Source: Armatimonadota bacterium (lineage in GTDB: Bacteria; Sysuimicrobiota; Sysuimicrobiia; Sysuimicrobiales; Humicultoraceae). From it: a stretch of 64,000 nucleotides of DNA. The notes beneath the pieces are model-generated. The model made no database searches. It was not told the DNA's origin and saw only the letters and a program-made list of their open reading frames with translations. Shown piece after piece: positions 1 through 64,000 of the stretch (positions are counted from its first letter, which is position 1; every line of letters begins with the position of its first letter). The DNA lies in assembly GCA_031459715.1 (NCBI GenBank), contig JAVKIA010000001.1, positions 1 through 64,000 of the forward strand, read 5' to 3'. Position numbers and translations under genes: made by a program.

Positions 1-429
1 GGCAGGGAGCAGCCAAGGACGTGCGCGGGGTCGGAGTTTCGGCCGCGACAGGTTGATCTGCTCCATGCTTCACTGATGAAGTGGACATCGACGTAGGGTG
101 GCGGGTAGCAGACGGTGAGCCACTTACGCCGCGCCTGATTCTTCGGCTGGAGCGGTCATGACAAATGCGGTGGTGGGTCAGTTTGACCCACTGCCCGGAG
201 GCGCCCATGCGGGTTTCTCGGTTGGTCGCGGGCACACGTTCGGGGGGCAGGGCATCAACCGCCCTCCCCGTCCGGATGAAGTCAGCCACAATATAAGACG
301 CCCTCCCGGCACCACCCGTTTCGAATCCTACGGTCGGTTCCGCTTTCCTCTGAAGTTCTGCCACAAGACTCGCCGTGGTCCGGTCGAGGGGTCAGTGTCG
401 ACGGACGAATCGAGCGATTGCGCCAGCCA
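1..429. other. No gene recognised at left edge
   Basis: Open frames here have no recognisable domain, no good ribosome binding site and unnatural composition, so none is called. The stretch lies downstream of the minus-strand gene ending at 430 and contains one short perfect inverted repeat at 173-191, listed separately. It may hold the end of a transcript or the edge of an unseen neighbour. Confidence 0.5.
173..191. repeat. Perfect 8-bp inverted repeat, 3-nt loop
   Basis: GTGGGTCA, then GTT, then TGACCCAC. It could be a small hairpin or a dyad operator. No T-run follows on either strand, so it is not a classical intrinsic terminator. Confidence 0.4.
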
Positions 430-1345
430 TCAACGGGCAAGCTTGAATCTTCCGGAGAAGATCGCCATGAGCTCAGCCTCAAGGCTGGCGAGCCAGAAGG
501 ACTGCAGTCCGCTAATCTTGTCGCTCACGGGGCCCTCACGTTCGATCTTTCCGTCCTCAAAATACACAACCGGCTGGACGGGGTCGTTGCCGGTCTTCCT
601 GGCCAGGGCAATCAGTTCGCGGGTGCGCTTCTCGGCGAAGTCGAGCATGCGAATCAAGGCCCGTTCGCGGGCGACTCCTACGAGAGCCCCGCTGCGGTCA
701 AGTTGAGCGCCGAGAGAGTAGTACTTGGCGACGACCCCGGCGGAGGCCTGGTAGGAAGCCAGGGCGGCGCCGAGGGTGGCATAGGACGCGGACTCGCCGC
801 CGCCCACGCGATCCTTCAGAAATGGCAACACGCTCAGCGTGGCCAGGGCAAAGGTGTAGTCAAAGTCCTGGGTTCGAAACGCCTGCTTGACGGCATCTGG
901 GTGCACGCCACGCCCCCTGGCGATCTCGTCGATGACGACGGCGTCGAAGTAAGTAAGGTTGGCCTCGGCAGCCCTCCGGAGCGTCTCGGCGAACCGCTCC
1001 AGACGCTGCAGACCCGGGGCTGGGCTGGTACCAGCGCGTAGTCCCGCGTCGAGCGAATCGTTGGCTGCCTGGGCCACGTGGTTGGCCAGCGCGTGATAGA
1101 GCGCGGCGATGAAGACAGACTGCCGCTGCTCCTCCTCGTTGGTAGGCTTGCGGCTGAGGACTTCATCCGCCATCCTCACCAGACCAAGGGCGACGGCCAG
1201 GGCGGCATAGGCATCGGCGAGGACGACCGCCGCTGGGGCCGTCGATCTGGCCGGCGACGTCTACGGTGAACTTGTAGTTGTTGATGTCTGCACCCAGCAG
1301 CAGGCTGGTCATGACCACAGCCATCCATCCGGCGGCGCGCCACAT
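430..1345 (-). pseudogene. Unknown exported or membrane-anchored protein, +1 frameshift
   Basis: Two adjacent minus-strand frames read as one protein. The first, from an ATG near 1345 or 1324, encodes a hydrophobic start (MAVVMTSLLLGADINNYKF) and runs to about 1237. The second continues from about 1235 with AAVVLADAYAALAVALGLV and on through a helical body to the stop at 430. The switch falls at GGCCCCAG near 1233-1238; removing one C restores a continuous protein of about 300 residues. The N-terminus looks like a signal anchor and the body is alpha-helical. No family is recognised. It is the last gene of the minus-strand operon starting at 3772. Either the assembly has one extra base or the gene is newly broken. 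Confidence 0.5.
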
Positions 1346-1482
1346 GGGGCCGGACCCGCCCAACTCCGACTCGAAGAATCCAACCCCAGCTCGTTGTCGC
1401 TGTTCGGTTCGACGCGCATGCGCACGCGGCTCGTGCCTCCGAATGGGCCCTCGGGGCCGGTAGCATACCAGAGCGCATGGAC

Positions 1483-1620
1483 CTAGGCCTGGCGGGGTTC
1501 CCTGACCGAGATGGACACGGTCCCGACCGAACCACCACGAGCGCATCCCGTGCTGATCAAGACCAGGATGAGGAGAATGGCGGTCACGCTCTTCCCCAGC
1601 AACTCCAGACGGGTCACCAT
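1483..1620 (-). CDS. Small lipoprotein, 45 residues
   Basis: The ATG at 1620 follows a strong GAGGAGGAG ribosome binding site. The protein starts MVTRLELLGKS, has a hydrophobic core (VTAILLILVL) and then LISTGC, a good lipobox with the cysteine as the lipid attachment site. Only about 20 mainly polar residues remain after cleavage. It is therefore a short surface lipopeptide or an entericidin-like small lipoprotein. It sits within the operon of small exported proteins, 60 bp after the TTHB210-like gene at 1680-2135. No specific function can be assigned. Confidence 0.6.
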   Translation of the reverse strand: MVTRLELLGKSVTAILLILVLISTGCARGGSVGTVSISVREPRQA

Positions 1621-1679
1621 GGGTCTCCTCCTCGCCTGCCGGGCTCGACCGGACTGATACGCGCTGCCCGCCAATCCCT

Positions 1680-2135
1680 TCAGGGACAGTACTTCAGGTG
1701 TTCCTGGTGCGGGACGAAGAAGAGGTGCACGTCGTAGTGGTCGAACTCAAATCCCGCATGCCCCTTCGGGTAGAACTGGATATCCACGTGCTGGACCTTG
1801 AAGCCTTCCGGCACGCGCAGGTCCATCCAGCCGTCACCGACCCCCGGAGCATCCCAGCCCTGCTGGACCGGGGTCATGAGTGGGCTATCATAACTGATCT
1901 TGTACTCCACGAAGACAATCCGGCCCTGATGCGTCCCCAGCAGAGGGCCGAGGGGGCGATTCCCCTGCTTCGGATCTGCCCAGTGAACGCCCTCGCCGCG
2001 GATGCAGGAGGTGACCGGCTGCCAGCCCGGCGGCATGCCTTTTGGCGGAGCGGCACCCCCGGTGCGAGGGCCCGCGGCGCCAAGGATGATCAACAAGAGG
2101 GCCTGGACGACCGCCACCGCGGGAGTCCTCCGCAT
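1680..2135 (-). CDS. Exported TTHB210-like protein (copy A)
   Basis: Start chosen at the ATG at 2135, which follows GGGAGGTGGAGGTG; an earlier in-frame start would add 35 unlikely residues. The 151-residue product begins with a signal peptide (positively charged start, then VVQALLLIILGAAG). The mature part has PKGMPPGWQPV near the start and ends HYDVHLFFVPHQEHLKYCP. The closing H.D.H.FFVP motif with a C-terminal Cys resembles the TTHB210/DUF5602 class of secreted Thermus-type proteins. Copy B at 3359-3772 has the same plan (PKGVPKGFVP, HYDLHVYFVP, KYCPH), so these are paralogues in one operon. The His/Asp cluster could bind metal; this is inference. Confidence 0.65.
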   Translation of the reverse strand: MRRTPAVAVVQALLLIILGAAGPRTGGAAPPKGMPPGWQPVTSCIRGEGVHWADPKQGNRPLGPLLGTHQGRIVFVEYKISYDSPLMTPVQQGWDAPGVGDGWMDLRVPEGFKVQHVDIQFYPKGHAGFEFDHYDVHLFFVPHQEHLKYCP

Positions 2136-2172
2136 CACCTCCACCTCCCTACGCCACTTCCCCCGCCGTGAT

Positions 2173-3043
2173 TCAGGATAGTTCGAGCAGCGTCCCCTGC
2201 TGCGGTGCAGGATCGTTCGTCCCAATGAGCGTCGTGCCATCCTGCCACCAGTACTTGTAGGTGAAGGGCACCAGGAAGCGCTCGCCGGTGGTAGGGTTCC
2301 TGGCCTCGGTCAGCCCGCCTAAGGTATCGATCCAGCGTTTGGCATCGCGCAGGTCGCCAATCTCCCTGACGTTGCGCGAGGTGAGGGCGATGCCGACCAG
2401 GCCGTTGAGCTTCTCGTAGCACTCCGCGGGAGGAAGGTCGACCTGGAGCTGCAGCTCGTTAAACGCCACGATAGTCGGCACCCCCCAGCATCGGATCGTA
2501 GAAGGAACTGGTCTCGGTACTGAGGATCCCCTCCACGGCCCTCCCCCGGTACCGCGCCTGGTAGAAGAGGGTAACCGTCGCTGCCTGGTAGCCGGGGATT
2601 GCCGCGCGGGGCACGTCCATCCGCCCGCGGACCCGGAACCCCTGGAACCGCTGAATGTACCAGGAGATGGCGCTCTCCGCTGAGACGACCCCGTTCTGCA
2701 TGCGGGGGATGAGCCTGTAGCCGTGGGTGATCCCCTGGCGGTCCGGCGTGACGATCAGCTCCGCAGACCCGAACCGGGGATCCCACCCGGTCCAGTTCGG
2801 AGGGCTGGTGGTGACACGCCAGGTGGCAGGATAGTTGAATCCCCATGACCAAGCCCCGCCATCGGCCCTCCTCCCCGCGATGAAGAAGTGCTCCGTGAGC
2901 GGCACGAACCTGAACCGGAACACCCGTTGTTGTCCGGTGGGGCAGATCAGGGCCGCGCCGGGCGCGGCTTCGGCCCCGCCCGGCCGCATGACCGTGCTGA
3001 CCTGCAGGAGCACGATGACGATCACGACCAGCGACACCCTCAT
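2173..3043 (-). pseudogene. Unknown secreted protein split by a G6 run
   Basis: The upstream frame starts at 3043 with a signal peptide (MRVSLVVIVIVLLQVSTVM) and runs to SSFYDPMLGG, where it enters a short nonsense tail ending at 2459. The downstream frame ends at 2173 and carries VPTIVAFNELQLQVDLPPAE onward. The two meet at six consecutive G (minus strand, about 2479-2484). With five G the protein reads on as DPMLGVPTIVAF, giving about 290 residues. The body is rich in aromatic and beta-type residues. No family is recognised. It lies between the two TTHB210-like genes, so a role with them is likely. A sequencing error and real slippage are both possible. Confidence 0.55.
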
Positions 3044-3083
3044 CCGTTACACCCCTTCCCTCCGCCCGGTGCGCCCTCAGGAC

Positions 3084-3362
3084 TCAAGGCGATCCCTCCT
3101 GTTTCAGGGGGGCACAGCGAGGGTAAAAGTGGTAGAGGGTCTCCAGAGAATCGAACGTCTCCTGCAGGACCTCAAACCTGGGAGGGGGGTAGATCCCTTC
3201 CAGCTCGGCGATCCGCCTGATAACGCTGGGGACCAGGGTCCCCGGCGGAATCTCCCCGGAGGCCAGGTACTCGTGGTGGACGATCTCGCCCGTCGCGAGA
3301 TCACGGACGATGAAGGCCACGACCTCCTCGATGGCGGGCGCCTCCTCCGAAGCCGGGATCAA
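3084..3362 (-). CDS. Unknown 92-residue protein, coupled to copy B
   Basis: The TTG start at 3362 overlaps the TGA of the preceding gene (TTGA), so translation is probably coupled. The protein is acidic and soluble, with no signal peptide. It has VVAFIVRDLATGEIVHHEYL, then a proline-rich stretch and FEVLQETFDSLETLYHFYPR. No family is recognised. It may be a cytoplasmic partner or regulator of the exported proteins in the operon. Confidence 0.55.
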   Translation of the reverse strand: MIPASEEAPAIEEVVAFIVRDLATGEIVHHEYLASGEIPPGTLVPSVIRRIAELEGIYPPPRFEVLQETFDSLETLYHFYPRCAPLKQEGSP

Positions 3363-3772
3363 TGCGGGCAGTACTTCAGGTGCGTGCCGTGCGGTACAAA
3401 GTAGACATGCAGGTCGTAGTGAGGGATTTCGTACCCCTCATGCCCTTTGGGCAGGAACTCCAGGTCCAGATGGTCCACCTTCACGCCCGGCGGTACCTTC
3501 AAACCGGTCCAGGACTTCCCCGCTCGGAAGGCCTCCTGAGCGATCATGTACTCGACGAATACCAGCCGCCCACGAAAGACGCCGTAAATGGGGCCGAAGG
3601 GAAACGCCTTGGGGCTGATCCAGTGCTGGCCCATGCCGGGCACGCACCCCCCTGCCGGCACAAAGCCCTTGGGCACACCCTTAGGCACGGGCACCTCCCG
3701 TGCCGCATCCGCGGCCGCCGTCAGCAGCAATATTCCCCCTACCGCCACAGCCAACAGCCCCCGCAGTGTCAC
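3359..3772 (-). CDS. Exported TTHB210-like protein (copy B)
   Basis: Start set at the GTG at 3772 (VTLRGLLAVAVGG), which follows GGGAGGG; the frame extends upstream but without signal-peptide character. The 137-residue product has a signal peptide (LLAVAVGGILLLTAAADA) and a mature domain opening with PKGVPKGFVPAGGCVPG. It closes with HYDLHVYFVPHGTHLKYCPH. It is clearly a paralogue of the protein at 1680-2135; both share conserved Cys, the W/H pair near residue 60 and the closing H.D.H motif. This is the first gene of the minus-strand operon 3772-430. TTHB210-like assignment is from motif memory. Confidence 0.65.
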   Translation of the reverse strand: MTLRGLLAVAVGGILLLTAAADAAREVPVPKGVPKGFVPAGGCVPGMGQHWISPKAFPFGPIYGVFRGRLVFVEYMIAQEAFRAGKSWTGLKVPPGVKVDHLDLEFLPKGHEGYEIPHYDLHVYFVPHGTHLKYCPH

Positions 3773-3973
3773 CGACCCTCCCTCCCTTGCGCGCGCCTCG
3801 CGCTCAGGTGATCTGCCCGCGGGGACCGGCGCCGCTCTCCCCGAAGGTAAGATCAGCATAGCGGGGACCTCTCAAATGGTTCTCAAACAACCTCAGCATG
3901 GTCGGCCGGCGCCATGGAGGGAGTGGCGCCCACCGGGGCGAACACAGGGCCCTATCGGAGGCTGTAGATAGCC

Positions 3974-6900
3974 ATGGCCACGCTGCCCCCGTTGGTCAGG
4001 ACGAAACTCGCGCCTCCGCTGGTGGGCAGAGCCGTCCTGCACCGGAGCCGGCTCCTCGACGAGCTGCGCCTCCACCTGGAGAAGCGACTCATCCTGGTCT
4101 GCGCCGGTGCAGGCTACGGAAAAACGCTGCTGCTGGCCACGCTGCTCCGCGAGGCGTCCGTGCCTTTCCTCTGGTACCGGCTGGAGGAGGGAGACCGCGA
4201 TCCGGCAGTGTTCCTGGCCTACCTCCTGGAGGGGCTATCGGCGCAAGTCCCGGGCTTCGCCGCGGAGGTGCGCGGGAAGGTTGAGGAGATCAGACGGTTT
4301 GCCCTGGGCCCAGAGGCGCTGCTGGCCGTCCTCGTGAACGGCCTCATCCAGACGGTCCAGGGTCCGCTGCTTATCGCCCTAGATGATTTCCACCACGTGG
4401 ACGCGGGCGAAGTGCCTGCTGCCGTTGACTACCTGCTCGACCATCTGCCGCCGGCGATTCACCTGATCATCGCGTCGCGGACGAAGCCGCGCCTGGCTCT
4501 GGCCCGCCTCCGGGCTCGGGGAGAACTGGCTGAGATCGGGACCACCGAGCTCCGGTTCACGGTTGAGGAGATCGAGGAGCTGTTTCAGCGGGTCTTCCGG
4601 CGGCCGCTCGACGCCGCCAGCCTGCACACCCTGGCAGCCCAAACGGAAGGCTGGGCCGTCGGGCTGGTACTGGTCTATCATGCCATGCGGAAGAAGCCGC
4701 CGGCGCAGGCCAGGGAGGTTATCGCCCACCTGAAAGGCTCGCGGATCCACCTCGATGAGTATCTGGAGGACGAAGTCCTTCGGCACCAACCGGCGGAAGT
4801 CCAGCGCTTCCTGCTGCAAACCGCGGTCTTTTCCCGACTCAGCCCGGCGGCCTGCGACCGGATGCTCGACCGGGACGATTCCGCCCAGTTTCTCCGGTAT
4901 CTCGAACGCAACCACCTGCTGATCGAGCCCCTGGACGACGAGCGGAGCGCGTACCGCTACCACCCGCTCTTTCAGGAGTACCTGCTCCGGCGGACTGAGC
5001 GCGATGAAGGCATTGCTGGGATGCAGATGCTCCGGGCCCGCGCGGCGGCGGCCCTCGAGGAGATAGGCGATTGGGAGGGCGCAATCGACCTCGCCCTCGT
5101 CGCGGGTGCGCACGACATGGCGGCCAGAGTGATCGATGAAGTGGCCGAGGCCTGCCTCGCCGCCGGGCTGTTCAGTACCCTGCGGCGCCGGATTGAGAGT
5201 CTCCCGCCCCACGTCCAGGAGAACCACCCCTGGCTGCTGGTCCACCTGACGCGGGCCCTGGAGGTGCAGGGAGAGTGGGAAGCCGCCGCCGTGGCTGTGG
5301 AACGCGCCCGGGCGCGCTTTCAGCAGCGCGCAGATGCCAGGGGACTCTGGGCGAGTCTGCGGGAGAGCGCCTGGATTTGCTTCCGCCGGGGACGGTACCA
5401 GGAAGGGATCCGCCTGGGGCACGAGGCCCTGGCCCACCTCGACGCCGGGCAGCGGGCCGAACGGGCGCAGACCTACTACCTGCTCGCCGCCTGCCTGGCC
5501 GAGTGTGGCGATCTGGCTGCCGCTCGAACGTATTGGGAGGAGGCGCTGGCGCTCCTGGAACAATACGACGATCGGATTTGGCGAGCCCGTGTGCTGCACG
5601 CCATGGCCCGGAACTACTACTACGTCCGGGGCGACTTGGCAACTTCGCAGCGTATGGAAGAGGAGGCCCTGCGGCTGTGCCGGGAGGTCAACAGTCAGCA
5701 CGGCATATGCCACGCGCTGGTAGGGCTGGGCGGCGTCTACTTCGCCAGGGGGGAGGATCCCCAGGCCCTGGCGCTATTCGAGGAAGCGCTGGAAACCGCC
5801 CGAGCCTTGGGGTACCGCATGATGGAGGGCTATGCCCTGGTCTACCTTGGCGATACCTTCCGGGAGATGCGGGACCTGGCCAGATCCCATCGATACTATG
5901 AGGAGGCTGGGGCCATCGCCCGCCGCTTGCAGGAACCAAGTGTGCTGCACGGCTACCTTAGGGGCCTGGGCCGGCTCGCCTGGATACAGGGTCAGCTGGC
6001 GGAGGCGCTGGAAATGGTCAGCACGGCCCTGGACACCATCAAGCAGATCGGGTACCAGGTCCTCATCGCCGAATCATTGGTGGATCGTGGCCTTCTCTTG
6101 AGTGAGCTGGACCGAACTGAGGAGGGGCTGCGCGCCGTGCGCGAAGGTCTGCAGATGCTCAGGCGATGGGAGGCCAGGTACGAGATGACTCGAGCTCATC
6201 TATACCTGGCCCACCTTCTCCGCAAGAGCGGAGGCGAGGGGGAGACCACCTTCCAGGAGCACCTACGCGCCGCATTGACCCTGGCGGGGGAATATGGGTA
6301 CCACAGCCTGCTGGTTCAGCGGGAGCGGCGCATCACCCTGCCCCTGCTGGTCACCGCACTGAGACTCTCCCTCGAACTGCCATATGTCAAAAGCCTCCTG
6401 AAGCGCATGGGAGCGTCGGCGGCCGCGGCTGTGCTCCCGCTGCTGGATGACCCGCATCCGGCGGTGCGGCAGGCCGCCTGTGAGGTTCTGGAAGAGAGTG
6501 GTGAGCGACGAGTCATTGGATCGCTGAAGCGCCATCTCCAGGATCCCGATACCGTGGTGCGGCTGCGGATCAAGGAAACACTGGAGCGATTGCGCAGGTT
6601 GCCGCCCCCTCCTCTGCGGGTCTACTGCCTGGGGCGGTTCAAAGTAGTCCAGGGTGACCGCCTCATTCCCGGGAGCGTATGGCCGAGCCAGAAGGCGCAG
6701 GAGTTGCTCGCCTATTTAGTCACGCGCCTTCCCCGCAGGGTGCCGCGGGAGGTGATTCAGGAAGCCCTCTGGCCCGCAGCCGACGGGCGCTCCGCTTCCG
6801 GCGTTTTCCATTCCACCCTTTACCTGTTGCGGCGCGCTCTGGAGCCCGAGATGGAGGAGGGGATCGGGTCAGCTTACATTGTCCAGTACCAGAGTCTCTA

Positions 6901-7375
6901 CGGTCTCAGTGAGCGGGTCGATTGCTGGGTGGACGTGGACGCCTTTGTCAGCCGCTGTCATCAAGCCCAGGGCGCGGACGCCAGCGGCGACACTGGGGAA
7001 GCTATCCGCCTGTGGGGAGAGGCAGAGAGCCTGTACGCCGGCGACTTCCTGGAGGAGTTTCCCTATGCGGAGTGGACCATCTCTGAGCGGGAGCGCCTGC
7101 GGGAGGCCTATGTCCAGGCTCTGGAGAAGCTGGCGGAGGGCTGGCTCCGGACTGGGGAGTACCCCCGGAGCATTGAATACGGGCGGAAGGCCATCGCCGC
7201 GGACCCCTGCCGGGAAGGTGCCTACCGCCTGCTCATGCAGGCACTGGCGCTGAGCGGGCAGCGCGCCGAAGCGCTCCGCTGGTTTCGGGAGTGCGCATCA
7301 ACCCTGCAGCGAGAGTTCGGTACAGCGCCATCACCTGAAACGGTCGCTCTCTATCGTAGCCTCCTGACCTCTTAA
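3974..7375 (+). CDS. STAND ATPase-TPR-HEAT-BTAD transcriptional activator (MalT/AfsR-like)
   Basis: This 1,133-residue signal-integrating transcription factor has a P-loop ATPase at the N-terminus, with Walker A CAGAGYGKT near residue 45 and Walker B LLIALDDF near 133. A winged-helix segment and a long TPR array follow (about 380-800). Two HEAT-like repeats sit at about 814-870 (LLDDPHPAVRQAACEVLEES and LQDPDTVVRLRIKETLERL). The C-terminus is an OmpR-type winged helix (about 876-965, VYCLGRFKV) and a BTAD (about 970-1130). MalT itself ends in a LuxR helix-turn-helix; this protein instead carries a SARP-type DNA-binding module there. The stop overlaps the stop of the convergent gene at 7372. 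The ligand is unknown; the convergent membrane protein and the exported-protein operon starting 200 bp upstream are candidate targets. Confidence 0.85.
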   Translation: MATLPPLVRTKLAPPLVGRAVLHRSRLLDELRLHLEKRLILVCAGAGYGKTLLLATLLREASVPFLWYRLEEGDRDPAVFLAYLLEGLSAQVPGFAAEVRGKVEEIRRFALGPEALLAVLVNGLIQTVQGPLLIALDDFHHVDAGEVPAAVDYLLDHLPPAIHLIIASRTKPRLALARLRARGELAEIGTTELRFTVEEIEELFQRVFRRPLDAASLHTLAAQTEGWAVGLVLVYHAMRKKPPAQAREVIAHLKGSRIHLDEYLEDEVLRHQPAEVQRFLLQTAVFSRLSPAACDRMLDRDDSAQFLRYLERNHLLIEPLDDERSAYRYHPLFQEYLLRRTERDEGIAGMQMLRARAAAALEEIGDWEGAIDLALVAGAHDMAARVIDEVAEACLAAGLFSTLRRRIESLPPHVQENHPWLLVHLTRALEVQGEWEAAAVAVERARARFQQRADARGLWASLRESAWICFRRGRYQEGIRLGHEALAHLDAGQRAERAQTYYLLAACLAECGDLAAARTYWEEALALLEQYDDRIWRARVLHAMARNYYYVRGDLATSQRMEEEALRLCREVNSQHGICHALVGLGGVYFARGEDPQALALFEEALETARALGYRMMEGYALVYLGDTFREMRDLARSHRYYEEAGAIARRLQEPSVLHGYLRGLGRLAWIQGQLAEALEMVSTALDTIKQIGYQVLIAESLVDRGLLLSELDRTEEGLRAVREGLQMLRRWEARYEMTRAHLYLAHLLRKSGGEGETTFQEHLRAALTLAGEYGYHSLLVQRERRITLPLLVTALRLSLELPYVKSLLKRMGASAAAAVLPLLDDPHPAVRQAACEVLEESGERRVIGSLKRHLQDPDTVVRLRIKETLERLRRLPPPPLRVYCLGRFKVVQGDRLIPGSVWPSQKAQELLAYLVTRLPRRVPREVIQEALWPAADGRSASGVFHSTLYLLRRALEPEMEEGIGSAYIVQYQSLYGLSERVDCWVDVDAFVSRCHQAQGADASGDTGEAIRLWGEAESLYAGDFLEEFPYAEWTISERERLREAYVQALEKLAEGWLRTGEYPRSIEYGRKAIAADPCREGAYRLLMQALALSGQRAEALRWFRECASTLQREFGTAPSPETVALYRSLLTS

Positions 7376-9255
7376 CTCCCCACCTGCGGGGTGGGCATTC
7401 GCTGCCGGACCTGGACGAAGCCGACCGCGGCCAGCATGTTGAGGGCAGGTGCGACCGCGTAGTAGAGGATCTGGTCAGCGAGACTCCACGTGGCGGCGCC
7501 CGACCACGTGTACACCAGTTGCCCCCATTCCACCAGTCGATAGATTCCTGACAACCCTCCCAGCATCGTCAGGAGCGGTGTCACGGTGTCGACGAGCACG
7601 CGCTGCGACAGGCTCACCGCAAAGCCGAGGGCAATGGCTACGGCCACAGCGGCGGCGGAGAGGCGGGTCTGTACTTCCGGCCACAGGTGCAGAAGCACGA
7701 TAGTGAGCAGGATAGCCCACGCCAGAGACACCAGGTTGGCTACCCCAGCGGCGACGGTAGCGCGGAGGAGAAAGGCAGGGACGGCCGCCGCTGCTGCCAC
7801 CAGGAAGGCGTGCACAAACCGCTGGCGGGCTTGCAGAGGGAACGCCGGCCAGGTCCGCGCCGCGGCCAGCAGTGCCAGAGGGATCCACAGAGAGACCGCC
7901 CCCTTGTACTGCTGCACAATCACAACCTTTTGGATGAACTGAAGGTTGCCGACCAGGCCGAACAGCGATGCGGCGCTGACTAGGAGAACGATCCCCAGAT
8001 ACAGGAGGAGCGGAGATGGCTGACCGAATGCAGCAGCCGCCAGGGGGACGCGCCGGACGCGGCTGGCCACTGCCCAGGTGATCGCGTAGACGAAGCCCGC
8101 CAGGCTAAGCGCGCCTGCCTGGCGGTCCAGCAGGTCGCCGACATGCAGTGTGGCGTACACACGTAGCACCGCAAAGACCGCAACGGAGGCCACGAACCAC
8201 CCGACCAACCATGGCGTCGCCATGCCCTGCACCCGCCAGCGAAGAGCCAGGATGGCGAGAAGAGACAGCGTTAATGCCACCGCCCAGAAACGGGTAGGGA
8301 AGCCTTCCGGTCCTGGAGGGAGAAGGAGCGCCCAGACGACCACCACCGTCCAGGCGGCAGGGAGGATCCAGGCCAGGAGGCTCTCTGGTACAGCCACCTC
8401 GAGCACCCGACGGGCGAACTTCCCCATGAGCAGGGCGCCCTCAACGAACGCGGCACCCAGGATAAACCATACGAGGTCCAGCAGGCCGATGGCCACGTTG
8501 AGGGCGAGGTTGAGTCCTTCCGCCAGTAGCCCAGGCCGGGGGACAGCGGCCGCGACAGCGCCAAAATAGAGCAGCGTGATAGACGAGGCGAGTGTCACAC
8601 GCCTGGACACGGATAGCCACGGCCGGCGGGCAAGCAGCCGGTGCAACCCGAACAGGGCCGCAGCGGCGAAAGGCCAGAGCAAGTACCAGCGCAACGATAG
8701 CGGCAGCGGGGTGATCCGCACGCACAGGCTGGCCAGGGCGGCGAGGAGCACTACCTTGCCCCAGGTCCGTCCCCCCATTGTCACAGCACCGATGACGATC
8801 GGCAGGAGGAGAACGCCTAAGTGCAGGTAGGAACGCCCGAAGACCAGGCCGATCCGGACAACCAGGTAAACATAAAGAAGGCCGACGAACAGCCACACAA
8901 ATCCAGGTCCCAGGGCGGCCCCACTGAGGAGGTAGCCCCAGGCCAGTGAGAAGATCAGGAAGGTGATCATGAGTGCCGCGATCGGGACGGACTGCATCTC
9001 TCCCGCCGCGTCTTCGAAGGTGACGACCGCCAGGCGAGGGGCGAGGCCTGTCAGCAGCGGCGTGGCCACAACCACGAGGCCAGTAGCCGCCAGGACAGTC
9101 CAGGCAAGCCGCGACTCTTGACGGGGAAGATCGGCCAGATAGTCGTAGAGCCTGACGATCCGGTCGGTATAGCGGAAGCGCAGGTACTCGGCGACGACGC
9201 GCAGGACCCGACCGGCTGCCTCCGTCGGCTGTGGTTCAGGCGGGGCAAAGGCCAT
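7372..9255 (-). CDS. Polytopic membrane protein of unknown function
   Basis: The 627-residue product starts at an ATG after GGGAGGCGCC. A cytoplasmic N-terminus of about 50 residues (FRYTDRIVRLYDYLADLPRQ) precedes at least 14 hydrophobic segments spread to the C-terminus, for example LAWTVLAATGLVVVATPLL, ALMITFLIFSLAWGYLL and GFVWLFVGLLYVYLVVRIGL. No transporter signature, catalytic motif or known family is recognised. Its 3' end overlaps the regulator gene at 3974-7375. It is the last gene of the minus-strand series that begins with the ArsR gene at 10844, though a 470-bp gap interrupts the series. Confidence 0.7.
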   Translation of the reverse strand: MAFAPPEPQPTEAAGRVLRVVAEYLRFRYTDRIVRLYDYLADLPRQESRLAWTVLAATGLVVVATPLLTGLAPRLAVVTFEDAAGEMQSVPIAALMITFLIFSLAWGYLLSGAALGPGFVWLFVGLLYVYLVVRIGLVFGRSYLHLGVLLLPIVIGAVTMGGRTWGKVVLLAALASLCVRITPLPLSLRWYLLWPFAAAALFGLHRLLARRPWLSVSRRVTLASSITLLYFGAVAAAVPRPGLLAEGLNLALNVAIGLLDLVWFILGAAFVEGALLMGKFARRVLEVAVPESLLAWILPAAWTVVVVWALLLPPGPEGFPTRFWAVALTLSLLAILALRWRVQGMATPWLVGWFVASVAVFAVLRVYATLHVGDLLDRQAGALSLAGFVYAITWAVASRVRRVPLAAAAFGQPSPLLLYLGIVLLVSAASLFGLVGNLQFIQKVVIVQQYKGAVSLWIPLALLAAARTWPAFPLQARQRFVHAFLVAAAAAVPAFLLRATVAAGVANLVSLAWAILLTIVLLHLWPEVQTRLSAAAVAVAIALGFAVSLSQRVLVDTVTPLLTMLGGLSGIYRLVEWGQLVYTWSGAATWSLADQILYYAVAPALNMLAAVGFVQVRQRMPTPQVGS

Positions 9256-9275
9256 GCGGGCGCCTCCCTAGCCGA

Positions 9276-9544
9276 TCACGCTGCAGCAGAATGTTGCCGT
9301 GCCTTCGCTTCGGGTTGGTCTGCCGTGTTCCCTGCAGGCACTTCCAAGGCGGCGATCGGGCGGGGCACGAGCAGGCAGGGGCGTCCGTGTGTCCGGGTGA
9401 CGGAGATAACCTCACGGAGACGTGGCTCGGCCGCATCTTCGTGTTGCTCATCTCGTGGCCAAAATTGCCGGGCGCGCCACAGATGACGCACTTCCCCCTG
9501 TATACACGACACACGTCTTGTGCGGGGCAAGGCCGGCACTGCAT
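9276..9544 (-). pseudogene. Possible frameshifted bL28-like zinc protein
   Basis: From the ATG at 9544 one frame reads MQCRPCPAQDVC then KCVICGAPGNFGHEMSNTK. This closely resembles the start of zinc-binding ribosomal protein bL28 (CxxCG, FGH, SN.). That frame then loses sense. An overlapping frame ending at 9276 carries REVISVTRTHGRPCLLVPRP and IAALEVPAG, which could be the rest of the protein. The switch would lie near 9430-9440. It is not in a ribosomal-protein context, so it would be an extra or decayed copy. The rest of the 9256-9727 gap shows nothing else recognisable. Confidence 0.35.
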
Positions 9545-9727
9545 ATCCCTTTCCGTCAAAGGAGTGAGGCGAGTCTATTCCTTCGACCGCAGCGGCAGGT
9601 TGACTCAGTCGCGCATCCCCTTCCGGCGAAGGTAGTGATCCAGGAGGAGGGCCACCTCGTAGGGCGCTGAAGGGCACTTAACCTCCTATCCCGCCTCCCA
9701 GAACTACGACAGATCGTCCCGCCACAC

Positions 9728-10024
9728 TCATCCTCCCAGAGCCGCGGCCAGGTCTTCCCGCCGGACGTGGCCACTCCTACGCCAGAGGACCTGGCCGTCA
9801 GCGGCGCAGAGGAGGACGGTGGGCACCGACAGGATGTCGTACTTCTCTACCAGGTCCGGACGTTGGTGAACGTCCACTTTGGCCAGGGCCAGCCGATCGC
9901 ACTGTCGCGGGACGATGTCAGCCAGCGCCGCCTCCACCGGCGGGCAGGTCGAACACCAGTCTGCCCGGAAGTAGACAACCACCTGTTTGCCGCGCTTGAA
10001 GGCTTCCTCGTAGTTGTCCTGTAT
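9728..10024 (-). CDS. Thioredoxin-fold protein with apparent ATA start
   Basis: A small cytoplasmic thioredoxin. The first canonical start (GTG at 9982) would give 84 residues beginning inside the first beta strand. The frame upstream, IQDNYEEAFKRGKQ, matches the helix that normally precedes VVVYFRADWC in thioredoxins. That extension begins with ATA directly after the TAA of the upstream gene and 5 nt after GGGAGG, which is ideal spacing. The active site is WCSTC, with a cis-proline motif (SVPTVLL) and a substrate loop later. It lies in an operon with an unknown 111-residue protein. It probably reduces disulphides or a partner protein. The start is either a rare AUA or a miscalled ATG. Confidence 0.75.
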   Translation of the reverse strand: MQDNYEEAFKRGKQVVVYFRADWCSTCPPVEAALADIVPRQCDRLALAKVDVHQRPDLVEKYDILSVPTVLLCAADGQVLWRRSGHVRREDLAAALGG

Positions 10025-10360
10025 TTAGACCTCCCTTCCGGCAGCCAGGGTTAGCGCGGCCTGGGTAATCATCGTGCCGATCGTCTTGTTGTTCATGAAT
10101 TTGCTGGCAACGTGGAGGACCTTCACGCGCGAAACCCTGTTCAGGGCTGCCCGAAAACTAGCTTCGGCGTCGCCCCGGATCGCCTTCCATACATCATCGA
10201 CCGATCCATCGACCTGGTGCCGGGCGGTAACTGCTCTCTTGGTCAGGGCAGGCAGGACGATCCGCAGGACCTCGGCAAACTCCGCAGCGATAGCGGAAGA
10301 ATCCTCCCCGGGGTACCCGGAGGCGAGCTGCGCAGCGATCTCTTCCAGCATTCTCGACAT
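10025..10360 (-). CDS. Unknown 111-residue helical protein
   Basis: The ATG at 10360 follows GGAGGAAAGGC and is preferred over the longer frame to 10387. The product (MSRMLEEIAAQLASGYPGED...) is soluble and mostly helical, with a basic C-terminal half (ALNRVSRVKVLHVASKFMNN). It has no Cys pairs and no signal peptide. The stop codon directly abuts the thioredoxin start, and the gene follows the ArsR/methyltransferase remnant, so it belongs to a small redox- or metal-responsive operon. No family is recognised. Confidence 0.55.
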   Translation of the reverse strand: MSRMLEEIAAQLASGYPGEDSSAIAAEFAEVLRIVLPALTKRAVTARHQVDGSVDDVWKAIRGDAEASFRAALNRVSRVKVLHVASKFMNNKTIGTMITQAALTLAAGREV

Positions 10361-10383
10361 GCCTTTCCTCCGGCTCCCTGGAT

Positions 10384-10655
10384 TCACGCTGTCCTTCCCA
10401 GCAGACAGGCGAAGGAGGCCCCTGGCTCCAAACCTCTGTGGGCTGGCTCGGGGACCAGCGGGGCTCCGGGAGATTGCGTGATGGCCGAGGCCACATCAGC
10501 GAGGACGAACCCGGCGTCGGTCAGCGGTCCTTCGAGCTCCTGGAGAGTGTAGAAGGTGGCATGGCGATAGAACGGGTGGCCGGCGTACTTGTTCTGCAGA
10601 TACCACTGTCCCCAGGCGCTGTCCCGGAGGATTTCGGCGACGATCAGACCGCCCA
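10384..10655 (-). pseudogene. C-terminal remnant of a SAM methyltransferase
   Basis: A frame without any start codon encodes LLGGLIVAEILRDSAWGQWY, then AGHPFYRHATFYTLQELEG and LTDAGFVLADVA. This is the typical last third of a class I (type 11) methyltransferase: strand 5 with GG.LIVAE, then the C-terminal FYTL.EL..L...AGF. The SAM-binding N-terminal two thirds are absent. It overlaps and directly continues the truncated ArsR gene in a different frame. Known ArsR-methyltransferase fusion proteins exist, so this looks like one that lost its middle by deletion. Confidence 0.6.
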
Positions 10656-10844
10656 GTAGAAGACCGTCTGCCCGTCCGGGCGGGCCACCGCGATGCCTTT
10701 GCCCCGCAGGACGGCCAGATGTTGCGAGATGTTTGCCTTTCGAATGCCCAGCGCCTCAGCGAGTTCGCCCACCGACCGCTCCCCGTTGCGGAGCGCATCC
10801 AGGATCTCCAGGCGCTTGTAAGGGCGCCTCCCAGGTGCTGTCAA
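10644..10844 (-). pseudogene. Truncated ArsR-family DNA-binding domain
   Basis: 66 residues with a clear ArsR winged helix: RLEILDALRNGERSVGELAE, then ALGIRKANISQHLAVLRGKG and the wing ending GQTVFYW. It stops two residues after the wing, whereas family members are about 100 residues or more. The next bases, in another frame, encode a methyltransferase C-terminus. No metal-binding Cys pair is visible. It may still bind DNA as a short protein. It is first in the minus-strand group that includes the thioredoxin. Confidence 0.65.
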
Positions 10845-10881
10845 CCGAACTGCCCTGAGCCGGTCTCCATCCCTGGAAACG

Positions 10882-11688
10882 CTAGCGGATCAGGATCACC
10901 AGCGCCTGCATGGCCGCTCCGTTGCCCAGGCCATAGACAGCCACTCGTCCGCCCGGTCGGATCGCGCCCAGCGTGGCCGGTGAGCCGTCGCGGATGATGA
11001 GGGTGCGAGAGGTGACGTTGATCCAGGTGCCCCCGATCATGAAAGCTTCTCCCCGCGCCCAGATGGCGCCGACGAGACCGTTCAAGGTCACACCGTCTGT
11101 CGCGTCAAACTCCACCTTGACCTCATCCGCAGATAACCGGGTGCCGGACCAGTTCCCGCGAGCAACGACGATGTCGTGGCGCCCAAGGCTGCGCAGGGAG
11201 ATGCGGCGGTCTCCTTCGAGGATTCGGGTGTTCGCATGGACGACGACGGTGATGGTCCCATTCTGCGTGACCACTGTGAGGAGGCCGTCACCGACAACGA
11301 TGATGACCCCGCGGATGAAGATCCCCACGGGCCGGCGGAATTTGGGCCGCTCCCGCTCCACCTCGATCTTCAGGGCGAGGATCCGGCCATCGGCCGTGAT
11401 GAGGCCTTTGATCTCGACCTCGTCGCCGACCTGGAGCTCATGAGTGGTAGCGTGGGCGAAGCGTTCGTCGTCATCATCGTCTTCGAACTCGATCTCCGTG
11501 ACGAGATCCACCGGCACAACCCACGTGCGGCCCTTCTGATCCCGGATGACCACGAACCTCGCGCCCGGCGCCGTGGAGATCACGACGCCCTCAATTTCGA
11601 CCTTTCCCCTGAACCTACCGTTGGCCCAGGCGCTGGTGGGGATCGTGACTACGAAGACGGCGATGAGCAAGACCGCAGCCCACTTCAT
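10882..11688 (-). CDS. Exported DUF5666-like beta protein
   Basis: The 268-residue product has a signal peptide (MKWAAVLLIAVFVVTIPTSA). Three or four repeats of a small beta-barrel type domain follow, each with G.V.......F.V..... and D...EI/V..L patterns, for example VEIEGVVISTAPGARFVVIR, IRGVIIVVGDGLLTVVTQNG and LNGLVGAIWARGEAFMIGG. This matches the DUF5666 class of secreted OB-like repeats. An acidic patch (EIEFEDDDDDER) in repeat 1 may bind cations. The start follows GGGAGGGATCCTCTC. It is divergent from the metal-sensor gene at 11987, sharing a 300-bp intergenic region. Confidence 0.65.
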   Translation of the reverse strand: MKWAAVLLIAVFVVTIPTSAWANGRFRGKVEIEGVVISTAPGARFVVIRDQKGRTWVVPVDLVTEIEFEDDDDDERFAHATTHELQVGDEVEIKGLITADGRILALKIEVERERPKFRRPVGIFIRGVIIVVGDGLLTVVTQNGTITVVVHANTRILEGDRRISLRSLGRHDIVVARGNWSGTRLSADEVKVEFDATDGVTLNGLVGAIWARGEAFMIGGTWINVTSRTLIIRDGSPATLGAIRPGGRVAVYGLGNGAAMQALVILIR

Positions 11689-11954
11689 GAGAGGATCCCT
11701 CCCGTGGCCAGCGTAGAATGCCTCGGCTGGCTACGCGGCGCTAGTTTCCGGCAAGGAGCCGGCACCTCAAAGGTTACGCAGCCTTCCCTTTTCGAGTTCC
11801 CTGTTTGCCCGCTGCCCAGACCGGGATCCTCCATCAAAGTTGGGCAAACCTTCACGGACCATCGAAAGTGCGGTGGCCAAAGAGCCTTCGGGAGGTACCA
11901 TTCCTTTCCGGCGCCGGGTTCAGGGGGTTGACGATTGACGGGCATCCTGGCATG

Positions 11955-11982
11955 CTTGAGTCAAGTATCTGGACAATTGTTC
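11955..11982. promoter_or_regulatory. Probable ArsR/SmtB operator
   Basis: Just upstream of the metal-sensor start lie a perfect odd palindrome, CTTGAGTCAAG (11955-11965), and an imperfect dyad centred on AATT (GGACAATTGTTC, 11971-11982). The second resembles the ...ACA-n-TGTT... sites bound by SmtB/CadC repressors. The 300-bp gap 11689-11986 also holds two TTGACG motifs near 11928-11940 that could serve as -35 elements. Confidence 0.45.
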
Positions 11983-11986
11983 GATT

Positions 11987-12370
11987 ATGAAATCAATGCC
12001 TGTCAAGGGCGCGCGTCGGCGTTCCCCCTCTCACGTTCACATCATCAATCCCCGCGCGGTCAGGGCCGTTCGGGAGAGGATGAAATCGGATGCGGCGATG
12101 GTGCGCCTCGCCGAGACATTCAGCGCGCTCGCCGATCCGGCGAGGGCCAAGATCCTGTTTGCGCTGGGGCAGACGGAACTGTGCGTGTGTGACCTGGCGG
12201 AGATCGTCGGGATCACGGACTCGGCGATCTCTCATCATCTGCGAGTCCTTCGGGCGCTGGGTCTGGTGAAGTACCGCCGCGACGGGCGCGTCGTGTACTA
12301 CTCGCTTGCGGACAGCCATGTGCGCACGTTCCTGGCCCAGGGGCTGGAGCACGTCGAGGAACCCCTCTAA
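11987..12370 (+). CDS. ArsR/SmtB-family metal sensor (ZiaR/CadC-like)
   Basis: A metal-responsive repressor of the adjacent ATPase. The core has helix-turn-helix ADPARAKILFALGQTELCVC and LAEIVGITDSAISHHLRVLR, then a beta wing RRDGRVVYYSLA. Two metal sites can be read. The CVC motif in ELCVCDL corresponds to the alpha-3N thiolate site of CadC/ZiaR. D-x-H (DSH) followed 11 residues later by H-V-E-E corresponds to the alpha-5 zinc site of SmtB/CzrA. Having both sites, with a basic extended N-terminus, is the ZiaR/CadC pattern and suggests Zn/Cd/Co response. No Shine-Dalgarno precedes the ATG at 11987; the true start may be one of the nearby downstream ATGs or the message may be leaderless. Confidence 0.85.
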   Translation: MKSMPVKGARRRSPSHVHIINPRAVRAVRERMKSDAAMVRLAETFSALADPARAKILFALGQTELCVCDLAEIVGITDSAISHHLRVLRALGLVKYRRDGRVVYYSLADSHVRTFLAQGLEHVEEPL

Positions 12371-12379
12371 GGCCTGCCC

Positions 12380-14707
12380 ATGGTGGCTAAGACGCTGAAG
12401 CTGCCCGTGATCCTTCCCCAGGACGCCAGCGCCTGTGAGCGCTGCGTCAGGAACCTCAAGGCACGACTGACCGGGATTCGGGGCGTGGAGTCGGTCCAGA
12501 TCGATGCAGTCAACAGCACCCTGACGCTGCAGCTCGATCCCGACCGGATCTCGCTGTCCCGCGCCGAGGATGCGGCGCGTCGCGCCGGCGTGGCCATCGC
12601 CCGGCAGTTCCGTCACGAGACGCTGGAACTGCAGGGCCTGGACTGCGCCGACTGTGTGCTGGTGATCGAGCATGCTCTCGGCCGGCTTCCCGGCATCCTG
12701 GCGGTATCCGTGAACTACGCCGCGTCGCGCCTGTGGATTGAGTACGATCGGGATCGCCTCAATCGCCAGGAAATCCTGGGGCGCGTCCAGGCGCTTGGCT
12801 ACCAGGTGAGGGAAACCGCAGACCGGGAAGGGCACGGGCGCGAGGTACTCCTTGCCCTGCTCGCCGGCGGACTGACAGGCCTGGGATGGCTGGCCGACGC
12901 GGTGGACCTCCCGGTGCCGGTGCCGACGGGGCTCCTTCTCCTGGCCTACCTGGCCGGCGGCTGGTTTCCCCTGCGGGGAGCGCTGCGGGCATTCCGTCGC
13001 CGGCGTGTCGACATCGACGTTCTGATGGTGATCGCGGCGATCGGCGCGGCCGCCCTGAACCGCTGGGCGGAAGGAGCCGTGCTGCTGTTTCTCTTCTCCC
13101 TGGGCCATGCGCTGGAGCGCTACGCCATGGACCGGGCGCGCCGGGCCATCCAGGCCATCGTGCAACTGGCGCCGCGCGAAGCCGCGGTCCGGCGGGACGG
13201 ACGGGAGGCAACCGTCCCCGTCGACGAGGTGCAGGCGGGAGAAATCATCATCGTCAAGCCCGGAGAGCGGATCCCCCTGGACGGTGAGGTGGTCGCCGGG
13301 CGGTCTTCCGCGAATCAGGCGCCCATTACCGGGGAGTCGATGCCCGTGCCGAAAGGGCCCGGCAGCGCGGTGTTCGCGGGGTCGGTCAACCTCGACGGCG
13401 CCCTGGAGGTCAAGGTTACCCGCGCCGCCCGCGAGACGACGCTGGCGAAGATCGCCCGGCTGGTGCAGGAGGCGCAGGCCCAGAAGTCGCCCACACAGCG
13501 CTTCACCGAACGGGTCGCCCGCTACCTGGTTCCGGGCGTCCTGGGGGCGGCGGCCCTGATGGTGACGGTCCCTCCCCTTTTGGGCACGCCGTTCCGCGAG
13601 GCATTCTACCGGGCCATGACACTCCTGGTGGCTGCGTCTCCCTGCGCCCTGGCCATCGCCACTCCGGCCGCGGTACTCTCGGCGGTCGGCCGGGCGGCGC
13701 TGAACGGGATCCTGGTCAAGGGGGGCACCTACCTGGAGGAGGCCGGCGCGGTTCAGGTAGTGGCTCTGGACAAGACCGGTACCCTGACACTCGGCGAGCC
13801 GGCAGTGACCGATGTGCTCCCACGGGCCGTTGCGGAGGAGGACCTCCTCCGTGTGGCCGCCGCCGTGGAGCGACGCTCGGACCATCCGCTGGCTCGCGCG
13901 ATTGCCGGGTTCGCCGACAGGCGTGATCTTCATATCCCGGACGCCACGGAGGTCCGGGAAGTCCCCGGAAAGGGCATCATCGGCGTCGTGGAGGGGGCGG
14001 ACGTGGCAATCGGGACCCCGCACCTCTTCGACGAACTGCGCCGGCCGGTTCCACGGGACGTCCGAAAGCAGGTTCGCCGCCTGCAGGCCGCGGGCAAGAC
14101 CGCGGTGCTGGTGGCCCGGCAGAGTGAGGTCCTGGGGATCATTGCACTGGCCGATGTGCCCCGCGCGACAGCCCGGCTGGCCCTGGGAAGAATGAAGGAA
14201 CTGGGCGTCCGGCACCTGGTCATGTTGACCGGTGACAACCCTGCGGTCGCGAAGGTCATCGGCCGCGACCTCGGGGTCGACGAGATCCGGGCCGGCCTGC
14301 TGCCGGAGGAGAAGGTGGCGGCCGTGCGGGACCTGATGGCCCGCAACGGAAAGGTGGCCATGGTCGGCGACGGGGTCAACGACGGACCGGCCCTGGCCGC
14401 CGCGACCGTGGGCGTCGCCATCGGGGTGGGCGGGAGCGACGTCGCGCTGGAGACCGCCGACATCGCCCTGATGACCGACGATCTGGGGCGGTTGCCTTAC
14501 GTCGTCGGTCTCAGCCGCGCGGCGCGGCAGGTCATCCGGCAGAACCTGGCGCTGTCGCTGGGCATAATCGCCCTGCTGGTACTCACCACGGTCGCGGGCA
14601 TCATGACCCTCCCGGTCGCAGTATTCCTGCACGAGGGCAGCACACTGCTGGTCGTGTTGAACGCCCTGCGCCTGCTCGCCTATGGCGGCAGGGAGGGTTT
14701 GGGATAG
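12380..14707 (+). CDS. P1B-type metal-exporting ATPase, P1B-4-like
   Basis: The 775-residue product has two N-terminal HMA domains: CERC at about residue 17 and CADC at about 90. The membrane motif is SPCAL (about 419), not CPC. The actuator has TGES, phosphorylation is at DKTGTLT (about 463), the nucleotide site has SDHPL, the hinge is GDGVND (about 662), and the last membrane helix carries HEGST (about 751). SPC plus HEG[GST]T is the P1B-4 signature (CoaT, CtpD, PfeT; Co, Fe, Zn and similar divalent ions). P1B-4 members usually lack HMA domains, so two here is unusual. It begins 10 bp after the metal sensor and is almost certainly controlled by it. Confidence 0.88.
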   Translation: MVAKTLKLPVILPQDASACERCVRNLKARLTGIRGVESVQIDAVNSTLTLQLDPDRISLSRAEDAARRAGVAIARQFRHETLELQGLDCADCVLVIEHALGRLPGILAVSVNYAASRLWIEYDRDRLNRQEILGRVQALGYQVRETADREGHGREVLLALLAGGLTGLGWLADAVDLPVPVPTGLLLLAYLAGGWFPLRGALRAFRRRRVDIDVLMVIAAIGAAALNRWAEGAVLLFLFSLGHALERYAMDRARRAIQAIVQLAPREAAVRRDGREATVPVDEVQAGEIIIVKPGERIPLDGEVVAGRSSANQAPITGESMPVPKGPGSAVFAGSVNLDGALEVKVTRAARETTLAKIARLVQEAQAQKSPTQRFTERVARYLVPGVLGAAALMVTVPPLLGTPFREAFYRAMTLLVAASPCALAIATPAAVLSAVGRAALNGILVKGGTYLEEAGAVQVVALDKTGTLTLGEPAVTDVLPRAVAEEDLLRVAAAVERRSDHPLARAIAGFADRRDLHIPDATEVREVPGKGIIGVVEGADVAIGTPHLFDELRRPVPRDVRKQVRRLQAAGKTAVLVARQSEVLGIIALADVPRATARLALGRMKELGVRHLVMLTGDNPAVAKVIGRDLGVDEIRAGLLPEEKVAAVRDLMARNGKVAMVGDGVNDGPALAAATVGVAIGVGGSDVALETADIALMTDDLGRLPYVVGLSRAARQVIRQNLALSLGIIALLVLTTVAGIMTLPVAVFLHEGSTLLVVLNALRLLAYGGREGLG

Positions 14708-14746
14708 GTAGGGGAGGTGGCATCTCATATCCAGGGGGAGGGATCG

Positions 14747-15139
14747 ATGAAACGATTACGCCTTGTCGCACTGGTGGCGGCATTGCTGGCGGTCAGTTTC
14801 ACCCTCCGGACGCCAGTTGTGGCCCATGCCAGGCTCGTGCGGGCTGAGCCTGCACCGGGGAGTGTGGTGAGAATGGCGCCTCAGGTGGTCCGGTTGTGGT
14901 TCGCACTCGGCGGGGAGGAGCTCGACCCGCAGCGCAGTACAGTCTCTGTCTGGGACCGCCGCGGTCGGCGGGTAGACGACGGAAAGGGCGGTGTCGATCT
15001 GAATGACCTGGACCGGAGGTCGATGGTTGCGCGGCTGCCGCAGATCGGGCCGGGAACGTACACGGTGAGGTGGAAGGCAGTATCGGTCCCCGATGGTAAC
15101 GCAGCCGAGGGGCGCTTTCAGTTCACAGTGAGGAAGTGA
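14747..15139 (+). CDS. Exported CopC-domain protein
   Basis: Start at the ATG at 14747 after GGGGGAGGG; a longer frame from 14717 lacks a signal peptide start. The 130-residue product has a signal peptide ending AHA and a CopC fold beginning HARLVRAEPAPGSVV. In CopC proteins the mature N-terminal His and a C-terminal DGH motif bind Cu(II). Here the corresponding segment reads SVPDGN, so one His ligand is replaced by Asn. Copper affinity may be lost or changed. It follows the ATPase by 40 bp and precedes a CopC-CopD fusion, so it belongs to the same metal cluster. Confidence 0.8.
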   Translation: MKRLRLVALVAALLAVSFTLRTPVVAHARLVRAEPAPGSVVRMAPQVVRLWFALGGEELDPQRSTVSVWDRRGRRVDDGKGGVDLNDLDRRSMVARLPQIGPGTYTVRWKAVSVPDGNAAEGRFQFTVRK

Positions 15140-15193
15140 CCGTGTACCAGAGGATTACATCATTGAACAAGTGAATGCCTGGCCGCGTGACGG

Positions 15194-17641
15194 ATGGCCG
15201 GCACGTTCCTTGTCCTCATTCTGCGACTCGATCCGGCGTTTCGAGCAGGCAAACCCCTTCCGTTGATGGTGCGCTTGATTCTGCGGCTTCTCCCTCTGCT
15301 GCTTATGGCTGGCGTCTGGGCTGCCTCGGCAACACCGGCCGCCGCCCACGGCCTGCTTGAGCGCTCTGATCCGCCCGCAGGTGCTTCCCTGGCCGAGGCT
15401 CCCCGCCGGGTTGTGCTGCGGTTCACCGAGCCGGTGGATCCCAAGTTCAGCACGGCCATTGTACTCGATCGCGACGGGCGGCAGGTGTCACGGGATGCTG
15501 TCATCTCCTCAGACCGTCGCCAGCTCACCCTGACCCTGACTGCCCTCGGGCAGGGTGTGTACACGGTGAAGTGGCGGGTGCTCTGGCCGCTGGATGGCCA
15601 CACCACAAGCAATTTCTTTGTCTTTGCCGTCGGCGAGGCCGCCCCTGCCGGTGCAACTGGGGCCGGCGTGGGGGCGGTCGAAACCATCCGCGTCGTCGTG
15701 CGCTGGGTGGGTTTTATCACCGCTCTGCTGCTGGCGGGTAGCGCGTTCTTTCAGATGCTCGTCCTCCAGCCCGGCCTGACGCGGCTGGCTGCTCCGGAGG
15801 CGGGTCGGACAGGCGCGGGGGCAACCGCGACGCTCAGGCGGCTGACGGTCTTCGCCGCACCGCTCCTTCTGGTCAGTGTGGCCGTGGAGTTTGCCGTGCA
15901 GACCAGGGAGCTCCTCGGCGTCTCATTGCTGCGCGTGCTGACCGACGGGATGCTCTGGCCCCTCCTCGGAGGCACGAAACCCGGCTGGAGCGCCCTCCTG
16001 CGGGGGGCGATGGCGGTCCTCATCCTCCTACCGAACTCGCCGCGGGGAAGGATCCTGCGGGCGGGGGCTTTTCTGTGGGTCATCCTCTTCGGCGCGGTGG
16101 CGATGGCAGCCGGCGGCCCGGCGGCCCTCTTGCGCGTCGGCGCGCCGGCGGTGCCGGTGATCCTCTCGGCCCACGTTTACGCGGTGGTTGTGGTTATGAT
16201 CGCCCTGATCTTGCCCACAATCCCGGGTGCTCGGGTGCCGGACATGCACTGGGTGGGTGCGTTCGCAGGCCCCGTACTGCTGGCGGGGGTGACGATGAAC
16301 GCGCACGCGGCCGGTGGGGGTTTGCTGGCCGTGTCCGCCGACTGGCTCCACCTCCTGGCCGCGTCACTGTGGGTCGGCGGACTGCCCGCGCTCCTTCTCG
16401 TCCTGCGCACTACAGCTTCCGGCGATCGCCCGGCCCTCGCCCGGACACTGGTGCCGAGGTTCTCCACGGTGGCGGCGGTGAGCCTGGGGGTTCTCACCAT
16501 CACGGGCCTGTATGCCACCTGGCTCTACGTGCCTGCCCTGCGGGCATTCACCACCACCACGTACGGCCGGATCCTGCTGGCTAAGCTGCTTCTCGTCGTA
16601 CCCCTGGTGGGGCTGGGCGCCGCCAACCGTTATCTCTTCCGTCCCCGGCTCTTCGCAGGCAGCGGCCGGTCGGCTCCGCTCCATTTCTTTCTCCGTGCGG
16701 TGACTGGTGAAATCGGGCTGGGCGCGGCGATCCTGCTGGCGGTGGCTGCTCTGACCATCACCCCGCCGTCCGGAGTCGTGCTGCGGGCGCCTGCGGTGCA
16801 GAAGCCCCTCACCCTTGCCGGCCTGGCGGAGGACGTCCGGGTCACCCTGAGCATCACCGCTGCGCGTCCAGGGTGGAACCGCTTCGAGGCGATACCGGTG
16901 GACGGCACAGGTCGCCCCATCGCGAGCGCGGCCCGGATCTTCCTGCGCCTGACGAAGCTCGACGAAGACCTCGACCCCGTTGTCATCCCCCTCACTCACC
17001 AGGGCCAGGGCCGGTACAGTGCGGAGGATGCGGCTCTCGGTCTCCCCGGGTGGTGGCAGGTGGAAGTCGTCGTCCGGCGCCGCGGCAGAATGGATGTCTC
17101 CACAAGCTTTCCGCTCCGTCTGGGCGATGGTCCGACGGCGACGGAGCCTGCGGCCGCACGCCTCCTGCAGCAGGCACAAGAGGCCATGAGCCGCGTGCGG
17201 GCCTGGCGGGAGGTCCAGCAGGTGACCGACGGATCCGGTAACCTGCTTGTGGCCACGTTCGAGTTGGTACGGCCCGACCGCATGCGCTACCGGACATCAG
17301 GAGGCGGCGAAGCCATCCTCATCGGTGGCGACCGGTATGTGCGCAGCGGAACAGGTCCCTGGGTGAGGGATACGCTCGAGCCTCCCTTCGGTGTGGAGGA
17401 CTACTTCCAGTCATACACGCGGGATGCTCAGTCCGTGGTGCTGGGCCGGCGGGATCGTTGTGCCGACCGGTGGTGCCGGGTCGTGCTCTGGGAAACGCCC
17501 GATCGGAGCGCGGCCCTGGCGGCCTGGGTCGGCGAAGGGGATCGGAGGATGTACCGCCTCATGATGGTCGCGGAGGCGCACTTCATGGACTCACGCCTGA
17601 CCGGCTTTGACGCGAACCTGCGTATCATGCCGCCGGAGTAG
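15194..17641 (+). CDS. CopC-CopD fusion with extra C-terminal exported domains
   Basis: An 815-residue YcnJ-type protein. After a signal sequence (LRLLPLLLMAGVWAASATPA, ending AAAHG) comes a CopC domain (about 52-150) with an intact DGH motif near residue 133. Eight or nine membrane helices (about 165-545) form the CopD part. An FixH/YtkA-like beta domain (about 550-645, LTLAGLAEDVRVTLSITAAR) is followed by a tail of about 170 residues (LLQQAQEAMSRVRAWREVQQ, then RPDRMRYRTSGGGEAILIGG) resembling LolA-type lipoprotein carrier folds. The start is uncertain: the ATG at 15266 begins the signal peptide more cleanly. Likely role: copper uptake or delivery at the membrane. The LolA-like tail is unusual for the family. 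Confidence 0.82.
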   Translation: MAGTFLVLILRLDPAFRAGKPLPLMVRLILRLLPLLLMAGVWAASATPAAAHGLLERSDPPAGASLAEAPRRVVLRFTEPVDPKFSTAIVLDRDGRQVSRDAVISSDRRQLTLTLTALGQGVYTVKWRVLWPLDGHTTSNFFVFAVGEAAPAGATGAGVGAVETIRVVVRWVGFITALLLAGSAFFQMLVLQPGLTRLAAPEAGRTGAGATATLRRLTVFAAPLLLVSVAVEFAVQTRELLGVSLLRVLTDGMLWPLLGGTKPGWSALLRGAMAVLILLPNSPRGRILRAGAFLWVILFGAVAMAAGGPAALLRVGAPAVPVILSAHVYAVVVVMIALILPTIPGARVPDMHWVGAFAGPVLLAGVTMNAHAAGGGLLAVSADWLHLLAASLWVGGLPALLLVLRTTASGDRPALARTLVPRFSTVAAVSLGVLTITGLYATWLYVPALRAFTTTTYGRILLAKLLLVVPLVGLGAANRYLFRPRLFAGSGRSAPLHFFLRAVTGEIGLGAAILLAVAALTITPPSGVVLRAPAVQKPLTLAGLAEDVRVTLSITAARPGWNRFEAIPVDGTGRPIASAARIFLRLTKLDEDLDPVVIPLTHQGQGRYSAEDAALGLPGWWQVEVVVRRRGRMDVSTSFPLRLGDGPTATEPAAARLLQQAQEAMSRVRAWREVQQVTDGSGNLLVATFELVRPDRMRYRTSGGGEAILIGGDRYVRSGTGPWVRDTLEPPFGVEDYFQSYTRDAQSVVLGRRDRCADRWCRVVLWETPDRSAALAAWVGEGDRRMYRLMMVAEAHFMDSRLTGFDANLRIMPPE

Positions 17642-17813
17642 CGGTCCCTGTGCGCTGGGCGGCGCCCTGAGACGATGACTCGATAAAAGATCCTTCATTG
17701 AGGCTAGTGGCACTCCGCCCCAGGATCTCGATCTCCACGACGCCCTTCAGCTGAAGCCCGCCTAGCTTCTCGATGCCTGCAGGCCCGGCGAGATCCCGGA
17801 CTGTGCAGCGGCC

Positions 17814-18365
17814 TCACAGGAGCGTAGCCGGCACCTCGTAGCCGGCGCCGATAAGGGCTTCCACCAGCCGCTCCCGGCGGTCCTCGAACCGACCGGAGAA
17901 GAGGGGGCGGCAGGAGGCGATCTCGGCGGTCTGTGCGACCACCTTGAGGGCGAACGCCAGGCAGGTAGCCTCACCGCACTCTCCGCAGTTGAGGCCGGGT
18001 AGGAGCCTGTAAACATCCAGCGCCTTGAGCACATCACAGCTCTTGTAGCTGGGGGTGATGGTCTCGCGCGCGCTGTAGGTCCTATTGATCAGGTCTTGCA
18101 GCCAGAGGAGCGTCCGCTGGGCGTCGGCATCGTCAGCCACCCTGGTAATCGCGGCGCGCCGCGGGAAGAGGGTAAAGAACTTCCCTTCGTGCCGGAAGCT
18201 GAGAATGCCCGCCTCCGGCCGGTAGACGCACCCCTTGAGTACGGCATTGAGGTAGGGGAAGACCGCCGACACGTCGTCGGAGAAGGCCGCCAGGCAGTTG
18301 AGCGTCTCAGCGGTGGGGTTGCACTCCGGGGCGAAGAGCTGGTACTTGAACTCGCGGAGCAGCAT
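17814..18365 (-). CDS. 4Fe-4S domain protein (LNCGECG motif)
   Basis: Start at the ATG at 18365 after GGGGAGGTGAGGGGG. The 183-residue protein has an N-terminal domain of unknown type (MLLREFKYQLFAPECNPTAE) and a C-terminal cluster motif LNCGECGEATCLAFAL with a further Cys about 18 residues later (ASCRPL). This is the C-x2-C-x4-C-x(n)-C arrangement of the small 4Fe-4S domain in RnfB and acetyl-CoA synthase/decarbonylase subunits (PF04060-like). It may carry electrons. It converges on the CopCD gene. The frame stays open for about 58 more codons after the TGA (see findings). Confidence 0.75.
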   Translation of the reverse strand: MLLREFKYQLFAPECNPTAETLNCLAAFSDDVSAVFPYLNAVLKGCVYRPEAGILSFRHEGKFFTLFPRRAAITRVADDADAQRTLLWLQDLINRTYSARETITPSYKSCDVLKALDVYRLLPGLNCGECGEATCLAFALKVVAQTAEIASCRPLFSGRFEDRRERLVEALIGAGYEVPATLL

Positions 18366-19043
18366 CCCCCTCACCTCCCCTTGCTGAGGTTCACCCGTCA
18401 CCGCCTTACCCCTCCCCAGTAGCGCCCCCAGAGTGAGACGGTGCGAGAAGGCTTGAGCTTCCTGCAGGGGCGGCCACTCCGTGACGCGCTCCGGTGGGAT
18501 CGGCGAGACAGGGTTCCACCTGGATGATGGCCACCCGAGTCAACCAGTCGCCCATAAGTCCTGCCCGCCGCCAGTGCACATATTCCATTTAGAGTATGTC
18601 TCCCAGGCCTTCGCCGGCCAATCAGGTCCCCGCCCGATCCCTCAACCAAAAGAGCTACAGGCCGATTAAGGGTGCAGCGGATGGCCAACCAGGTACCGAC
18701 CTCGATGGCAGAGAGATCATGCGGGATGTGGTAAGGTTGCAGTCCTGGCCTGAAGGAATGCACCTGACCACGCTGCTGGAACCCCGCAGGTTGTCGCCGC
18801 AGTGATTCGCCAGGTCGACCTGCCTGCAGCAGGCGCTGCGGCGGCTGACCGCGCCGGCACCATAGGAGCAGGCGGACCTCGATCCCTGAGGCCATTCCGG
18901 TCTCCCAGCTGGTCGCCAGTGAACATGTGCCTTCCCCCATGCACCGGTCCGGCTGCGTTGCGCCTTCCCTCCCGTCATGCGCCCATGCCCAGCCGGCCCA
19001 CCAGGTATACTGGAGCGGGAAAAACCTGGAGGAGGGAAGGAAC
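18366..19043. other. 678-bp gap without a recognisable gene
   Basis: Several frames are open on the minus strand (for example 18406-18588, with EYVHWRRAGLMGDWLTRVAI), but they switch frame repeatedly and match nothing recognisable. The gap separates two divergently transcribed genes, so both promoters must lie here. A decayed gene is possible; no terminator-like hairpin or dyad stands out. Confidence 0.45.
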
Positions 19044-19577
19044 ATGGAGCTCAGTGGCACGCGGGTCGCCGTGCTGGTGGAGGAGAACTACGAGGACCTG
19101 GAGCTCTGGTATCCACTGCTGCGGCTACGAGAGGCCGGCGCCGAGGTGAAGACCGTCGGACCTGCAGCGGGGCAGGAGTACAAGAGCAAGCACGGGTATC
19201 CGGCAAAGGCCGACCTGGGCATGGAGAAGGCCAACGCGGCCGACTTCGACGCGCTGGTCATTCCCGGCGGGTACGCGCCCGATCGGATGCGCCGCCACGC
19301 CGCCATGCTGGGCCTGGTGCGGGCCATGCACGAGGCGGGCAAGCCCGTCGCCTTCATCTGTCATGCCGGCTGGGTGCCCATCTCGGCCGGGATCGTCCGC
19401 GGTCGCACCGTGACCAGTTTCTCCGCCATCAGGGACGACCTGATCAACGCAGGTGCCCAGTGGGTAGACCAGGAGGTGGTCGTGGACGGCAACCTGATCT
19501 CCTCCCGCTCCCCGGCCGATCTGCCCGCGTTCTGCCGGGAGCTGGTGCGCATGCTCACACGGGTCAGGGTGGGCTGA
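19044..19577 (+). CDS. DJ-1/PfpI-family protein (copy 1)
   Basis: The ATG at 19044 follows GGAGGAGGGAAGGA; the longer frame upstream is rejected. The 177-residue cytoplasmic protein has the PfpI layout: RVAVLVEENYEDLELWYPLL, then [15 protein letters not shown] and the nucleophile elbow FICHAGW with the reactive Cys. Family members include glyoxalase/deglycase-type and protease-like stress proteins. The usual ICHGPQ elbow is replaced by ICHAGW; the His beside the Cys is kept. A second, more typical copy lies at 33457-34062. Likely detoxification of reactive carbonyls, by family. Confidence 0.82.
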   Translation: MELSGTRVAVLVEENYEDLELWYPLLRLREAGAEVKTVGPAAGQEYKSKHGYPAKADLGMEKANAADFDALVIPGGYAPDRMRRHAAMLGLVRAMHEAGKPVAFICHAGWVPISAGIVRGRTVTSFSAIRDDLINAGAQWVDQEVVVDGNLISSRSPADLPAFCRELVRMLTRVRVG

Positions 19578-19647
19578 GACGGAGGATTCTCCCTGCGAGC
19601 AAACTTCTGCGGCAGGCAGCGCGTCTAATATGGTGGAGGTGACAGCG

Positions 19648-20100
19648 ATGCGTAGATGGATTCTCCTGCTGGCTCCCCTGCTGGCCGTGGCCATCGCCGC
19701 CGGGGTCGTGACGGCTCAGCCGGCTCCGCCTCCCCCGGGAGCGGCGGGGTTGCCGCCCTTCCTCGCCCGCTTCCGCACCGAGCTGAACCTCAGCGATGAC
19801 CAGGTGAACCGCCTGAGCCAGGCCTACACCACCTACCGGACCCGCACCGAGCGACTGCGCCTGGACCTGGCGCGGGCCCGCCTGGACCTGCGGGAGGCGT
19901 TCCTGGCCCCGACCCCCGACCGCGCCCGGGTAGAGGCCGTCGCCCGCCGCATCGGTGGGTTGCAGGACCAGCTCACCCAGGCGCGCATCGGACTGCTGCT
20001 GGAGATCCGCACCATCCTCACCCCGCAGCAGGCGGAGCGCCTGCGGGCCCTCTGGCGACAGCAACGGGCCCGCCGCTGGCCGGGACGGTGGAGGTGGTAG
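19648..20100 (+). CDS. Spy/CpxP-like periplasmic protein
   Basis: Start at the ATG at 19648, after GGTGGAGGTGACAGC. The 150-residue product has a signal peptide (RRWILLLAPLLAVAIAAG, cut near VTAQ) and a helical domain with LNLSDDQVNRLSQAY and LTPQQAERLRALWRQQ. These are the paired LTxxQ-like motifs of the Spy/CpxP/ZraP heavy-metal resistance and chaperone family. The motif appears as LSDDQ in copy 1 and LTPQQ in copy 2. A Pro/Gly-rich linker follows the signal peptide and the C-terminus is Arg/Trp rich. Likely an envelope stress chaperone or metal-binding protein. Confidence 0.75.
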   Translation: MRRWILLLAPLLAVAIAAGVVTAQPAPPPPGAAGLPPFLARFRTELNLSDDQVNRLSQAYTTYRTRTERLRLDLARARLDLREAFLAPTPDRARVEAVARRIGGLQDQLTQARIGLLLEIRTILTPQQAERLRALWRQQRARRWPGRWRW

Positions 20101-20122
20101 GTCGGATCCTCGTGGGGTGTCG

Positions 20123-21853
20123 TCAGGCAGGGCGGGAGGAGGGGGGTGCAGCCTCCTCCCTGAGTAACCCGTATTTCTCCGCTTCGCAGGTGAGGACCAG
20201 CTGCGCCCAGAACTTGGGGTCCCGCAGGGAGACCGTGGACGCCTGACGGATGCGTTCCAGACGTTGACGCACGGTGTTGCGGTGCAGGTTCAGCGCGCGG
20301 GCCGTGGCCCCGATGTTGAACTCGTTGCTGAGGAGGGCAAGCAGGGTCGTCTGCAGGGCCGACCGGTCGTTGGTATCGCCGAGCCTGCCCAGAGTGTCCT
20401 GCTGCAGCTTCCTCAGGAGGGCTCTGTCTGCGCGGTGCAGCAGCCGGGCCAGCACGTGGTCGTCGTAAAAGAAGATGCCGCCCATGGGGTAGACGACCTC
20501 CACCAGCGTGTCTGCCTCCCAGTAGCTCTGCGCCACCCCCTCTGCGCCCCGGTGGATTCCTCCCACGGTCAGAACCAGGTGCGTGTCGGGATCCTGCGCG
20601 CGCACCGATTCCCACAGCTTGTCCACGCAGAACCGGACCCGCGGCATCCCCGCGGCAGCCGGCAGGAGGAAGACGATCTGGTTGAGGAGGAAAGTGGTGA
20701 ACTGAGGGAGGTTGAGGCTCTCCAGGGAAGAGCGCAGCGCCCGCCCGTAGCGCTCCCGTAGCTCGAACTCCTTTCGACCCGCCAGCGCCCAGCGACGGCC
20801 GCGTTGGGAGCTGGGAGCGATGGTCAGGACTCCTACCGCGTAGTCGCCCTGGTGATCGAAGCCCATGAGCTGGGCACGTTCGCGCAGTGCCGGCGAGCGG
20901 TGAAACTCCCCGCGGAGCAGGGCATCGACGAAGGTGTGGCGCACGCGGCTCTCCACGGAGGCCACAGCCTGCTGGCGCAGGATGTGCAGCGCGGCCACCG
21001 TGGCGATCTCTTCTGCCGCCTGCATGTCCAGCTCCGAGACGGGCTGCTGCCCTTCCAGGATCCACACGTATCCCAGCGTCTCCCGGGCGGTACGGATGGG
21101 ACAGACCACGCGGGCCTCCATGCCGGCATCGGGGATGGGGGGAATGCGCAGGGGTCCGTTGGTCTCGTGCATCCTCTTGAGCATTCCCATGCGGTCCAGG
21201 GCCTGCAGGACGCGCTGCGGCGTGCGCGTCTGGCGGATGGTTTCCATGCGCGCGCTGTCCTTCAGGCCGCCGACATCGGTGTAGGCCAAGAGGCGAAACT
21301 CTGCATCCTCGATGGTGACCGGCTTGCCGATCAGCTCGCTCAAGGTATCAGCGATCTCCTGCAGGTTTTCCGCCTCCACGGCTGCGCGCGTCAGCGCCCG
21401 ATGGATCTGTTCTAGCTGCGCCAGCCGGGTGTGCTGCCGGCTGAGGATCTCACGGTGCACGGCCTCCGTGATGTCGACGAACTTGACCTCGTAGGGCGCT
21501 TCCAGGATGGGCAGGCCCAGCCTGTCCGCCTCCCGCCTGACCGTGGCGGGCACCCTGTCGATGAACTTGCCCGTCTCAAAAAGGATGCCGGCGAGGGAGA
21601 GCCTGTCCAGCTCCCGGATGGTGCGGCGTTGCACGACGGGGTCCCTGGGCCAGCCGTAGCCCGTGGTCAGGAGCAGCTCGCCCCCGTGCAGCCACGGCGT
21701 GATCTCCGGGATGTCCACGATGTGTACCCAGCGGATGGACCGGTGCAGGCCCCGCCGGCCTGCCACTACCCTGGCCTGGCGGAGCGCCTCCAGCTTGAGA
21801 GCCTCGCGGACGGTAAGGCCCGCTGGCTGCTGCAGTACCGGTGCATTCTGCAT
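20123..21853 (-). CDS. PucR-family transcriptional regulator
   Basis: A 576-residue regulator. The N-terminal PucR domain starts LTVREALKLEALRQARVVAG and includes WVHIVDIPEITPWLHGGELL. A GAF-like middle domain (about 180-290, IGKPVTIEDAEFRLLAY) precedes the C-terminal PucR-type helix-turn-helix (NEFNIGATARALNLHRNTVR). Start at the ATG at 21853; an earlier in-frame TTG is possible. In Bacillus, PucR controls purine and ureide use. It is divergent from livKHMGF and the catabolic genes behind it, which are its most likely targets. Confidence 0.88.
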   Translation of the reverse strand: MQNAPVLQQPAGLTVREALKLEALRQARVVAGRRGLHRSIRWVHIVDIPEITPWLHGGELLLTTGYGWPRDPVVQRRTIRELDRLSLAGILFETGKFIDRVPATVRREADRLGLPILEAPYEVKFVDITEAVHREILSRQHTRLAQLEQIHRALTRAAVEAENLQEIADTLSELIGKPVTIEDAEFRLLAYTDVGGLKDSARMETIRQTRTPQRVLQALDRMGMLKRMHETNGPLRIPPIPDAGMEARVVCPIRTARETLGYVWILEGQQPVSELDMQAAEEIATVAALHILRQQAVASVESRVRHTFVDALLRGEFHRSPALRERAQLMGFDHQGDYAVGVLTIAPSSQRGRRWALAGRKEFELRERYGRALRSSLESLNLPQFTTFLLNQIVFLLPAAAGMPRVRFCVDKLWESVRAQDPDTHLVLTVGGIHRGAEGVAQSYWEADTLVEVVYPMGGIFFYDDHVLARLLHRADRALLRKLQQDTLGRLGDTNDRSALQTTLLALLSNEFNIGATARALNLHRNTVRQRLERIRQASTVSLRDPKFWAQLVLTCEAEKYGLLREEAAPPSSRPA

Positions 21854-22073
21854 GGGAAGGGGGCCCCTCAATGTGTATTTTGGCCATTGTGTGGCTGATT
21901 CCTGTTCCCTACTTTTGGCCTGGGCCAACCTGCAGCGACTCGGTCGGGTGCCCCGCGGGAGGCCAAGACATGTGGAAGCAGAGGGGATCATTACGTGAGG
22001 GTAAGCGGTGTGGGGCGCTGGGTGCGGCGCCCGATACCGTTGGTAGCACCCGGCCAACGGGGAGGTGGGACGC
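21854..22073. promoter_or_regulatory. Divergent promoter region, PucR / liv operon
   Basis: 220 bp between two divergent genes. It contains two similar 10-mers in direct orientation, CAATGTGTAT and CATTGTGTGG (about 21869-21893), spaced about two helix turns apart. They are candidate regulator half-sites. No convincing -35/-10 pair or riboswitch fold was identified. Confidence 0.35.
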
Positions 22074-23309
22074 GTGAGGAGCCAGCTGGCAAGGATTCTC
22101 CTGCTCAGCGTGCTGCTTGTGGGCTTGACGGGGCCGGTGTGGGGGCCCGCTCCGGAGGGCGCGGTACCCACAGAGAGCGCAACGTGCCTGCCGGGGGTGG
22201 AGGTCACCGGTGGGATCGCTCTGCCCGCCGCCCTGGCCGCCGGAGCCCCACCTACGGTCAAGGTGGGCTACTCCGCTCCGTTTACGGGCGCGGCGGCGGA
22301 ATTTGGCACTAACGGCTGGCGAGGCATCCAGTTGGCCCTGGAAGAGATCAACGCCAAGGGCCTGCGGGTTGCCGGGAAGACCTATCGTGTGGCCGTGGTC
22401 CGCTACGACGACCGCTGCGAGCCCACGGAGGGCGCGGCCAACGTGCGCAAGCTGGTCCTGGTGGACAAGGTCGTGGCCGTACTGGGCTCGCACTGCAGCT
22501 CGGTGTGCGTGGCCATGGCCGACCTGTTGGACGAGTTCAAGGTGCCGGGCCTGACCATCGAGTGCGCCGCGGACAAGGTAACCAGCCCGGGACACCCCTT
22601 CTACTTCAGGGCGCGTCCCAGCGTGGGGCTGATGGCTCCCCTGGCCACGCCCAAGCTGGTGAAGATCTTCAAGCCCAAGACGGCGGGCTTTCTGGCCATT
22701 AACGACGACTACGGACGGGGATTTGCCCAGGCGTTTGAGAACGAACTGAGCAAGCGCGGGGTGAAGACCACTCTCAAGACTTTCTTCGAGCGGGGGACCA
22801 CGGACTTCTCCGTGCACCTGACCCAGGCGAAGACTGCCGCGCCGGACATCGTATTCTACGTGGGCGTGACCCCGGAAGGAGCGCTGATCCTGAAGCAGGC
22901 CAAGGAGTTCGGGCTCACTCCCAGGATCAAGTTCGTGGGGTCCGAGGAGATGAGCGAGATGGAGCTGCTGAAACTGGCCGGTGCCGCCGTGCTGGAAGGG
23001 ACTTACTCCATCGCCCTGTGGGGCTCCGTCCCGCAGCAGTTCGCCGACCGCGTGCAGAAGAAGTTCGGAGCGCCTATGCACTACGCCATCATCTACGGAT
23101 ACGACGCCATGTGGACGGTGGCTCGGGCCATCGAGGGGGCCCAAGCGCTGGATCCGGTCAAGGTGCGTGACGCCATGAAGCGCGTCCAGTTCCAGGGGCT
23201 GCAGGGGTTCATCAAGTTCGAGGACTTCGACACCTTCAAGAACCAGGGTCGCTACAGCCCGTGGCTTATCCAGTGGGTGAAGGGGCAGAGGAAGGTGGTC
23301 ACGGAGTAA
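22074..23309 (+). CDS. livK: ABC importer substrate-binding protein, LivK type
   Basis: A 411-residue exported binding protein of the branched-chain amino acid (HAAT) class. The GTG at 22074 follows GGGGAGGTGGGACGC. A long signal/leader region (residues 1-60) precedes the mature domain, which opens VKVGYSAPFTGAAAEFGTNG. It has GIQLALEEINAKG and later INDDYGRGFAQAFENELSKR, the standard type I periplasmic-binding fold. The paired Cys in CSSVC and ECAA may form a disulphide. The substrate cannot be read from sequence; context favours a beta-amino acid or similar amide. First gene of the liv operon. Confidence 0.9.
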   Translation: MRSQLARILLLSVLLVGLTGPVWGPAPEGAVPTESATCLPGVEVTGGIALPAALAAGAPPTVKVGYSAPFTGAAAEFGTNGWRGIQLALEEINAKGLRVAGKTYRVAVVRYDDRCEPTEGAANVRKLVLVDKVVAVLGSHCSSVCVAMADLLDEFKVPGLTIECAADKVTSPGHPFYFRARPSVGLMAPLATPKLVKIFKPKTAGFLAINDDYGRGFAQAFENELSKRGVKTTLKTFFERGTTDFSVHLTQAKTAAPDIVFYVGVTPEGALILKQAKEFGLTPRIKFVGSEEMSEMELLKLAGAAVLEGTYSIALWGSVPQQFADRVQKKFGAPMHYAIIYGYDAMWTVARAIEGAQALDPVKVRDAMKRVQFQGLQGFIKFEDFDTFKNQGRYSPWLIQWVKGQRKVVTE

Positions 23310-23340
23310 CGCGCATCCCCTCCGGCGTCGGACCTGACGC

Positions 23341-24198
23341 GTGCTGGAGAACATTGCCTTCCAAGTCGTCAACGGCCTGATCATGGGGGCGATTTACGCC
23401 CTCATGGCGTTAGGCCTCAACCTCATCTGGAGCATCACCGACGTTCCTGAGTTCAGCCAGGGGGGCATCTACGTCATCGCCGCCTACGGCGGCTACTTTG
23501 TCACCGTGTCGGCGGGGCTGCCTTCGTTCGTCGGCCTCTTCGCCGCCATGGCCACGGGGGCGGTTCTCGCCTTCGGCTTCGAGAAGGTCCTCTACCGGCG
23601 GATGAGGGGAATGACCTTGAACCTCCTCCTCACTGCCATCGCGCTGTTCTTCCTCCTGGCCAACGTGGCCATCTGGCTGTGGACCCCCAAGGCGAAGTTC
23701 ATTGCCCCCTATATTGCTGGTGAGGTGGCTTTTCTGGGGCTGCAGATTGGGCGGCAGCGGTTGCTGGTGCTGGTGCTCTCCGCGCTGCTGTTCCTGCTGG
23801 TGAACCTGTTCGTCTGGCGGACGAAGCTGGGCAAGGCCATTCGCGCCGCCTCTCAGGACCGGGAAACCGCCCAGCTCATGGGCATCAACATCGACACCGT
23901 CAACTCGGTGGTCTTCGGCCTAGGGGGAGCGCTGTCGGGTACCGCCGCCGCCCTCATCTCGCCTCTCTACGCGGTCTATCCGGCCATGGGAGACCTTCCT
24001 CTACTCAAGGCGCTGGTGGTGGTCATCCTGGGAGGACTGGGCAGCGTGAACGGGGTCCTTGTGGCGGGGGGAATCCTGGGGGTTGTGGAGAGCCTGGGAG
24101 CTGCATTCGTCTCGTCAGCCTACCAGCACGGCTTTGCCTTTTTCATCTTGATCCTCGTCCTCCTGCTCAGACCCAGGGGGTTGTTCGGGAGGATGTAG
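23341..24198 (+). CDS. livH: Branched-chain amino acid-type ABC permease LivH
   Basis: A 285-residue inner-membrane permease, GTG start. It has about eight hydrophobic helices, the LivH start VNGLIMGAIYALMALGLNLI and the conserved cytoplasmic loop TKLGKAIRAASQDRETAQLM followed by GINIDTVNSVVFGLGGALSG. It ends LLRPRGLFGRM, also typical. It partners LivM at 24202 and follows the binding protein by 31 bp. Confidence 0.92.
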   Translation: MLENIAFQVVNGLIMGAIYALMALGLNLIWSITDVPEFSQGGIYVIAAYGGYFVTVSAGLPSFVGLFAAMATGAVLAFGFEKVLYRRMRGMTLNLLLTAIALFFLLANVAIWLWTPKAKFIAPYIAGEVAFLGLQIGRQRLLVLVLSALLFLLVNLFVWRTKLGKAIRAASQDRETAQLMGINIDTVNSVVFGLGGALSGTAAALISPLYAVYPAMGDLPLLKALVVVILGGLGSVNGVLVAGGILGVVESLGAAFVSSAYQHGFAFFILILVLLLRPRGLFGRM

Positions 24199-24201
24199 AC
24201 C

Positions 24202-25182
24202 GTGACCACCACCGCCCGGCTGGCACTGTCCCGTGGCCGCGGGCTCGCCCTGAGCGCCCTGCTCATCGGGCTGATCTTCATTGTCCTGCCTCTGGTGGCA
24301 TCGGAATACGTGGTTTACGTCATGGTGCTGGCCTTCCTCTTTGCCGCGTTGACCGCAAGCTACGACCTGCTGTTGGGCTACACGGGGCAGCTCTCTTTCG
24401 CCCCGGGGGCGTTCTACGGCATCGGGGCCTACACCTCGGCCCTGCTCACCCTGCGCACGGGCACGCCCTTTTGGGTCGCTCTGCCGGTGACAGGGGTCTT
24501 CGTCTTCCTGCTGGCGGCAGGGGTGGGGTATCCGGCCCTTAAGCTGCGCGGTGCGTACTTCGCGGTGACCACCTTCTTCTTTGCCCACTTCGTCTACCTG
24601 GTCTTTCTCAACTCGGTCACGCTGACGGGAGGGCCGCTGGGGCTAGGAGGTATCCGGCCACCCGAGGGGATCTCTCTTCCGGGACTGGGAACGGTGAATT
24701 TTGCCAGCCTGAGGGCATACTACTACCTGGTCGGGGTCTTCTTCTTCGCCGTGATCCTCTTCCTTTATTTCCTCGTGCGTTCCAGGCTCGGCAGACTCTT
24801 CGTCTCCATCAGGGAAGATGAGGTGCTGGCCGAGTCCATCGGCGTCAACACCGCCGCCTGCAAGGTGCTCTCCTTCAGTATCAGTGCGGCGCTGGCGGGA
24901 CTGGCGGGCAGCCTCTTTGCGCACTTCTTTCGGCTGCTGCACCCCTCCACGTTTGCCTGGATGACCTCGGAGATGGTGGTGATCATGACCCTGGTGGGGG
25001 GAACGGGCACGCTGTTCGGTCCGGTGCTGGGTGCCGGGATTGTCACCTTCATTCTGGAGCTGATGCGCTTTGCTCCAGAGCTGCGCTTCATCGTCTGGGC
25101 GGTGGCGCTGATCCTCGTTTTGGTCTTCGAGCCCAGAGGCCTAGCCGGGATCGCTGCGCGTCTTTTCCGCAGGTCGGCCTAG
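24202..25182 (+). CDS. livM: Branched-chain amino acid-type ABC permease LivM
   Basis: 326 residues, starting with GTG 3 bp after livH. About ten membrane helices; LivM marks include ASYDLLLGYTGQLSFAPGAF, YGIGAYTSALL and the EAA-like loop SRLGRLFVSIREDEVLAESI followed by GVNTAACKVLSFSISAALAG. It ends VLVFEPRGLAGIAARLF, as usual. Forms the heterodimeric membrane channel with LivH. Confidence 0.92.
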   Translation: MTTTARLALSRGRGLALSALLIGLIFIVLPLVASEYVVYVMVLAFLFAALTASYDLLLGYTGQLSFAPGAFYGIGAYTSALLTLRTGTPFWVALPVTGVFVFLLAAGVGYPALKLRGAYFAVTTFFFAHFVYLVFLNSVTLTGGPLGLGGIRPPEGISLPGLGTVNFASLRAYYYLVGVFFFAVILFLYFLVRSRLGRLFVSIREDEVLAESIGVNTAACKVLSFSISAALAGLAGSLFAHFFRLLHPSTFAWMTSEMVVIMTLVGGTGTLFGPVLGAGIVTFILELMRFAPELRFIVWAVALILVLVFEPRGLAGIAARLFRRSA

Positions 25183-25184
25183 CC

Positions 25185-25913
25185 ATGCTCCTGCAAGTCG
25201 AAGGCCTGTGCAAGACATTCGGCGGCGTCACCGCTGTGCGTGACCTGAGCTTTACTGTCTCCGCCGGGGAGCGGCTGGGGATCATTGGGCCCAACGGGGC
25301 GGGGAAGACCACCACCTTCAACATCATCAGCGGGGAGTACCGGCCCACCGCCGGGATGGTCCGGCTGGACGGGGGGCGCATCGACGGGCTGCGGCCCCAC
25401 CAGATCAACAGGAGAGGCATCGCCCGGACCTTCCAGATCGTCAGGGTCTTTGGCACCCTGACCGTGCGGGAGCATGTGCTCACGGGGGTCCTTTCCAGGC
25501 AACCTGGCCTGCGTGTCGGCGCGCGCCAGGCGGAGGAGGCAGAAGAGCTCCTCCAGCTCACCGGCCTGGAGCGCTTCCGCAATACGCTGGCCCGCAACCT
25601 GACCACGGCCTCCAAGAAGCGGCTGGAGCTGGCCACCGCCCTGGCCACCAGGCCCAGGGTGCTCCTGCTGGATGAGCTCATGGCCGGGCTCAACCCGGTA
25701 GAGGTGGAGGAGTCCATGGAGCTGCTGCGCCGCATCAACCAGGAGCGGGGGATTACCCTGATTGTCGTGGAGCACGTGATGAAAGCCATCATGGGCCTGT
25801 GCCAGCGGATTCTGGTGCTGCACTACGGAGAGAAGATCGCAGAGGGGACCCCGCAGGAAGTGGCGGGCAACCGGCGGGTGATCGAGGCTTACCTGGGTGA
25901 GGAATATGCTTGA
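25185..25913 (+). CDS. livG: Branched-chain amino acid-type ABC ATPase LivG
   Basis: A 242-residue cytoplasmic ATPase starting 2 bp after livM. Walker A is GPNGAGKTTTFN (about residues 35-46), Walker B LLLDE, and the switch His is in IVVEHVMKAIMG. The signature loop reads LTTASKKRLELA instead of the usual LSYGQQRRLEIA, so the canonical Ser-Gly of the ABC motif is not obvious. Similar degenerate signatures occur in some LivG subgroups, so it is probably functional. It overlaps livF by 8 bp. Confidence 0.9.
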   Translation: MLLQVEGLCKTFGGVTAVRDLSFTVSAGERLGIIGPNGAGKTTTFNIISGEYRPTAGMVRLDGGRIDGLRPHQINRRGIARTFQIVRVFGTLTVREHVLTGVLSRQPGLRVGARQAEEAEELLQLTGLERFRNTLARNLTTASKKRLELATALATRPRVLLLDELMAGLNPVEVEESMELLRRINQERGITLIVVEHVMKAIMGLCQRILVLHYGEKIAEGTPQEVAGNRRVIEAYLGEEYA

Positions 25914-26610
25914 GCTCTCCCGGATCAGCGTCGGCTACAATGCCCTCCAGGTCGTCTGGGACGTCTCCCTGACGGTGCAGCGGGGAGAGCTGGTGGCCCT
26001 GGTGGGGGCCAACGGAGCCGGGAAGTCCACTGTGCTGAAGACGGTGGCCGGCCTGTTGCGGCCTATCAGCGGCCAGATCACCCTGGAGGGTACGCGGATC
26101 GACGGCCTGCCGGCACATGCCATCGTGGCCCGCGGGCTCGCCCTGGTTCCCGAGGGGCGGAGGGTATTCCCCTACATGACGGTGGCGGAAAACCTGGAGC
26201 TGGGGGCTTTTCTGGAGACGCGGCGCGCCCGTATCCAGGAGACCCTGGCTTGGGTCTTCGACCTCTTCCCCATCCTCAAGGTGCGCCACAATCAGCTGGC
26301 GGGCACCCTCAGCGGGGGGGAGCAGCAGATGCTTGTGATCGGTCGGGCGCTGATGTCCCGTCCCAGACTGCTGATGATGGACGAGCCCTCCCTGGGTCTG
26401 GCTCCGGCCGTGGTCTCCACGGTGTTTGCCTCGGTGGGCAGGCTGCTGCAGGAAGGCATCACCGTGCTGCTGGTGGAGCAGAACGTGCGCAAGGCGCTGG
26501 AGCTGGCGCACCGGGGGTACGTTCTGGAGAACGGGCGAATCGTCCTCAGCGGTCCCAGCGCCGACCTCCTGGCTGATGCCGGAGTGAAGAAGGCTTACCT
26601 GGGGGTGTGA
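25906..26610 (+). CDS. livF: Branched-chain amino acid-type ABC ATPase LivF
   Basis: Start at the ATG at 25906 (MLELSRISVGYN) with GAGG upstream; an earlier GTG adds three residues. The 234-residue ATPase has Walker A GANGAGKST, signature LSGGEQQMLVIGRAL, Walker B LLMMDEPSLGLAP and the switch region LLVEQNVRKALELAHRGYVL. It forms the ATPase pair with LivG and overlaps its 3' end. Confidence 0.92.
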   Translation: MLELSRISVGYNALQVVWDVSLTVQRGELVALVGANGAGKSTVLKTVAGLLRPISGQITLEGTRIDGLPAHAIVARGLALVPEGRRVFPYMTVAENLELGAFLETRRARIQETLAWVFDLFPILKVRHNQLAGTLSGGEQQMLVIGRALMSRPRLLMMDEPSLGLAPAVVSTVFASVGRLLQEGITVLLVEQNVRKALELAHRGYVLENGRIVLSGPSADLLADAGVKKAYLGV

Positions 26611-26623
26611 GGAGGGAGAGGCG

Positions 26624-28078
26624 ATGGCGGTAAGGACGCTGCACAACTACTACGGCGGGGAGTGGGTCGCCTCCGAGTCCACGGAACTGGGAGAGGTGCG
26701 CAATCCGGCCACCGACGAGCTGATCGCCCGGGTGCCCTTCTCCACGCGGGCAGAGGTGGAAGCGGCGATCCGGCTGGCGCGCGCCGCCTTCCCGGCGTGG
26801 CGGGAGACGCCCCCGCTGGTGCGCGCCCGCTACTTCTTCCGGTTGAAGGATGCACTGGAGGCCCATCTGGAGGAGCTCTCCCGGCTGGTCGTCCAGGAGG
26901 AGGGGAAGACCCTGGAGGACGCGCGGGGCGAGGTCCGCCGCATGATCGAGAACGTGGAGGTGGCCACCGGGATCCCCTCGTTGATGATGGGCTACAACCT
27001 GGAGGACATCGCCAAGGACATCGACTGCGTGGCCGAACGGCAGCCCATTGGAGTCTTCGCCATCATCGGGCCCTTCAACTTCCCGGCCATGGTGCCCTGG
27101 TGGTTCGCCCCCTACGCCGTGGCCACGGGGAACACCTGCATCATCAAGCCATCAGAGCAGGTCCCCTGTACGCAGAACCGCATCTTCGAGATCCTTCACC
27201 AGGTGGGCTTTCCTCCAGGGGTTTTCAACCTGATCAACGGGGCCAAGGATGTGGTCGATGTACTCCTGGAGAGCCCCGCGGTCAACGGCGTCTCCTTCGT
27301 CGGCTCCACACCTGTGGCCAGATATGTCTACCGCCGGGCGGCGGAGTTCGGCAAGCGGGTCCAGGCGCTGGGCGGGGCCAAGAACTTCCTGGTGGTCATG
27401 CCGGACGCGGTGCTGGAGCGCACGGTGCCGGCGCTGGGCACCTCCTGCTTTGGCGCTGCGGGGGAGCGCTGCCTCTCCGGGAGCATCATCCTGGCCGTAG
27501 GCGAGATTCACGGGCCGCTGCGGGATCGGTTTGTGGAGATGGCCACGCAGATCAAGGTGGGCAACGGCCTGGACGAGAGCGTGCAGATGGGGCCGTTGAT
27601 CTCGCGGCGGCACCGGGAGCGAGTCCTGGCCTACATCCAGAAGGGCATCGACGAGGGGGCGAAGCTCATCCTGGACGGACGGGACATCCGCGTGGAGGGC
27701 TATCCCAACGGCTACTTCCTCGGCCCCACCATCTTCGACCAAGTTACCCCGGAGATGACCGTCGCCAACGAGGAGATCTTCGGCCCCGTCGCCGGCATCA
27801 TCCCGGTCAAGGATCTGGACGAAGCCCTGCAGATCATCCGGCGCAACCGCTACGGCAACATGGCCTGCATCTTCACCCAGAACGGGAGATGGGCGCGCCA
27901 GTTCAAGTACCGCGCGGAGTGCAGCATGCTGGGGATCAATGTGGGCATCGCCGCCCCCATGGCCTTCTTCACCTTCGGCGGAATCAAGGAATCGATGTTT
28001 GGCGATCTCAAGGGCCACGGGCGCGACGCCATCGAGTTCTTCACCGACAAGAAGGTGGTGACCATCCGCTGGTTCTAG
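26624..28078 (+). CDS. mmsA: CoA-acylating (methyl)malonate-semialdehyde dehydrogenase-like
   Basis: A 484-residue aldehyde dehydrogenase. It opens HNYYGGEWVASESTELGEVR and has IIGPFNFPAMVPWWFAPYAV and IIKPSEQVPCTQNRI. The hallmark of the acylating subgroup is GGAKNFLVVMPDA, where ordinary enzymes have ELGGK. Catalytic Cys is in AAGERCLSGS. Known members convert malonate or methylmalonate semialdehyde with NAD+ and CoA to acetyl- or propionyl-CoA. Together with the aminotransferase downstream this makes the classical route from beta-alanine (or 3-aminoisobutyrate) to an acyl-CoA. It follows livF by 13 bp. The product assignment is strong at family level; the exact substrate is inferred. Confidence 0.85.
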   Translation: MAVRTLHNYYGGEWVASESTELGEVRNPATDELIARVPFSTRAEVEAAIRLARAAFPAWRETPPLVRARYFFRLKDALEAHLEELSRLVVQEEGKTLEDARGEVRRMIENVEVATGIPSLMMGYNLEDIAKDIDCVAERQPIGVFAIIGPFNFPAMVPWWFAPYAVATGNTCIIKPSEQVPCTQNRIFEILHQVGFPPGVFNLINGAKDVVDVLLESPAVNGVSFVGSTPVARYVYRRAAEFGKRVQALGGAKNFLVVMPDAVLERTVPALGTSCFGAAGERCLSGSIILAVGEIHGPLRDRFVEMATQIKVGNGLDESVQMGPLISRRHRERVLAYIQKGIDEGAKLILDGRDIRVEGYPNGYFLGPTIFDQVTPEMTVANEEIFGPVAGIIPVKDLDEALQIIRRNRYGNMACIFTQNGRWARQFKYRAECSMLGINVGIAAPMAFFTFGGIKESMFGDLKGHGRDAIEFFTDKKVVTIRWF

Positions 28079-28107
28079 CGGCGTGGGTGTGGTGAGGAGG
28101 TCTGAAA

Positions 28108-29445
28108 ATGGTTGAGGCGGCAGACTACCAGACCAGGCACGCCCGCTATGTGCTCACGCCCTGGTCGGCACAGGCCGGGCTGCGCCCGCCGGTGATCGTG
28201 CGGGCGGAAGGACGGTTTCTCTACGATGCGGAGGGGAGGCGCTATCTGGACTTCTCCTCGGGGTTGGTGGCGGTCAACCTGGGGCACGCCCACCCCAGGA
28301 TGGTGCAGGCGATCCAGGCGCAGGCGGAGCGGCTGTGTTATGCGCCGCCGTCCTTCTTCAACGACGCCCGGGCCGAGCTGGCAGAGGCACTGATCCAGAT
28401 TGCGCCCTGGCCCGGTGAGGAAGGGCGAGTGTTCTTCACCACGGGGGGCGCGGAGGCCAATGAGGATGCCATCAAGATGGCCCGCCTGATCACCGGTCGG
28501 CGCAAGGTGCTCGCCTCCTACCGCTCCTTCCACGGCTCCACGGCGGGCGCCGCTACCCTGACCGGGGATGACCGCCGCTTTGCCGCCGAGCCTGGCATTC
28601 CTGAGGTGATCCACTTCTTTGCGCCCTACCCCTACCGCAGCCCCTTCTTCGCCACTGATCCGCAGGAAGAGACGCAACGGGCCCTGGCCCACCTGGAGAC
28701 GGTGATGCAACTTGAGGGTCCGGAACGGGTGGCCGCCATCATCCTCGAGCCGGTGGTGGGCACCAATGGTGTGATCATCTATCCCGAGGGCTACCTGGCC
28801 GGGGTGCGGCGGATCGCTGACCGGCACCAGATTATCTTGATCTTCGACGAGGTGATGACCGGCTTTGGCCGCACCGGGACTCCCTTCGCCGCCCAACGGT
28901 TCGGGGTCACCCCGGACATGATCACCTTTGCCAAGGGGGTGACCTCGGCGTACGTGCCTCTGGGTGGGGTGCTGGTGCGGGAGTCGCTGGCCCGTCACTT
29001 TGACAGCAACGTCCTCTGGTGCGGCCACACCTTCTCCGGGCATCCCCTGGCGGTGGCGGTGGCCCGCGCAGCCCAGGCCGTCTACCGGGAGGAAGGGTTG
29101 TTCACGCGGGCGCAGGAGATCGAGGGGTGGCTGCGTCCCGCCCTGGAGGGATTCGCCCGTCGGCACCGCGTCGTGGGGGAGGCGCGGGGGATCGGCGCCT
29201 TCTTCGCGCTGGAACTGGTGCGGGACCCGCAGACCCGCGAGCCCCTGCTCTCCCGCTACGGCGGAGATCCTGAGATGCTCCGCGGCTTTCACGCCTCCCT
29301 GCGGGGCCGGGGAGTTTACGTCTTTGGCCGGCACAATATCCTCATCGTGGCTCCGCCGCTGACGATCACCCGGGAGGAAGCCGACCTGGGCCTGGAGGCG
29401 CTGGACGCCAGCCTGGATGAGCTGTCGCTGAAGGCGGCAGCGTGA
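28108..29445 (+). CDS. Class III omega-aminotransferase (beta-alanine/taurine:pyruvate type)
   Basis: A 445-residue PLP enzyme. Seen: YLDFSSGLVAVNLGHAHPRM, the TTGGAEANEDAIKMAR phosphate-binding stretch, SYRSFHGSTAGA, the IFDEVMTGFGRTG motif and the PLP lysine in FAKGVTSAYVPLGG. The GVTSAY...PLGG lysine region is typical of omega-amino acid or taurine:pyruvate aminotransferases. A good site (GAGGAGG with GTGGTG) precedes the ATG. Next to the acylating semialdehyde dehydrogenase, the likely reaction is beta-alanine (or a close analogue) plus pyruvate to the semialdehyde and alanine. Taurine is an alternative, but no sulphoacetaldehyde enzyme is nearby. Confidence 0.85.
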   Translation: MVEAADYQTRHARYVLTPWSAQAGLRPPVIVRAEGRFLYDAEGRRYLDFSSGLVAVNLGHAHPRMVQAIQAQAERLCYAPPSFFNDARAELAEALIQIAPWPGEEGRVFFTTGGAEANEDAIKMARLITGRRKVLASYRSFHGSTAGAATLTGDDRRFAAEPGIPEVIHFFAPYPYRSPFFATDPQEETQRALAHLETVMQLEGPERVAAIILEPVVGTNGVIIYPEGYLAGVRRIADRHQIILIFDEVMTGFGRTGTPFAAQRFGVTPDMITFAKGVTSAYVPLGGVLVRESLARHFDSNVLWCGHTFSGHPLAVAVARAAQAVYREEGLFTRAQEIEGWLRPALEGFARRHRVVGEARGIGAFFALELVRDPQTREPLLSRYGGDPEMLRGFHASLRGRGVYVFGRHNILIVAPPLTITREEADLGLEALDASLDELSLKAAA

Positions 29446-29476
29446 AACAGGGAAAGGTGGCAGCCTGAAACAGGGA
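29436..29476. repeat. Tandem 18-bp duplication, period 23
   Basis: GGCAGC[G/C]TGAAACAGGGA occurs at 29436-29453 and again at 29459-29476. The first copy spans the aminotransferase stop codon and the second lies just before the glcF frame. A local duplication could have displaced the original glcF start region. Confidence 0.7.
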
Positions 29477-29538
29477 TTTGACGCAGCGACAGTGAAGGTG
29501 TCCGCGGGCAATTTCTGCCTGGAGGTCCGCCGGCGGTC

Positions 29539-30807
29539 ATTGCTTCACTGACTGCTCCGTCCGTCCGTTCGCTGCTGCGGCAGTGCATCCATTGCGGGCT
29601 GTGTCTGCAGGCCTGTCCCACGTACGCCGTCCTGGGGACGGAAGCCGACTCCCCGCGGGGGCGGATCGCTCTGATGCGGGCTGTCGCCGAGGGGCGCATC
29701 CCCCCGCGGGGCGCGTTCGCCCGGCACATCGCCCTCTGCCTGGCCTGTCGAGCGTGTGAGACGGCCTGCCCCTCAGGTGTACAGTACGGAGCGCTGGTGG
29801 AAACCAGCCGCGCACTCCTGGCGCAGGCCGCGCCCCTGGGGGCGCGCGCACTGCGCCGCCTGGTGCTGGAACACCTGCTGGCGCGGGTGGACCGCCTCCG
29901 CCTGCTGGCCCGGCTGGCCGGGCTCTACCAGGCAAGCGGGCTGCAGCGCCTTGTTCGCGGTCTGGGTCTCCTGTCCGGCCGCCTGGCCGCCCTGGAGGCG
30001 TTGCTACCGCCGCAGGTAACCCCCGCCGCTCAGACCGCCACCGCGGCCTCCGGAGCTTTCCGCGGTAGCGTCGCCTTCTTTCACGGCTGCGTGCAGGAGG
30101 CCTTTCTGCCGCAGATCAATAGGGCGACGGTGCGCGTGCTGGTACGCAACGGCTTCGAGGTGTGCATTCCCCCGCGGCAGACCTGCTGCGGCGCGCCCGC
30201 CCTGCACCTGGGTGAGGAGGAGGTGGCAAGGCGGTTGGCCCGCCGGAACATCGACGCCTTCGCTGCGGACGGGGCGGTGGCCATCGTCAACAACGCCGGC
30301 GGGTGCGGGGCGGCACTGAAGGAGTACGGCCGTCTGCTGGCAGACGACCCGGCGTATGCGCAGCGGGCCCGTGAGTTCGCCTCCCGGGTGCGTGACTTCA
30401 GCGAGTTCCTGGTTGCCCACCTCCACGTCCCTCCGGCAGGAGAGGTGCGGGCGCGGGCAGTCTACGTCGACTCCTGCCATCTGCGCCACGTGCAGAAGGT
30501 CGTCCGTCCACCCCGCGACCTGTTGCGGATCGTGCCGGGGATCGAACTGGTGGAGCTGCAGACCCCCGACCACTGCTGCGGCAGCGCGGGAGTGTACAAC
30601 ATCCTGCAGCCTGTGGCGGCGCGGACCGTCCTGGAGGCGAAGATGGCCGACCTCGCCCGCGTCGCCCCACAGCTGGTCGTCACCACCAATACCGGCTGCC
30701 ACCTGCAGCTGCTGGTTGGCGTAGGGCGCGCCGGGCTGCAGGCCCGGGTGGTGCATCTGGCGGAGCTGCTGGAGGAGTCCTACGCCGGCGGCGGGGAGGG
30801 CGGGTAG
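29539..30807 (+). CDS. glcF: Glycolate/lactate oxidase Fe-S subunit GlcF-like, unclear start
   Basis: The frame carries two 4Fe-4S motifs, CIHCGLCLQACPTY and CLACRACETACPSG, followed by two CCG domains (TCCGAPALHLGEE and DHCCGSAGVYNI). The first ATG (29674) and any later start would delete the first cluster motif, so translation must begin earlier. Between the in-frame TGA at 29479 and the motif there is no ATG, GTG or TTG. ATT at 29539 lies 12 nt after GGAGGT and is the best candidate, giving 422 residues, the normal family length. Passes electrons from GlcDE to the quinone pool or an electron carrier. Adjacent to glcDE with 3 bp between. Confidence 0.8.
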   Translation: MASLTAPSVRSLLRQCIHCGLCLQACPTYAVLGTEADSPRGRIALMRAVAEGRIPPRGAFARHIALCLACRACETACPSGVQYGALVETSRALLAQAAPLGARALRRLVLEHLLARVDRLRLLARLAGLYQASGLQRLVRGLGLLSGRLAALEALLPPQVTPAAQTATAASGAFRGSVAFFHGCVQEAFLPQINRATVRVLVRNGFEVCIPPRQTCCGAPALHLGEEEVARRLARRNIDAFAADGAVAIVNNAGGCGAALKEYGRLLADDPAYAQRAREFASRVRDFSEFLVAHLHVPPAGEVRARAVYVDSCHLRHVQKVVRPPRDLLRIVPGIELVELQTPDHCCGSAGVYNILQPVAARTVLEAKMADLARVAPQLVVTTNTGCHLQLLVGVGRAGLQARVVHLAELLEESYAGGGEGG

Positions 30808-30810
30808 GCC

Positions 30811-33384
30811 GTGCTACCGGATGCTGCCCGCGACGCACTGATCCGCCTGCTGGGCCGGGAGCGAGTGATCACCGATCCGGGGGAGCTGCTCACCTACGAG
30901 GTGGACGCAGCGCTGGACCGGGGAAATCCGGATGCAGTGGTCTTTCCCACCTCCGCCGAGGAGGTGGTCCGCGTCGTCCGCTGGGCTGAAGAGCACAGTA
31001 TGCCGCTGGTGGCCCGCGGGGCGGGGACGGGGCTCTCCGGCGGAGCGGTGGCCCGGGGCGGAGTGATTGTGGAATTCTCCCGGATGAACCGCATCCTGGC
31101 GCTGGACGAGGTGGGGCGCACGGTCACGGTGCAGCCTGGCGTGGTCAACCAGGACCTGGATGCCTTCGTCGCCTCCAGGGGCCTGTACTATCCACCCGAC
31201 CCGGCCAGCGGCCGCGCCTGCACCCTGGGCGGGAATGTGGCGGAGAACTCCGGCGGACCGCACTGCTTCAAGTACGGGGTGACCACCAACTACGTGGCCG
31301 GCCTGGATGTGGTGCTGGCCGACGGGCGCCGCATGCGCCTGGGCGGCCTCGCCCTGGACCCCCCGGAGTATGACTTCTGCGGGCTGGTGACGGGGAGCGA
31401 GGGGACGCTGGCGCTGGTGGTCGGCATCACCGTGCGTCTGCTGCGCCGCCCCCCTGCGGTGCAGACCATGATGGCCGCCTTCGATTCTCTGGAGCAGGCG
31501 GGGGAGGCCGTCTCCGCCGTGATCGCCGCAGGGCTCACTCCCTCCACCCTGGAGATGATGGACCAGAAGATCATGGGCATCGTGGAGGACTACATCCACC
31601 CCGGCCTGCCCGTGGACGCCGCCGCAGCCCTGATCGTGGAGGTGGACGGCTACGGGGCCGGCCTCGACCCGCAGATGGCGGAGGTGGCGGCGATCCTGAG
31701 AGAGCACGGAGCCCGCGACCTGCGCCCCGCTCGTTCCGCCGAGGAGCGTGAGACCATCTGGACGGGGCGGAAGGGCGCCATTGGCGCGCTGGCCCGGCTG
31801 GCCCCCTTCTACCTCCTGGTGGACGGCACCGTCCCCCGCAGCCGCCTGGCGGAGACTCTGGCTGAGGTGGACCGCATCTGCGAAGCCCGCGGGTTGCGCG
31901 TGGGCCATGTCTTCCACGCCGGCGACGGCAACCTGCACCCGCTCATCCTGCTGGACCCGGAGGACCCTGAGCAGGTGCACCGGGTGCTTGCCGCGGGGCG
32001 GGAGATCATGGAGGCGATGGTCCGCCGCGGCGGCAGCATCACCGGCGAGCACGGAATCGGCCTGCAGAAGCGGGAGTACATGGCGCTGATGTTCGGCCCA
32101 TCCGAGCTGGAGGCGATGCAGGACGTCAAGGAGGTCTTCGACCCGCGCGGGTTGCTGAACCCCGGAAAGATCTTCCCGGCTCAGATCCCTGCAGCGACCC
32201 GGCCCCTGGCGACGGTTGCGCCGGATCCCTTTGCGCCTGCAGACTCCGAGGAAGCGGCCTATGGCCTGGCCGGACTATCTGCGGCCGGCCGGCGGGTGCA
32301 GATCACCGGCGGGGGGACCAAAGTACCGCCGCGGGAGGGGGTGGTTCGGCTCTCGACGGAGCGCCTGCGCGGGATCTCGACGTACGCGCTGGCGGACCTC
32401 TACGTGGTGGCGGGGGCGGGGACGCCGCTGGAGGCGCTGCAGGAGGACCTGGCCCGGGACCGGATGTGGGTGCCGCTGGCCTCCCCCTGGGCGGCGGCGA
32501 CCCTTGGGGGAATCGTCGCCGCCAACGCCAGCGGCCCGCTGCGGATGCGCTACGGCGGAGTGCGCGACCTCCTCCTGGCCGCCACTTTCGTGCTGTCCGA
32601 CGGCAGGGTCGTGCGCGCCGGGCGGCCGCTGGTGAAGAACGTCGCCGGGTACGACCTGCCCAAGGTGCTGGTGGGTTCCTACGGGACGCTGGCTCTGGTC
32701 ACCGAGGTGGCGCTCAAGATCACCCCCCTCCCCGCGGCCCGGCGTACCGTGCTCGTCCCGGCGGACGATCTCTCTCTCGCTGTGGGCTGGGGGCTCCACC
32801 TGCTTCCTTCGGCGCTGGTGGCCTCGGCGATCACGGTATACGGCGGGGAGAACCTGCCGGGCGCGCCTCCGAGCCCCTACCTGCTCGCGTACACCGCGGA
32901 GGGGAGGTCGGAGGACGTCGACGCCGAGCTGGCGCAGGTGGTTCGGGTGCTCAAGGGCGCCGGGGCGCCTCCGCCTGTTGAGGTCGAGTTCTCTGGCACC
33001 GAGATCTGGGCGCGCCTGCTCGCCCGGGCTGCAGATGAGACGTTGCTGGTGCGCGCCGGCGTGCCCGTCGCAGCGCTGGAGGCCTGGGTACGCGAGGCCG
33101 CCCCGCCGCTGCAGGCCGGCGCGTTCCTGGTGGATGTAGCCGGCGGGCTCGTCTACGCGGCGCACCCTGGGGCGAATCGGGACCGCGCCAGCGAATGGCT
33201 GGCTGCCATCCGTCGCGCCGCCGTGTCCCGAGGAGGGTACGCCGTCGTGCTGCGGGCGCCGGCATCCTGGGGTGACGCTCTGGACCTGTGGGGATACCGG
33301 CCGGAATCCCTGGACCTGATGCGCGGCCTCAAGGCGCGCTGGGACCCGGCCGGCATCCTCAACCCCGGGATCTTTCTGCTCTGA
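30811..33384 (+). CDS. Fused GlcD-GlcE 2-hydroxyacid dehydrogenase
   Basis: 857 residues, GTG start. Residues 1-455 are GlcD: FAD-binding PLVARGAGTGLSGGAVARGG, then RACTLGGNVAENSGGPHCFK, GEHGIGLQKREYM and the typical end LLNPGKIF. Residues about 475-857 are GlcE: VQITGGGTKVPPREGV, TLGGIVAANASGPLRMRYGG, VKNVAGYDLPKVLVGSYGTL and a final LNPGIFLL. In most bacteria these are separate genes; here the order is glcF then a glcDE fusion. The complex oxidises glycolate or D-lactate. It probably handles a 2-hydroxy acid arising from the same catabolic route, or pyruvate/lactate balance; the substrate is not readable. Confidence 0.88.
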   Translation: MLPDAARDALIRLLGRERVITDPGELLTYEVDAALDRGNPDAVVFPTSAEEVVRVVRWAEEHSMPLVARGAGTGLSGGAVARGGVIVEFSRMNRILALDEVGRTVTVQPGVVNQDLDAFVASRGLYYPPDPASGRACTLGGNVAENSGGPHCFKYGVTTNYVAGLDVVLADGRRMRLGGLALDPPEYDFCGLVTGSEGTLALVVGITVRLLRRPPAVQTMMAAFDSLEQAGEAVSAVIAAGLTPSTLEMMDQKIMGIVEDYIHPGLPVDAAAALIVEVDGYGAGLDPQMAEVAAILREHGARDLRPARSAEERETIWTGRKGAIGALARLAPFYLLVDGTVPRSRLAETLAEVDRICEARGLRVGHVFHAGDGNLHPLILLDPEDPEQVHRVLAAGREIMEAMVRRGGSITGEHGIGLQKREYMALMFGPSELEAMQDVKEVFDPRGLLNPGKIFPAQIPAATRPLATVAPDPFAPADSEEAAYGLAGLSAAGRRVQITGGGTKVPPREGVVRLSTERLRGISTYALADLYVVAGAGTPLEALQEDLARDRMWVPLASPWAAATLGGIVAANASGPLRMRYGGVRDLLLAATFVLSDGRVVRAGRPLVKNVAGYDLPKVLVGSYGTLALVTEVALKITPLPAARRTVLVPADDLSLAVGWGLHLLPSALVASAITVYGGENLPGAPPSPYLLAYTAEGRSEDVDAELAQVVRVLKGAGAPPPVEVEFSGTEIWARLLARAADETLLVRAGVPVAALEAWVREAAPPLQAGAFLVDVAGGLVYAAHPGANRDRASEWLAAIRRAAVSRGGYAVVLRAPASWGDALDLWGYRPESLDLMRGLKARWDPAGILNPGIFLL

Positions 33385-33456
33385 CCGTCCAGCCCGCGGC
33401 GACGCCGCGCCGACTCCCGCCCTCCCACCGTCTGCCGGGTGCTCCTGTCCGGCCTC

Positions 33457-34062
33457 TCAGGCAGCCGCGCGTGGCTCCGCCTCCAGCTCGATCCTGGTCC
33501 CCAGCACCTCCAGGAACTTGGCCAGCCAGTCGGGATGAGCCGGCCAGGCGGGTGCAGTGACTAACCGGCCATCCACGTGGGCCCTGTCCACGGGAAGGTC
33601 GACATACCGGCCGCCCGCACGGGTCACGTCAGGACCCACCGCGGGGTAGGCCGAGCAGGCCTTACCCTCGAGCACTCCCGCGGCCGCCAGCACCTGCGGG
33701 CCGTGGCAGATGGCCGCGATGGGCTTGTCCGCCGCCGCGAAGTGACGGACGATCGCCAAGACCGTTTCGTTCAGGCGGATGTATTCGGGGGCGCGCCCGC
33801 CCGGGATGACCAGCGCGTCGTAGTCCTCCGCCTTGATCTCGGCAAACGTGGCATTGAGAGTGAAGTTGTGGCCGGGTTTCTCGCTGTACGTCTGGTCGCC
33901 CTCGAAGTCGTGAACGGCCGTGCGCACCTTCTCCCCGGCCGCCTTGCCCGGGCAGACGGCGTGGACGGTGTGCCCCACCATCTGCAGAGCCTGGAACGGG
34001 ACCATGACCTCGTAGTCTTCCACGAAGTCGCCAACCAGCATCAGGATCCGCCTGGCTCCCAT
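33457..34062 (-). CDS. DJ-1/PfpI-family protein (copy 2)
   Basis: The ATG at 34062 follows GGGGGGAGGACC. The 201-residue protein has [20 protein letters not shown], the Glu region [15 protein letters not shown] and the canonical elbow [14 protein letters not shown] with the reactive Cys. This is the standard PfpI protease/deglycase architecture, closer to the family norm than copy 1 at 19044. Likely carbonyl-stress or protein-repair function, by family. Convergent with glcDE and divergent from nothing nearby; it is followed upstream by the dehydratase gene in the same direction. Confidence 0.87.
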
Positions 34063-34209
34063 GGTCCTCCCCCCTTGCCCGTTTTGCTTGGATGACACCC
34101 ACAGCCAGTCTACGGCGGCAGGTCCGGACTGCCCATCGGTGCTCCGCCTGATTTGTCTCCACCACCGAATGCCGGGTGCTTCTGCAGCGGCCACGGAGGC
34201 GCAAGGCGC

Positions 34210-34620
34210 CTACGATGTAGCCACTCGCAGCCGGTCAATCTTGGCAGCCATGATGAAGTCGTTCTCGGACAGGCCGCCGATGGCGTGGGTGGTCAGAGTG
34301 CAGGTGACCCGGGAATACCGTATGGTGATATCGGGGTGGTGGTTCTCTTCCTCAGCAACGCTGGCCACGGCGTTGACGAAGCTCATAGCCTCTCTGAAGG
34401 TCCGAAACCTGAACGTCCGCCGTATGGACCTGGCTTCCTCGTCCAGGGTCCACCCCGGCACCGCGGCCTGCAGCCGCTGCGCTGCCTCCCGCAGCAGGGG
34501 CGGGATCCCGCCCTCGCAGGGCACACAGCGGCGGGTCGCCAGGTCCACACGGGCCAGCGGCGCCTCCCTTTCTTGCGAGCGGTCGGCCGACTCCATCACG
34601 CACACCTGCACCTTCGTCAT
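34210..34620 (-). CDS. Pterin-4a-carbinolamine dehydratase-like
   Basis: 136 residues from the ATG at 34620; a second ATG nine codons in (MESADRSQE) is equally good. The family core is clear: PLLREAAQRLQAAVPGWTLD, then FRTFREAMSFVNAVASVAEE followed by the catalytic ENHHPDI and VTCTLTTHAIGGLSENDF. CVPCEGG near the start is a common feature of the longer family members. The enzyme dehydrates 4a-hydroxy-tetrahydropterin and can act as a dimerisation cofactor. No aromatic hydroxylase is in the window, so a role in molybdopterin or another pterin pathway is possible. Divergent from the Phd-MGMT gene. Confidence 0.88.
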   Translation of the reverse strand: MTKVQVCVMESADRSQEREAPLARVDLATRRCVPCEGGIPPLLREAAQRLQAAVPGWTLDEEARSIRRTFRFRTFREAMSFVNAVASVAEEENHHPDITIRYSRVTCTLTTHAIGGLSENDFIMAAKIDRLRVATS

Positions 34621-34772
34621 GATGCGTACCGGTCTGCTCCCCATCATGCCCGCAGGTCCGCCGCAGGTCCAGCCTCCGGTTGGAGGGCAAAATGTCTCCC
34701 AAGCGTCGGTCCGCTCATGCCCGCTCGCCTCTGTCGTTGACGGCAGCCACAGCGGTGATACCATAAGGATAA

Positions 34773-34796
34773 ACATAGCCAGAATTCTGGCTATGT
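34773..34796. promoter_or_regulatory. 24-bp perfect palindrome, probable autoregulatory operator
   Basis: Half-site ACATAGCCAGAA followed immediately by its exact reverse complement, centred between 34784 and 34785. It lies 45 bp upstream of the Phd-MGMT start and about 150 bp from the divergent dehydratase gene, in the AT-richest stretch nearby. Phd/YefM antitoxins bind such palindromes to repress their own operon. A fused Phd-like domain directly downstream makes autoregulation the simplest reading. Confidence 0.75.
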
Positions 34797-34840
34797 GTCG
34801 GGCTGGACTGCTCCTGGGCCGGCAGGAGGAGGCGGGCCGA

Positions 34841-35578
34841 ATGAAGATGGTCAACACGGTGGAGCTGAAGAACCGCACCAACGCCCTGCTGCGGCAGGTG
34901 GCCCGGGGGGAGGCGGTAATCGTCACGCGCCGGGGCAAGCCGGTGGCAGCGCTCACCCGGCTGACCGACGCCGGCCTGGAGGAATTCGTCCTGCGGTACG
35001 CCTCCGGGACGGGGGGCGCAGGGGCCGCAGCCGGGCCGCAGCCCGAGACCCCGCCCAGGTACCGATACATGAGCCTGGCCGTACCGTTTGGCACCATCTT
35101 CGTAGCCTACGGGCCGGGTGGTCCGGTGATAGTGCGGCAGGCGAGTTCACCCGCCGCCTTCGAGCGGGAGGCGGAGCGCCTCCTGGGAAGCGCCCCCGCG
35201 GCGGATCCCGAGCCGCCAGCCGACCTGCGGGCCCAGATCCTTAAGGCGATCCGCGACCACGCCCCCTACCGTGGTCCGCTGGACCTCAGCCTGGTCCCGC
35301 CCTTTGAGCGGGCCGTGCTGCAGGCGCTGCGGCGCATCCCCCCCGGCCAGGTGCGCACCTACGGCCAGATCGCGCGGGCGCTGGGCCGGCCGTCGGCCGC
35401 CCGCGCCGTGGGCACGGCCTGCGCCCGAAACCCGCTGCCGCTGCTCATCCCCTGCCACCGGGTCGTACGCAGCGACGGGAAGCTGGGCGGCTACTCGATG
35501 CGCGGGGGCGCAGCCCTGAAGCGGCAACTCCTGGAGGCGGAGGGAGCCCTGCCGGCGCTGCTACCCATCGGGCGGTAG
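34841..35578 (+). CDS. Phd/YefM-like domain fused to O6-alkylguanine-DNA alkyltransferase
   Basis: The ATG at 34841 follows GGAGGAGG; an ATG two codons later is also possible, and the longer frame upstream is non-coding. Residues 1-50 (VNTVELKNRTNALLRQVARG, then EAVIVTRRGKPVAALTRL) match the N-terminal DNA-binding half of Phd/YefM antitoxins. Residues about 75-245 are a complete MGMT: a degenerate N-terminal ribonuclease-like part, then PFERAVLQALRRIPPGQVRT, YGQIARALGRPSAARAVG and the active-site IPCHRVVRSDGKLGGY with the alkyl-acceptor Cys near residue 204. It repairs O6-alkylguanine by suicide transfer. No toxin gene is adjacent. The domain combination is unusual. Confidence 0.87.
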   Translation: MKMVNTVELKNRTNALLRQVARGEAVIVTRRGKPVAALTRLTDAGLEEFVLRYASGTGGAGAAAGPQPETPPRYRYMSLAVPFGTIFVAYGPGGPVIVRQASSPAAFEREAERLLGSAPAADPEPPADLRAQILKAIRDHAPYRGPLDLSLVPPFERAVLQALRRIPPGQVRTYGQIARALGRPSAARAVGTACARNPLPLLIPCHRVVRSDGKLGGYSMRGGAALKRQLLEAEGALPALLPIGR

Positions 35579-35596
35579 GTCGTCCGAAGTCGGCAG

Positions 35597-37387
35597 CTAC
35601 CACCCCAGCGCGTAGTTGCGCTCGCCGCGGGAGCTGGCGGCGCCCTCGATGACCCCGCGCTGGGGGTCGATGGCCACCGCCGTGGTGAAATTGAGGCTCC
35701 ATCCGGGGACGACGGTGAGCACATGTCCCCTCCGCTCCAGCTCCTCCCGCACCCCCGGGGGCACCCGCGCCTCGACCACGAGTTCGCCGGGGCTGGCCCG
35801 CTTGGGATAGAAGGACCGGGGGAAGTGCACAGAGTGGAAGGCAGGTGCGTCGATGGCATCCTGCAGGTCCATGCCGAAGTCCACCACGTTCAGGAAGAAC
35901 TGCAGCGTCCACTGGTCCTGGTTGTCGATCCCCGGCGTACCGAAGACCATGTACGGCCGGCCGTCCTTCAGCACCAGGGAGGGGGTGAGGGTGGTCCGCG
36001 GCTGCTTGCGCGGGCGGAGGGCGTTGGGGTGGTCGGGCGGGTCCAGCCAGAAGATCTGGCAGCGCGTTCCCAGGCAGAAGCCCAGGTCTGGGATGACCGG
36101 CGAGCCGTACAGCCATCCCCCGCTGGGCGTGGCCGAGAACATGTTTCCCTCCGCGTCGATGGCCCGTGTGCCCGTGGTCCCAGCGTCTCCCGCCCGACCG
36201 TACAGAGCGCGCAGGTCGGCCCCCTGCTCCCGTCCCTCAAAGGGATAGGGATTGCCCGGGCGCAGCTCCAGCGAAGCGCGGCGCATGTCGATGAGCGCCC
36301 TGCGCTCGGCGGCGTAGGCCTTGGAGAGCAGGCCGCGCAGGGGCACGTCCACGAACTGCGGGTCGCCATAGTAGCGCTCGCGGTCGGCAAAGGCCAGCTT
36401 CGCCGCCTCCACAAGCACGTGGATGTAATCCGCGGAGCCCTGCCCCAGCAGGGCCAGGTCGAATCCCTCCAGCAGGGCGAGCTGCTGCAGGAACACCGGG
36501 CCCTGGCTCCACGGCCCGCACTTGTAGACATCGTACCCTCGGTAGTTGATCGTCACAGGAGTTTCGACCCGTGTCTCGAAGGAGGCGAGGTCCTCCTCGC
36601 TGAGCAGTCCTGCGGATTCCCCGCCGCTGGCGTCCCGCACCTTCGTCTCCCGCTGGAAGGCCACGATCTCCCGGGCAATGTCTCCCCGGTAGAAGCGCTC
36701 CCGGGCGGCGCGCAGGGCAGCGTGGCGGCCCAGGTGACGGGAGTCGTGCTCGGCGGCCACGAGCCGCTCGAAGGTGCGGGCCAGGTGGGGATTGCGCCAC
36801 GTTTCGCCTACCTCCGGCACGCGCCCGCCGGGGAGGAAGATTGCGGCGGAGCTCGGCCACTCCCGGCGGAACCGCTCGGCAGTGGCGGCGATGCCATCCC
36901 GCATCCCCTCGTAGACGGGGAACCCGTGCGCGGCCAGCTCGATCGCCGGCGCCAGCACTTCTCCCAGTGTCAGCCGCCCGTAGTACTGCAGCGCCGTGAT
37001 CAGCGCGTCGGGGGCGGCGGGCACGCCGGCCGGGAGGAACCCGTCCCCCGGAATTAGCCTCATCCCCCGCTCCCGAAACCACTCGATCGTGGCCGCGGCC
37101 GGCGCCCGGGTGTTGCCGTTGATGGCCACGACCCGGCCCTGGTGCGCCGCGTAGATCAGGATAGGGCACTCCCCGCCGAAGCCGTAGCTCTGTGGCTCCA
37201 GGACCGCCTGGGCGAAGGCCATGGCCACGCCGGCGTCGATGGCGTTGCCGCCCAGGTCGCGCATGCGCATACCGGCCAGTGCTGCCAGGTAGTGACCGCA
37301 GGCGACCACCAGGTGGCGCCCCCGGATCACCGGCCGCGTGGCGCTGCCTTCCAGTTCGAAACCGTGGGAATGGACCTGCCCGCTCAC
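35597..37387 (-). CDS. Gamma-glutamyltransferase-family N-terminal hydrolase
   Basis: 596 residues, GTG start after GGGGAGGCGGCG. GGT marks: LAGMRMRDLGGNAIDAGVAM, a GFGGECPILIY stretch, ALLEGFDLALLGQGSADYIH, and the autoprocessing region GTTGTRAIDAEGNMFSATPS near residue 402, where the nucleophile Thr should lie. Later come FGTPGIDNQDQWTLQFFLNV and a C-terminal region ending SRGERNYALGW. There is no signal peptide, unlike periplasmic GGTs, so it probably acts in the cytoplasm on gamma-glutamyl or acyl-amide substrates (several homologues are acylases or hydrolases). Stop lies 19 bp from the Phd-MGMT stop, convergent. Confidence 0.85.
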   Translation of the reverse strand: MSGQVHSHGFELEGSATRPVIRGRHLVVACGHYLAALAGMRMRDLGGNAIDAGVAMAFAQAVLEPQSYGFGGECPILIYAAHQGRVVAINGNTRAPAAATIEWFRERGMRLIPGDGFLPAGVPAAPDALITALQYYGRLTLGEVLAPAIELAAHGFPVYEGMRDGIAATAERFRREWPSSAAIFLPGGRVPEVGETWRNPHLARTFERLVAAEHDSRHLGRHAALRAARERFYRGDIAREIVAFQRETKVRDASGGESAGLLSEEDLASFETRVETPVTINYRGYDVYKCGPWSQGPVFLQQLALLEGFDLALLGQGSADYIHVLVEAAKLAFADRERYYGDPQFVDVPLRGLLSKAYAAERRALIDMRRASLELRPGNPYPFEGREQGADLRALYGRAGDAGTTGTRAIDAEGNMFSATPSGGWLYGSPVIPDLGFCLGTRCQIFWLDPPDHPNALRPRKQPRTTLTPSLVLKDGRPYMVFGTPGIDNQDQWTLQFFLNVVDFGMDLQDAIDAPAFHSVHFPRSFYPKRASPGELVVEARVPPGVREELERRGHVLTVVPGWSLNFTTAVAIDPQRGVIEGAASSRGERNYALGW

Positions 37388-37510
37388 CGCCGCCTCCCCA
37401 TCCCCTGCCGCGCAATGGGTCCGTCACGTAGCCATGCGCCGCACACCTGTCTACCGGCGCACCTGTGATGGACGGAGAAGGTTTCCGCAGGCAGAAGCGC
37501 AAGCCCTGCT

Positions 37511-37813
37511 CTACGCCCGACGGACCGCCGCCGCAGGAGTCGCGGGTACCGCGGCCGTGGACCCTGGCGATGTGCCCCCCGGGTCCAGGGTGACCGTGGG
37601 CTGAACGGCGGCCGCCGGCGCGTAGAGCAGGTGCCCGCAGTTGGTGCAGACGCCCCAGCGGTTCCGCAGGAGCATGCCGCAGTGGGGGCAGGCGGCCAGC
37701 AGCGCGCGCCCGCACCGGGGGCAGGCGTGCGGCGCGGTGCGCAGGTCGGCAAAGCCGTCGCCGTAGCGGCATGATCCGTCCGGGCAAAGGACGAAGGCCA
37801 GCATCCCTGTCAT
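37511..37813 (-). CDS. Double zinc-ribbon protein
   Basis: 100 residues from an ATG after GGAGGGTAG. Cys pairs: CPDGSC, CPRCG, CPHCG and CTNCG, giving at least two zinc ribbons within residues 9-65. A Pro/Ala/Thr-rich tail follows. Such proteins serve as small protein- or nucleic-acid-binding adaptors. It is divergent from the peptide gene at 37958, sharing a 144-bp control region. Confidence 0.7.
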   Translation of the reverse strand: MTGMLAFVLCPDGSCRYGDGFADLRTAPHACPRCGRALLAACPHCGMLLRNRWGVCTNCGHLLYAPAAAVQPTVTLDPGGTSPGSTAAVPATPAAAVRRA

Positions 37814-37830
37814 CTACCCTCCGCGCTCTG

Positions 37831-37853
37831 GGGCATCCACCAGTCTTATGCCC
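37831..37853. promoter_or_regulatory. Inverted repeat in the peptide gene promoter region
   Basis: GGGCAT (37831-37836) and ATGCCC (37848-37853) with an 11-nt spacer; allowing one mismatch the arms extend to 8 bp (TGGGGCAT / ATGCCCAA). It lies between the divergent zinc-ribbon and peptide genes. A plausible operator for the XRE-TPR regulator encoded downstream; inference only. Confidence 0.4.
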
Positions 37854-37957
37854 AAAACCTACTAATGCTAAACCTCTGAAAGGAATCCCCCCGCCGGTGT
37901 GGAACCCGATCAGTGGCGGGTCCCCCAAAGCCTCAACTGCATCTGGGAGGGATGAGC

Positions 37958-38089
37958 ATGGCACAGAGGCTTCGCATGCTGCTGGCTGCAGTGTTGGTGA
38001 CGCTGGCGTTGCTGGGCACGGGAGCTGCGGCGCTGACCGCGCCGCCCGTGCAGATCTCCGGCGGGATGCCCGGAGAGAACGGAGGCTAA
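37958..38089 (+). CDS. 43-residue secreted peptide precursor
   Basis: The ATG at 37958 is 7 nt after GGGAGG; an ATG at 37952 is too close to that site. The product begins MAQRLRMLLAAVLVTLALL, a clear signal peptide with a GTGAAA cleavage region, and ends with LTAPPVQISGGMPGENGG. So only about 18 residues would be released outside the cell. It is short, polar and Gly-rich like the pro-regions of Phr/PapR-type signalling peptides. It lies 71 bp upstream of an XRE-TPR regulator in the same direction, and its stop codon is inside a 12-bp palindrome. This arrangement is what suggests a peptide signal. A non-signalling small secreted protein remains possible. Confidence 0.6.
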   Translation: MAQRLRMLLAAVLVTLALLGTGAAALTAPPVQISGGMPGENGG

Positions 38090-38097
38090 CCGGTTAG
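38086..38097. promoter_or_regulatory. 12-bp perfect palindrome CTAACCGGTTAG
   Basis: It covers the stop codon of the peptide gene and lies about 64 bp upstream of the regulator start. It is a candidate operator for the regulator or a weak stem. No T-run follows, so it is not an intrinsic terminator. Confidence 0.45.
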
Positions 38098-38160
38098 AGG
38101 GAACTTCAGAGGAAGATCGACGCGCGGCGGGGACCCGCCATCCCTGCAGGACGTTTCGGT

Positions 38161-39579
38161 GTGCTCGTCGAACATGACTGCAACATGGTCAAGCAACAGA
38201 AGACAATTGAGAGCGTAGAAGGCGCCCGCTGGATCGTCTCCTTTGGGCAGCGGCTGGAACAGGCCCGCGGTCGGATGGGGCTGACACAGGCAGAGATTGC
38301 CGCAGGCGAGCTCTCCAAGAGCTTTGTCAGCCTGCTGGAGACCGCCCGCTCCTATCCCTCGGTGGAGACCCTGCTCCTGCTGGCCCGTCGGACCGGCACG
38401 TCGGTGGCCGGGCTCCTGATGGACCCCCCAGACCTCCGCCTGGACACGGCCCTGAGCATGATCGCGCTGGCCCGCGACGCAGTGTGGAGGCAGCCGAAGT
38501 GGGCCGAGCGTGTCAGCCGCTTCGCTGAGGAGGTGGCCCCTGGCCTCCCCCTGTGGGCGCGGGCGGAGGCTGCGATCGTTCGCGGCATCGCGGCGACCCT
38601 GGACAATCGCCTTCCCGAGGCGGAGCGGTGGGCCCGTGAGGCGCAGTCGCTGGCGAAAAAGGCGGGGTTCGGGCCGGGGGAGGCGCAGGCGCTTGCCCTG
38701 CTGGGCGACGTAGCCCTGCTGCGCAGGGACTATGCGAGGTCCTTCGATTTGCTCAGCCAGGCAGTGGCCCGCCACCGGGAGACCGGCTCGCTTCGCAGCG
38801 CGCCCGGTGTCAAGGCGCTGATCTGGCTGGCTGCTGCCGCGCTTCGGGTGGGACGAACACGGTTCGCCCGTCGCTGCTGCACGCGGGCCAGGCTCCTGGC
38901 GGTCCGGTTGAACCTCGGAGTGCTCGAGGGACAGGCCCTGTGGGGCCTCGGGTACATCGCCAGGTCGGAGGGGGACCTGCCGAGAGCCGCCAGGCTGCTG
39001 CAGGAGGCACACCGTGCATTTGAATTGGTCGAGGACCTCACCAGCCGTGCCGATGTGCTGATGAACCTGAGCGCCCTCTACCGTGAGCAGGGGCGGCTTG
39101 AGGAGGCGCTCGAGGCGATTCAGCAATCCATCCAGATCATCGAGCAGCGGGGTGACCTGCGGCGACGCAGTGATGCCTATCAGGACCTGGCCGCCGTCCA
39201 CTTGCAAATGGGCCGCCTCCGGGAAGCGGAAGAGGCCGCCAGGCAGGCACTGGCCGACGCAGAGAAGGCGGCCGATCCCAAGCATCGCGCCACGGCCCTG
39301 GCTCTGCTTGGGCGCATCGCCGCCAGGCGGCAGGAGCGGGACCAGGCGGTGCACTACCTGCGCCGGGCCGCCCGGCAGCTCAAGGCCCTCGGGCTGAAGG
39401 ACCTGTGGGCCGAGGTCTCCCGGGACCTGGGCCTCGTGCTTAAGGGGTCGAGCCCCGAGTCGGAAGCGGCGCTCTACCTTACCCAGGCCATCAACCCTGA
39501 GGCGCTGCTGGGCGGGGTCGGCCTGCCACCGGCCGCCGTTCCCACCCGGCGTCGCCGCGCTGCCAGGAACGGCCGCTAG
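38161..39579 (+). CDS. XRE helix-turn-helix / TPR regulator (RRNPP-like)
   Basis: 472 residues from the GTG at 38161, with weak AGGA upstream; the ATG at 38185 is an alternative. Residues about 28-90 are an XRE DNA-binding domain (FGQRLEQARGRMGLTQAEIA, then LSKSFVSLLETARSYPSVET). From about 110 to the end are seven or more TPR-type helix pairs, for example ALALLGDVALLRRDYARSFD and AVHLQMGRLREAEEAARQAL. An XRE domain plus a TPR sensor is the plan of PlcR, PrgX, AimR-type and other peptide receptors. The peptide gene directly upstream supports that reading. A basic tail (TRRRRAARNGR) ends the protein. Confidence 0.82.
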   Translation: MLVEHDCNMVKQQKTIESVEGARWIVSFGQRLEQARGRMGLTQAEIAAGELSKSFVSLLETARSYPSVETLLLLARRTGTSVAGLLMDPPDLRLDTALSMIALARDAVWRQPKWAERVSRFAEEVAPGLPLWARAEAAIVRGIAATLDNRLPEAERWAREAQSLAKKAGFGPGEAQALALLGDVALLRRDYARSFDLLSQAVARHRETGSLRSAPGVKALIWLAAAALRVGRTRFARRCCTRARLLAVRLNLGVLEGQALWGLGYIARSEGDLPRAARLLQEAHRAFELVEDLTSRADVLMNLSALYREQGRLEEALEAIQQSIQIIEQRGDLRRRSDAYQDLAAVHLQMGRLREAEEAARQALADAEKAADPKHRATALALLGRIAARRQERDQAVHYLRRAARQLKALGLKDLWAEVSRDLGLVLKGSSPESEAALYLTQAINPEALLGGVGLPPAAVPTRRRRAARNGR

Positions 39580-39615
39580 TAGCGCTCCGCCCGCTAGCCC
39601 AGAGGCGCGACCCCT

Positions 39616-39673
39616 CGTCGGCCCGCGCTGACCTTCTCGCCGGCCCCACCACCGCCGTCGGCCCGCGCTGACC
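39616..39673. repeat. Direct repeat, 18 bp, period 40
   Basis: CGTCGGCCCGCGCTGACC occurs at 39616-39633 and again at 39656-39673. Lies between the XRE-TPR gene and the tandem 47-bp repeats; meaning unknown. Confidence 0.7.
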
Positions 39674-39719
39674 GTCTCACCACCACGACCACCCGGCGGC
39701 ATCTTCCTTCCACATTCCA

Positions 39720-39859
39720 CATGTGCGTCATTCCTCGGTCCGTCGTTGTTTGCACACGTGAGATCGCATGTGCACCATTCCTCGGTGCGTTGTTGCTGCA
39801 TACGCGATGCGACGTGCGCGTCGTACCCTGGTGCGTCGTGGCTTACATACATGGCTGCA
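39720..39859. repeat. Three imperfect tandem repeats of 46-47 bp
   Basis: Units 39720-39766, 39767-39812 and 39813-39859. Units 1 and 2 are closest, sharing CATGTG..CATTCCTCGGT.CGT and then TGTTG/TTGTT. Unit 3 is diverged (CGTGCG..GTACCCTGGTGCGT). The array sits 75 bp upstream of the aldehyde dehydrogenase start, in a 355-bp gap without a gene. It could be a row of regulator sites or a degraded array of small peptide repeats. Confidence 0.6.
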
Positions 39860-39934
39860 GATCAGCGGGTGGGGGCAGGAATTTCCGGCCCCGGATGCGG
39901 AATTCCTGCCGGTGCAGCACGGGAGGTGGCGGCG

Positions 39935-41407
39935 ATGGCGGAGCTGTTTCGCATGATTATCGACGGCCGGGCGGCGGATGCCCGCAGCGGGGAGACCGTG
40001 GAGGTGCGCAATCCGGCCAACGTGGACGAGGTGGTGGGTATCGTACCGAAGGGCGACCGCGAGGACGTGCGCGCGGCCATCGATGCGGCGGTGGCGGCGC
40101 TGGGGGACTCCTGGTGGCCCCGAATCTACGAATCGCGTCGCCGGGGAAAGGTCCTGCAGCGCTTCGCTGCCCTGGTGGAGGAGCACAAGGACCGGCTGGC
40201 CAGGCTGCTCACGCGGGAGCAGGGGAAGATCTACCGCGAGTCGGTGGGGGAGCTGGACAGCCTGATCAACACCTTCGACTACTACGCCGGATACGCCGGC
40301 AAGATCGCCGGCGAGGTGAAGTATTTGCGAGACAATGACAGCATCATCAAGGTGGAGACCCGCAAGCAGCCCATCGGCCTATGCGCTGCCATCCTCCCCT
40401 TCAACTTCCCCGTCTCCCTGTACGCCTGGAAGGTAGCGCCTGCGCTGATCGCCGGGAACGCGGTTCTCATCAAACCGGCCAGCACTACCCCCCTCACCGA
40501 CATCGCCCTGACGGCACTGCTGCAGGAGGCGGGCGTGCCTCCGGGGATCGCCAGCATCGTTACTGGGCCCGCCTCCACGGTGGGCGACGAGATCCTGCGC
40601 CACCCGGCGGTGAAGCGCATCGCCTTCACCGGCTCCACGGAGGTGGGGCGGCTCGTGGCCCAGGCCGCCTCCCCGGCCCTGAAGCACATCACCCTGGAGC
40701 TGGGTGGCAGCGACCCCACCGTGGTGGCCGACGATGCAGACCTGGAGCTGGCCACCGACACCATCGTCCGCTTCGGCCGCTTCCGCAACGCCGGGCAGTC
40801 CTGTACCTCGGTGAAGCGGGTGTACGTCTTCGCCGCGGTGTTCGAGCGGTTCGTCGACCTGCTGGCCGCAAAGACCGCGGCGCTGCGCGTAGGCGACGGG
40901 CTGGACCCGGCGACAGACATGGGCCCGCTGAACAACGCCCAGCAGCGGGAGGACGTGGAGCGCTTCGTCGCCGACGCCCTGGCCCGCCGGGCCACGGTGG
41001 TGGTGGGTGGGCGACGGCTGACCGAGGGCCCCTACGCCCGGGGCTACTTCTTCCAGCCCACGGTGATCGCGGACCTGCCGGAGGACGCGGCGCTGTGGAG
41101 GGAGGAGTGCTTCGGCCCGGTGCTGCCGGTCATGCCGGTGCGCGACCTGGAGGAAGCGCTGCAGCGGGCCAACAGCACCTCCTACGGCCTGGGGGCGGGG
41201 CTGTGGTCCCGCAGCGACCGGACCATCGAGCGGTTCATCGAGGGGATCGAGTCCGGGATCGTCTGGATCAACTACAAGCCGCTCAGTGTCCCGGAGACCC
41301 CGTTTGGCGGCGTGAAGGACAGCGGCCATGGGCGGGAGCTGGGAGCGGAGGGGCTGGCCGAGTACCTGGAGACCAAGTCCATCCGCAAGTACGTGGGCAA
41401 GGCCTGA
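39935..41407 (+). CDS. NAD(P)-dependent aldehyde dehydrogenase
   Basis: Start at the ATG at 39935 after GGGAGGTGGCGGCG. The 490-residue enzyme has the full ALDH set: ILPFNFPVSLYAWKVAPALI, IAFTGSTEVGRLVAQAA, the catalytic Glu in LELGGSDPTVVADDADLELA and the catalytic Cys in FRNAGQSCTSVKRVYVF. The GQSCTSVKR version occurs in lactaldehyde and succinate-semialdehyde dehydrogenases. It is not the acylating type at 26624. Repeats upstream suggest its own regulation. Substrate is unresolved. Confidence 0.88.
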   Translation: MAELFRMIIDGRAADARSGETVEVRNPANVDEVVGIVPKGDREDVRAAIDAAVAALGDSWWPRIYESRRRGKVLQRFAALVEEHKDRLARLLTREQGKIYRESVGELDSLINTFDYYAGYAGKIAGEVKYLRDNDSIIKVETRKQPIGLCAAILPFNFPVSLYAWKVAPALIAGNAVLIKPASTTPLTDIALTALLQEAGVPPGIASIVTGPASTVGDEILRHPAVKRIAFTGSTEVGRLVAQAASPALKHITLELGGSDPTVVADDADLELATDTIVRFGRFRNAGQSCTSVKRVYVFAAVFERFVDLLAAKTAALRVGDGLDPATDMGPLNNAQQREDVERFVADALARRATVVVGGRRLTEGPYARGYFFQPTVIADLPEDAALWREECFGPVLPVMPVRDLEEALQRANSTSYGLGAGLWSRSDRTIERFIEGIESGIVWINYKPLSVPETPFGGVKDSGHGRELGAEGLAEYLETKSIRKYVGKA

Positions 41408-41471
41408 GGGGCGCCGACGGCCACCTCTCCTGGAGAGCCCGTCTGTAACGCGTCGCTCGGCAGGCCCTGAC

Positions 41472-41891
41472 TCAGGCCGCCTCCCACGCCGCCTGACCGC
41501 CGGCTATGGTCTGGACGACCTCGACCTGCCCGTGGTCACCGATGCGCATCAGCACCAGGTCCGCCAGACCGCTCTCAGCCAGCGTCCCGGGTTCCAGCCC
41601 CAGCAGGCGCGCGGGATTAGTGCTGGCCATCGTCACTGCATCCGCCAGGGTTACCCCGGCGAAGGCCATCACCCGGGGTAGCGCCGACGCCAAGTCCAGG
41701 GCCGATCCGGCAAGATACGGTGTCCCGCTGAGACTGACGCGCCCCTCCGGGCTCAGAGTCACGCGCATCCCCATCCAGTCGTAGTCACCGGGCGCCATCC
41801 CCGCCAGAGCCACGGCGTCGCTGATCAGGATGGTCCGCTCAACCCCCTTTGCCCGGACAAAGGTCTTGACCACCGCTGGCGGGAGATGGTG
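41472..41891 (-). pseudogene. C-terminal fragment of a NagA-like deacetylase
   Basis: The last 140 residues of N-acetylglucosamine-6-phosphate deacetylase: HHLPPAVVKTFVRAKGVERT, then ILISDAVALAGMAPGDYDW, the SLSGTPYLAGSALDLASAL region and MASTNPARLLGLEPGTLAES. The N-terminal two thirds, with the HxH metal motif, are missing. At 41878-41891 it runs into a fragment of a sugar-binding protein on the opposite strand. An intact nagA lies at 43347-44576, so this is a redundant broken copy. Confidence 0.75.
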
Positions 41892-42504
41892 CGACTCACC
41901 GGAGACCGAGGCCGCCATCGCCTATGTTCAGGAGATCTACCCCCTGATGGACCGGGAGATCCTGGCATGGGACAATGCCGGGAACAACCGCTTCATCCTC
42001 TCGGGACGCGGCTCCTGGACGCTGAACCCTGTGAGCATCTACATGACCGCCAAGGCGACCAACCCCGACATCGCCGCCAACCTCAACCACCACGGTGCCC
42101 TGTTGGGCCCCAAGGGCCGGTTCGGCATCGGGGACTTCTACAGCTTCGGTATCTGGAAGTTCGCGCGGAACAAGGAGGCGGCCAAGGACTTCCTGCGCTT
42201 CTTCTACGAAGAGGAGAACCAGAACCGCTACATCGAGACCGGCGGAGGGTTCAACCTCCCTGCCCACCCGCACTTCGACCGGCACCCTGTCTGGCGGCGG
42301 GACCCCAAGCTGCAGGGCATCATCGGCTACACCAAGTGGCAGAAACTGACAGGCTGGCCGGCGCCACCCGACCGGCGGGCCCAGGCGGTCTACGCCACCT
42401 TCGTCCTGCCTAACATGTTTGCCCAGGTCGTCACCGGCAAGCTCAAGCCAAAGGCGGCCATGCAGTGGGCTGTGCGCCAGCTGCGGGACATCGGGTACAA
42501 GTAA
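41878..42504 (+). pseudogene. C-terminal fragment of a family 1 sugar-binding protein
   Basis: The frame reads GGRWCDSPETEAAIAYVQEI, then GNNRFILSGRGSWTLNPVSI and WKFARNKEAAKDFLRFFYEE, ending QWAVRQLRDIGYK. This is the C-terminal half of an ABC importer sugar-binding protein (CUT1 type); the first 200-250 residues with the signal peptide are missing. The open frame extends a little upstream but only into antisense nagA sequence. Stop at 42504 is followed at 14 bp by the SIS gene. No permease genes of this system are in the window. Confidence 0.75.
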
Positions 42505-42517
42505 GGGGGAGGAAGAC

Positions 42518-43268
42518 ATGCCAGCCACGCAGCCCATGGATCGGTTCTATGAGGCGTGCATCGCTATCCTGGAGCGGGTGCGCGCTGAAGAGAGAGAACC
42601 TCGCCCGCGCCGCCGATCTCGTAGCGCAGAAGCTGCTCCAGGGGGAGGTGGTGCACGCCTTCGGCACGGGCGGCCACTCTGTCATGGGCGCCATGGAGCT
42701 CTTCTGGCGGGCGGGAGGCCTGGCGGCGGTGAATCCGCTCTTTCCCCCCGGGATCTCAAATCTGGAAGGCCATCCCAACACGGAACGCGTCGTCGGCTAC
42801 GCGCCCCGCGTTCTAGACTACTACCGGGTCAAGGCGGGGGATGTGCTGATCCTGATCAACGTCAACGGGATTAACGCGGTGACCATCGACACAGCCCTGG
42901 AGTGCCGCCGCCGGGGCGTGACGGTCATCGCCGTCACATCCCGCGAGTTCTCCGAAGGCGTGGCTCCCGACATCCCTGCCCGGCACCCCAGCAACCAGAA
43001 CCTCTGCGACCTGGCCGACATCGTCATTGACGCCCACGTTCCCCCGGGCGATGCCGTGGTGGAGATCGACGGTTTCGACCGTCGCGTCGCCGCCGTCTCC
43101 ACAGTCGTCAACACGTACATCCTCCAGTCCCTGGTGGCCGAGGTGGTGCAGCGTATCGTCCAGGCGGGCGGAGAGCCCGAGGTGTGGTACAGCGGCAACA
43201 TGGCGGGAGCGGAGGCGATCAACACTTCCCTCTACGACAAGTACTACTCGCGGATCAAGCATCTCTGA
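42518..43268 (+). pseudogene. SIS-domain sugar isomerase-type protein, +1 frameshift
   Basis: The ATG at 42518 follows GGGGGAGGAAGAC and gives MPATQPMDRFYEACIAILER then VRAEERE. The rest of the protein (NLARAADLVAQKLLQGEVVH onward to IKHL) is in the +1 frame. The join falls in the dinucleotide run AAGAGAGAGAA at 42588-42598. The product, about 250 residues, has a SIS fold: VHAFGTGGHSVMGAMELFWR, then GDVLILINVNGINAVTIDTA and RRRGVTVIAVTSREFSEGV. It resembles the UPF0309/SIS_2 group of phosphosugar-binding proteins. With nagA and sugar-binding gene fragments around it, a role in amino-sugar phosphate metabolism is likely. Confidence 0.72.
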
Positions 43269-43290
43269 GCCCGGCAGGCAGACGGCTAAA

Positions 43291-43313
43291 GGGGCCGCCG
43301 CATTGGCGGCCCC
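43291..43313 (+). terminator. Strong hairpin between the SIS gene and nagA
   Basis: A perfect 9-bp GC stem, GGGGCCGCC / GGCGGCCCC, with a 5-nt loop (GCATT), starting 22 bp after the SIS stop. It is preceded by AAA but followed by TCTGCGC rather than a T-run. More likely an attenuator or mRNA-stability hairpin than a complete terminator. Confidence 0.5.
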
Positions 43314-43346
43314 TCTGCGCGGACGGCGGAGGGAGGTAGAGGCAGC

Positions 43347-44576
43347 ATGGAAGATGGCGTTCTGGCGGTCGTCGGTGGACGGGTACTCACCCCCTTCCGC
43401 GAGATCCCTCGAGGGACGGTGCTGATTCGGGGAGAGCGCATCGAGGCCGTCGGCGCAGCAGATGAGGTTATCGTCCCGGCGCAGGCGGCCAGGTTGGACG
43501 CGTCAGGGTCGGTGGTGGCCCCCGGGTTCGTAGACATCCATGTCCATGGAGGAGCCGGCGCCGACTTCATGGACGCCACCCTGGATGCCGTCGATACCGC
43601 CTGCGGGTTTCACGCCCGCGGCGGCACCACAGCCCTGCTTGCCACTCTGCGGACCGCGCCGCTGGAGGACATTGTCCGTGCACTGGAGGTCCTGCGGGAG
43701 GCTGTTGGGCAGCGGCGGCAGGGGGCGGCCATCGCCGGCGTGCACATCGAGTGCCCGTACTTCGCACCCGCTGAGGCCGGGGCGCAACCTCCGGAAGCGA
43801 TCAAGGATCCCGCGCCGGAGGAGTGGAGGCGCCTGCTGGCCTTCGCCGGCCTCGTCCGCCGCGTGTCGGCGGCCCCCGAGTTGCCCCGGGCTCTGGAGCT
43901 GGGCCGGGAGCTGGTGGCCAACGGCATCGTCGCCTCCATCGGCCACACCGCCGCCACCTTCGACGATGTGGTCCGGGCGGTGGAAGCCGGGTACAGCCAC
44001 GTGACCCACATGTACTCCAGCATGTCCGGGCTGCGGCGGGTGCAGGCCTTCCGCATTCCCGGGGTGATCGAGGCCACCCTGCTCCTGGATGACCTGTCCA
44101 CCGAGATGATCGCCGATGGCTGCCACCTCCCTTCCGCCCTGATCCGCCTGATCATCAAGGCCAAGGGGGTCGAGCGGCTTTGCGTCTGCACCGACGCCGT
44201 ACGCGTGGCGGGCTTTCCCCCCGGCGAGTACACCTCAGCCGGCCGGCCGGTGCTAGTCGAGGACGGAGTGGCTAAGTTGCCCGACCGCAGCGTCTTTGCC
44301 GGGAGCACCGCGACCATGGATCGCTGCCTGCGCACCCTGGTCACCGCGGCGGGCGTCTCCCTGCAGGACGCCGTGAAGATGGCCACCATCAACCCGGCAC
44401 GCTTCATGCGGCTTGATGGGGACCGGGGCAGCTTGGCGCGGGGCAAGCGGGCGGATCTCGTCATCCTGGACGACGCCCTGACCGTGCGGCTGACCGTCGT
44501 CGGCGGAAAGATCGTCTACGACGGCCGGGGTGATGGCGCCCACGCCGCAACGGTCCTCGAAAGAGGTCCGGGCTAG
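43347..44576 (+). CDS. nagA: N-acetylglucosamine-6-phosphate deacetylase
   Basis: 409 residues from an ATG after GGAGG. Full-length amidohydrolase: an N-terminal beta sandwich, the metal motif HVHGGAGADFMDA (about residue 65), GVHIECPYF with the ligand Glu, IGHTAATFDDVVRAVEAGYS, HMYSSMSGL and the catalytic Asp in CVCTDAVRVAGFPPGEY. The end FAGSTATMDRCLRTLVTAAG and KMATINPARFMRLDGDRGSL is standard. The reaction is GlcNAc-6-P to GlcN-6-P plus acetate. GIHLEGPF of model enzymes appears here as GVHIECPYF; the Glu is kept. Its stop overlaps the convergent gene at 44573. Confidence 0.88.
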   Translation: MEDGVLAVVGGRVLTPFREIPRGTVLIRGERIEAVGAADEVIVPAQAARLDASGSVVAPGFVDIHVHGGAGADFMDATLDAVDTACGFHARGGTTALLATLRTAPLEDIVRALEVLREAVGQRRQGAAIAGVHIECPYFAPAEAGAQPPEAIKDPAPEEWRRLLAFAGLVRRVSAAPELPRALELGRELVANGIVASIGHTAATFDDVVRAVEAGYSHVTHMYSSMSGLRRVQAFRIPGVIEATLLLDDLSTEMIADGCHLPSALIRLIIKAKGVERLCVCTDAVRVAGFPPGEYTSAGRPVLVEDGVAKLPDRSVFAGSTATMDRCLRTLVTAAGVSLQDAVKMATINPARFMRLDGDRGSLARGKRADLVILDDALTVRLTVVGGKIVYDGRGDGAHAATVLERGPG

Positions 44577-45040
44577 AGCCGGACGGTAAGGATCACGCTC
44601 ACACTGGGCCGATCGGCCAGGACGATCACCAACCGCGGGCCGAAATCCTCCACGCGTACCGCCACCAGGGTGAGGGTATTGAGCGGCAGCCAGACGGCGG
44701 TGGTGGCGATGGGCACCAGGTAGAAGATCCGTCCCTTGAGCTTGGCGCCCGCGGGCGTCGTCAACCGCACCAGTTGCCCCGGGGGCACCCGGGCCTGTGG
44801 TGCGGCGAAAGCCAGAAAGCTGCCTCTCCCGTCCCGAAGGAGGAAGATGGTATAGCAGCGGCCGGCGACGATAACGGTGTGGCCGAAGATGAGAGCGGCG
44901 GAGGGGCAGAAGAGCTCGCCTGCAGCTACCACCTTGACCTTGAGCGGTTTAGCCGGTCTACCGGCCGGAGCCGCTGCGGCCTGCGGTGAGGCAGCCAGGA
45001 GCAGGACGAGGACAAGACTGACAGCGATAGGACGCTTCAC
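44573..45040 (-). CDS. Small exported protein, unknown
   Basis: Start set at the GTG at 45040 (VKRPIAVSLVLVLLLAAS) after CAGGAGGG; a longer frame to 45106 lacks signal-peptide character. The 155-residue product has a signal peptide with cleavage near AAA/APAG. A basic segment (GRPAKPLKVKVVAAGE) and a beta-rich domain follow (IFGHTVIVAGRCYTIFLLRD, RIFYLVPIATTAVWLPLNTL). Two Cys are present. No family is recognised. Four-base convergent overlap with nagA. Confidence 0.55.
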   Translation of the reverse strand: MKRPIAVSLVLVLLLAASPQAAAAPAGRPAKPLKVKVVAAGELFCPSAALIFGHTVIVAGRCYTIFLLRDGRGSFLAFAAPQARVPPGQLVRLTTPAGAKLKGRIFYLVPIATTAVWLPLNTLTLVAVRVEDFGPRLVIVLADRPSVSVILTVRL

Positions 45041-45198
45041 GGCGCATCCCTCCTGTGGCGGATGTGCCCGTGTACGCACACCTCCTAGACTACGGGCGAC
45101 GGCCACAGAGTGTTCGCCGGGGCGACCGGGGAACGCCGGGCCCGCCTCAGACGTTTTCGGGGTAAGATGGTGACAATGCTCCTTGCCTGAGGTGTGGC

Positions 45199-46530
45199 AT
45201 GAGGCGCAGCCTCCGCGCGTTTACCGGGCTCCTTCTGGTGGTCGCTTTGCTGGCGGTCTGGGCCGTCCGGCCGGCCCAGGCGCAGGCGGCGGACGGTCCA
45301 CAGCTCTTCACCGAGGTCTTCCGCCTGGTGGTGCGGGAGGCGCTGGCGCCCCCGCCGCCGCAGGTCCTGTTGCGCGCCGCCGTCGAGGGGATGCAACGGG
45401 TGCTGCGGGCGCAGGGGGTGGAGTTCCCGGTGGAGGAGGCAGACGGCGGAGCGGACCTGCCGCGGACGGTGGAGCTGTTGCGCCGGGCCATGGCTCGGGC
45501 TCCGGCCGGCTTTCCTCCCGTGGAGGTGGCATATGCCGCCATCAAGGCCATGGTGGAAGCGGTGGGCGACCGCAACACCGTCTTCCTCACCCCGCCGGAG
45601 CAGGCGCGCTTCAACGAGCAGCAGCAGGAGCCTCCGCCCATCGTGGGTATCGGAGTTGTGCTGGGGGAACAGGCGGGACGCGTGGTCATCGTCGACGTGG
45701 TAGAGGACTCGCCCGCGGCGCGCGGTGGGATCCTGCCGCAGGACGTCATCGTCTCGGTGAACGGGCAGCCCACCGCCGGCCGCAGCCTCTCCGAGGTGCG
45801 CCAGATGATCGTGGGAGAGGAGGGTGGGGAGGTGGTGCTGGTGCTCCTCCGCCCCTCCACCGGGGAGACCCTGACCGTGCCCCTGCTGCGGGCCCGCATC
45901 ACCCAGCCGACGGCCAGCGGGCGCATGGTGGCCCCGGAGATCGGCTACCTGCGGCTGACCCAGTTCCGCGAGGGGGCGGCGGGGCGGGTGGCGGCTCTGC
46001 TGCGAGAGCTTCAGGCCCAGGGGGCCCGCGGCATCATCCTGGACCTGCGCAACAATCCCGGGGGATTCCTCATCGAGTCCGTAAACGTCGCCAGCCACTT
46101 CCTGCCCGACGGCGTGGTGACCACGGTGCGCGGGTCGCGCGACCGCAGCACCACCTACCTGGTGCGCGCCCGCGAGCCCAAGGTCCTGGTCAATGTGGTG
46201 GTCCTGGTCAACCGCCGCAGCGCCAGCGCCTCGGAGGTGGTGGCCGGGGCGCTGCAGGACGCGGGTATCCCGCTCATCGGAGAGCAGACCTTCGGCAAGG
46301 GCACGGTGCAGCTGGTCTATGAGTTCGACGACGGCAGCGGCCTGCGTCTGACCGTGGCCCGCTACCTCACCCGCAACGGGCGGGAGGTGGAGGGACAGGG
46401 CCTGGCTCCTGACATCCCGGTCCCCTTTGGCCTGGCCGTGGTGGGCACCTCAGGCGACCCGCAGCTGCAGCGCGCCATCGCCGTCGTCTCGGAGATGTTG
46501 CGCCCGGCCGCCATGGCGGTCGTCCGCTAA
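45199..46530 (+). CDS. ctpA: C-terminal processing protease (S41, PDZ)
   Basis: 443 residues. A signal peptide (LRAFTGLLLVVALLAVWAV) precedes a helical segment, a PDZ domain (about 145-225, GIGVVLGEQAGRVVIVDVVE) and the S41 protease core. Catalytic residues: Ser in RRSASASEVVAGAL (about 341) and Lys in TFGKGTVQ (about 364), with LDLRNNPGGFLIESV before them. It cleaves protein C-termini in the envelope. Transcribed divergently from the small exported protein at 44573-45040, with 158 bp between. Confidence 0.9.
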   Translation: MRRSLRAFTGLLLVVALLAVWAVRPAQAQAADGPQLFTEVFRLVVREALAPPPPQVLLRAAVEGMQRVLRAQGVEFPVEEADGGADLPRTVELLRRAMARAPAGFPPVEVAYAAIKAMVEAVGDRNTVFLTPPEQARFNEQQQEPPPIVGIGVVLGEQAGRVVIVDVVEDSPAARGGILPQDVIVSVNGQPTAGRSLSEVRQMIVGEEGGEVVLVLLRPSTGETLTVPLLRARITQPTASGRMVAPEIGYLRLTQFREGAAGRVAALLRELQAQGARGIILDLRNNPGGFLIESVNVASHFLPDGVVTTVRGSRDRSTTYLVRAREPKVLVNVVVLVNRRSASASEVVAGALQDAGIPLIGEQTFGKGTVQLVYEFDDGSGLRLTVARYLTRNGREVEGQGLAPDIPVPFGLAVVGTSGDPQLQRAIAVVSEMLRPAAMAVVR

Positions 46531-46675
46531 GGTACCCCGCGACAACAAGGCCCCGATCGTTCACAGGCTGCATTGGTGTTGCTCGCAGATCCTCCGACGC
46601 CGGGACCTTCGCCCCGGTCCCTCCCGGTTACCCTTGCCTCGCCTGCGCGGATGACGTACGGTATCCGTAGCCCCC

Positions 46676-48442
46676 ATGATTGTGCGGTCTGTCGTCAAGC
46701 ACAGCGCCTACGCGGATTCCGTGACGCTGATGCGCGTGCAGCAGGAGGTGCGCCACCTGCCGGGCGTGCGTGAGGCCGGCCTGGTGGTGGCCACGGAAGC
46801 CAACCGCATCCTGTTGCGGGACGCCGGCCTGCTCACCGCAGAGGCGGAGGCAGCCGGGCCGGATGACCTGGTCATCAGCGTGGCCGGCGACTCCCCGGAG
46901 GCTGTGGCCGCGGCGCTGGCCTGCGCGCAGCGCCTGCTGACGCAGCGGCAGGCGGCGGCCGGTCCTGCGGTATACCGACCCCGGACTATAGCCGCCGCGC
47001 GGCGCATGCAGCCCGCCTCCGCCATCGCCGCCATCTCCGTCCCCGGACGCTTTGCCGCTGCGGTCGCCCGCGAAGCGCTGCAGGAGGGTCTGCACGTGTT
47101 TCTCTTCAGCGACGGTGTAGCGCTGGAAGAGGAGGTGGCGCTGAAGCGCGCCGCGGCCGACCGCGGTCGCCTGCTCATGGGGCCCGACTGCGGCAGCGCC
47201 TTGATCGGCGGGGTCGGTCTGGGATTCGCCAACAGCGTGCGGCGGGGGCCGGTGGGGATCGTCGCCGCTGCGGGGACAGGGCTGCAGGAGGTGAGCACGC
47301 TGGTGCACCGCCTGGGCAGCGGCGTCAGCCACGCCATCGGCACCGGCGGGCGGGACCTCTGGCTCGATGTGGGCGGAGCGACCATGCTCCAGGGCATCGC
47401 CGCCCTGGCCGCCGACCCCCAGACCCGGGTGATCGTGCTTGTGGCCAAGCCACCGCACCCCGTAGTGGCGGCGCGCGTCCTGGGCGCCGCGCAGCAGGCG
47501 GGCAGGCCAGTGGTGGCCTGCTTCCTGGGCACCCGCCTGAGGTCGCGCGGCTCCGTCCACGGCGCAGAGACGCTGGAGGAGGCGGCCCTGACGGCGGTCC
47601 GTCTGGCCACGGGGAGGGCCGCCGAGCTGCCGCCCTCGCTGGCCCTCCCCGCCCAGGAGGCGGCCCGCCTGGCGCCGGGGCAGCGCTGCCTGCGCGGCCT
47701 CTACAGCGGCGGGACCCTCTGTGCGGAGGCGCAGGTGGTGCTGCGCAGTTACCTGGGGGCCGTCCCCTCCAACGCCCCGCTGGAGCCCGCGGACCGCGTG
47801 GACGGCCTGGCCCCCAGCAGCGGCCACGTGGTGCTGGACATGGGCGCAGGTGAGTTCACGCAGGGCCGCCTCCACCCCATGATCGACCCATCGCTTCGGC
47901 TGCAGCGGCTGGCGCAGGAAGCCGCCGACCCCGAGGTGGCTGTGCTGCTGCTGGACGTCGTCCTGGGCTTCGGCGCCCACCGGGACCCCGCCCAGAGGCT
48001 GGCCCCAGCGGTGGCCGACGCCCGCCGCCGCGCGCTGGCCGCGGGACGCTACCTCTGCGTGGTGGGAGCGTTGTGCGGCACCGAGGAGGATCCCCAGGAT
48101 CTGCGGGCGCAGCAGGAGGTGCTGGTCGACGCCGGCATGCTGGTGGAGAGCAGCAACGCCCGGGCGGCCCGCTTGGCAGGCCGCATCCTGTCGGGAGTGG
48201 CGGGCAAGGGTGAGGTGCGGGAGCTGCCCCTGCTGGACGTCGCTCCACCGCGGGTGGCTCTCCCCGACGCCACCCCGCTCTTGCCGCTCTTGGCCGCACC
48301 CCCCCAGGTGATCAACGTGGGCCTTGAGCTCTTCGCCGAGAGCCTGCGCGAACAGCGGGCGGCTGTTATCGACCTGGACTGGCAGCCTCCCGCCGGAGGG
48401 AAGAAGCACCTGCTCGACCTGCTGGACAAATTGGAGGCCTGA
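46676..48442 (+). CDS. fdrA: FdrA-like acyl-CoA synthetase-fold protein (AllF-type)
   Basis: 588 residues, related to FdrA and the succinyl-CoA synthetase alpha fold. It has SVVKHSAYADSVTLMRVQQE, RLLMGPDCGSALIGGVGLGF, GIVAAAGTGLQEVSTLVHRL with IGTGGRDLW, and the C-terminal segment VINVGLELFAESLREQRAAV followed by IDLDWQPPAGG. In E. coli FdrA and two neighbours (DUF1116 and DUF2877 proteins) are linked to oxamate carbamoyltransferase in allantoin use. Here a DUF2877 protein is 13 kb away at 61921; no DUF1116 gene is in the window. Likely binds a carbamoyl or acyl-CoA type intermediate. It precedes an importer by 72 bp. Confidence 0.82.
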   Translation: MIVRSVVKHSAYADSVTLMRVQQEVRHLPGVREAGLVVATEANRILLRDAGLLTAEAEAAGPDDLVISVAGDSPEAVAAALACAQRLLTQRQAAAGPAVYRPRTIAAARRMQPASAIAAISVPGRFAAAVAREALQEGLHVFLFSDGVALEEEVALKRAAADRGRLLMGPDCGSALIGGVGLGFANSVRRGPVGIVAAAGTGLQEVSTLVHRLGSGVSHAIGTGGRDLWLDVGGATMLQGIAALAADPQTRVIVLVAKPPHPVVAARVLGAAQQAGRPVVACFLGTRLRSRGSVHGAETLEEAALTAVRLATGRAAELPPSLALPAQEAARLAPGQRCLRGLYSGGTLCAEAQVVLRSYLGAVPSNAPLEPADRVDGLAPSSGHVVLDMGAGEFTQGRLHPMIDPSLRLQRLAQEAADPEVAVLLLDVVLGFGAHRDPAQRLAPAVADARRRALAAGRYLCVVGALCGTEEDPQDLRAQQEVLVDAGMLVESSNARAARLAGRILSGVAGKGEVRELPLLDVAPPRVALPDATPLLPLLAAPPQVINVGLELFAESLREQRAAVIDLDWQPPAGGKKHLLDLLDKLEA

Positions 48443-48514
48443 ATCCCGCCAGGAGTCTTCACGCCTTCGAACGAATCACAGAGAACAATTCTCGCCTGCA
48501 GGGAGGTGGAGGCC

Positions 48515-50092
48515 TTGCGTAAGGTAGCGCTGGCGGTCTTGCTGGCTGTCCTCCTGGCCGCTCCCGGAGTGGCGCAGCAGCCGCGCCGCGGTGGCACCCT
48601 GACCTACATCGTCACCGCCCTACCCCCGTCCTTCGACGGCCACCGCGAAACGACGTTTGCCATGCTCCACCCGGTGAAACCGCACTACAACTACCTGGTG
48701 AAGTTCGACACCCAGAACTACCCCAAGGTGGTGGGGGACCTGGCCGAGTCCTGGACGGCTTCCAACGACGGTCGGACTTACACCTTCAAGATCCGCCGCG
48801 GGGTGAAGTTTCATGACGGCTCGACGCTGACCTCCCGCGACATCAAGGCCACCTTCGACAAGATCATCTTTCCCAAGGAGGGGGTGGTCAGCGCCCGCCA
48901 GGTCATCTATCAGAGTGTGCAGCGGATCGAGGCGCCCGACCCGCAGACCGTCATCTTCCGGCTGAGGTTTGCCGCCCCCAGCTTCGTGGAGAAGCTGGCC
49001 TCACCGTTCAACTTCGTGTACAAGGCGGACATCCTGGAGCGCGACCCCACCTTCTACGAGCGCAACATCATGGGCACGGGGCCCTTCAAGTTTGTGGAGT
49101 ACGTCCGCGGATCACACTGGGTGGGGCGGCGCAACGACGACTACTTCAAGTCGGGGTTGCCCTACCTCGACGGCTACCGGGCTCTGTTCATCAGCAGCCG
49201 CTCGGCCATGATGGCGGCCCTGAAGAGCGGTCAGGCGCTCATCGAGTTCCGTGGCGTCTCACCCGCCGAACGGGACGACCTGGTGAGCACCCTGGGCGAC
49301 AAGATCGCCGTCCAGTCGCAGCCCTGGAACTGCAACCTCATTGTGGCCTTCAACACCAGGAAGAAACCCTTCGATGACGTCCGGTTCCGCCGCGCCCTGA
49401 CCCTGGCGGTGGACCGCTGGGGCGGCTCCGCGGCTCTGAGCAAGATCGCCTTCCTGGGGCCCGTGGGCGCGGTGATGCGGCCGGGGTCCGAGTTTGCCAT
49501 GCCCGAATCGGAGCTGGTCAAGCTGGCGGGCTACGGACGGGATATCACCGCAGCGCGGCAGGAGGCGCGTCGCCTGCTGCGGGAGGCCGGCGTCCCCGAG
49601 GGCTTCACCTTCACCCTGAAGAACCGTTCGGTGGCCATGCCCTACGAGCCGGCCGGAGTCTTCCTGGTGGACCAGTGGCGGCAGGTGGGGCTGAACGTGC
49701 AGCACGTGCAGCAGGAGACCGCCAAGTACCTGGCGGACCAGCGGGCCGGCGACTACGACGCCTCGGTGGACTTCGCCTGCGACTTCATGGACGACCCGGA
49801 CGTGCAGCTGGCCAAATTTGTTTCTGCTGACGTCAGCCCGCTGAACTACGGGGGGTACGTGGACCGCCAGCTGGATGCCCTCTACTTCCGGCAGAGCCGT
49901 ACGGCCAATAAGGCGGAGCGGCTCCGGCTGGTTCACCAGTTCGAGAGGCGGCTGCTGGACGAGCGGGCCTACGCCATGTACGTCCTCTGGTGGCAGCGCA
50001 TCATCCCGTACTGGAAGACGCTGCAGGGCTACAAGACGACCACCAACCACTACGTGGAGCCCGACATGGAGGCCTACTGGCTCAGCCAGTGA
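48515..50092 (+). CDS. Family 5 (peptide-type) ABC substrate-binding protein
   Basis: The TTG at 48515 is 8 nt after GGGAGG and is preferred over the GTG three codons earlier. The 525-residue protein has a signal peptide (KVALAVLLAVLLAAPGVAQQ) and the SBP family 5 start RRGGTLTYIVTALPPSFDGH. DppA/OppA-type marks: AESWTASNDGRTYTFKIRRG, VKFHDGSTLTSRDIKATFDK, and VRFRRALTLAVDRW. Substrates of this class range from peptides to glycosides and nickel; none can be read here. Two permeases follow, but no ATPase genes. Confidence 0.88.
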   Translation: MRKVALAVLLAVLLAAPGVAQQPRRGGTLTYIVTALPPSFDGHRETTFAMLHPVKPHYNYLVKFDTQNYPKVVGDLAESWTASNDGRTYTFKIRRGVKFHDGSTLTSRDIKATFDKIIFPKEGVVSARQVIYQSVQRIEAPDPQTVIFRLRFAAPSFVEKLASPFNFVYKADILERDPTFYERNIMGTGPFKFVEYVRGSHWVGRRNDDYFKSGLPYLDGYRALFISSRSAMMAALKSGQALIEFRGVSPAERDDLVSTLGDKIAVQSQPWNCNLIVAFNTRKKPFDDVRFRRALTLAVDRWGGSAALSKIAFLGPVGAVMRPGSEFAMPESELVKLAGYGRDITAARQEARRLLREAGVPEGFTFTLKNRSVAMPYEPAGVFLVDQWRQVGLNVQHVQQETAKYLADQRAGDYDASVDFACDFMDDPDVQLAKFVSADVSPLNYGGYVDRQLDALYFRQSRTANKAERLRLVHQFERRLLDERAYAMYVLWWQRIIPYWKTLQGYKTTTNHYVEPDMEAYWLSQ

Positions 50093-50152
50093 CGCCCGTG
50101 TCCTGTGCATCATGCGCAGTGACAGGAGTCCCCTCTGCCCCGGGGTGACGGC

Positions 50153-51106
50153 GTGAGCCGCTACATCTTCACCCGCGCGCTACTTGTCCTGCCCACCCTG
50201 CTGGCGGTCGCGGTCCTCATCTTCCTCCTCATGCGCGTCGTCCCCGGCGACATCGTCGAGCTGCGCCTGGTCCTGGGAGGCTCCTACGTCACCCCGGGCG
50301 TGATCGCGGCGGAGCGCGCCCGGCTGGGTCTGGACAGGCCGCTGTGGGATCAGTTTCTGCACTACCTGGTGGGCCTGGCGCGCCTCGACCTGGGGCTGTC
50401 CATGTGGTCGGGAGCTCCGGTAGCTCACGAGATCGGCCTGCGCCTGGCCCTCAGCCTGCAGCTGGCCGTGATGGCCACGCTCATCGCCGTGGCGCTGGCC
50501 GTCCCCCTGGGCACGCTGGCGGCGGTCTATCGGGGGAGCTGGATCGACCAGGCCGTGCAGCTCTTCAGCGTGGCCGGGCTGTCCATCCCGTCTTTCTGGC
50601 TGGGCATCCTGCTCATCCTCTTCTTGCTCTCGGTCTTCAACTACCTCCCTCCGCTGATCTTCACCCCCCTGCTGGTGGACCCCAAGGCCAACCTGGCGCA
50701 GCTCATCTGGCCGGCCCTGGCGGTGGGCTACCGGTACTCCGCCGTGACCACCCGCATGACCCGGTCCGCGCTGCTGGAGGTGCTGCGGGAGGACTACGTG
50801 CGCACCGCCTGGGCCAAGGGCCTGCGGCGGACGGTGATCGTCCGCCGCCACGCCCTGCGCAATGCGCTCCTCCCCGTGGTCACCGTCATCGGCCTGGAGT
50901 TCGCCTTTCTCATCGGCGGGCTGGTGGTGACCGAGCAGGTCTTCAACCTCAACGGCATCGGCAAGCTCACCGTGGAGGCCATCGCCCAGCGAGACTACAC
51001 GCTGATCCAGGGCCTGATGCTGGTCGTGGCCGCCGGCTACATCCTGGCCAACTTCGTGGTCGACGTACTGTACGCGTGGCTGGATCCTCGGATCACGTAC
51101 GGCTGA
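50153..51106 (+). CDS. Peptide-type ABC permease (DppB family)
   Basis: 317 residues, GTG start. Six membrane helices; MSRYIFTRALLVLPTLLAVA start, the loop RMTRSALLEVLREDYVRTAW followed by AKGLRRTVIVRRHALRNALL (EAA motif), and GGLVVTEQVFNLNGIGKLTV. Its stop overlaps the start of the next permease (TGATG), indicating coupled translation. Confidence 0.9.
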   Translation: MSRYIFTRALLVLPTLLAVAVLIFLLMRVVPGDIVELRLVLGGSYVTPGVIAAERARLGLDRPLWDQFLHYLVGLARLDLGLSMWSGAPVAHEIGLRLALSLQLAVMATLIAVALAVPLGTLAAVYRGSWIDQAVQLFSVAGLSIPSFWLGILLILFLLSVFNYLPPLIFTPLLVDPKANLAQLIWPALAVGYRYSAVTTRMTRSALLEVLREDYVRTAWAKGLRRTVIVRRHALRNALLPVVTVIGLEFAFLIGGLVVTEQVFNLNGIGKLTVEAIAQRDYTLIQGLMLVVAAGYILANFVVDVLYAWLDPRITYG

Positions 51107-51999
51107 TGGCCAGCGGCGCGGTGCTGGAGACGACCCGCCTCTCCCCGCCGCCGGGCCGGGCGGGCAGGCGCCCGCTGGCCCGCTTCATCAGGAAGTACCC
51201 CATGGGCACGGTGGGCGCGGTCCTGATCGTGGCCATGCTGCTGGTGGGGGCCTTCGCCGAAGCGGTGGCGCCCTACGATCCGGTGGTCAACGACTTCGGA
51301 GCCATGTTCCAGCGGCCCAGCCGGGCGCACTGGTTCGGCACCGACGCCTTTGGCCGGGACGTGCTCAGCCGCATCCTCTACGGCGCTCGCACGGCCCTGC
51401 TGGTGGGATTCGGCTCCTCCCTCCTGGGGGCCACCGCCGGCGCCCTCCTGGGCGTGGTCAGCGCCTACTTCGGGGGGAGGCTGGACCTGTGGCTGCAGCG
51501 GCTGTTAGACGTCGTCATGGCATTCCCCATCATCATCCTGGCCATGGCGGTGGTCGCCCTTCTGGGGACCGGGACGGTGAACCTGGTCCTGGCCATCGCC
51601 CTCTCCTTCGCCCCGCGGGCCGAGCGCGTGGTGCGGGCCAGCGCCCTGGCGGTGCGGGAGATGGCATACGTGGAGGCGGCGCGAGCAGTGGGAGCGGGAC
51701 CCTGGCGGATCATCTTCCGCCACATGTCGCCCAACGTGGCGGCGCCCTACCTGGTGATGCTCACCGCGTTCCTCGGCCAGGCGATCTTGCTGGAGGCCTC
51801 GCTCTCCTTCCTGGGGTTGGGCGTGGCCGAGCCCACGCCGGCCTGGGGGCTGATGCTGCGCGGTGCCGCCGTGGACTTCGTGCAGCGGGCCCCCTGGATG
51901 GCCATCTTTCCCGGGCTGGCCATCAGTGTGGCCGTGCTGGCCTTCAACGTTCTGGGCGACGCCCTGCGCGACGCCCTGGACCCCAGGCTGCGGGCTTGA
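51106..51999 (+). CDS. Peptide-type ABC permease (DppC family)
   Basis: 297 residues from the ATG at 51106. Has the DppC signature WFGTDAFGRDVLSRILYGAR, SSLLGATAGALLGVVSAYFG, the EAA loop SALAVREMAYVEAARAVGAG and LEASLSFLGLGVAEPTPAWG. Pairs with the permease at 50153. The operon stops here with no DppD/DppF ATPases, so a shared or distant ATPase must serve it. Confidence 0.9.
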   Translation: MASGAVLETTRLSPPPGRAGRRPLARFIRKYPMGTVGAVLIVAMLLVGAFAEAVAPYDPVVNDFGAMFQRPSRAHWFGTDAFGRDVLSRILYGARTALLVGFGSSLLGATAGALLGVVSAYFGGRLDLWLQRLLDVVMAFPIIILAMAVVALLGTGTVNLVLAIALSFAPRAERVVRASALAVREMAYVEAARAVGAGPWRIIFRHMSPNVAAPYLVMLTAFLGQAILLEASLSFLGLGVAEPTPAWGLMLRGAAVDFVQRAPWMAIFPGLAISVAVLAFNVLGDALRDALDPRLRA

Positions 52000-52003
52000 G
52001 GGG

Positions 52004-53500
52004 TCAGCGCACCAGCGTGATCCGTCCCTCCACCCGCGGGCTGATGGTGCGCGCCCGCTGGATGGCCTCGATCACCACCGTGACCATCAGCGGGCCGCCC
52101 GCGGGATTGACCAGCACCTGGCCGCCAGCCAGCATGCTGTAGCCGTCCCCACCGCGCAGCATGAAGTCGTTGGTGGCCAGGGTGTAGACGGCCGCGTCGT
52201 TCAGGGGCTGGTCGGCCACCCGCACCTCGGTGATGCGGGATCCCGCCGGACGCGTGGGGTTAAAGGTATAGCGCAGGCCGCTCACCTGGGGAAAGCGCCC
52301 CGCCACCTGCTCCCACTGGCTGACCCCGTTCTCCAGGGCCTGCCGCACCACGGCGCCGGGGAGGGCCACCTTGACCACGATGTTGCCGAAGGGCAGCCAG
52401 GCGAAGACGTCCTTACGGGTGATGCGGCCGGCGGGGAAGAGGGCGTTGGTGCGGATTCCCCCGCCGTTGGTGATGGCCAGGTCGGCCTGAAGCGCGGCGC
52501 GCATGGCGTCGGCGATGAAGTTGCCCAGGTTGGATTCCTGCTGCCGCACCGTGCTGTTCCGCGCGTCCAGGGGGACGGCGGTCTCGCCGATGACGACGTC
52601 CAGCTCCCTGCTCATCTGGTCGGCATACCGCTTGACCAGGGCGGCCATGGCCGGGTGCGGCGGGATCTGGTCGGTGACCTCGACCAGCTGGTGGCTGGCC
52701 CGCCGCGAGCCGTCCAGGGCCAGGCGGGTGACGCCCAGCCACTTGGCGTCCGAACCGGCTTTGGCGATCAGACGCCCGCCCACCGTGGCCGTCAGCGGGT
52801 CGTGCTCGTGGCCGCCCAGGACCAGGTCGATCTCGGGGATCTGCCGCAGCAGCTCCTGGTCAGCAGCGATGAACTGGTGGGTGAGGGCCAGGATCACCTG
52901 CGCGCCGCCCCTGCGCAGGATGGGCACGACCGCGCGGGCCACGGCCACCGGGTCGCCGAAGGTGGTCCGGCCGGGGGAGGAGACGACCGCGGTCTCCTGG
53001 GTGAGCAGGCCGATGATCCCCACGGTCACCGCTCCCGCAGGAAGGAGGAGCCAGGGGCGCGCGCCGGGGAAGGGCCGCATCCCCCCGGTGAAGGTGTTGC
53101 TGGCCACCCAGGGGAAGCGTGACTCCCTGATCCGTGCCGCCAGCTCCTCCGGACCGTAGTCAAACTCGTGGTTGCCGAAGCTGGCCGCATCCACGCCCAG
53201 CTGGTTCATCCCGGCGATGAGCTGGGCCCCCTTGAAGATGGAGGACTCCACCGACGGCGAGATCAGGTCTCCTGCGAACAGCAGCAGTGTGGGGCGTTCC
53301 TTCTCCCGGTACTGTTCCACCACCGTGGCCAGCCGGTCGAACCCGCCGCGCTTCCCCCCGTCCACCGGCCCGAGCTGGTAGACGTCGTTGAAGTGCAGCA
53401 GGGTGAGAGTCGGGGGCTGGCCCGCCGCCGGCGCCGCCGCCAGCAGCAGGGCCAGCGAGAGGGCCAGTAGCAGCGCTCGCGCGCGTATCACCGTCAGCAT
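52004..53500 (-). CDS. Exported 5'-nucleotidase / cyclic phosphodiesterase (UshA-like)
   Basis: 498 residues from an ATG after AGGAG. Signal peptide (ALLLALSLALLLAAAPAAG), then a metallophosphoesterase domain with LLHFNDVYQLGPVDGGKRGG, FAGDLISPSVESS, FGNHEFDYGPEELAAR and LVLGGHEHD. The C-terminal 5'-nucleotidase domain has ESNLGNFIADAMRAALQADL, ITNGGGIRTNA and the closing LRGGDGYSMLAGGQ. It dephosphorylates nucleotides outside the cytoplasmic membrane. Near FdrA and nucleobase-type genes this supports nucleotide scavenging. Convergent with the permease operon, 4 bp between stops. Confidence 0.88.
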   Translation of the reverse strand: MLTVIRARALLLALSLALLLAAAPAAGQPPTLTLLHFNDVYQLGPVDGGKRGGFDRLATVVEQYREKERPTLLLFAGDLISPSVESSIFKGAQLIAGMNQLGVDAASFGNHEFDYGPEELAARIRESRFPWVASNTFTGGMRPFPGARPWLLLPAGAVTVGIIGLLTQETAVVSSPGRTTFGDPVAVARAVVPILRRGGAQVILALTHQFIAADQELLRQIPEIDLVLGGHEHDPLTATVGGRLIAKAGSDAKWLGVTRLALDGSRRASHQLVEVTDQIPPHPAMAALVKRYADQMSRELDVVIGETAVPLDARNSTVRQQESNLGNFIADAMRAALQADLAITNGGGIRTNALFPAGRITRKDVFAWLPFGNIVVKVALPGAVVRQALENGVSQWEQVAGRFPQVSGLRYTFNPTRPAGSRITEVRVADQPLNDAAVYTLATNDFMLRGGDGYSMLAGGQVLVNPAGGPLMVTVVIEAIQRARTISPRVEGRITLVR

Positions 53501-53664
53501 AGGAGGCTCCTTTTCTGAGCAGCAGTGGGTCTGGGGGCCCGGGTCTCTCTTCGCCCGGCCTTGGCGTCCTCCTCCATGACGGCCGGCCAGGTACGTGTCC
53601 GGGCAATCCGGACCAGTCCGGGTCGAGTCCTGTGGGAATGCGCGTCAGGAGTCTCCAGGACTCG

Positions 53665-54456
53665 CTACCGGCGGGAGACGTTGAGACGCTCGGCCAGCCC
53701 CTCCCTGATCCTCCCGTAGGTTGCGGCGGCGGCACCGGCCAACAGCCGGGCGTCACTGCCCGCAGCGATGAAGAGGATGCCCTGGTCGATGCGCCGCAGG
53801 ACCTCCTCGGGACTTCCGGCCATGTAGCCGGCGGCGATACCGCATCGACGCGCCGCGGCCAGGATGCGATCCACCGCCGCCAGAAACGCCGGGTGGTCGA
53901 ACTGGCGGAAGCAGCCCAGGTTCGCCGAGAGGTCGTTGGGCCCGATGAACAGCACGTCTACGCCCGGCACGGCGGCGATCTCCTCCACGTGCTCCAGCGC
54001 CTGGGCAGTTTCTACCTGACAGACCACCAGGACCTCGCTGTTCCACCGGGCGAAGTATTCAGGCAGGTCCATGCCGTAGCGGCTGACCCGCGTTCCGGCC
54101 ACGCCCCGGATCCCCTCCGGCGGGTACCTGGCTGCCGCCACCGCGGCCCGTGCCTCCTGCGCCGTGTTCACCAGGGGGACGATCACCCCGTAGGCGCCCC
54201 GGTCCAGGGCCTGCTTGATCAGCGCCACGTCGTTGGCGGCCACGCGGACCAGGGGGACCACCTCGGTCCCCTTCATCGCCCGCAGCAGGTCCTCCAGCCG
54301 TTCCCACCCTGTGGGGCCGTGCTCGGTGTCGACAAGCAGCCAGTCGGGCCCAATGGTCGCCAGCAGCTCCACCACGGCCGGGGAGGGGAAGCTGACCCAC
54401 AGGCCCACCGCCGGCTGCCCCTGCTTCAGGCGGTGCTTGACGGTGTTGGTGATCAT
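53665..54456 (-). CDS. HpcH/HpaI-family class II aldolase
   Basis: Start set at the ATG at 54456 (MITNTVKHRLKQGQPAVG) after GGAGGTGCTGCTGCAT; a longer frame upstream adds unlikely residues. The 263-residue TIM barrel has WLLVDTEHGPTGWERLEDLL, VPLVRVAANDVALIKQALDR and GAYGVIVPLVNTAQEARAAV. The metal ligands are in VCQVETAQALEHVEEIAAV and FIGPNDLSANLG. It cleaves or forms 2-keto-hydroxy acids such as 4-hydroxy-2-oxo compounds. Same strand as and just upstream of the 5'-nucleotidase (164 bp gap). Confidence 0.87.
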   Translation of the reverse strand: MITNTVKHRLKQGQPAVGLWVSFPSPAVVELLATIGPDWLLVDTEHGPTGWERLEDLLRAMKGTEVVPLVRVAANDVALIKQALDRGAYGVIVPLVNTAQEARAAVAAARYPPEGIRGVAGTRVSRYGMDLPEYFARWNSEVLVVCQVETAQALEHVEEIAAVPGVDVLFIGPNDLSANLGCFRQFDHPAFLAAVDRILAAARRCGIAAGYMAGSPEEVLRRIDQGILFIAAGSDARLLAGAAAATYGRIREGLAERLNVSRR

Positions 54457-54591
54457 ATGCAGCAGCACCTCCACGAAAAATGTACGGGTGTGCCACGGCA
54501 TCACCCGCACAGCGACCGAGTGCGGTTGTCCGACGAACCAGGGAATGACTACGACGGAAGCGGCGGGCCACCTGCGGATTTCCGGGTGCGG

Positions 54592-55536
54592 CTACCCGTT
54601 TGCCTGGCGCAGGGCGGCGCGGCCTTCCCGCACCCGCTGGAAGAAGGCAGGGTCTTCCTTCAGGGCCAGGGAGCGGGGGCGGGGCAGGTCGACCCGCACC
54701 TCGGCCACGATGCTGGAGTCCGCCCCCGGGGAGAGCCAGCGGCGCATGACCACCACGCGGTCCGAGAGGAAGACCGCCTCCTCGATGGAGTGGGTGACGA
54801 AGACCACGGTCAGCTCCCGCTGCGCGCACAGGCGCAGCAGCTCCAGGTTCATCCGGTCGCGGGTGATCTCGTCCAGCGCCCCGAAGGGCTCGTCCAGCAG
54901 GAGGACGCGGGGGTCCAGGGTCAGGGCCCGGGCGATGGCCAGGCGCTGCTGCATGCCGCCGGAGAGCTTGTCGGGGTAGTAGTGGGCGAACGGTTCCAGG
55001 TCCACCGTGCGCAGGAGCTGTCGGGCCGTGGGCAGGTAGCGGGGGCGCCGCCACGGCCACAGCCACCACTGCGGGTCCCGCAGGCGCAGCGGCAGGAGGA
55101 CGTTGGCTTCCGCGGTCAGCCATTCAAACAGGACCGGCTGCTGGAAGATGACGCTGGACAGTCCCGCCCGAACCGCCTCCTGCGGGGCCCGGCCGCAGAT
55201 GTCGATGGTTCCACTGCTGGGGGCGCGGAGCCCGGCCAGGAGGAAGAGCACCGTGGTCTTGCCGCACCCTGAGGGGCCGATGATGGAGACGAACTCCCCC
55301 GGGCGGACCGCCAGGGAGAAGTTGACCACCACCTGCAGCTCCTGCTCTCCGCTGCGACGCCGCCACAGGCCCGGGGGGCGCGCCGAAAGATACGTCTTAG
55401 AGACGCGCTCCATGCGGACGACCGGCGCGGTGGCGGTAGAGGGTGAAGCGATCATGAAACCCGGGCGCGTCGGCAGTGGCGCGGGGGCGGGGTCGGTGAG
55501 GGTGTCCTCGCCCGCTCCCGAGCCCGCCGCCCCCAC
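54592..55536 (-). CDS. ABC ATPase, nitrate/taurine/pyrimidine type (SsuB/TauB-like)
   Basis: 314 residues from the GTG at 55536; a later ATG (MIASPSTATAP) is an alternative. Walker A GPSGCGKTT, signature LSGGMQQRLAIARAL, Walker B LLLDEPFGALDEITRDRMNL and the H-loop FVTHSIEEAVFLSDRVVVM. An insert, LRLRDPQWWLWPWRRPRYL, between Q-loop and signature is unusual. It belongs with the binding protein and permease upstream on the minus strand. Confidence 0.88.
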   Translation of the reverse strand: MGAAGSGAGEDTLTDPAPAPLPTRPGFMIASPSTATAPVVRMERVSKTYLSARPPGLWRRRSGEQELQVVVNFSLAVRPGEFVSIIGPSGCGKTTVLFLLAGLRAPSSGTIDICGRAPQEAVRAGLSSVIFQQPVLFEWLTAEANVLLPLRLRDPQWWLWPWRRPRYLPTARQLLRTVDLEPFAHYYPDKLSGGMQQRLAIARALTLDPRVLLLDEPFGALDEITRDRMNLELLRLCAQRELTVVFVTHSIEEAVFLSDRVVVMRRWLSPGADSSIVAEVRVDLPRPRSLALKEDPAFFQRVREGRAALRQANG

Positions 55537-55543
55537 CGCCGCC

Positions 55544-56542
55544 TCAGGGCTTTACCCCGCTGGCAAAGCGGGTGGTGTACGCCGCCTGAACATTGGCGCC
55601 CTTCAGCAGTCCCGCGCCGGCCAGGTCCTGCGCCAGCCGGGTCCAGGCCGCCGGGTCCACGTAGCCCAGGCCGTTTTGCCTGGCCGCGGGCGTGACCATG
55701 ATGGAATAGAGGAAGTCCATCCCTTCAATCTCGTGGGCCCGATCGAGGTTCTTATTGTACTTGAGCAGGATGGTGGCCGCCTCCTGGCGATTGTTGAAGG
55801 CGTAGAGGAAGCCGCGGTAGTGTCCTCTGATAAACTGCTGCACCACCTGAGGGTACTTCCGGATGATCTCCTCTGTGGTGAAGACCACGTTCTCCGGCCA
55901 GCGCATGCCGAAGTCGTCGGCGTAGGAGTAAATGTAGAACTTCTCCTTGATCTTGCCCTCCCTGGCCAGTCGCTTGGCCACCAGCACCTCGTTGTAGCCC
56001 ATGGCGTGCGCGAACTGGTACTGCTTCTGCACCCAGGCCCCTATGGTCGCCGGGTCGCCCTGCTGGTTGACGATCTTGATGGCCTTCTCCCAGCCCGGGC
56101 CGTACATGGCCTTGATCTGCTTGTCGTACCCGATCCAGGTGGCCACGGTTCCCCGCACATCCTTGGGCGACTTCAGCGGGACCCAGGAGAGCAGGTGGAT
56201 GGCCGACTTCTGGAAGTCGTGCGCCACCACCACCAGAGGCAGCTTCTGCTTCTCCCGCGCCTCCAGGATGTTGTACGGATAGTCCACCCCCAGGACGATT
56301 CTGCCCTTGCGCGCCTCGGCCATCACCCGGTCGATAGGAGAAAGCCCGGGTCCTCCCCCGACGACCGTGACCTGGAGGTCGCCGAAGAACCCCTTCTCCA
56401 CCGCCACCGGGTCACCCATGGACTCGTTGTGGATGAACCAGGCCTCAATGATAGAGACCTGCGGACCCGCTGCCGCAGTCCCTCCTCCTGCCACCAGCAG
56501 CACCAGGGCGGCCAGCAGCCAGGCCCGAGACCGTCTCCCCAT
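55544..56542 (-). CDS. NMT1/THI5-like ABC substrate-binding protein
   Basis: 332 residues. Signal peptide (RAWLLAALVLLVAGGGTAAA), then a SsuA/THI5-like type II binding domain: WFIHNESMGDPVAVEKGFFG, GVDYPYNILEAREKQKLPL, SPKDVRGTVATWIGYDKQIK and EIIRKYPQVVQQFIRGHYRG. Such proteins bind sulphonates, nitrate, or pyrimidine precursors of thiamine. The linked CodA-like deaminase favours a pyrimidine-type ligand. First gene of the importer on the minus strand after the permease. Confidence 0.85.
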   Translation of the reverse strand: MGRRSRAWLLAALVLLVAGGGTAAAGPQVSIIEAWFIHNESMGDPVAVEKGFFGDLQVTVVGGGPGLSPIDRVMAEARKGRIVLGVDYPYNILEAREKQKLPLVVVAHDFQKSAIHLLSWVPLKSPKDVRGTVATWIGYDKQIKAMYGPGWEKAIKIVNQQGDPATIGAWVQKQYQFAHAMGYNEVLVAKRLAREGKIKEKFYIYSYADDFGMRWPENVVFTTEEIIRKYPQVVQQFIRGHYRGFLYAFNNRQEAATILLKYNKNLDRAHEIEGMDFLYSIMVTPAARQNGLGYVDPAAWTRLAQDLAGAGLLKGANVQAAYTTRFASGVKP

Positions 56543-56594
56543 TGCTCCTCACCTCCTCTGTTTGTCTTGGGCTTACGTGTGCTCATGTCTTGGG

Positions 56595-57419
56595 TCAGGT
56601 GTGCTCACGGACCATACTCACATGCCAGGGCACCAACAGCCGCTCGGCCAGGGTCACCACACCCAGCAGCACCCACCCGATCAGCGTGCAGAACACCGCC
56701 GCCAGGAAGACGCGAACCGTGTTGCCCACATAGCGCGAGTCCAGGATCATGTAGCCCAGGCCTTCGAAGGCTCCGAAGAGTTCGCCCACGATGGCGCCGT
56801 TGACTGCGGCCATGACCCCGCCCTTCAGGCTGACGAAGATGATGGGCAGCGCCGAGGGCAGCTTGAGCAGGAGCATGCGCTGCAGCCAGGAGGCGGCGTA
56901 GATGTCCATCAGGTGCTCGCGCATGGGATCGATGGAAACGAATTCTTTGTGGGTATGGTAGAGGACGGCGAAGAAGGTGTACATGCCGGCGATGACGATC
57001 TTGCTGGTGATGCCCAATCCGAACCACACCACCGCCAGGGAGGCCAGGGCCACGAAGGGGGTGCTGTTCAACGTCACCACCACCCGGTAGAGGAACTCCT
57101 CCAGCCAGTGCGGTAGCCAGATGAATAGCATGGCGGCCAGCAGCGCCGCCACCGCCCCCAGGAGGAACCCCAGCACGGTCTCCCCGGTGGTGACCCAGGC
57201 GTACTCCAGGACCAGCCGCCGGTCATCCAGCAGGGCGCGGAGGATCTGCGAGGGGGCCGGCAGCAGGTAGGGCTGTCCGTACAGCCGGGAGGCCACCTCC
57301 CAGACCGCCCCCGCGGACAGGGCGAAGGCGGCCCAGGATCCCAGGCCGGCGAAGGGAAGCCTGCCCCGCGGGGCGCCGCGCGGCCGGGAGTGGGATCGGG
57401 TGCCGCTGTCCAGGAGCAT
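56595..57419 (-). CDS. ABC permease, SsuC/TauC type
   Basis: 274 residues from the ATG at 57419. Six membrane helices, with VWEVASRLYGQPYLLPAPSQ near the start and the EAA-like loop MREHLMDIYAASWLQRMLLL then KLPSALPIIFVSLKGGVMAA. It directly follows the deaminase gene (start 1 bp after its stop), so the order is deaminase, permease, binding protein, ATPase in one minus-strand operon. Confidence 0.88.
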   Translation of the reverse strand: MLLDSGTRSHSRPRGAPRGRLPFAGLGSWAAFALSAGAVWEVASRLYGQPYLLPAPSQILRALLDDRRLVLEYAWVTTGETVLGFLLGAVAALLAAMLFIWLPHWLEEFLYRVVVTLNSTPFVALASLAVVWFGLGITSKIVIAGMYTFFAVLYHTHKEFVSIDPMREHLMDIYAASWLQRMLLLKLPSALPIIFVSLKGGVMAAVNGAIVGELFGAFEGLGYMILDSRYVGNTVRVFLAAVFCTLIGWVLLGVVTLAERLLVPWHVSMVREHT

Positions 57420-58718
57420 TCACGCGGGGGCGGCCGGAGCCGTGTCGGGGCCCAAGGCGAAGCGGATTTCCTCTTCTTGGCCGTTCCAGCGCACGGTGGC
57501 CCGGGCTGGCTGGGTCCTGGCCACGATGCGGCCGCGGGAGATGACCACGCGGCGGGCGGCCAGCGTGCGGATGGCCTCGGGGCCGGTGGGCGCGTCGAAC
57601 AGGACCAGGTCGGCGCGGCAGCCGACCTCCAGGCCGTAGTCCTGCACCCCGCAGCACCTGGCGGCGCGGGTGGTCACCAGGTCCAGCAGCATCTCCAGCT
57701 CCTCGCGGCCCGACATGTGGCCGTAGTGCACCATGACGAAACAGGCCTGCAGCGGGTCGCCCACGCCCAGGGGGTACCAGGGATCCATGATGGAGTCGTG
57801 GCCGATGGCCACGTTGATCCCGTTGGCCAGCAGCTCCTTCACCCGGGTGTAGCCACGGCGGATGGGGTAGCTGTCGAAGCGGCCCTGCAGCACGGCGTTG
57901 TCCAGCGGGTTGGTGACGAAGTGCACGCCGGCGTGACGGATCCAGCGGATCAGGCGGTGGGCGTAGGCGTTGTTGTAGGAGTGCATGGCCGTGGTGTGGC
58001 TGGCGGTGACGCGGCCCTGCAGCCCCAGGCGGATGGTCTCGGCGCAGAGGACCTCGAGGAAACGGCTTTGCTCGTCGTCGGTCTCGTCGCAGTGCAGGTC
58101 GGCCTGCCGCTGGTAGTCCGCAGCCAGGCGCAGGGCGGTCTTCACGTCCCGCTCCCCGTACTCCCGCGTCCACTCGTAGTGGGGGATACCCCCCACCACG
58201 TCCGCGCCCAGCTCCAGCGCCCGCACCAGCAGCCGCTCGCCGTGGGGAAAGGAGTAGATCCCCTGCTGGGGGAAGGCCACGATCTGCAGGTCGATGGTGC
58301 CGGCGACCTCCTGCCGCACCTGCAGCAGCGCCTGCAGCGCGGTGAGCGCGGGGTCGCAGATGTCCACGTGGGTACGCACCACGGTCACGCCGTGGGCCAG
58401 CATCCACTTAAGGGCCGTGCTGGCCCGCTCCCTGACGTCTTCATGGGTAAGCGACCTGACCCGCTCTCCCCAGATTTCTATGCCCTCGAACAGCGACCCG
58501 CTGCGGTTGTGACGCGGCTGCCCTGCGGTGAGGACGGCGTCCAGGTGGATGTGAGGCTCCACCAGTGCCGGCGTGACCAGGTCCCCGCCGGCGTCGATCT
58601 CCTGCGCCGCCTGCCCGGCGATCTGCGGGGCGATGGCGGCGATGCGCTCCCCGGCGATGCCCAGGTCATAAAGGCCGTCGCGCCCCAGCAGGCGCGCGCG
58701 CCTCAGGATGAGGTCCAT
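57420..58718 (-). CDS. CodA-like amidohydrolase / deaminase
   Basis: 432 residues. Amidohydrolase of the cytosine deaminase branch: EPHIHLDAVLTAGQ with the metal HxH, HCDETDDEQSRFLEVLCAET with the catalytic Glu, ASHTTAMHSYNNAYAHRL and GHDSIMDPWYPLGVGDPLQA. In E. coli CodA the last motif is GHDD; the first Asp, a metal ligand, is kept and the second is Ser here. That residue governs substrate choice in CodA, so this enzyme probably acts on a different amino- or oxo-pyrimidine or related ring. It is co-transcribed with an importer, so uptake and deamination of the same compound are likely. Confidence 0.85.
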   Translation of the reverse strand: MDLILRRARLLGRDGLYDLGIAGERIAAIAPQIAGQAAQEIDAGGDLVTPALVEPHIHLDAVLTAGQPRHNRSGSLFEGIEIWGERVRSLTHEDVRERASTALKWMLAHGVTVVRTHVDICDPALTALQALLQVRQEVAGTIDLQIVAFPQQGIYSFPHGERLLVRALELGADVVGGIPHYEWTREYGERDVKTALRLAADYQRQADLHCDETDDEQSRFLEVLCAETIRLGLQGRVTASHTTAMHSYNNAYAHRLIRWIRHAGVHFVTNPLDNAVLQGRFDSYPIRRGYTRVKELLANGINVAIGHDSIMDPWYPLGVGDPLQACFVMVHYGHMSGREELEMLLDLVTTRAARCCGVQDYGLEVGCRADLVLFDAPTGPEAIRTLAARRVVISRGRIVARTQPARATVRWNGQEEEIRFALGPDTAPAAPA

Positions 58719-58837
58719 GGCGTTCCCAGGACGGTGCCGCAGCAGATTTGCCGGGGGCCCGGGTGGCGGGCCGCCGCAGGGCGGGCGGCATCGTCGTTAG
58801 TCCGGGGGATTCGCGGCCGGAGGGATGGCGCCCTGCT

Positions 58838-60049
58838 GTGGCCAACTTCCCTTGCGTGCCCAATTTCGCTCCCCTGCAGGAGCTGCTGGTGGTGGACCTG
58901 ACCCGGGCCCTGGCCGGCCCCTACTGCACCCTCATGCTGGCGGACCTGGGCGCGCGCGTGATCAAGGTGGAGGCCCCCGGCGGCGGCGACGACACGAGGG
59001 GATGGGGCCCGCCCTTCCTCGGCGGAGAGTCCGCCTACTTCCTCAGCGTCAACCGCAACAAGGAGAGCCTTACCCTCAACCTGAAGGACTCCCGGGGGAA
59101 GGAGGTGCTGCACCGGCTGCTGGCCCGCGCCGACGTGCTGGTGGAGAACTTCCGCCCCGGGATCATGGACCGGTTCGGCCTTGGCTACCCAGTGGTGCAC
59201 CAGCGGTATCCTCGCCTGGTCTATTGCTCCATCTCCGGGTTCGGGCAGGACGGGCCCTACCGGGAGCGCACCGCCTACGACCTGATCCTGCAGGGCATGG
59301 GCGGGCTGATGGGCATGACCGGGGAGGAAGGCGGGCCACCGGTGAAGGTGGGGGTGGCCATCGCCGACATCTGCGCCGGCATGTTCGCCGCCTTCGCCAT
59401 CCTGGTCGCCCTGCGGGTGCGCGACCGCACCGGGCGGGGGCAGTGGATCGATGCGGCCATGCTGGACGGCCAGATCGCCTGGTTGACCTACCAGGCGGGG
59501 AACTACTTCGCCACGGGGGAGAACCCGCGGCGGTTGGGCAGCGCGCATCCCTCCATCGTCCCCTACCAGGCGTTTCGCACCGCGGACGGGCACATCAATG
59601 TGGCTGTGGGCAGCGAAGCCATCTGGGAGCGCTTCTGCGCGGCGCTGGGGCGGGAGGACCTGGCCGTAGATCCCCGATTCCGCACCAACCCCGACCGCGT
59701 GGCGCACCGGGATGTGCTGCTGCCCCTGCTGGAGGCCACCTTCGCCGCTCAGCCCACAGCCTACTGGCGCAGCGTCCTGGACGCCGCGGGGGTGCCCAAC
59801 GGGCCCATTTATTTACTGAGCGAGCTCTTCGCCGACCCGCAGGTGCTCCACCGGGGGCTGGTGGTGGAGATGGACCACCCCACGGCCGGCCGCATCCGCC
59901 AGACGGGCCTGCCTGTGCGGCTCTCGGAGACGCCCGGGGCCATCCGCACCCCGCCCCCGCGGCTGGGAGAGCACACCGAGGCCATCCTGCAGGAACTGGG
60001 GTATGATTCGCGGGCGATCGAGACACTCAAGGGTGCCGGCGTTGTCTGA
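58838..60049 (+). CDS. Family III (CaiB/BaiF) CoA-transferase
   Basis: Start tentatively the GTG at 58838 (VANFPCVPNFAPLQELLVVD), 13 nt after GGAGGG. The 403-residue protein has LLVVDLTRALAGPYCTLMLA, DLGARVIKVEAPGGGDDTRG, YFLSVNRNKESLTLNLKD, VENFRPGIMDRFGLGYPVVH and SISGFGQDGPYRER with the expected catalytic-Asp region GVAIADICAGMFA. It moves CoA between carboxylic acids. Divergent from the deaminase and overlapping accDA by about 46 bp, so its product may feed acyl-CoA use. Confidence 0.88.
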   Translation: MANFPCVPNFAPLQELLVVDLTRALAGPYCTLMLADLGARVIKVEAPGGGDDTRGWGPPFLGGESAYFLSVNRNKESLTLNLKDSRGKEVLHRLLARADVLVENFRPGIMDRFGLGYPVVHQRYPRLVYCSISGFGQDGPYRERTAYDLILQGMGGLMGMTGEEGGPPVKVGVAIADICAGMFAAFAILVALRVRDRTGRGQWIDAAMLDGQIAWLTYQAGNYFATGENPRRLGSAHPSIVPYQAFRTADGHINVAVGSEAIWERFCAALGREDLAVDPRFRTNPDRVAHRDVLLPLLEATFAAQPTAYWRSVLDAAGVPNGPIYLLSELFADPQVLHRGLVVEMDHPTAGRIRQTGLPVRLSETPGAIRTPPPRLGEHTEAILQELGYDSRAIETLKGAGVV

Positions 60050-61847
60050 GGGCCCGGGGATCCCTCCCACCTGCTTCCACTGCCACGCCGTCGTCCCCGA
60101 GGCTGAGCTGCGCGCGCGCCTGTTCGTCTGCCCCCGCTGCGGAACGCACCTGACCGTTCCGGCGCGGGAACGGATCGACCTGCTGGCCGATCCGGGGTCG
60201 TTCCGCGAGCTGGCCCGGGGGCTGGTCTCAGTCGACCCCCTTTCCTTCACCGACCAGCGGGCCTACCGGGACCGGCTGCTGGAGGCGCGCCAGCGCACCG
60301 GGCTGCGTGAGGCGGTGGTGATCGGGGAGGCGCGCCTGGACGGGCAACCGGTTATGCTGGTGGTCTTCGACTTCGACTTCATGGGCGGCACCATGGGCTC
60401 GGTGGTGGGTGAGAAAGTGGCGGACGCCTTCGACCTGGCCGTGAGGCGGCGCCTGCCGGTGGTCAGCGTCACCGCCAGCGGCGGGGCGCGGATGCAGGAA
60501 GGGATGCTCTCCTTGATGCAGATGGCCAAGACGGCTGCGGCCCGGGCGCGGCACGACCGGGCCGGGCTCCCCTACATCTCGGTCCTGGGGCACCCCACCT
60601 TCGGAGGAGTGGCCGCGTCCTTCGCGGCGCTGGGCGACATCCTGATCGCTGAACCGGGCGCGCTGGTTGGCTTCGTCGGCCCGCGCGTGATCGAGCAGAC
60701 CCTCGGGGAGCGCCTCCCCGAGGACTCCCACCGCGCCGAGACCCTGCTGGCCGCCGGCCTGGTGGACCTCCTGGTGGAGCGGCCGCAGCTACGCGAGACT
60801 CTGGCCTACCTCCTGGCCCATCTGGGCCGAGCACCGGGGCGGTTGGCCCCTGTGCCGCGGCCGCCGCGGCTGGGGCGGCGGCCATCCCGGCGGGTGACCA
60901 CAGCCTGGGAGCAGGTGCAGCTGGCGCGCCACCCGCAGCGGCCAACGGCCCTGGACTACATCGAGCGGCTCTTCACCCACTTCGTGGAGCTGCATGGAGA
61001 CCGCGAGGCCGGCGACGACCCGGCCATCGTGGGCGGCCTGGGAGAGCTGGCCGGGCAGGCGGTGGTCGTTGTCGGGCAGGAGCGGGGGCGAACGCCTGAG
61101 GAGCGCGCCCGCCGCCGGGGCGGGATGGCTTACCCGCAGGGCTACCGCAAGGCGCTGCGCCTGATGCACCTGGCAGCGAAGTTCGCACTGCCGCTGGTCA
61201 CCTTCGTGGACACGCCCGGGGCCTATCCCGGGTACGAGGCGGAGCGTCAGGGCATCTGGCAGGCGCTGGCGCGCAACCTGCAGGCCCTGGCGATCCTGCC
61301 CACACCGCTCGTCGCCGTGGTGATCGGCGAGGGAGGCAGCGGTGGGGCGCTGGCGCTGGGGGTGGCCGACCGGGTGCTCATGCTGGAGAACGCCATCTAC
61401 TCCGTGATTGCGCCCGAGGGCGCCGCCGCCATCCTCTACCGTGATGCGGCGCGCGCGCCAGAGGTGGCCGCGGCCCTCAAGCTCACCGCCGCGGACATGC
61501 GGCGCCTGGGCGTGATCGACCAGGTGATCCCCGAGCCACCGGGCGGTGCGCACACCGACCCGCAGGCCGCCGCGGCCACCGTCCGCTTCTACCTGGTGGG
61601 CGCACTGGCGTCCCTGCGCAAGGTGCCGCCGCGCCGCCTGGTGCGGCTGCGGCAGCGCCGCTACCGGCACATCGGCCGTGTGGGCGCCTACTGGCGGGAG
61701 GTGGTGCGTACGGAGATGCAGGAGTTGCTGGGCGCTCTGGAGGCCCGGCTGCTGCGCCGGGGCGAGGAGCCTTCCGCACCGCCGGGGGAGGAAGCGGTGC
61801 GCGCGCAGAGAGGTCCCTCCCCCACGCCCGGCAAGACGGAGCGGTAG
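60003..61847 (+). CDS. accDA: Fused acetyl-CoA carboxylase carboxyltransferase, AccD-AccA
   Basis: 614 residues. The N-terminal half is AccD: a zinc ribbon CFHCH...CPRCG (about residues 24-47), then LLADPGSFRELARGLVSVDP, VVIGEARLDGQPVMLVVFDF, MGGTMGSVVGEKV and VTASGGARMQEGMLSLMQMA. The C-terminal half is AccA: ALDYIERLFTHFVELHGDRE, AYPQGYRKALRLMHLAAKFA, TFVDTPGAYPGYEAERQGIW, and VVIGEGGSGGALALGVADRV. The usual two genes are fused beta-then-alpha. It makes malonyl-CoA with AccB and AccC, which are not in the window. The ATG at 60003 overlaps the CoA-transferase; a TTG at 60042 is an alternative start. Confidence 0.9.
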   Translation: MIRGRSRHSRVPALSEGPGIPPTCFHCHAVVPEAELRARLFVCPRCGTHLTVPARERIDLLADPGSFRELARGLVSVDPLSFTDQRAYRDRLLEARQRTGLREAVVIGEARLDGQPVMLVVFDFDFMGGTMGSVVGEKVADAFDLAVRRRLPVVSVTASGGARMQEGMLSLMQMAKTAAARARHDRAGLPYISVLGHPTFGGVAASFAALGDILIAEPGALVGFVGPRVIEQTLGERLPEDSHRAETLLAAGLVDLLVERPQLRETLAYLLAHLGRAPGRLAPVPRPPRLGRRPSRRVTTAWEQVQLARHPQRPTALDYIERLFTHFVELHGDREAGDDPAIVGGLGELAGQAVVVVGQERGRTPEERARRRGGMAYPQGYRKALRLMHLAAKFALPLVTFVDTPGAYPGYEAERQGIWQALARNLQALAILPTPLVAVVIGEGGSGGALALGVADRVLMLENAIYSVIAPEGAAAILYRDAARAPEVAAALKLTAADMRRLGVIDQVIPEPPGGAHTDPQAAAATVRFYLVGALASLRKVPPRRLVRLRQRRYRHIGRVGAYWREVVRTEMQELLGALEARLLRRGEEPSAPPGEEAVRAQRGPSPTPGKTER

Positions 61848-61920
61848 GGAAGGAGAGGCGCGGGGGGCAAGAGCCGGGGAGCGGAGACGATGCTCGCCCG
61901 GGCCGGAGCACCGTGGCGCA

Positions 61921-62787
61921 CTACCACCTCCACGCCAGGAGGAAGCCGGCGAGCATATCGGCACCCGACGTCTCCCCCGTCTGCCGGATGCGCGCCGCCG
62001 CAGCGGCTGCCGCCGCGGGGTCGACGGGAAGCGCCCGGACCAGGTCGTGCCACGCTCCTGCGGCGTGTCCCTGCCGCGCCGCCCCGAGGTACGCTCGACT
62101 GATCCGTCCCGTCCGCGGTGCTGCCGCGCCCACGATCAATGCGGCAACGGCCTCCAGGCCCAGCGGCCCGGCCGCTGCCGGCCATAGGCGCATCCCCAGC
62201 AGAAGGCCCGCCAGGACGTCGTCGCCCGAAGGCGTCAGGCCTGGGCCCAGCCCGGCCAGGCTGGCGGCGGCTGCGGTCACCGCGGCGGCGTCGCCGGCGG
62301 CGAGCCCCCTCCGCAGATGGGCCAGGGCCCGGCGGCCGTGTTGCAGCAGCGGGGAGTCCGGCACTGCGGCAGGATCGTCGAGCAGGCGCGCCAGCCCCTC
62401 CGCCGGCGCCTCCCTCCGTAGCTGCGTCTCCACCACGCGCATCCCTGCATCGGCGGAGCCCTGCAGCGGGGGGAGGACAGGATTCCAGGGGATGGCACTG
62501 TGCAGGTCCACCCGCAGCGGCCCCAGGCGGAGCTCCCGCTTCAGCACCGTGACCGGAACGCCCGGGTGGAGGGAAGCGAAGGGCGGGGTTCCCGCCACGG
62601 TGAGGGCGAAGGGGCCGCGGCCCAGCGGCTCGGCGAGCACGACGATGAGCCGCCCCTGCGCGCTCTCGATGTAGCAGCTGCGGGTGTAGGCCGCGAGGAC
62701 GCGACCGGTCTTGCCCGGCGCCTCGCAGAACGGCCATACCGGGAGGGCGACGGCAAGGGCAGGGGTGGAAGACGTTACCGCTGCCAG
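61921..62787 (-). CDS. DUF2877 (AllH-like) protein, no canonical start
   Basis: The frame encodes VLAAYTRSCYIESAQGRLIV, then VDLHSAIPWNP, LAGLGPGLTPSGDDVLAGLL and the closing GETSGADMLAGFLLAWRW, the hallmark of DUF2877. Family members run about 280 residues. Here the N-terminal region reaches back to about 62787 with no ATG, GTG or TTG near the expected start; CTG at 62787 (LAAVTSSTP), 8 nt after GGTGG and overlapping the coxS stop, is a candidate. DUF2877 proteins (YlbF in E. coli) are reported as oxamate carbamoyltransferase subunits with FdrA; FdrA is at 46676. Follows the hydroxylase genes. Confidence 0.78.
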   Translation of the reverse strand: MAAVTSSTPALAVALPVWPFCEAPGKTGRVLAAYTRSCYIESAQGRLIVVLAEPLGRGPFALTVAGTPPFASLHPGVPVTVLKRELRLGPLRVDLHSAIPWNPVLPPLQGSADAGMRVVETQLRREAPAEGLARLLDDPAAVPDSPLLQHGRRALAHLRRGLAAGDAAAVTAAAASLAGLGPGLTPSGDDVLAGLLLGMRLWPAAAGPLGLEAVAALIVGAAAPRTGRISRAYLGAARQGHAAGAWHDLVRALPVDPAAAAAAAARIRQTGETSGADMLAGFLLAWRW

Positions 62788-63320
62788 CTTCGGGCCACCG
62801 CGCGCACGGCGTCGATGATTCCCTGGTAGCCCGTGCAGCGGCAGAGGTGTCCCCCCAGCATCTCCAGGATCTGCTGGTCGCTGGGCAGCGGCTGCGCGCG
62901 CAGCAGGGCCAGGGTGCTCATCAGAATTCCCGGCGTGCAGAAGCCGCACTGCAAGCCGTGGTGCTCCCGGAAGGCTGTCTGCAGGGGGTGCAGCGCCTCT
63001 CCCGGTGCCAGCCCCTCTACGGTCTCCACCGCGGCGCCGGAGGCCTGCACGGCGAAGAGCAGGCAGGAGCGCACGGGCTCGCCGTCCAGCAGCACAGTAC
63101 AGGCCCCGCACACTCCGTGCTCGCAGCCCAGGTGCGTGCCCGTCAGGCCCAGGTCCTCCCGCAGGAAGTCGGCGAGAGTCCTGCGTACCTCCACTTCCTG
63201 CTCCACGGCCTGTCCGTTCACAGTGAGCCGCAGGGTCATGGTGCCCTGCGGGGCGCGCGGCCTCCGCTGCCGGCGGAGGGGGGCGCGGGACGGGGTGGCG
63301 GGTGCAACCTCGCCGCTCAT
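62775..63320 (-). CDS. Molybdenum hydroxylase 2Fe-2S subunit (CoxS/XdhC type)
   Basis: 181 residues from the ATG at 63320 after GGAGGCG, overlapping the upstream gene (ATGA); a later ATG at 63239 would trim 27 residues. Two 2Fe-2S clusters: CEHGVCGACTVLLDGEPVRSC and CGFCTPGIL with CRCTGYQ. Ends VRAVARSWQR. It passes electrons from the molybdenum site to FAD. Operon with the FAD subunit; the large subunit is not in the window. Confidence 0.9.
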   Translation of the reverse strand: MSGEVAPATPSRAPLRRQRRPRAPQGTMTLRLTVNGQAVEQEVEVRRTLADFLREDLGLTGTHLGCEHGVCGACTVLLDGEPVRSCLLFAVQASGAAVETVEGLAPGEALHPLQTAFREHHGLQCGFCTPGILMSTLALLRAQPLPSDQQILEMLGGHLCRCTGYQGIIDAVRAVARSWQR

Positions 63321-64000
63321 CGCCTCCGCCCTCGGCTGCGCTGCCAGGCCGCCTCCAGCGCGCGATGCGCCAGCACAGCGGCCAGGTCGCGCCGGTACTG
63401 CGCCGTGGCGTGGATGTCATCGGGGGGTTCGAGCCGGGTGCTGGCCTCTCGGGCCGCCTGGGCGAAGAGCCGGGGCGTGGCCGTTTCGCCCTGCAGCAGG
63501 CGCTCGGCCTCCCGCGCCCGCACCGGCCCGGGGCCCACACCGGTGAAGGCCAGACGCGCCTGGCCGATGGCGCCGTCCCGGCGCTGCAGGACCGCCGCGA
63601 CGCCCACCAGGGCGAAGTCACCCTGCCGCCGCGCCACCTCCACGAAGGCGCTGCCGGTGCCCTCGCCGGGCGGGGGGAAGCGGATCTCCACCAGCAGTTC
63701 GGTGGGCTGCAGCGCCGTGGTCAGGTACCCGGTGAAGAACTCCTCCGGCGAGAGCACCCGCTCGCCCTCCGGCCCCGCCACCACCAGCTCGGCGTCCAGC
63801 GCTGCGACCACCGCGGGAAGCTCGGCGGCCGGATCGGCGTGGGCCAGGCTGCCGCCCACCGTCCCGCGGTTTCTGATCTGCGGGTGGCCGACGGAGCGGA
63901 TGGCCTCCCACAGCAGCGGCACATGACGGCGCACGGTTGCCGAAGCCTCCACGGCGCGCTGCCGCGTCAGCGCGCCTATGTGCAGTCGGTCGTCGCGGCG
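63317..64000 (-). CDS. Molybdenum hydroxylase FAD subunit (CoxM/XdhB type), partial
   Basis: The frame is open to the right edge, so the N-terminus is outside the window. Seen: RIGALT-type start of the second motif, then ASATVRRHVPLLWEAIRSVG, HPQIRNRGTVGGSLAHADPA with the FAD loop, AAELPAVVAALDAELVVAG and a C-terminal domain FALVGVAAVLQRRDGAIGQA. It binds FAD between the iron-sulphur subunit and an external acceptor. With the 2Fe-2S subunit downstream this is part of a xanthine-dehydrogenase-like or CO-dehydrogenase-like enzyme. Confidence 0.9.
   Translation of the reverse strand, partial: RRDDRLHIGALTRQRAVEASATVRRHVPLLWEAIRSVGHPQIRNRGTVGGSLAHADPAAELPAVVAALDAELVVAGPEGERVLSPEEFFTGYLTTALQPTELLVEIRFPPPGEGTGSAFVEVARRQGDFALVGVAAVLQRRDGAIGQARLAFTGVGPGPVRAREAERLLQGETATPRLFAQAAREASTRLEPPDDIHATAQYRRDLAAVLAHRALEAAWQRSRGRRR

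Follow-up and report, generated by a model that had tools for sequence, protein, structure and literature searches.

RRNPPA signalling has been described for Bacillota and their mobile elements (PMC9765709, PMC10075063, PMC11343458, PMC12700828). In its known members (Rap-Phr, Rgg-SHP, NprR-NprX, PlcR-PapR, PrgX-cCF10 and AimR-AimP), as in the family described here, a small secreted precursor adjoins a TPR receptor of 400-480 residues, the mature unit is C-terminal, pheromone segments are duplicated within genes and several paralogous pairs occur per genome; PlcR and NprR also have the HTH plus TPR plan seen here. Tandem precursors of the Phr3T/Phr105 type likewise hold several pheromone copies each (PMC11343458), whereas identical copies are numerous in the precursors reported below, reaching five, and the lineage lies outside Bacillota. 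RRNPP_detector looks for a precursor of <100 residues with a Shine-Dalgarno (SD) sequence and a secretion signal, located -60 to +400 bp from the receptor, and its survey was limited to complete Firmicutes genomes and viral ones (PMC10075063). The present pair resembles the candidate pairs of that survey in size, adjacency, SD and secretion type. It differs from RRNPPA systems, which belong to Bacillota and their mobile elements, by occurring in other phyla (Sysuimicrobiota and Chloroflexota), by a precursor gene that is constantly upstream of the receptor, by Gly/Pro/Asp-rich tails, by matching generic TPR models only, and by a covarying pairing between the 5′ leader and the intergenic region.

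The phylum Sysuimicrobiota has no cultured members; its bacteria live in soil, sediment and hot springs. The window, meaning the whole 64,000-nucleotide stretch of DNA that was analysed, comes from genome G000 (2.76 Mb), which belongs to Candidatus Sysuimicrobiota (CSP1-3). An earlier sequence-only reading of this DNA had proposed an autocrine peptide signalling pair in a lineage with few such pairs on record; none was found described for Candidatus Sysuimicrobiota in the literature searched. The phylum is named in PMC11604079, where the word 'quorum' is absent, and searches on RRNPP or quorum sensing in Chloroflexi, Chloroflexota and Armatimonadota, mostly among sources other than subscription papers and preprints, gave nothing relevant. 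Elsewhere in the window, in the C-terminal half of the product of 34061-35578 (+), an antitoxin-like domain of the Phd/YefM kind is joined to a 6-O-methylguanine DNA methyltransferase domain; the two domains exceed the Pfam cut-off on a homologue (L212:2910-3644, -), and the fusion is also present in genome G003 (L210).

The precursor gene (37958..38089, +) runs from an ATG at 37958 to a TAA at 38087-38089 and encodes the 43-residue product MAQRLRMLLAAVLVTLALLGTGAAALTAPPVQISGGMPGENGG, in which a short basic n-region (MAQRLR) and a hydrophobic core precede the 18-residue tail TAPPVQISGGMPGENGG. The strong ribosome binding site, signal peptide and tail that had been pointed out earlier are all present: the SD sequence is GGGAGGG (37945..37951, +), also found in the copies of the pair in the same-genus relative G004 ('Armatimonadetes bacterium CSP1-3', contig LDXQ01000030.1), the signal peptide is assigned, as in all precursors, by simple hydropathy rules, and the tail ends in SGGMPGENGG. 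Together with the distance of 95 bp to the receptor gene, these values lie within the RRNPP_detector limits. On the basis of duplicated units in homologous precursors (for example xxVA-GDTGPGQNG), the mature peptide of the window is predicted to be about (S)GGMPGENGG, with the longer form encoded at 38057..38086 (+).

Substitution patterns indicate that the 43-codon frame is translated, as the earlier reading had assumed. Comparison of the window precursor (L001) with its homologues in L014 and L004 gave dN values of 0.16 and 0.31 and dS values of 0.85 and 1.44, respectively, and L009 compared with L010 gave dN 0.08 and dS 0.54. A further pair, L133 and L134 (dN and dS 0.03 each), is too close to discriminate. 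By sequence comparison, the gene product is a translated, secreted-type small protein.

Downstream on the same strand lies a gene for an XRE (HTH_3) plus TPR regulator of 464 residues (38185..39579, +), the predicted intracellular peptide receptor. The proposed domain plan and direction stand, and the proposed gap of 71 bp does not, because the start was moved from GTG 38161 to ATG 38185, which is 95 bp from the precursor gene: the sequence MVKQQK... is conserved in L004 and L005, and the eight residues that precede it are not. HTH_3 occupies residues 24-75 and is followed by a long TPR array in Pfam (TPR_12 at 6e-23, and others), so both length and TPR type are those of a peptide receptor of 250-500 residues. 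The receptor genes of L006, L008, L015, L016, L111 and L117 look leaderless, and some of them carry a -10-like box (TATACT, TACACT) some 10-15 nt upstream of the start, so that a separate promoter for the receptor is probable.

An AlphaFold2 model of the regulator (66-row alignment; pLDDT 93.6, pTM 0.85) consists of an HTH domain and a TPR superhelix. Foldseek searches with this model matched TPR-peptide complexes, with LGN/Pins first; RapF (3ulq) ranked 33rd (E 5.8e-7) and Rap-CSF (4gyo) 49th (E 4.8e-6), and PlcR, NprR and AimR were absent from the best 50 matches. Sequence searches with the regulator returned generic TPR matches only, PADLOC and PHROGs generic HTH or TPR only, and the RRNPPA-specific models (RNPP_C, RapH_N, Rgg C-terminal) were not among the Pfam or NCBIfam matches listed. 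The receptor fold is modelled as a generic TPR superhelix. In L004, a TAG read as Q gives a natural read-through fusion of precursor and receptor; its peptide part is unstructured in the AlphaFold2 model (pLDDT<50), with no docking signal, and the model therefore speaks neither for nor against docking.

In a phylum-wide search, 35 of 43 Sysuimicrobiota genomes had members of the XRE-TPR family. Up to 400 bp upstream of each receptor, we looked for small ORFs that follow an SD sequence, begin with basic residues and contain a hydrophobic stretch. Of 79 distinct receptors from Sysuimicrobiota, 40 have such a secreted small ORF upstream on the same strand under strict rules, a count reached from 46 of 84 by removing L043 (a false hit to a membrane protein) and five Chloroflexota receptors, and 45 of 79 have one under relaxed rules. 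The 45 precursors are spread over 31 of the 43 genomes and L034, a Chloroflexi-labelled record with a receptor that falls within the Sysuimicrobiota tree. The identical scan of 290 ordinary genes (21 stretches, 464 kb, four of the genomes) gave 12 matches, only one of which was not inside another gene (Fisher p = 4e-21). The small ORF beside homologous regulators, whose absence would have told against the proposed pair, is therefore present at the same place far more often than beside ordinary genes (45/79 versus 12/290, p<1e-20).

At the other 34 of 79 Sysuimicrobiota receptors there is no detectable neighbouring precursor, a point against the proposed circuit. These receptors cluster in their own subclades (L086/L045/L044, L015/L016 and several of the GTDB family f4), and thereby provide a built-in negative control. 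In L096, L097, L098 and L101, the XRE-TPR receptors have no small peptide, and a gene for a secreted cupredoxin-like protein lies directly upstream.

The tails themselves carry further information. In 19 precursors, the putative mature unit is present in 2-5 copies. Repeated units of the AGD types are AGDTWPGGG (x2, L110), AGDTGPGQNG (L111), AGDVGPGDS (L112), AGDSLPGGS (L115, L116) and AGDIGPGS (L117), and others are GDDPPDSD (L017), AGHGDGELL (L009-L012; x4 recorded) and ELPGEN (L005). GDDNGPGA is found two, three and five times in L103, L102 and L104, respectively; the copy number of the longer unit GDDNGPGA(V)(Y/L)GLPPL(V/L)PQ differs among these close relatives in the same way, which suggests rapid gain and loss of pheromone copies. 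When copies within one precursor are compared as DNA, most differences are synonymous: in the L110 copies of AGDTWPGGG, six of nine codons differ and the amino acids are unchanged. The C-terminal 9-10 residues of the precursor are thus, by sequence comparison, the selected part.

These repeats bear on the possibility that the small protein is a membrane peptide, such as a type I-like toxin or stress peptide, whose expression the regulator controls and whose tail is no signal. The strong hydrophobic core would fit such a peptide. However, a toxin would not be expected to hold identical hydrophilic units in 2-5 copies with synonymous changes, whereas a multi-copy precursor that is cleaved would; the type of tail goes with receptor clade (see below), and pheromone precursors with repeats are known in Bacillota (PMC11343458). 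We consider the membrane-peptide explanation very improbable, and favour a precursor that is cut to release a pheromone.

In a tree of 78 receptors, peptide types sort by clade. The window type (PGENGG) and the types AGDxxPG, AGHG[DG]GELL, AGxGDxDxFG and GDDNGPGA each occupy a single region of the tree; outside the GDDNGPGA region, tails of the GDD type are restricted to neighbouring f4 lineages and L017. Receptor and tail distances of 42 pairs are correlated (Mantel r 0.75, a value reached in 0 of 2,000 permutations). Tail distance averages 0.77 between same-genome paralogues, compared with 0.74 between random pairs and 0.37 between nearest receptors. Peptide type tracks the receptor clade, not the genome. 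The host genome itself has a second pair (contig 43, L019) with the tail FAGRGDVDSFGAIRN. G004 has the window pair twice, at two contig ends (contigs 11 and 30; L014 and L004), with tails SGGLPGENGG and AAEPPGGNGG; the genes to the left and right of the window pair also flank these copies, which suggests a tandem duplication split by the assembly.

Flanking genes differ between genera, and the pair alone persists. Flank comparison found no immunity or processing genes conserved beside it. This absence, along with the receptor-peptide co-divergence expected of binding partners, argues against a model in which the secreted peptide is a regulated output, bacteriocin-like or for defence, and the regulator senses another ligand. 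Other ligands are possible for XRE-TPR regulators, and the Chloroflexota tails described below end in a Cys pair, as do some cyclic antimicrobial peptides, but we judge this explanation very improbable. Precursor and regulator form a two-gene unit that co-diverges across the phylum. The comparative evidence indicates that the pair is conserved and that its mature peptide is under selection; the multi-copy precursors and the co-divergence go beyond anything that the sequence-only reading had claimed.

Upstream of the precursor gene, the A+T-rich block AAAACCTACTAATGCTAAAC (37854..37873, +) is conserved in both same-genus copies in the alignment and is a candidate promoter or operator. Its own site is the only one in the host genome at up to three mismatches, so that a search for a regulon in this genome through the block returned that single site. 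An A+T-rich element similar to TTAGYAATTRTAG precedes the precursors in L006, L008 and L034, and its reverse complement occurs in G000 and G004; this element, in both orientations, is a candidate operator. The palindromes at 37831-37853 and 38086-38097, to which attention had been drawn earlier, are at chance level, given that perfect 12-bp palindromes number 39 in the window and inverted repeats of the 6+11+6 form number 37. The one at the stop codon, CTAACCGGTTAG, is not conserved in either same-genus copy, and the GGGCAT/ATGCCC inverted repeat is partly kept in them. Scans of the locus for sigma-70 promoters and terminators found nothing.

The window precursor gene is bracketed by complementary elements. 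The 5′-leader element TGGCGGGTCCCC (37914..37925, +) is the exact reverse complement of GGGGACCCGCCA (38129..38140, +), which lies between the two genes. Many loci show perfect leader/intergenic complementarity of 10-15 nt with a locus-specific sequence, the leader element generally lying 25-50 nt 5′ of the start codon; examples are CTGAGAGCCCTCG (L034), CGGGGCGGGTCCC (L005), GGGGGGCACGGGG (L117), GGGCGCGGGGCGC (L113), GTGGCCGTCCGGCCG (L130) and TGCGGCCGTTCGGC (L138). With the AGHG/AGxGD clade and Chloroflexota set aside, 30 loci remain, for which the mean best helix score is 31.4 for own loci, 21.2 for swapped loci and 20.4 for a strand-reversed control. A score of at least 30 is reached by 18 of 30 own loci versus 6.4% of swapped pairs, with a binomial p of about 1e-14 that is overstated because loci are treated as independent. 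The AGHG/AGxGD clade lacks the pairing, and it is weak in Chloroflexota.

Two-sided changes in aligned sets accompany this complementarity: C-G to U-A in L034, U-A to C-G and C-G to U-A in L121, and G-C to A-U in L112 and L117. A G-A mismatch in L004 is a counterexample to covariation. Internal G-U steps occur in L006, L103 and L137, and in several loci the intergenic arm, judged by eye, apparently sits in a hairpin loop, with which local folds agree for L006, L008, L034 and L111. Rfam gave no family above cut-off for the element, and RNAduplex energies for the pairing were over-extended and uninformative. These patterns suggest a long-range RNA helix that would enclose the pheromone ORF and could act through a closed mRNA, attenuation or a 3′-derived RNA. 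We do not favour a DNA operator, or a pair of inverted sites for protein binding, because the elements are non-palindromic and always inverted, their spacing varies with ORF length and the helix has internal G-U steps. An invertible cassette is ruled out by the identical orientation at every locus.

Long-range 5′-3′ pairing around a short hydrophobic ORF is a feature of type I toxin mRNAs (hok, aapA). The resemblance to translationally closed mRNAs such as hok is the other point in favour of a membrane peptide; the ORF described here appears to encode a pheromone precursor instead, and no antisense antitoxin RNA was found at the locus. The ORF could also encode a leader peptide or act as an attenuator, its translation controlling the regulator gene in cis; its upstream, same-strand position would fit this, as would an intergenic region that is structured and can pair with the 5′ leader. 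Such a leader would need neither a signal sequence, nor an SD-plus-signal plan kept in far homologues, nor a repeated tail, and in several homologues the regulator start seems leaderless and has a -10-like box of its own. We regard this explanation as extremely improbable, and retain that of a pheromone gene whose mRNA may form the helix.

Beyond the phylum, searches of viral contigs and plasmids found no relatives of the pair. The receptor family is present in 70 of 177 genomes searched from a Chloroflexota class, where 21 of 37 examined receptors have an upstream secreted small ORF (L164-L168, L176 and L178-L192), all with a tail bracketed by Cys residues, for example ACDPEGSGGHC, AAGPCPPADFGC or KACFTPFPC. 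These tails are possibly cyclic pheromones. In the Chloroflexota loci, leader and intergenic region have complementary blocks in common.

The conserved ORF, the repeats, dN<dS and co-divergence support the peptide signalling pair that had been proposed, and we consider it very probable, from this comparative evidence, that the two genes form a self-sensing peptide circuit. In the mechanism that we propose, the precursor would be exported by Sec and signal peptidase, proteolysis would release the 9-10-residue tail (S)GGMPGENGG, and an Opp-type ABC transporter would re-import it. Peptide binding in the concave groove of the TPR superhelix would then alter DNA binding by the N-terminal HTH, most likely first at the promoter region of the pair itself, 5′ of the precursor gene (block 37854-37873), and also at further targets. 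In clades that have it, the helix between 5′ leader and intergenic region probably adds control of pheromone mRNA translation or stability. The host genome encodes 25 SBP_bac_5 binding proteins, an apparently large capacity for oligopeptide uptake. An Opp/Dpp-type operon with one SBP_bac_5 binding protein and two permeases lies in the window at 48506-52000 (+).

The system appears to work like RRNPP. We do not claim descent from RRNPPA because there is no RRNPPA-specific domain match and RRNPPA receptors are not set apart from other TPR proteins in the structural ranking. The findings suggest that peptide 'quorum sensing' of the Bacillota kind is used by other, poorly known lineages. The chances seem to us evenly balanced that intracellular-receptor peptide signalling is old or widely shared in Terrabacteria outside Bacillota, with a phylum-wide, multi-paralogue network in Sysuimicrobiota, a Cys-bracketed branch in Chloroflexota and RNA-helix gating of pheromone output. 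If confirmed, the covarying pairing would be a layer of RNA control that has no description for pheromone genes in the literature covered. The predicted pheromone sequences would be open to testing for organisms that have never been cultured, and the loci would offer natural receptor-peptide pairs for studying the evolution of specificity. If this interpretation is true, intracellular-receptor peptide quorum sensing would be far more widespread, extending to an uncultured phylum and a class of Chloroflexota.
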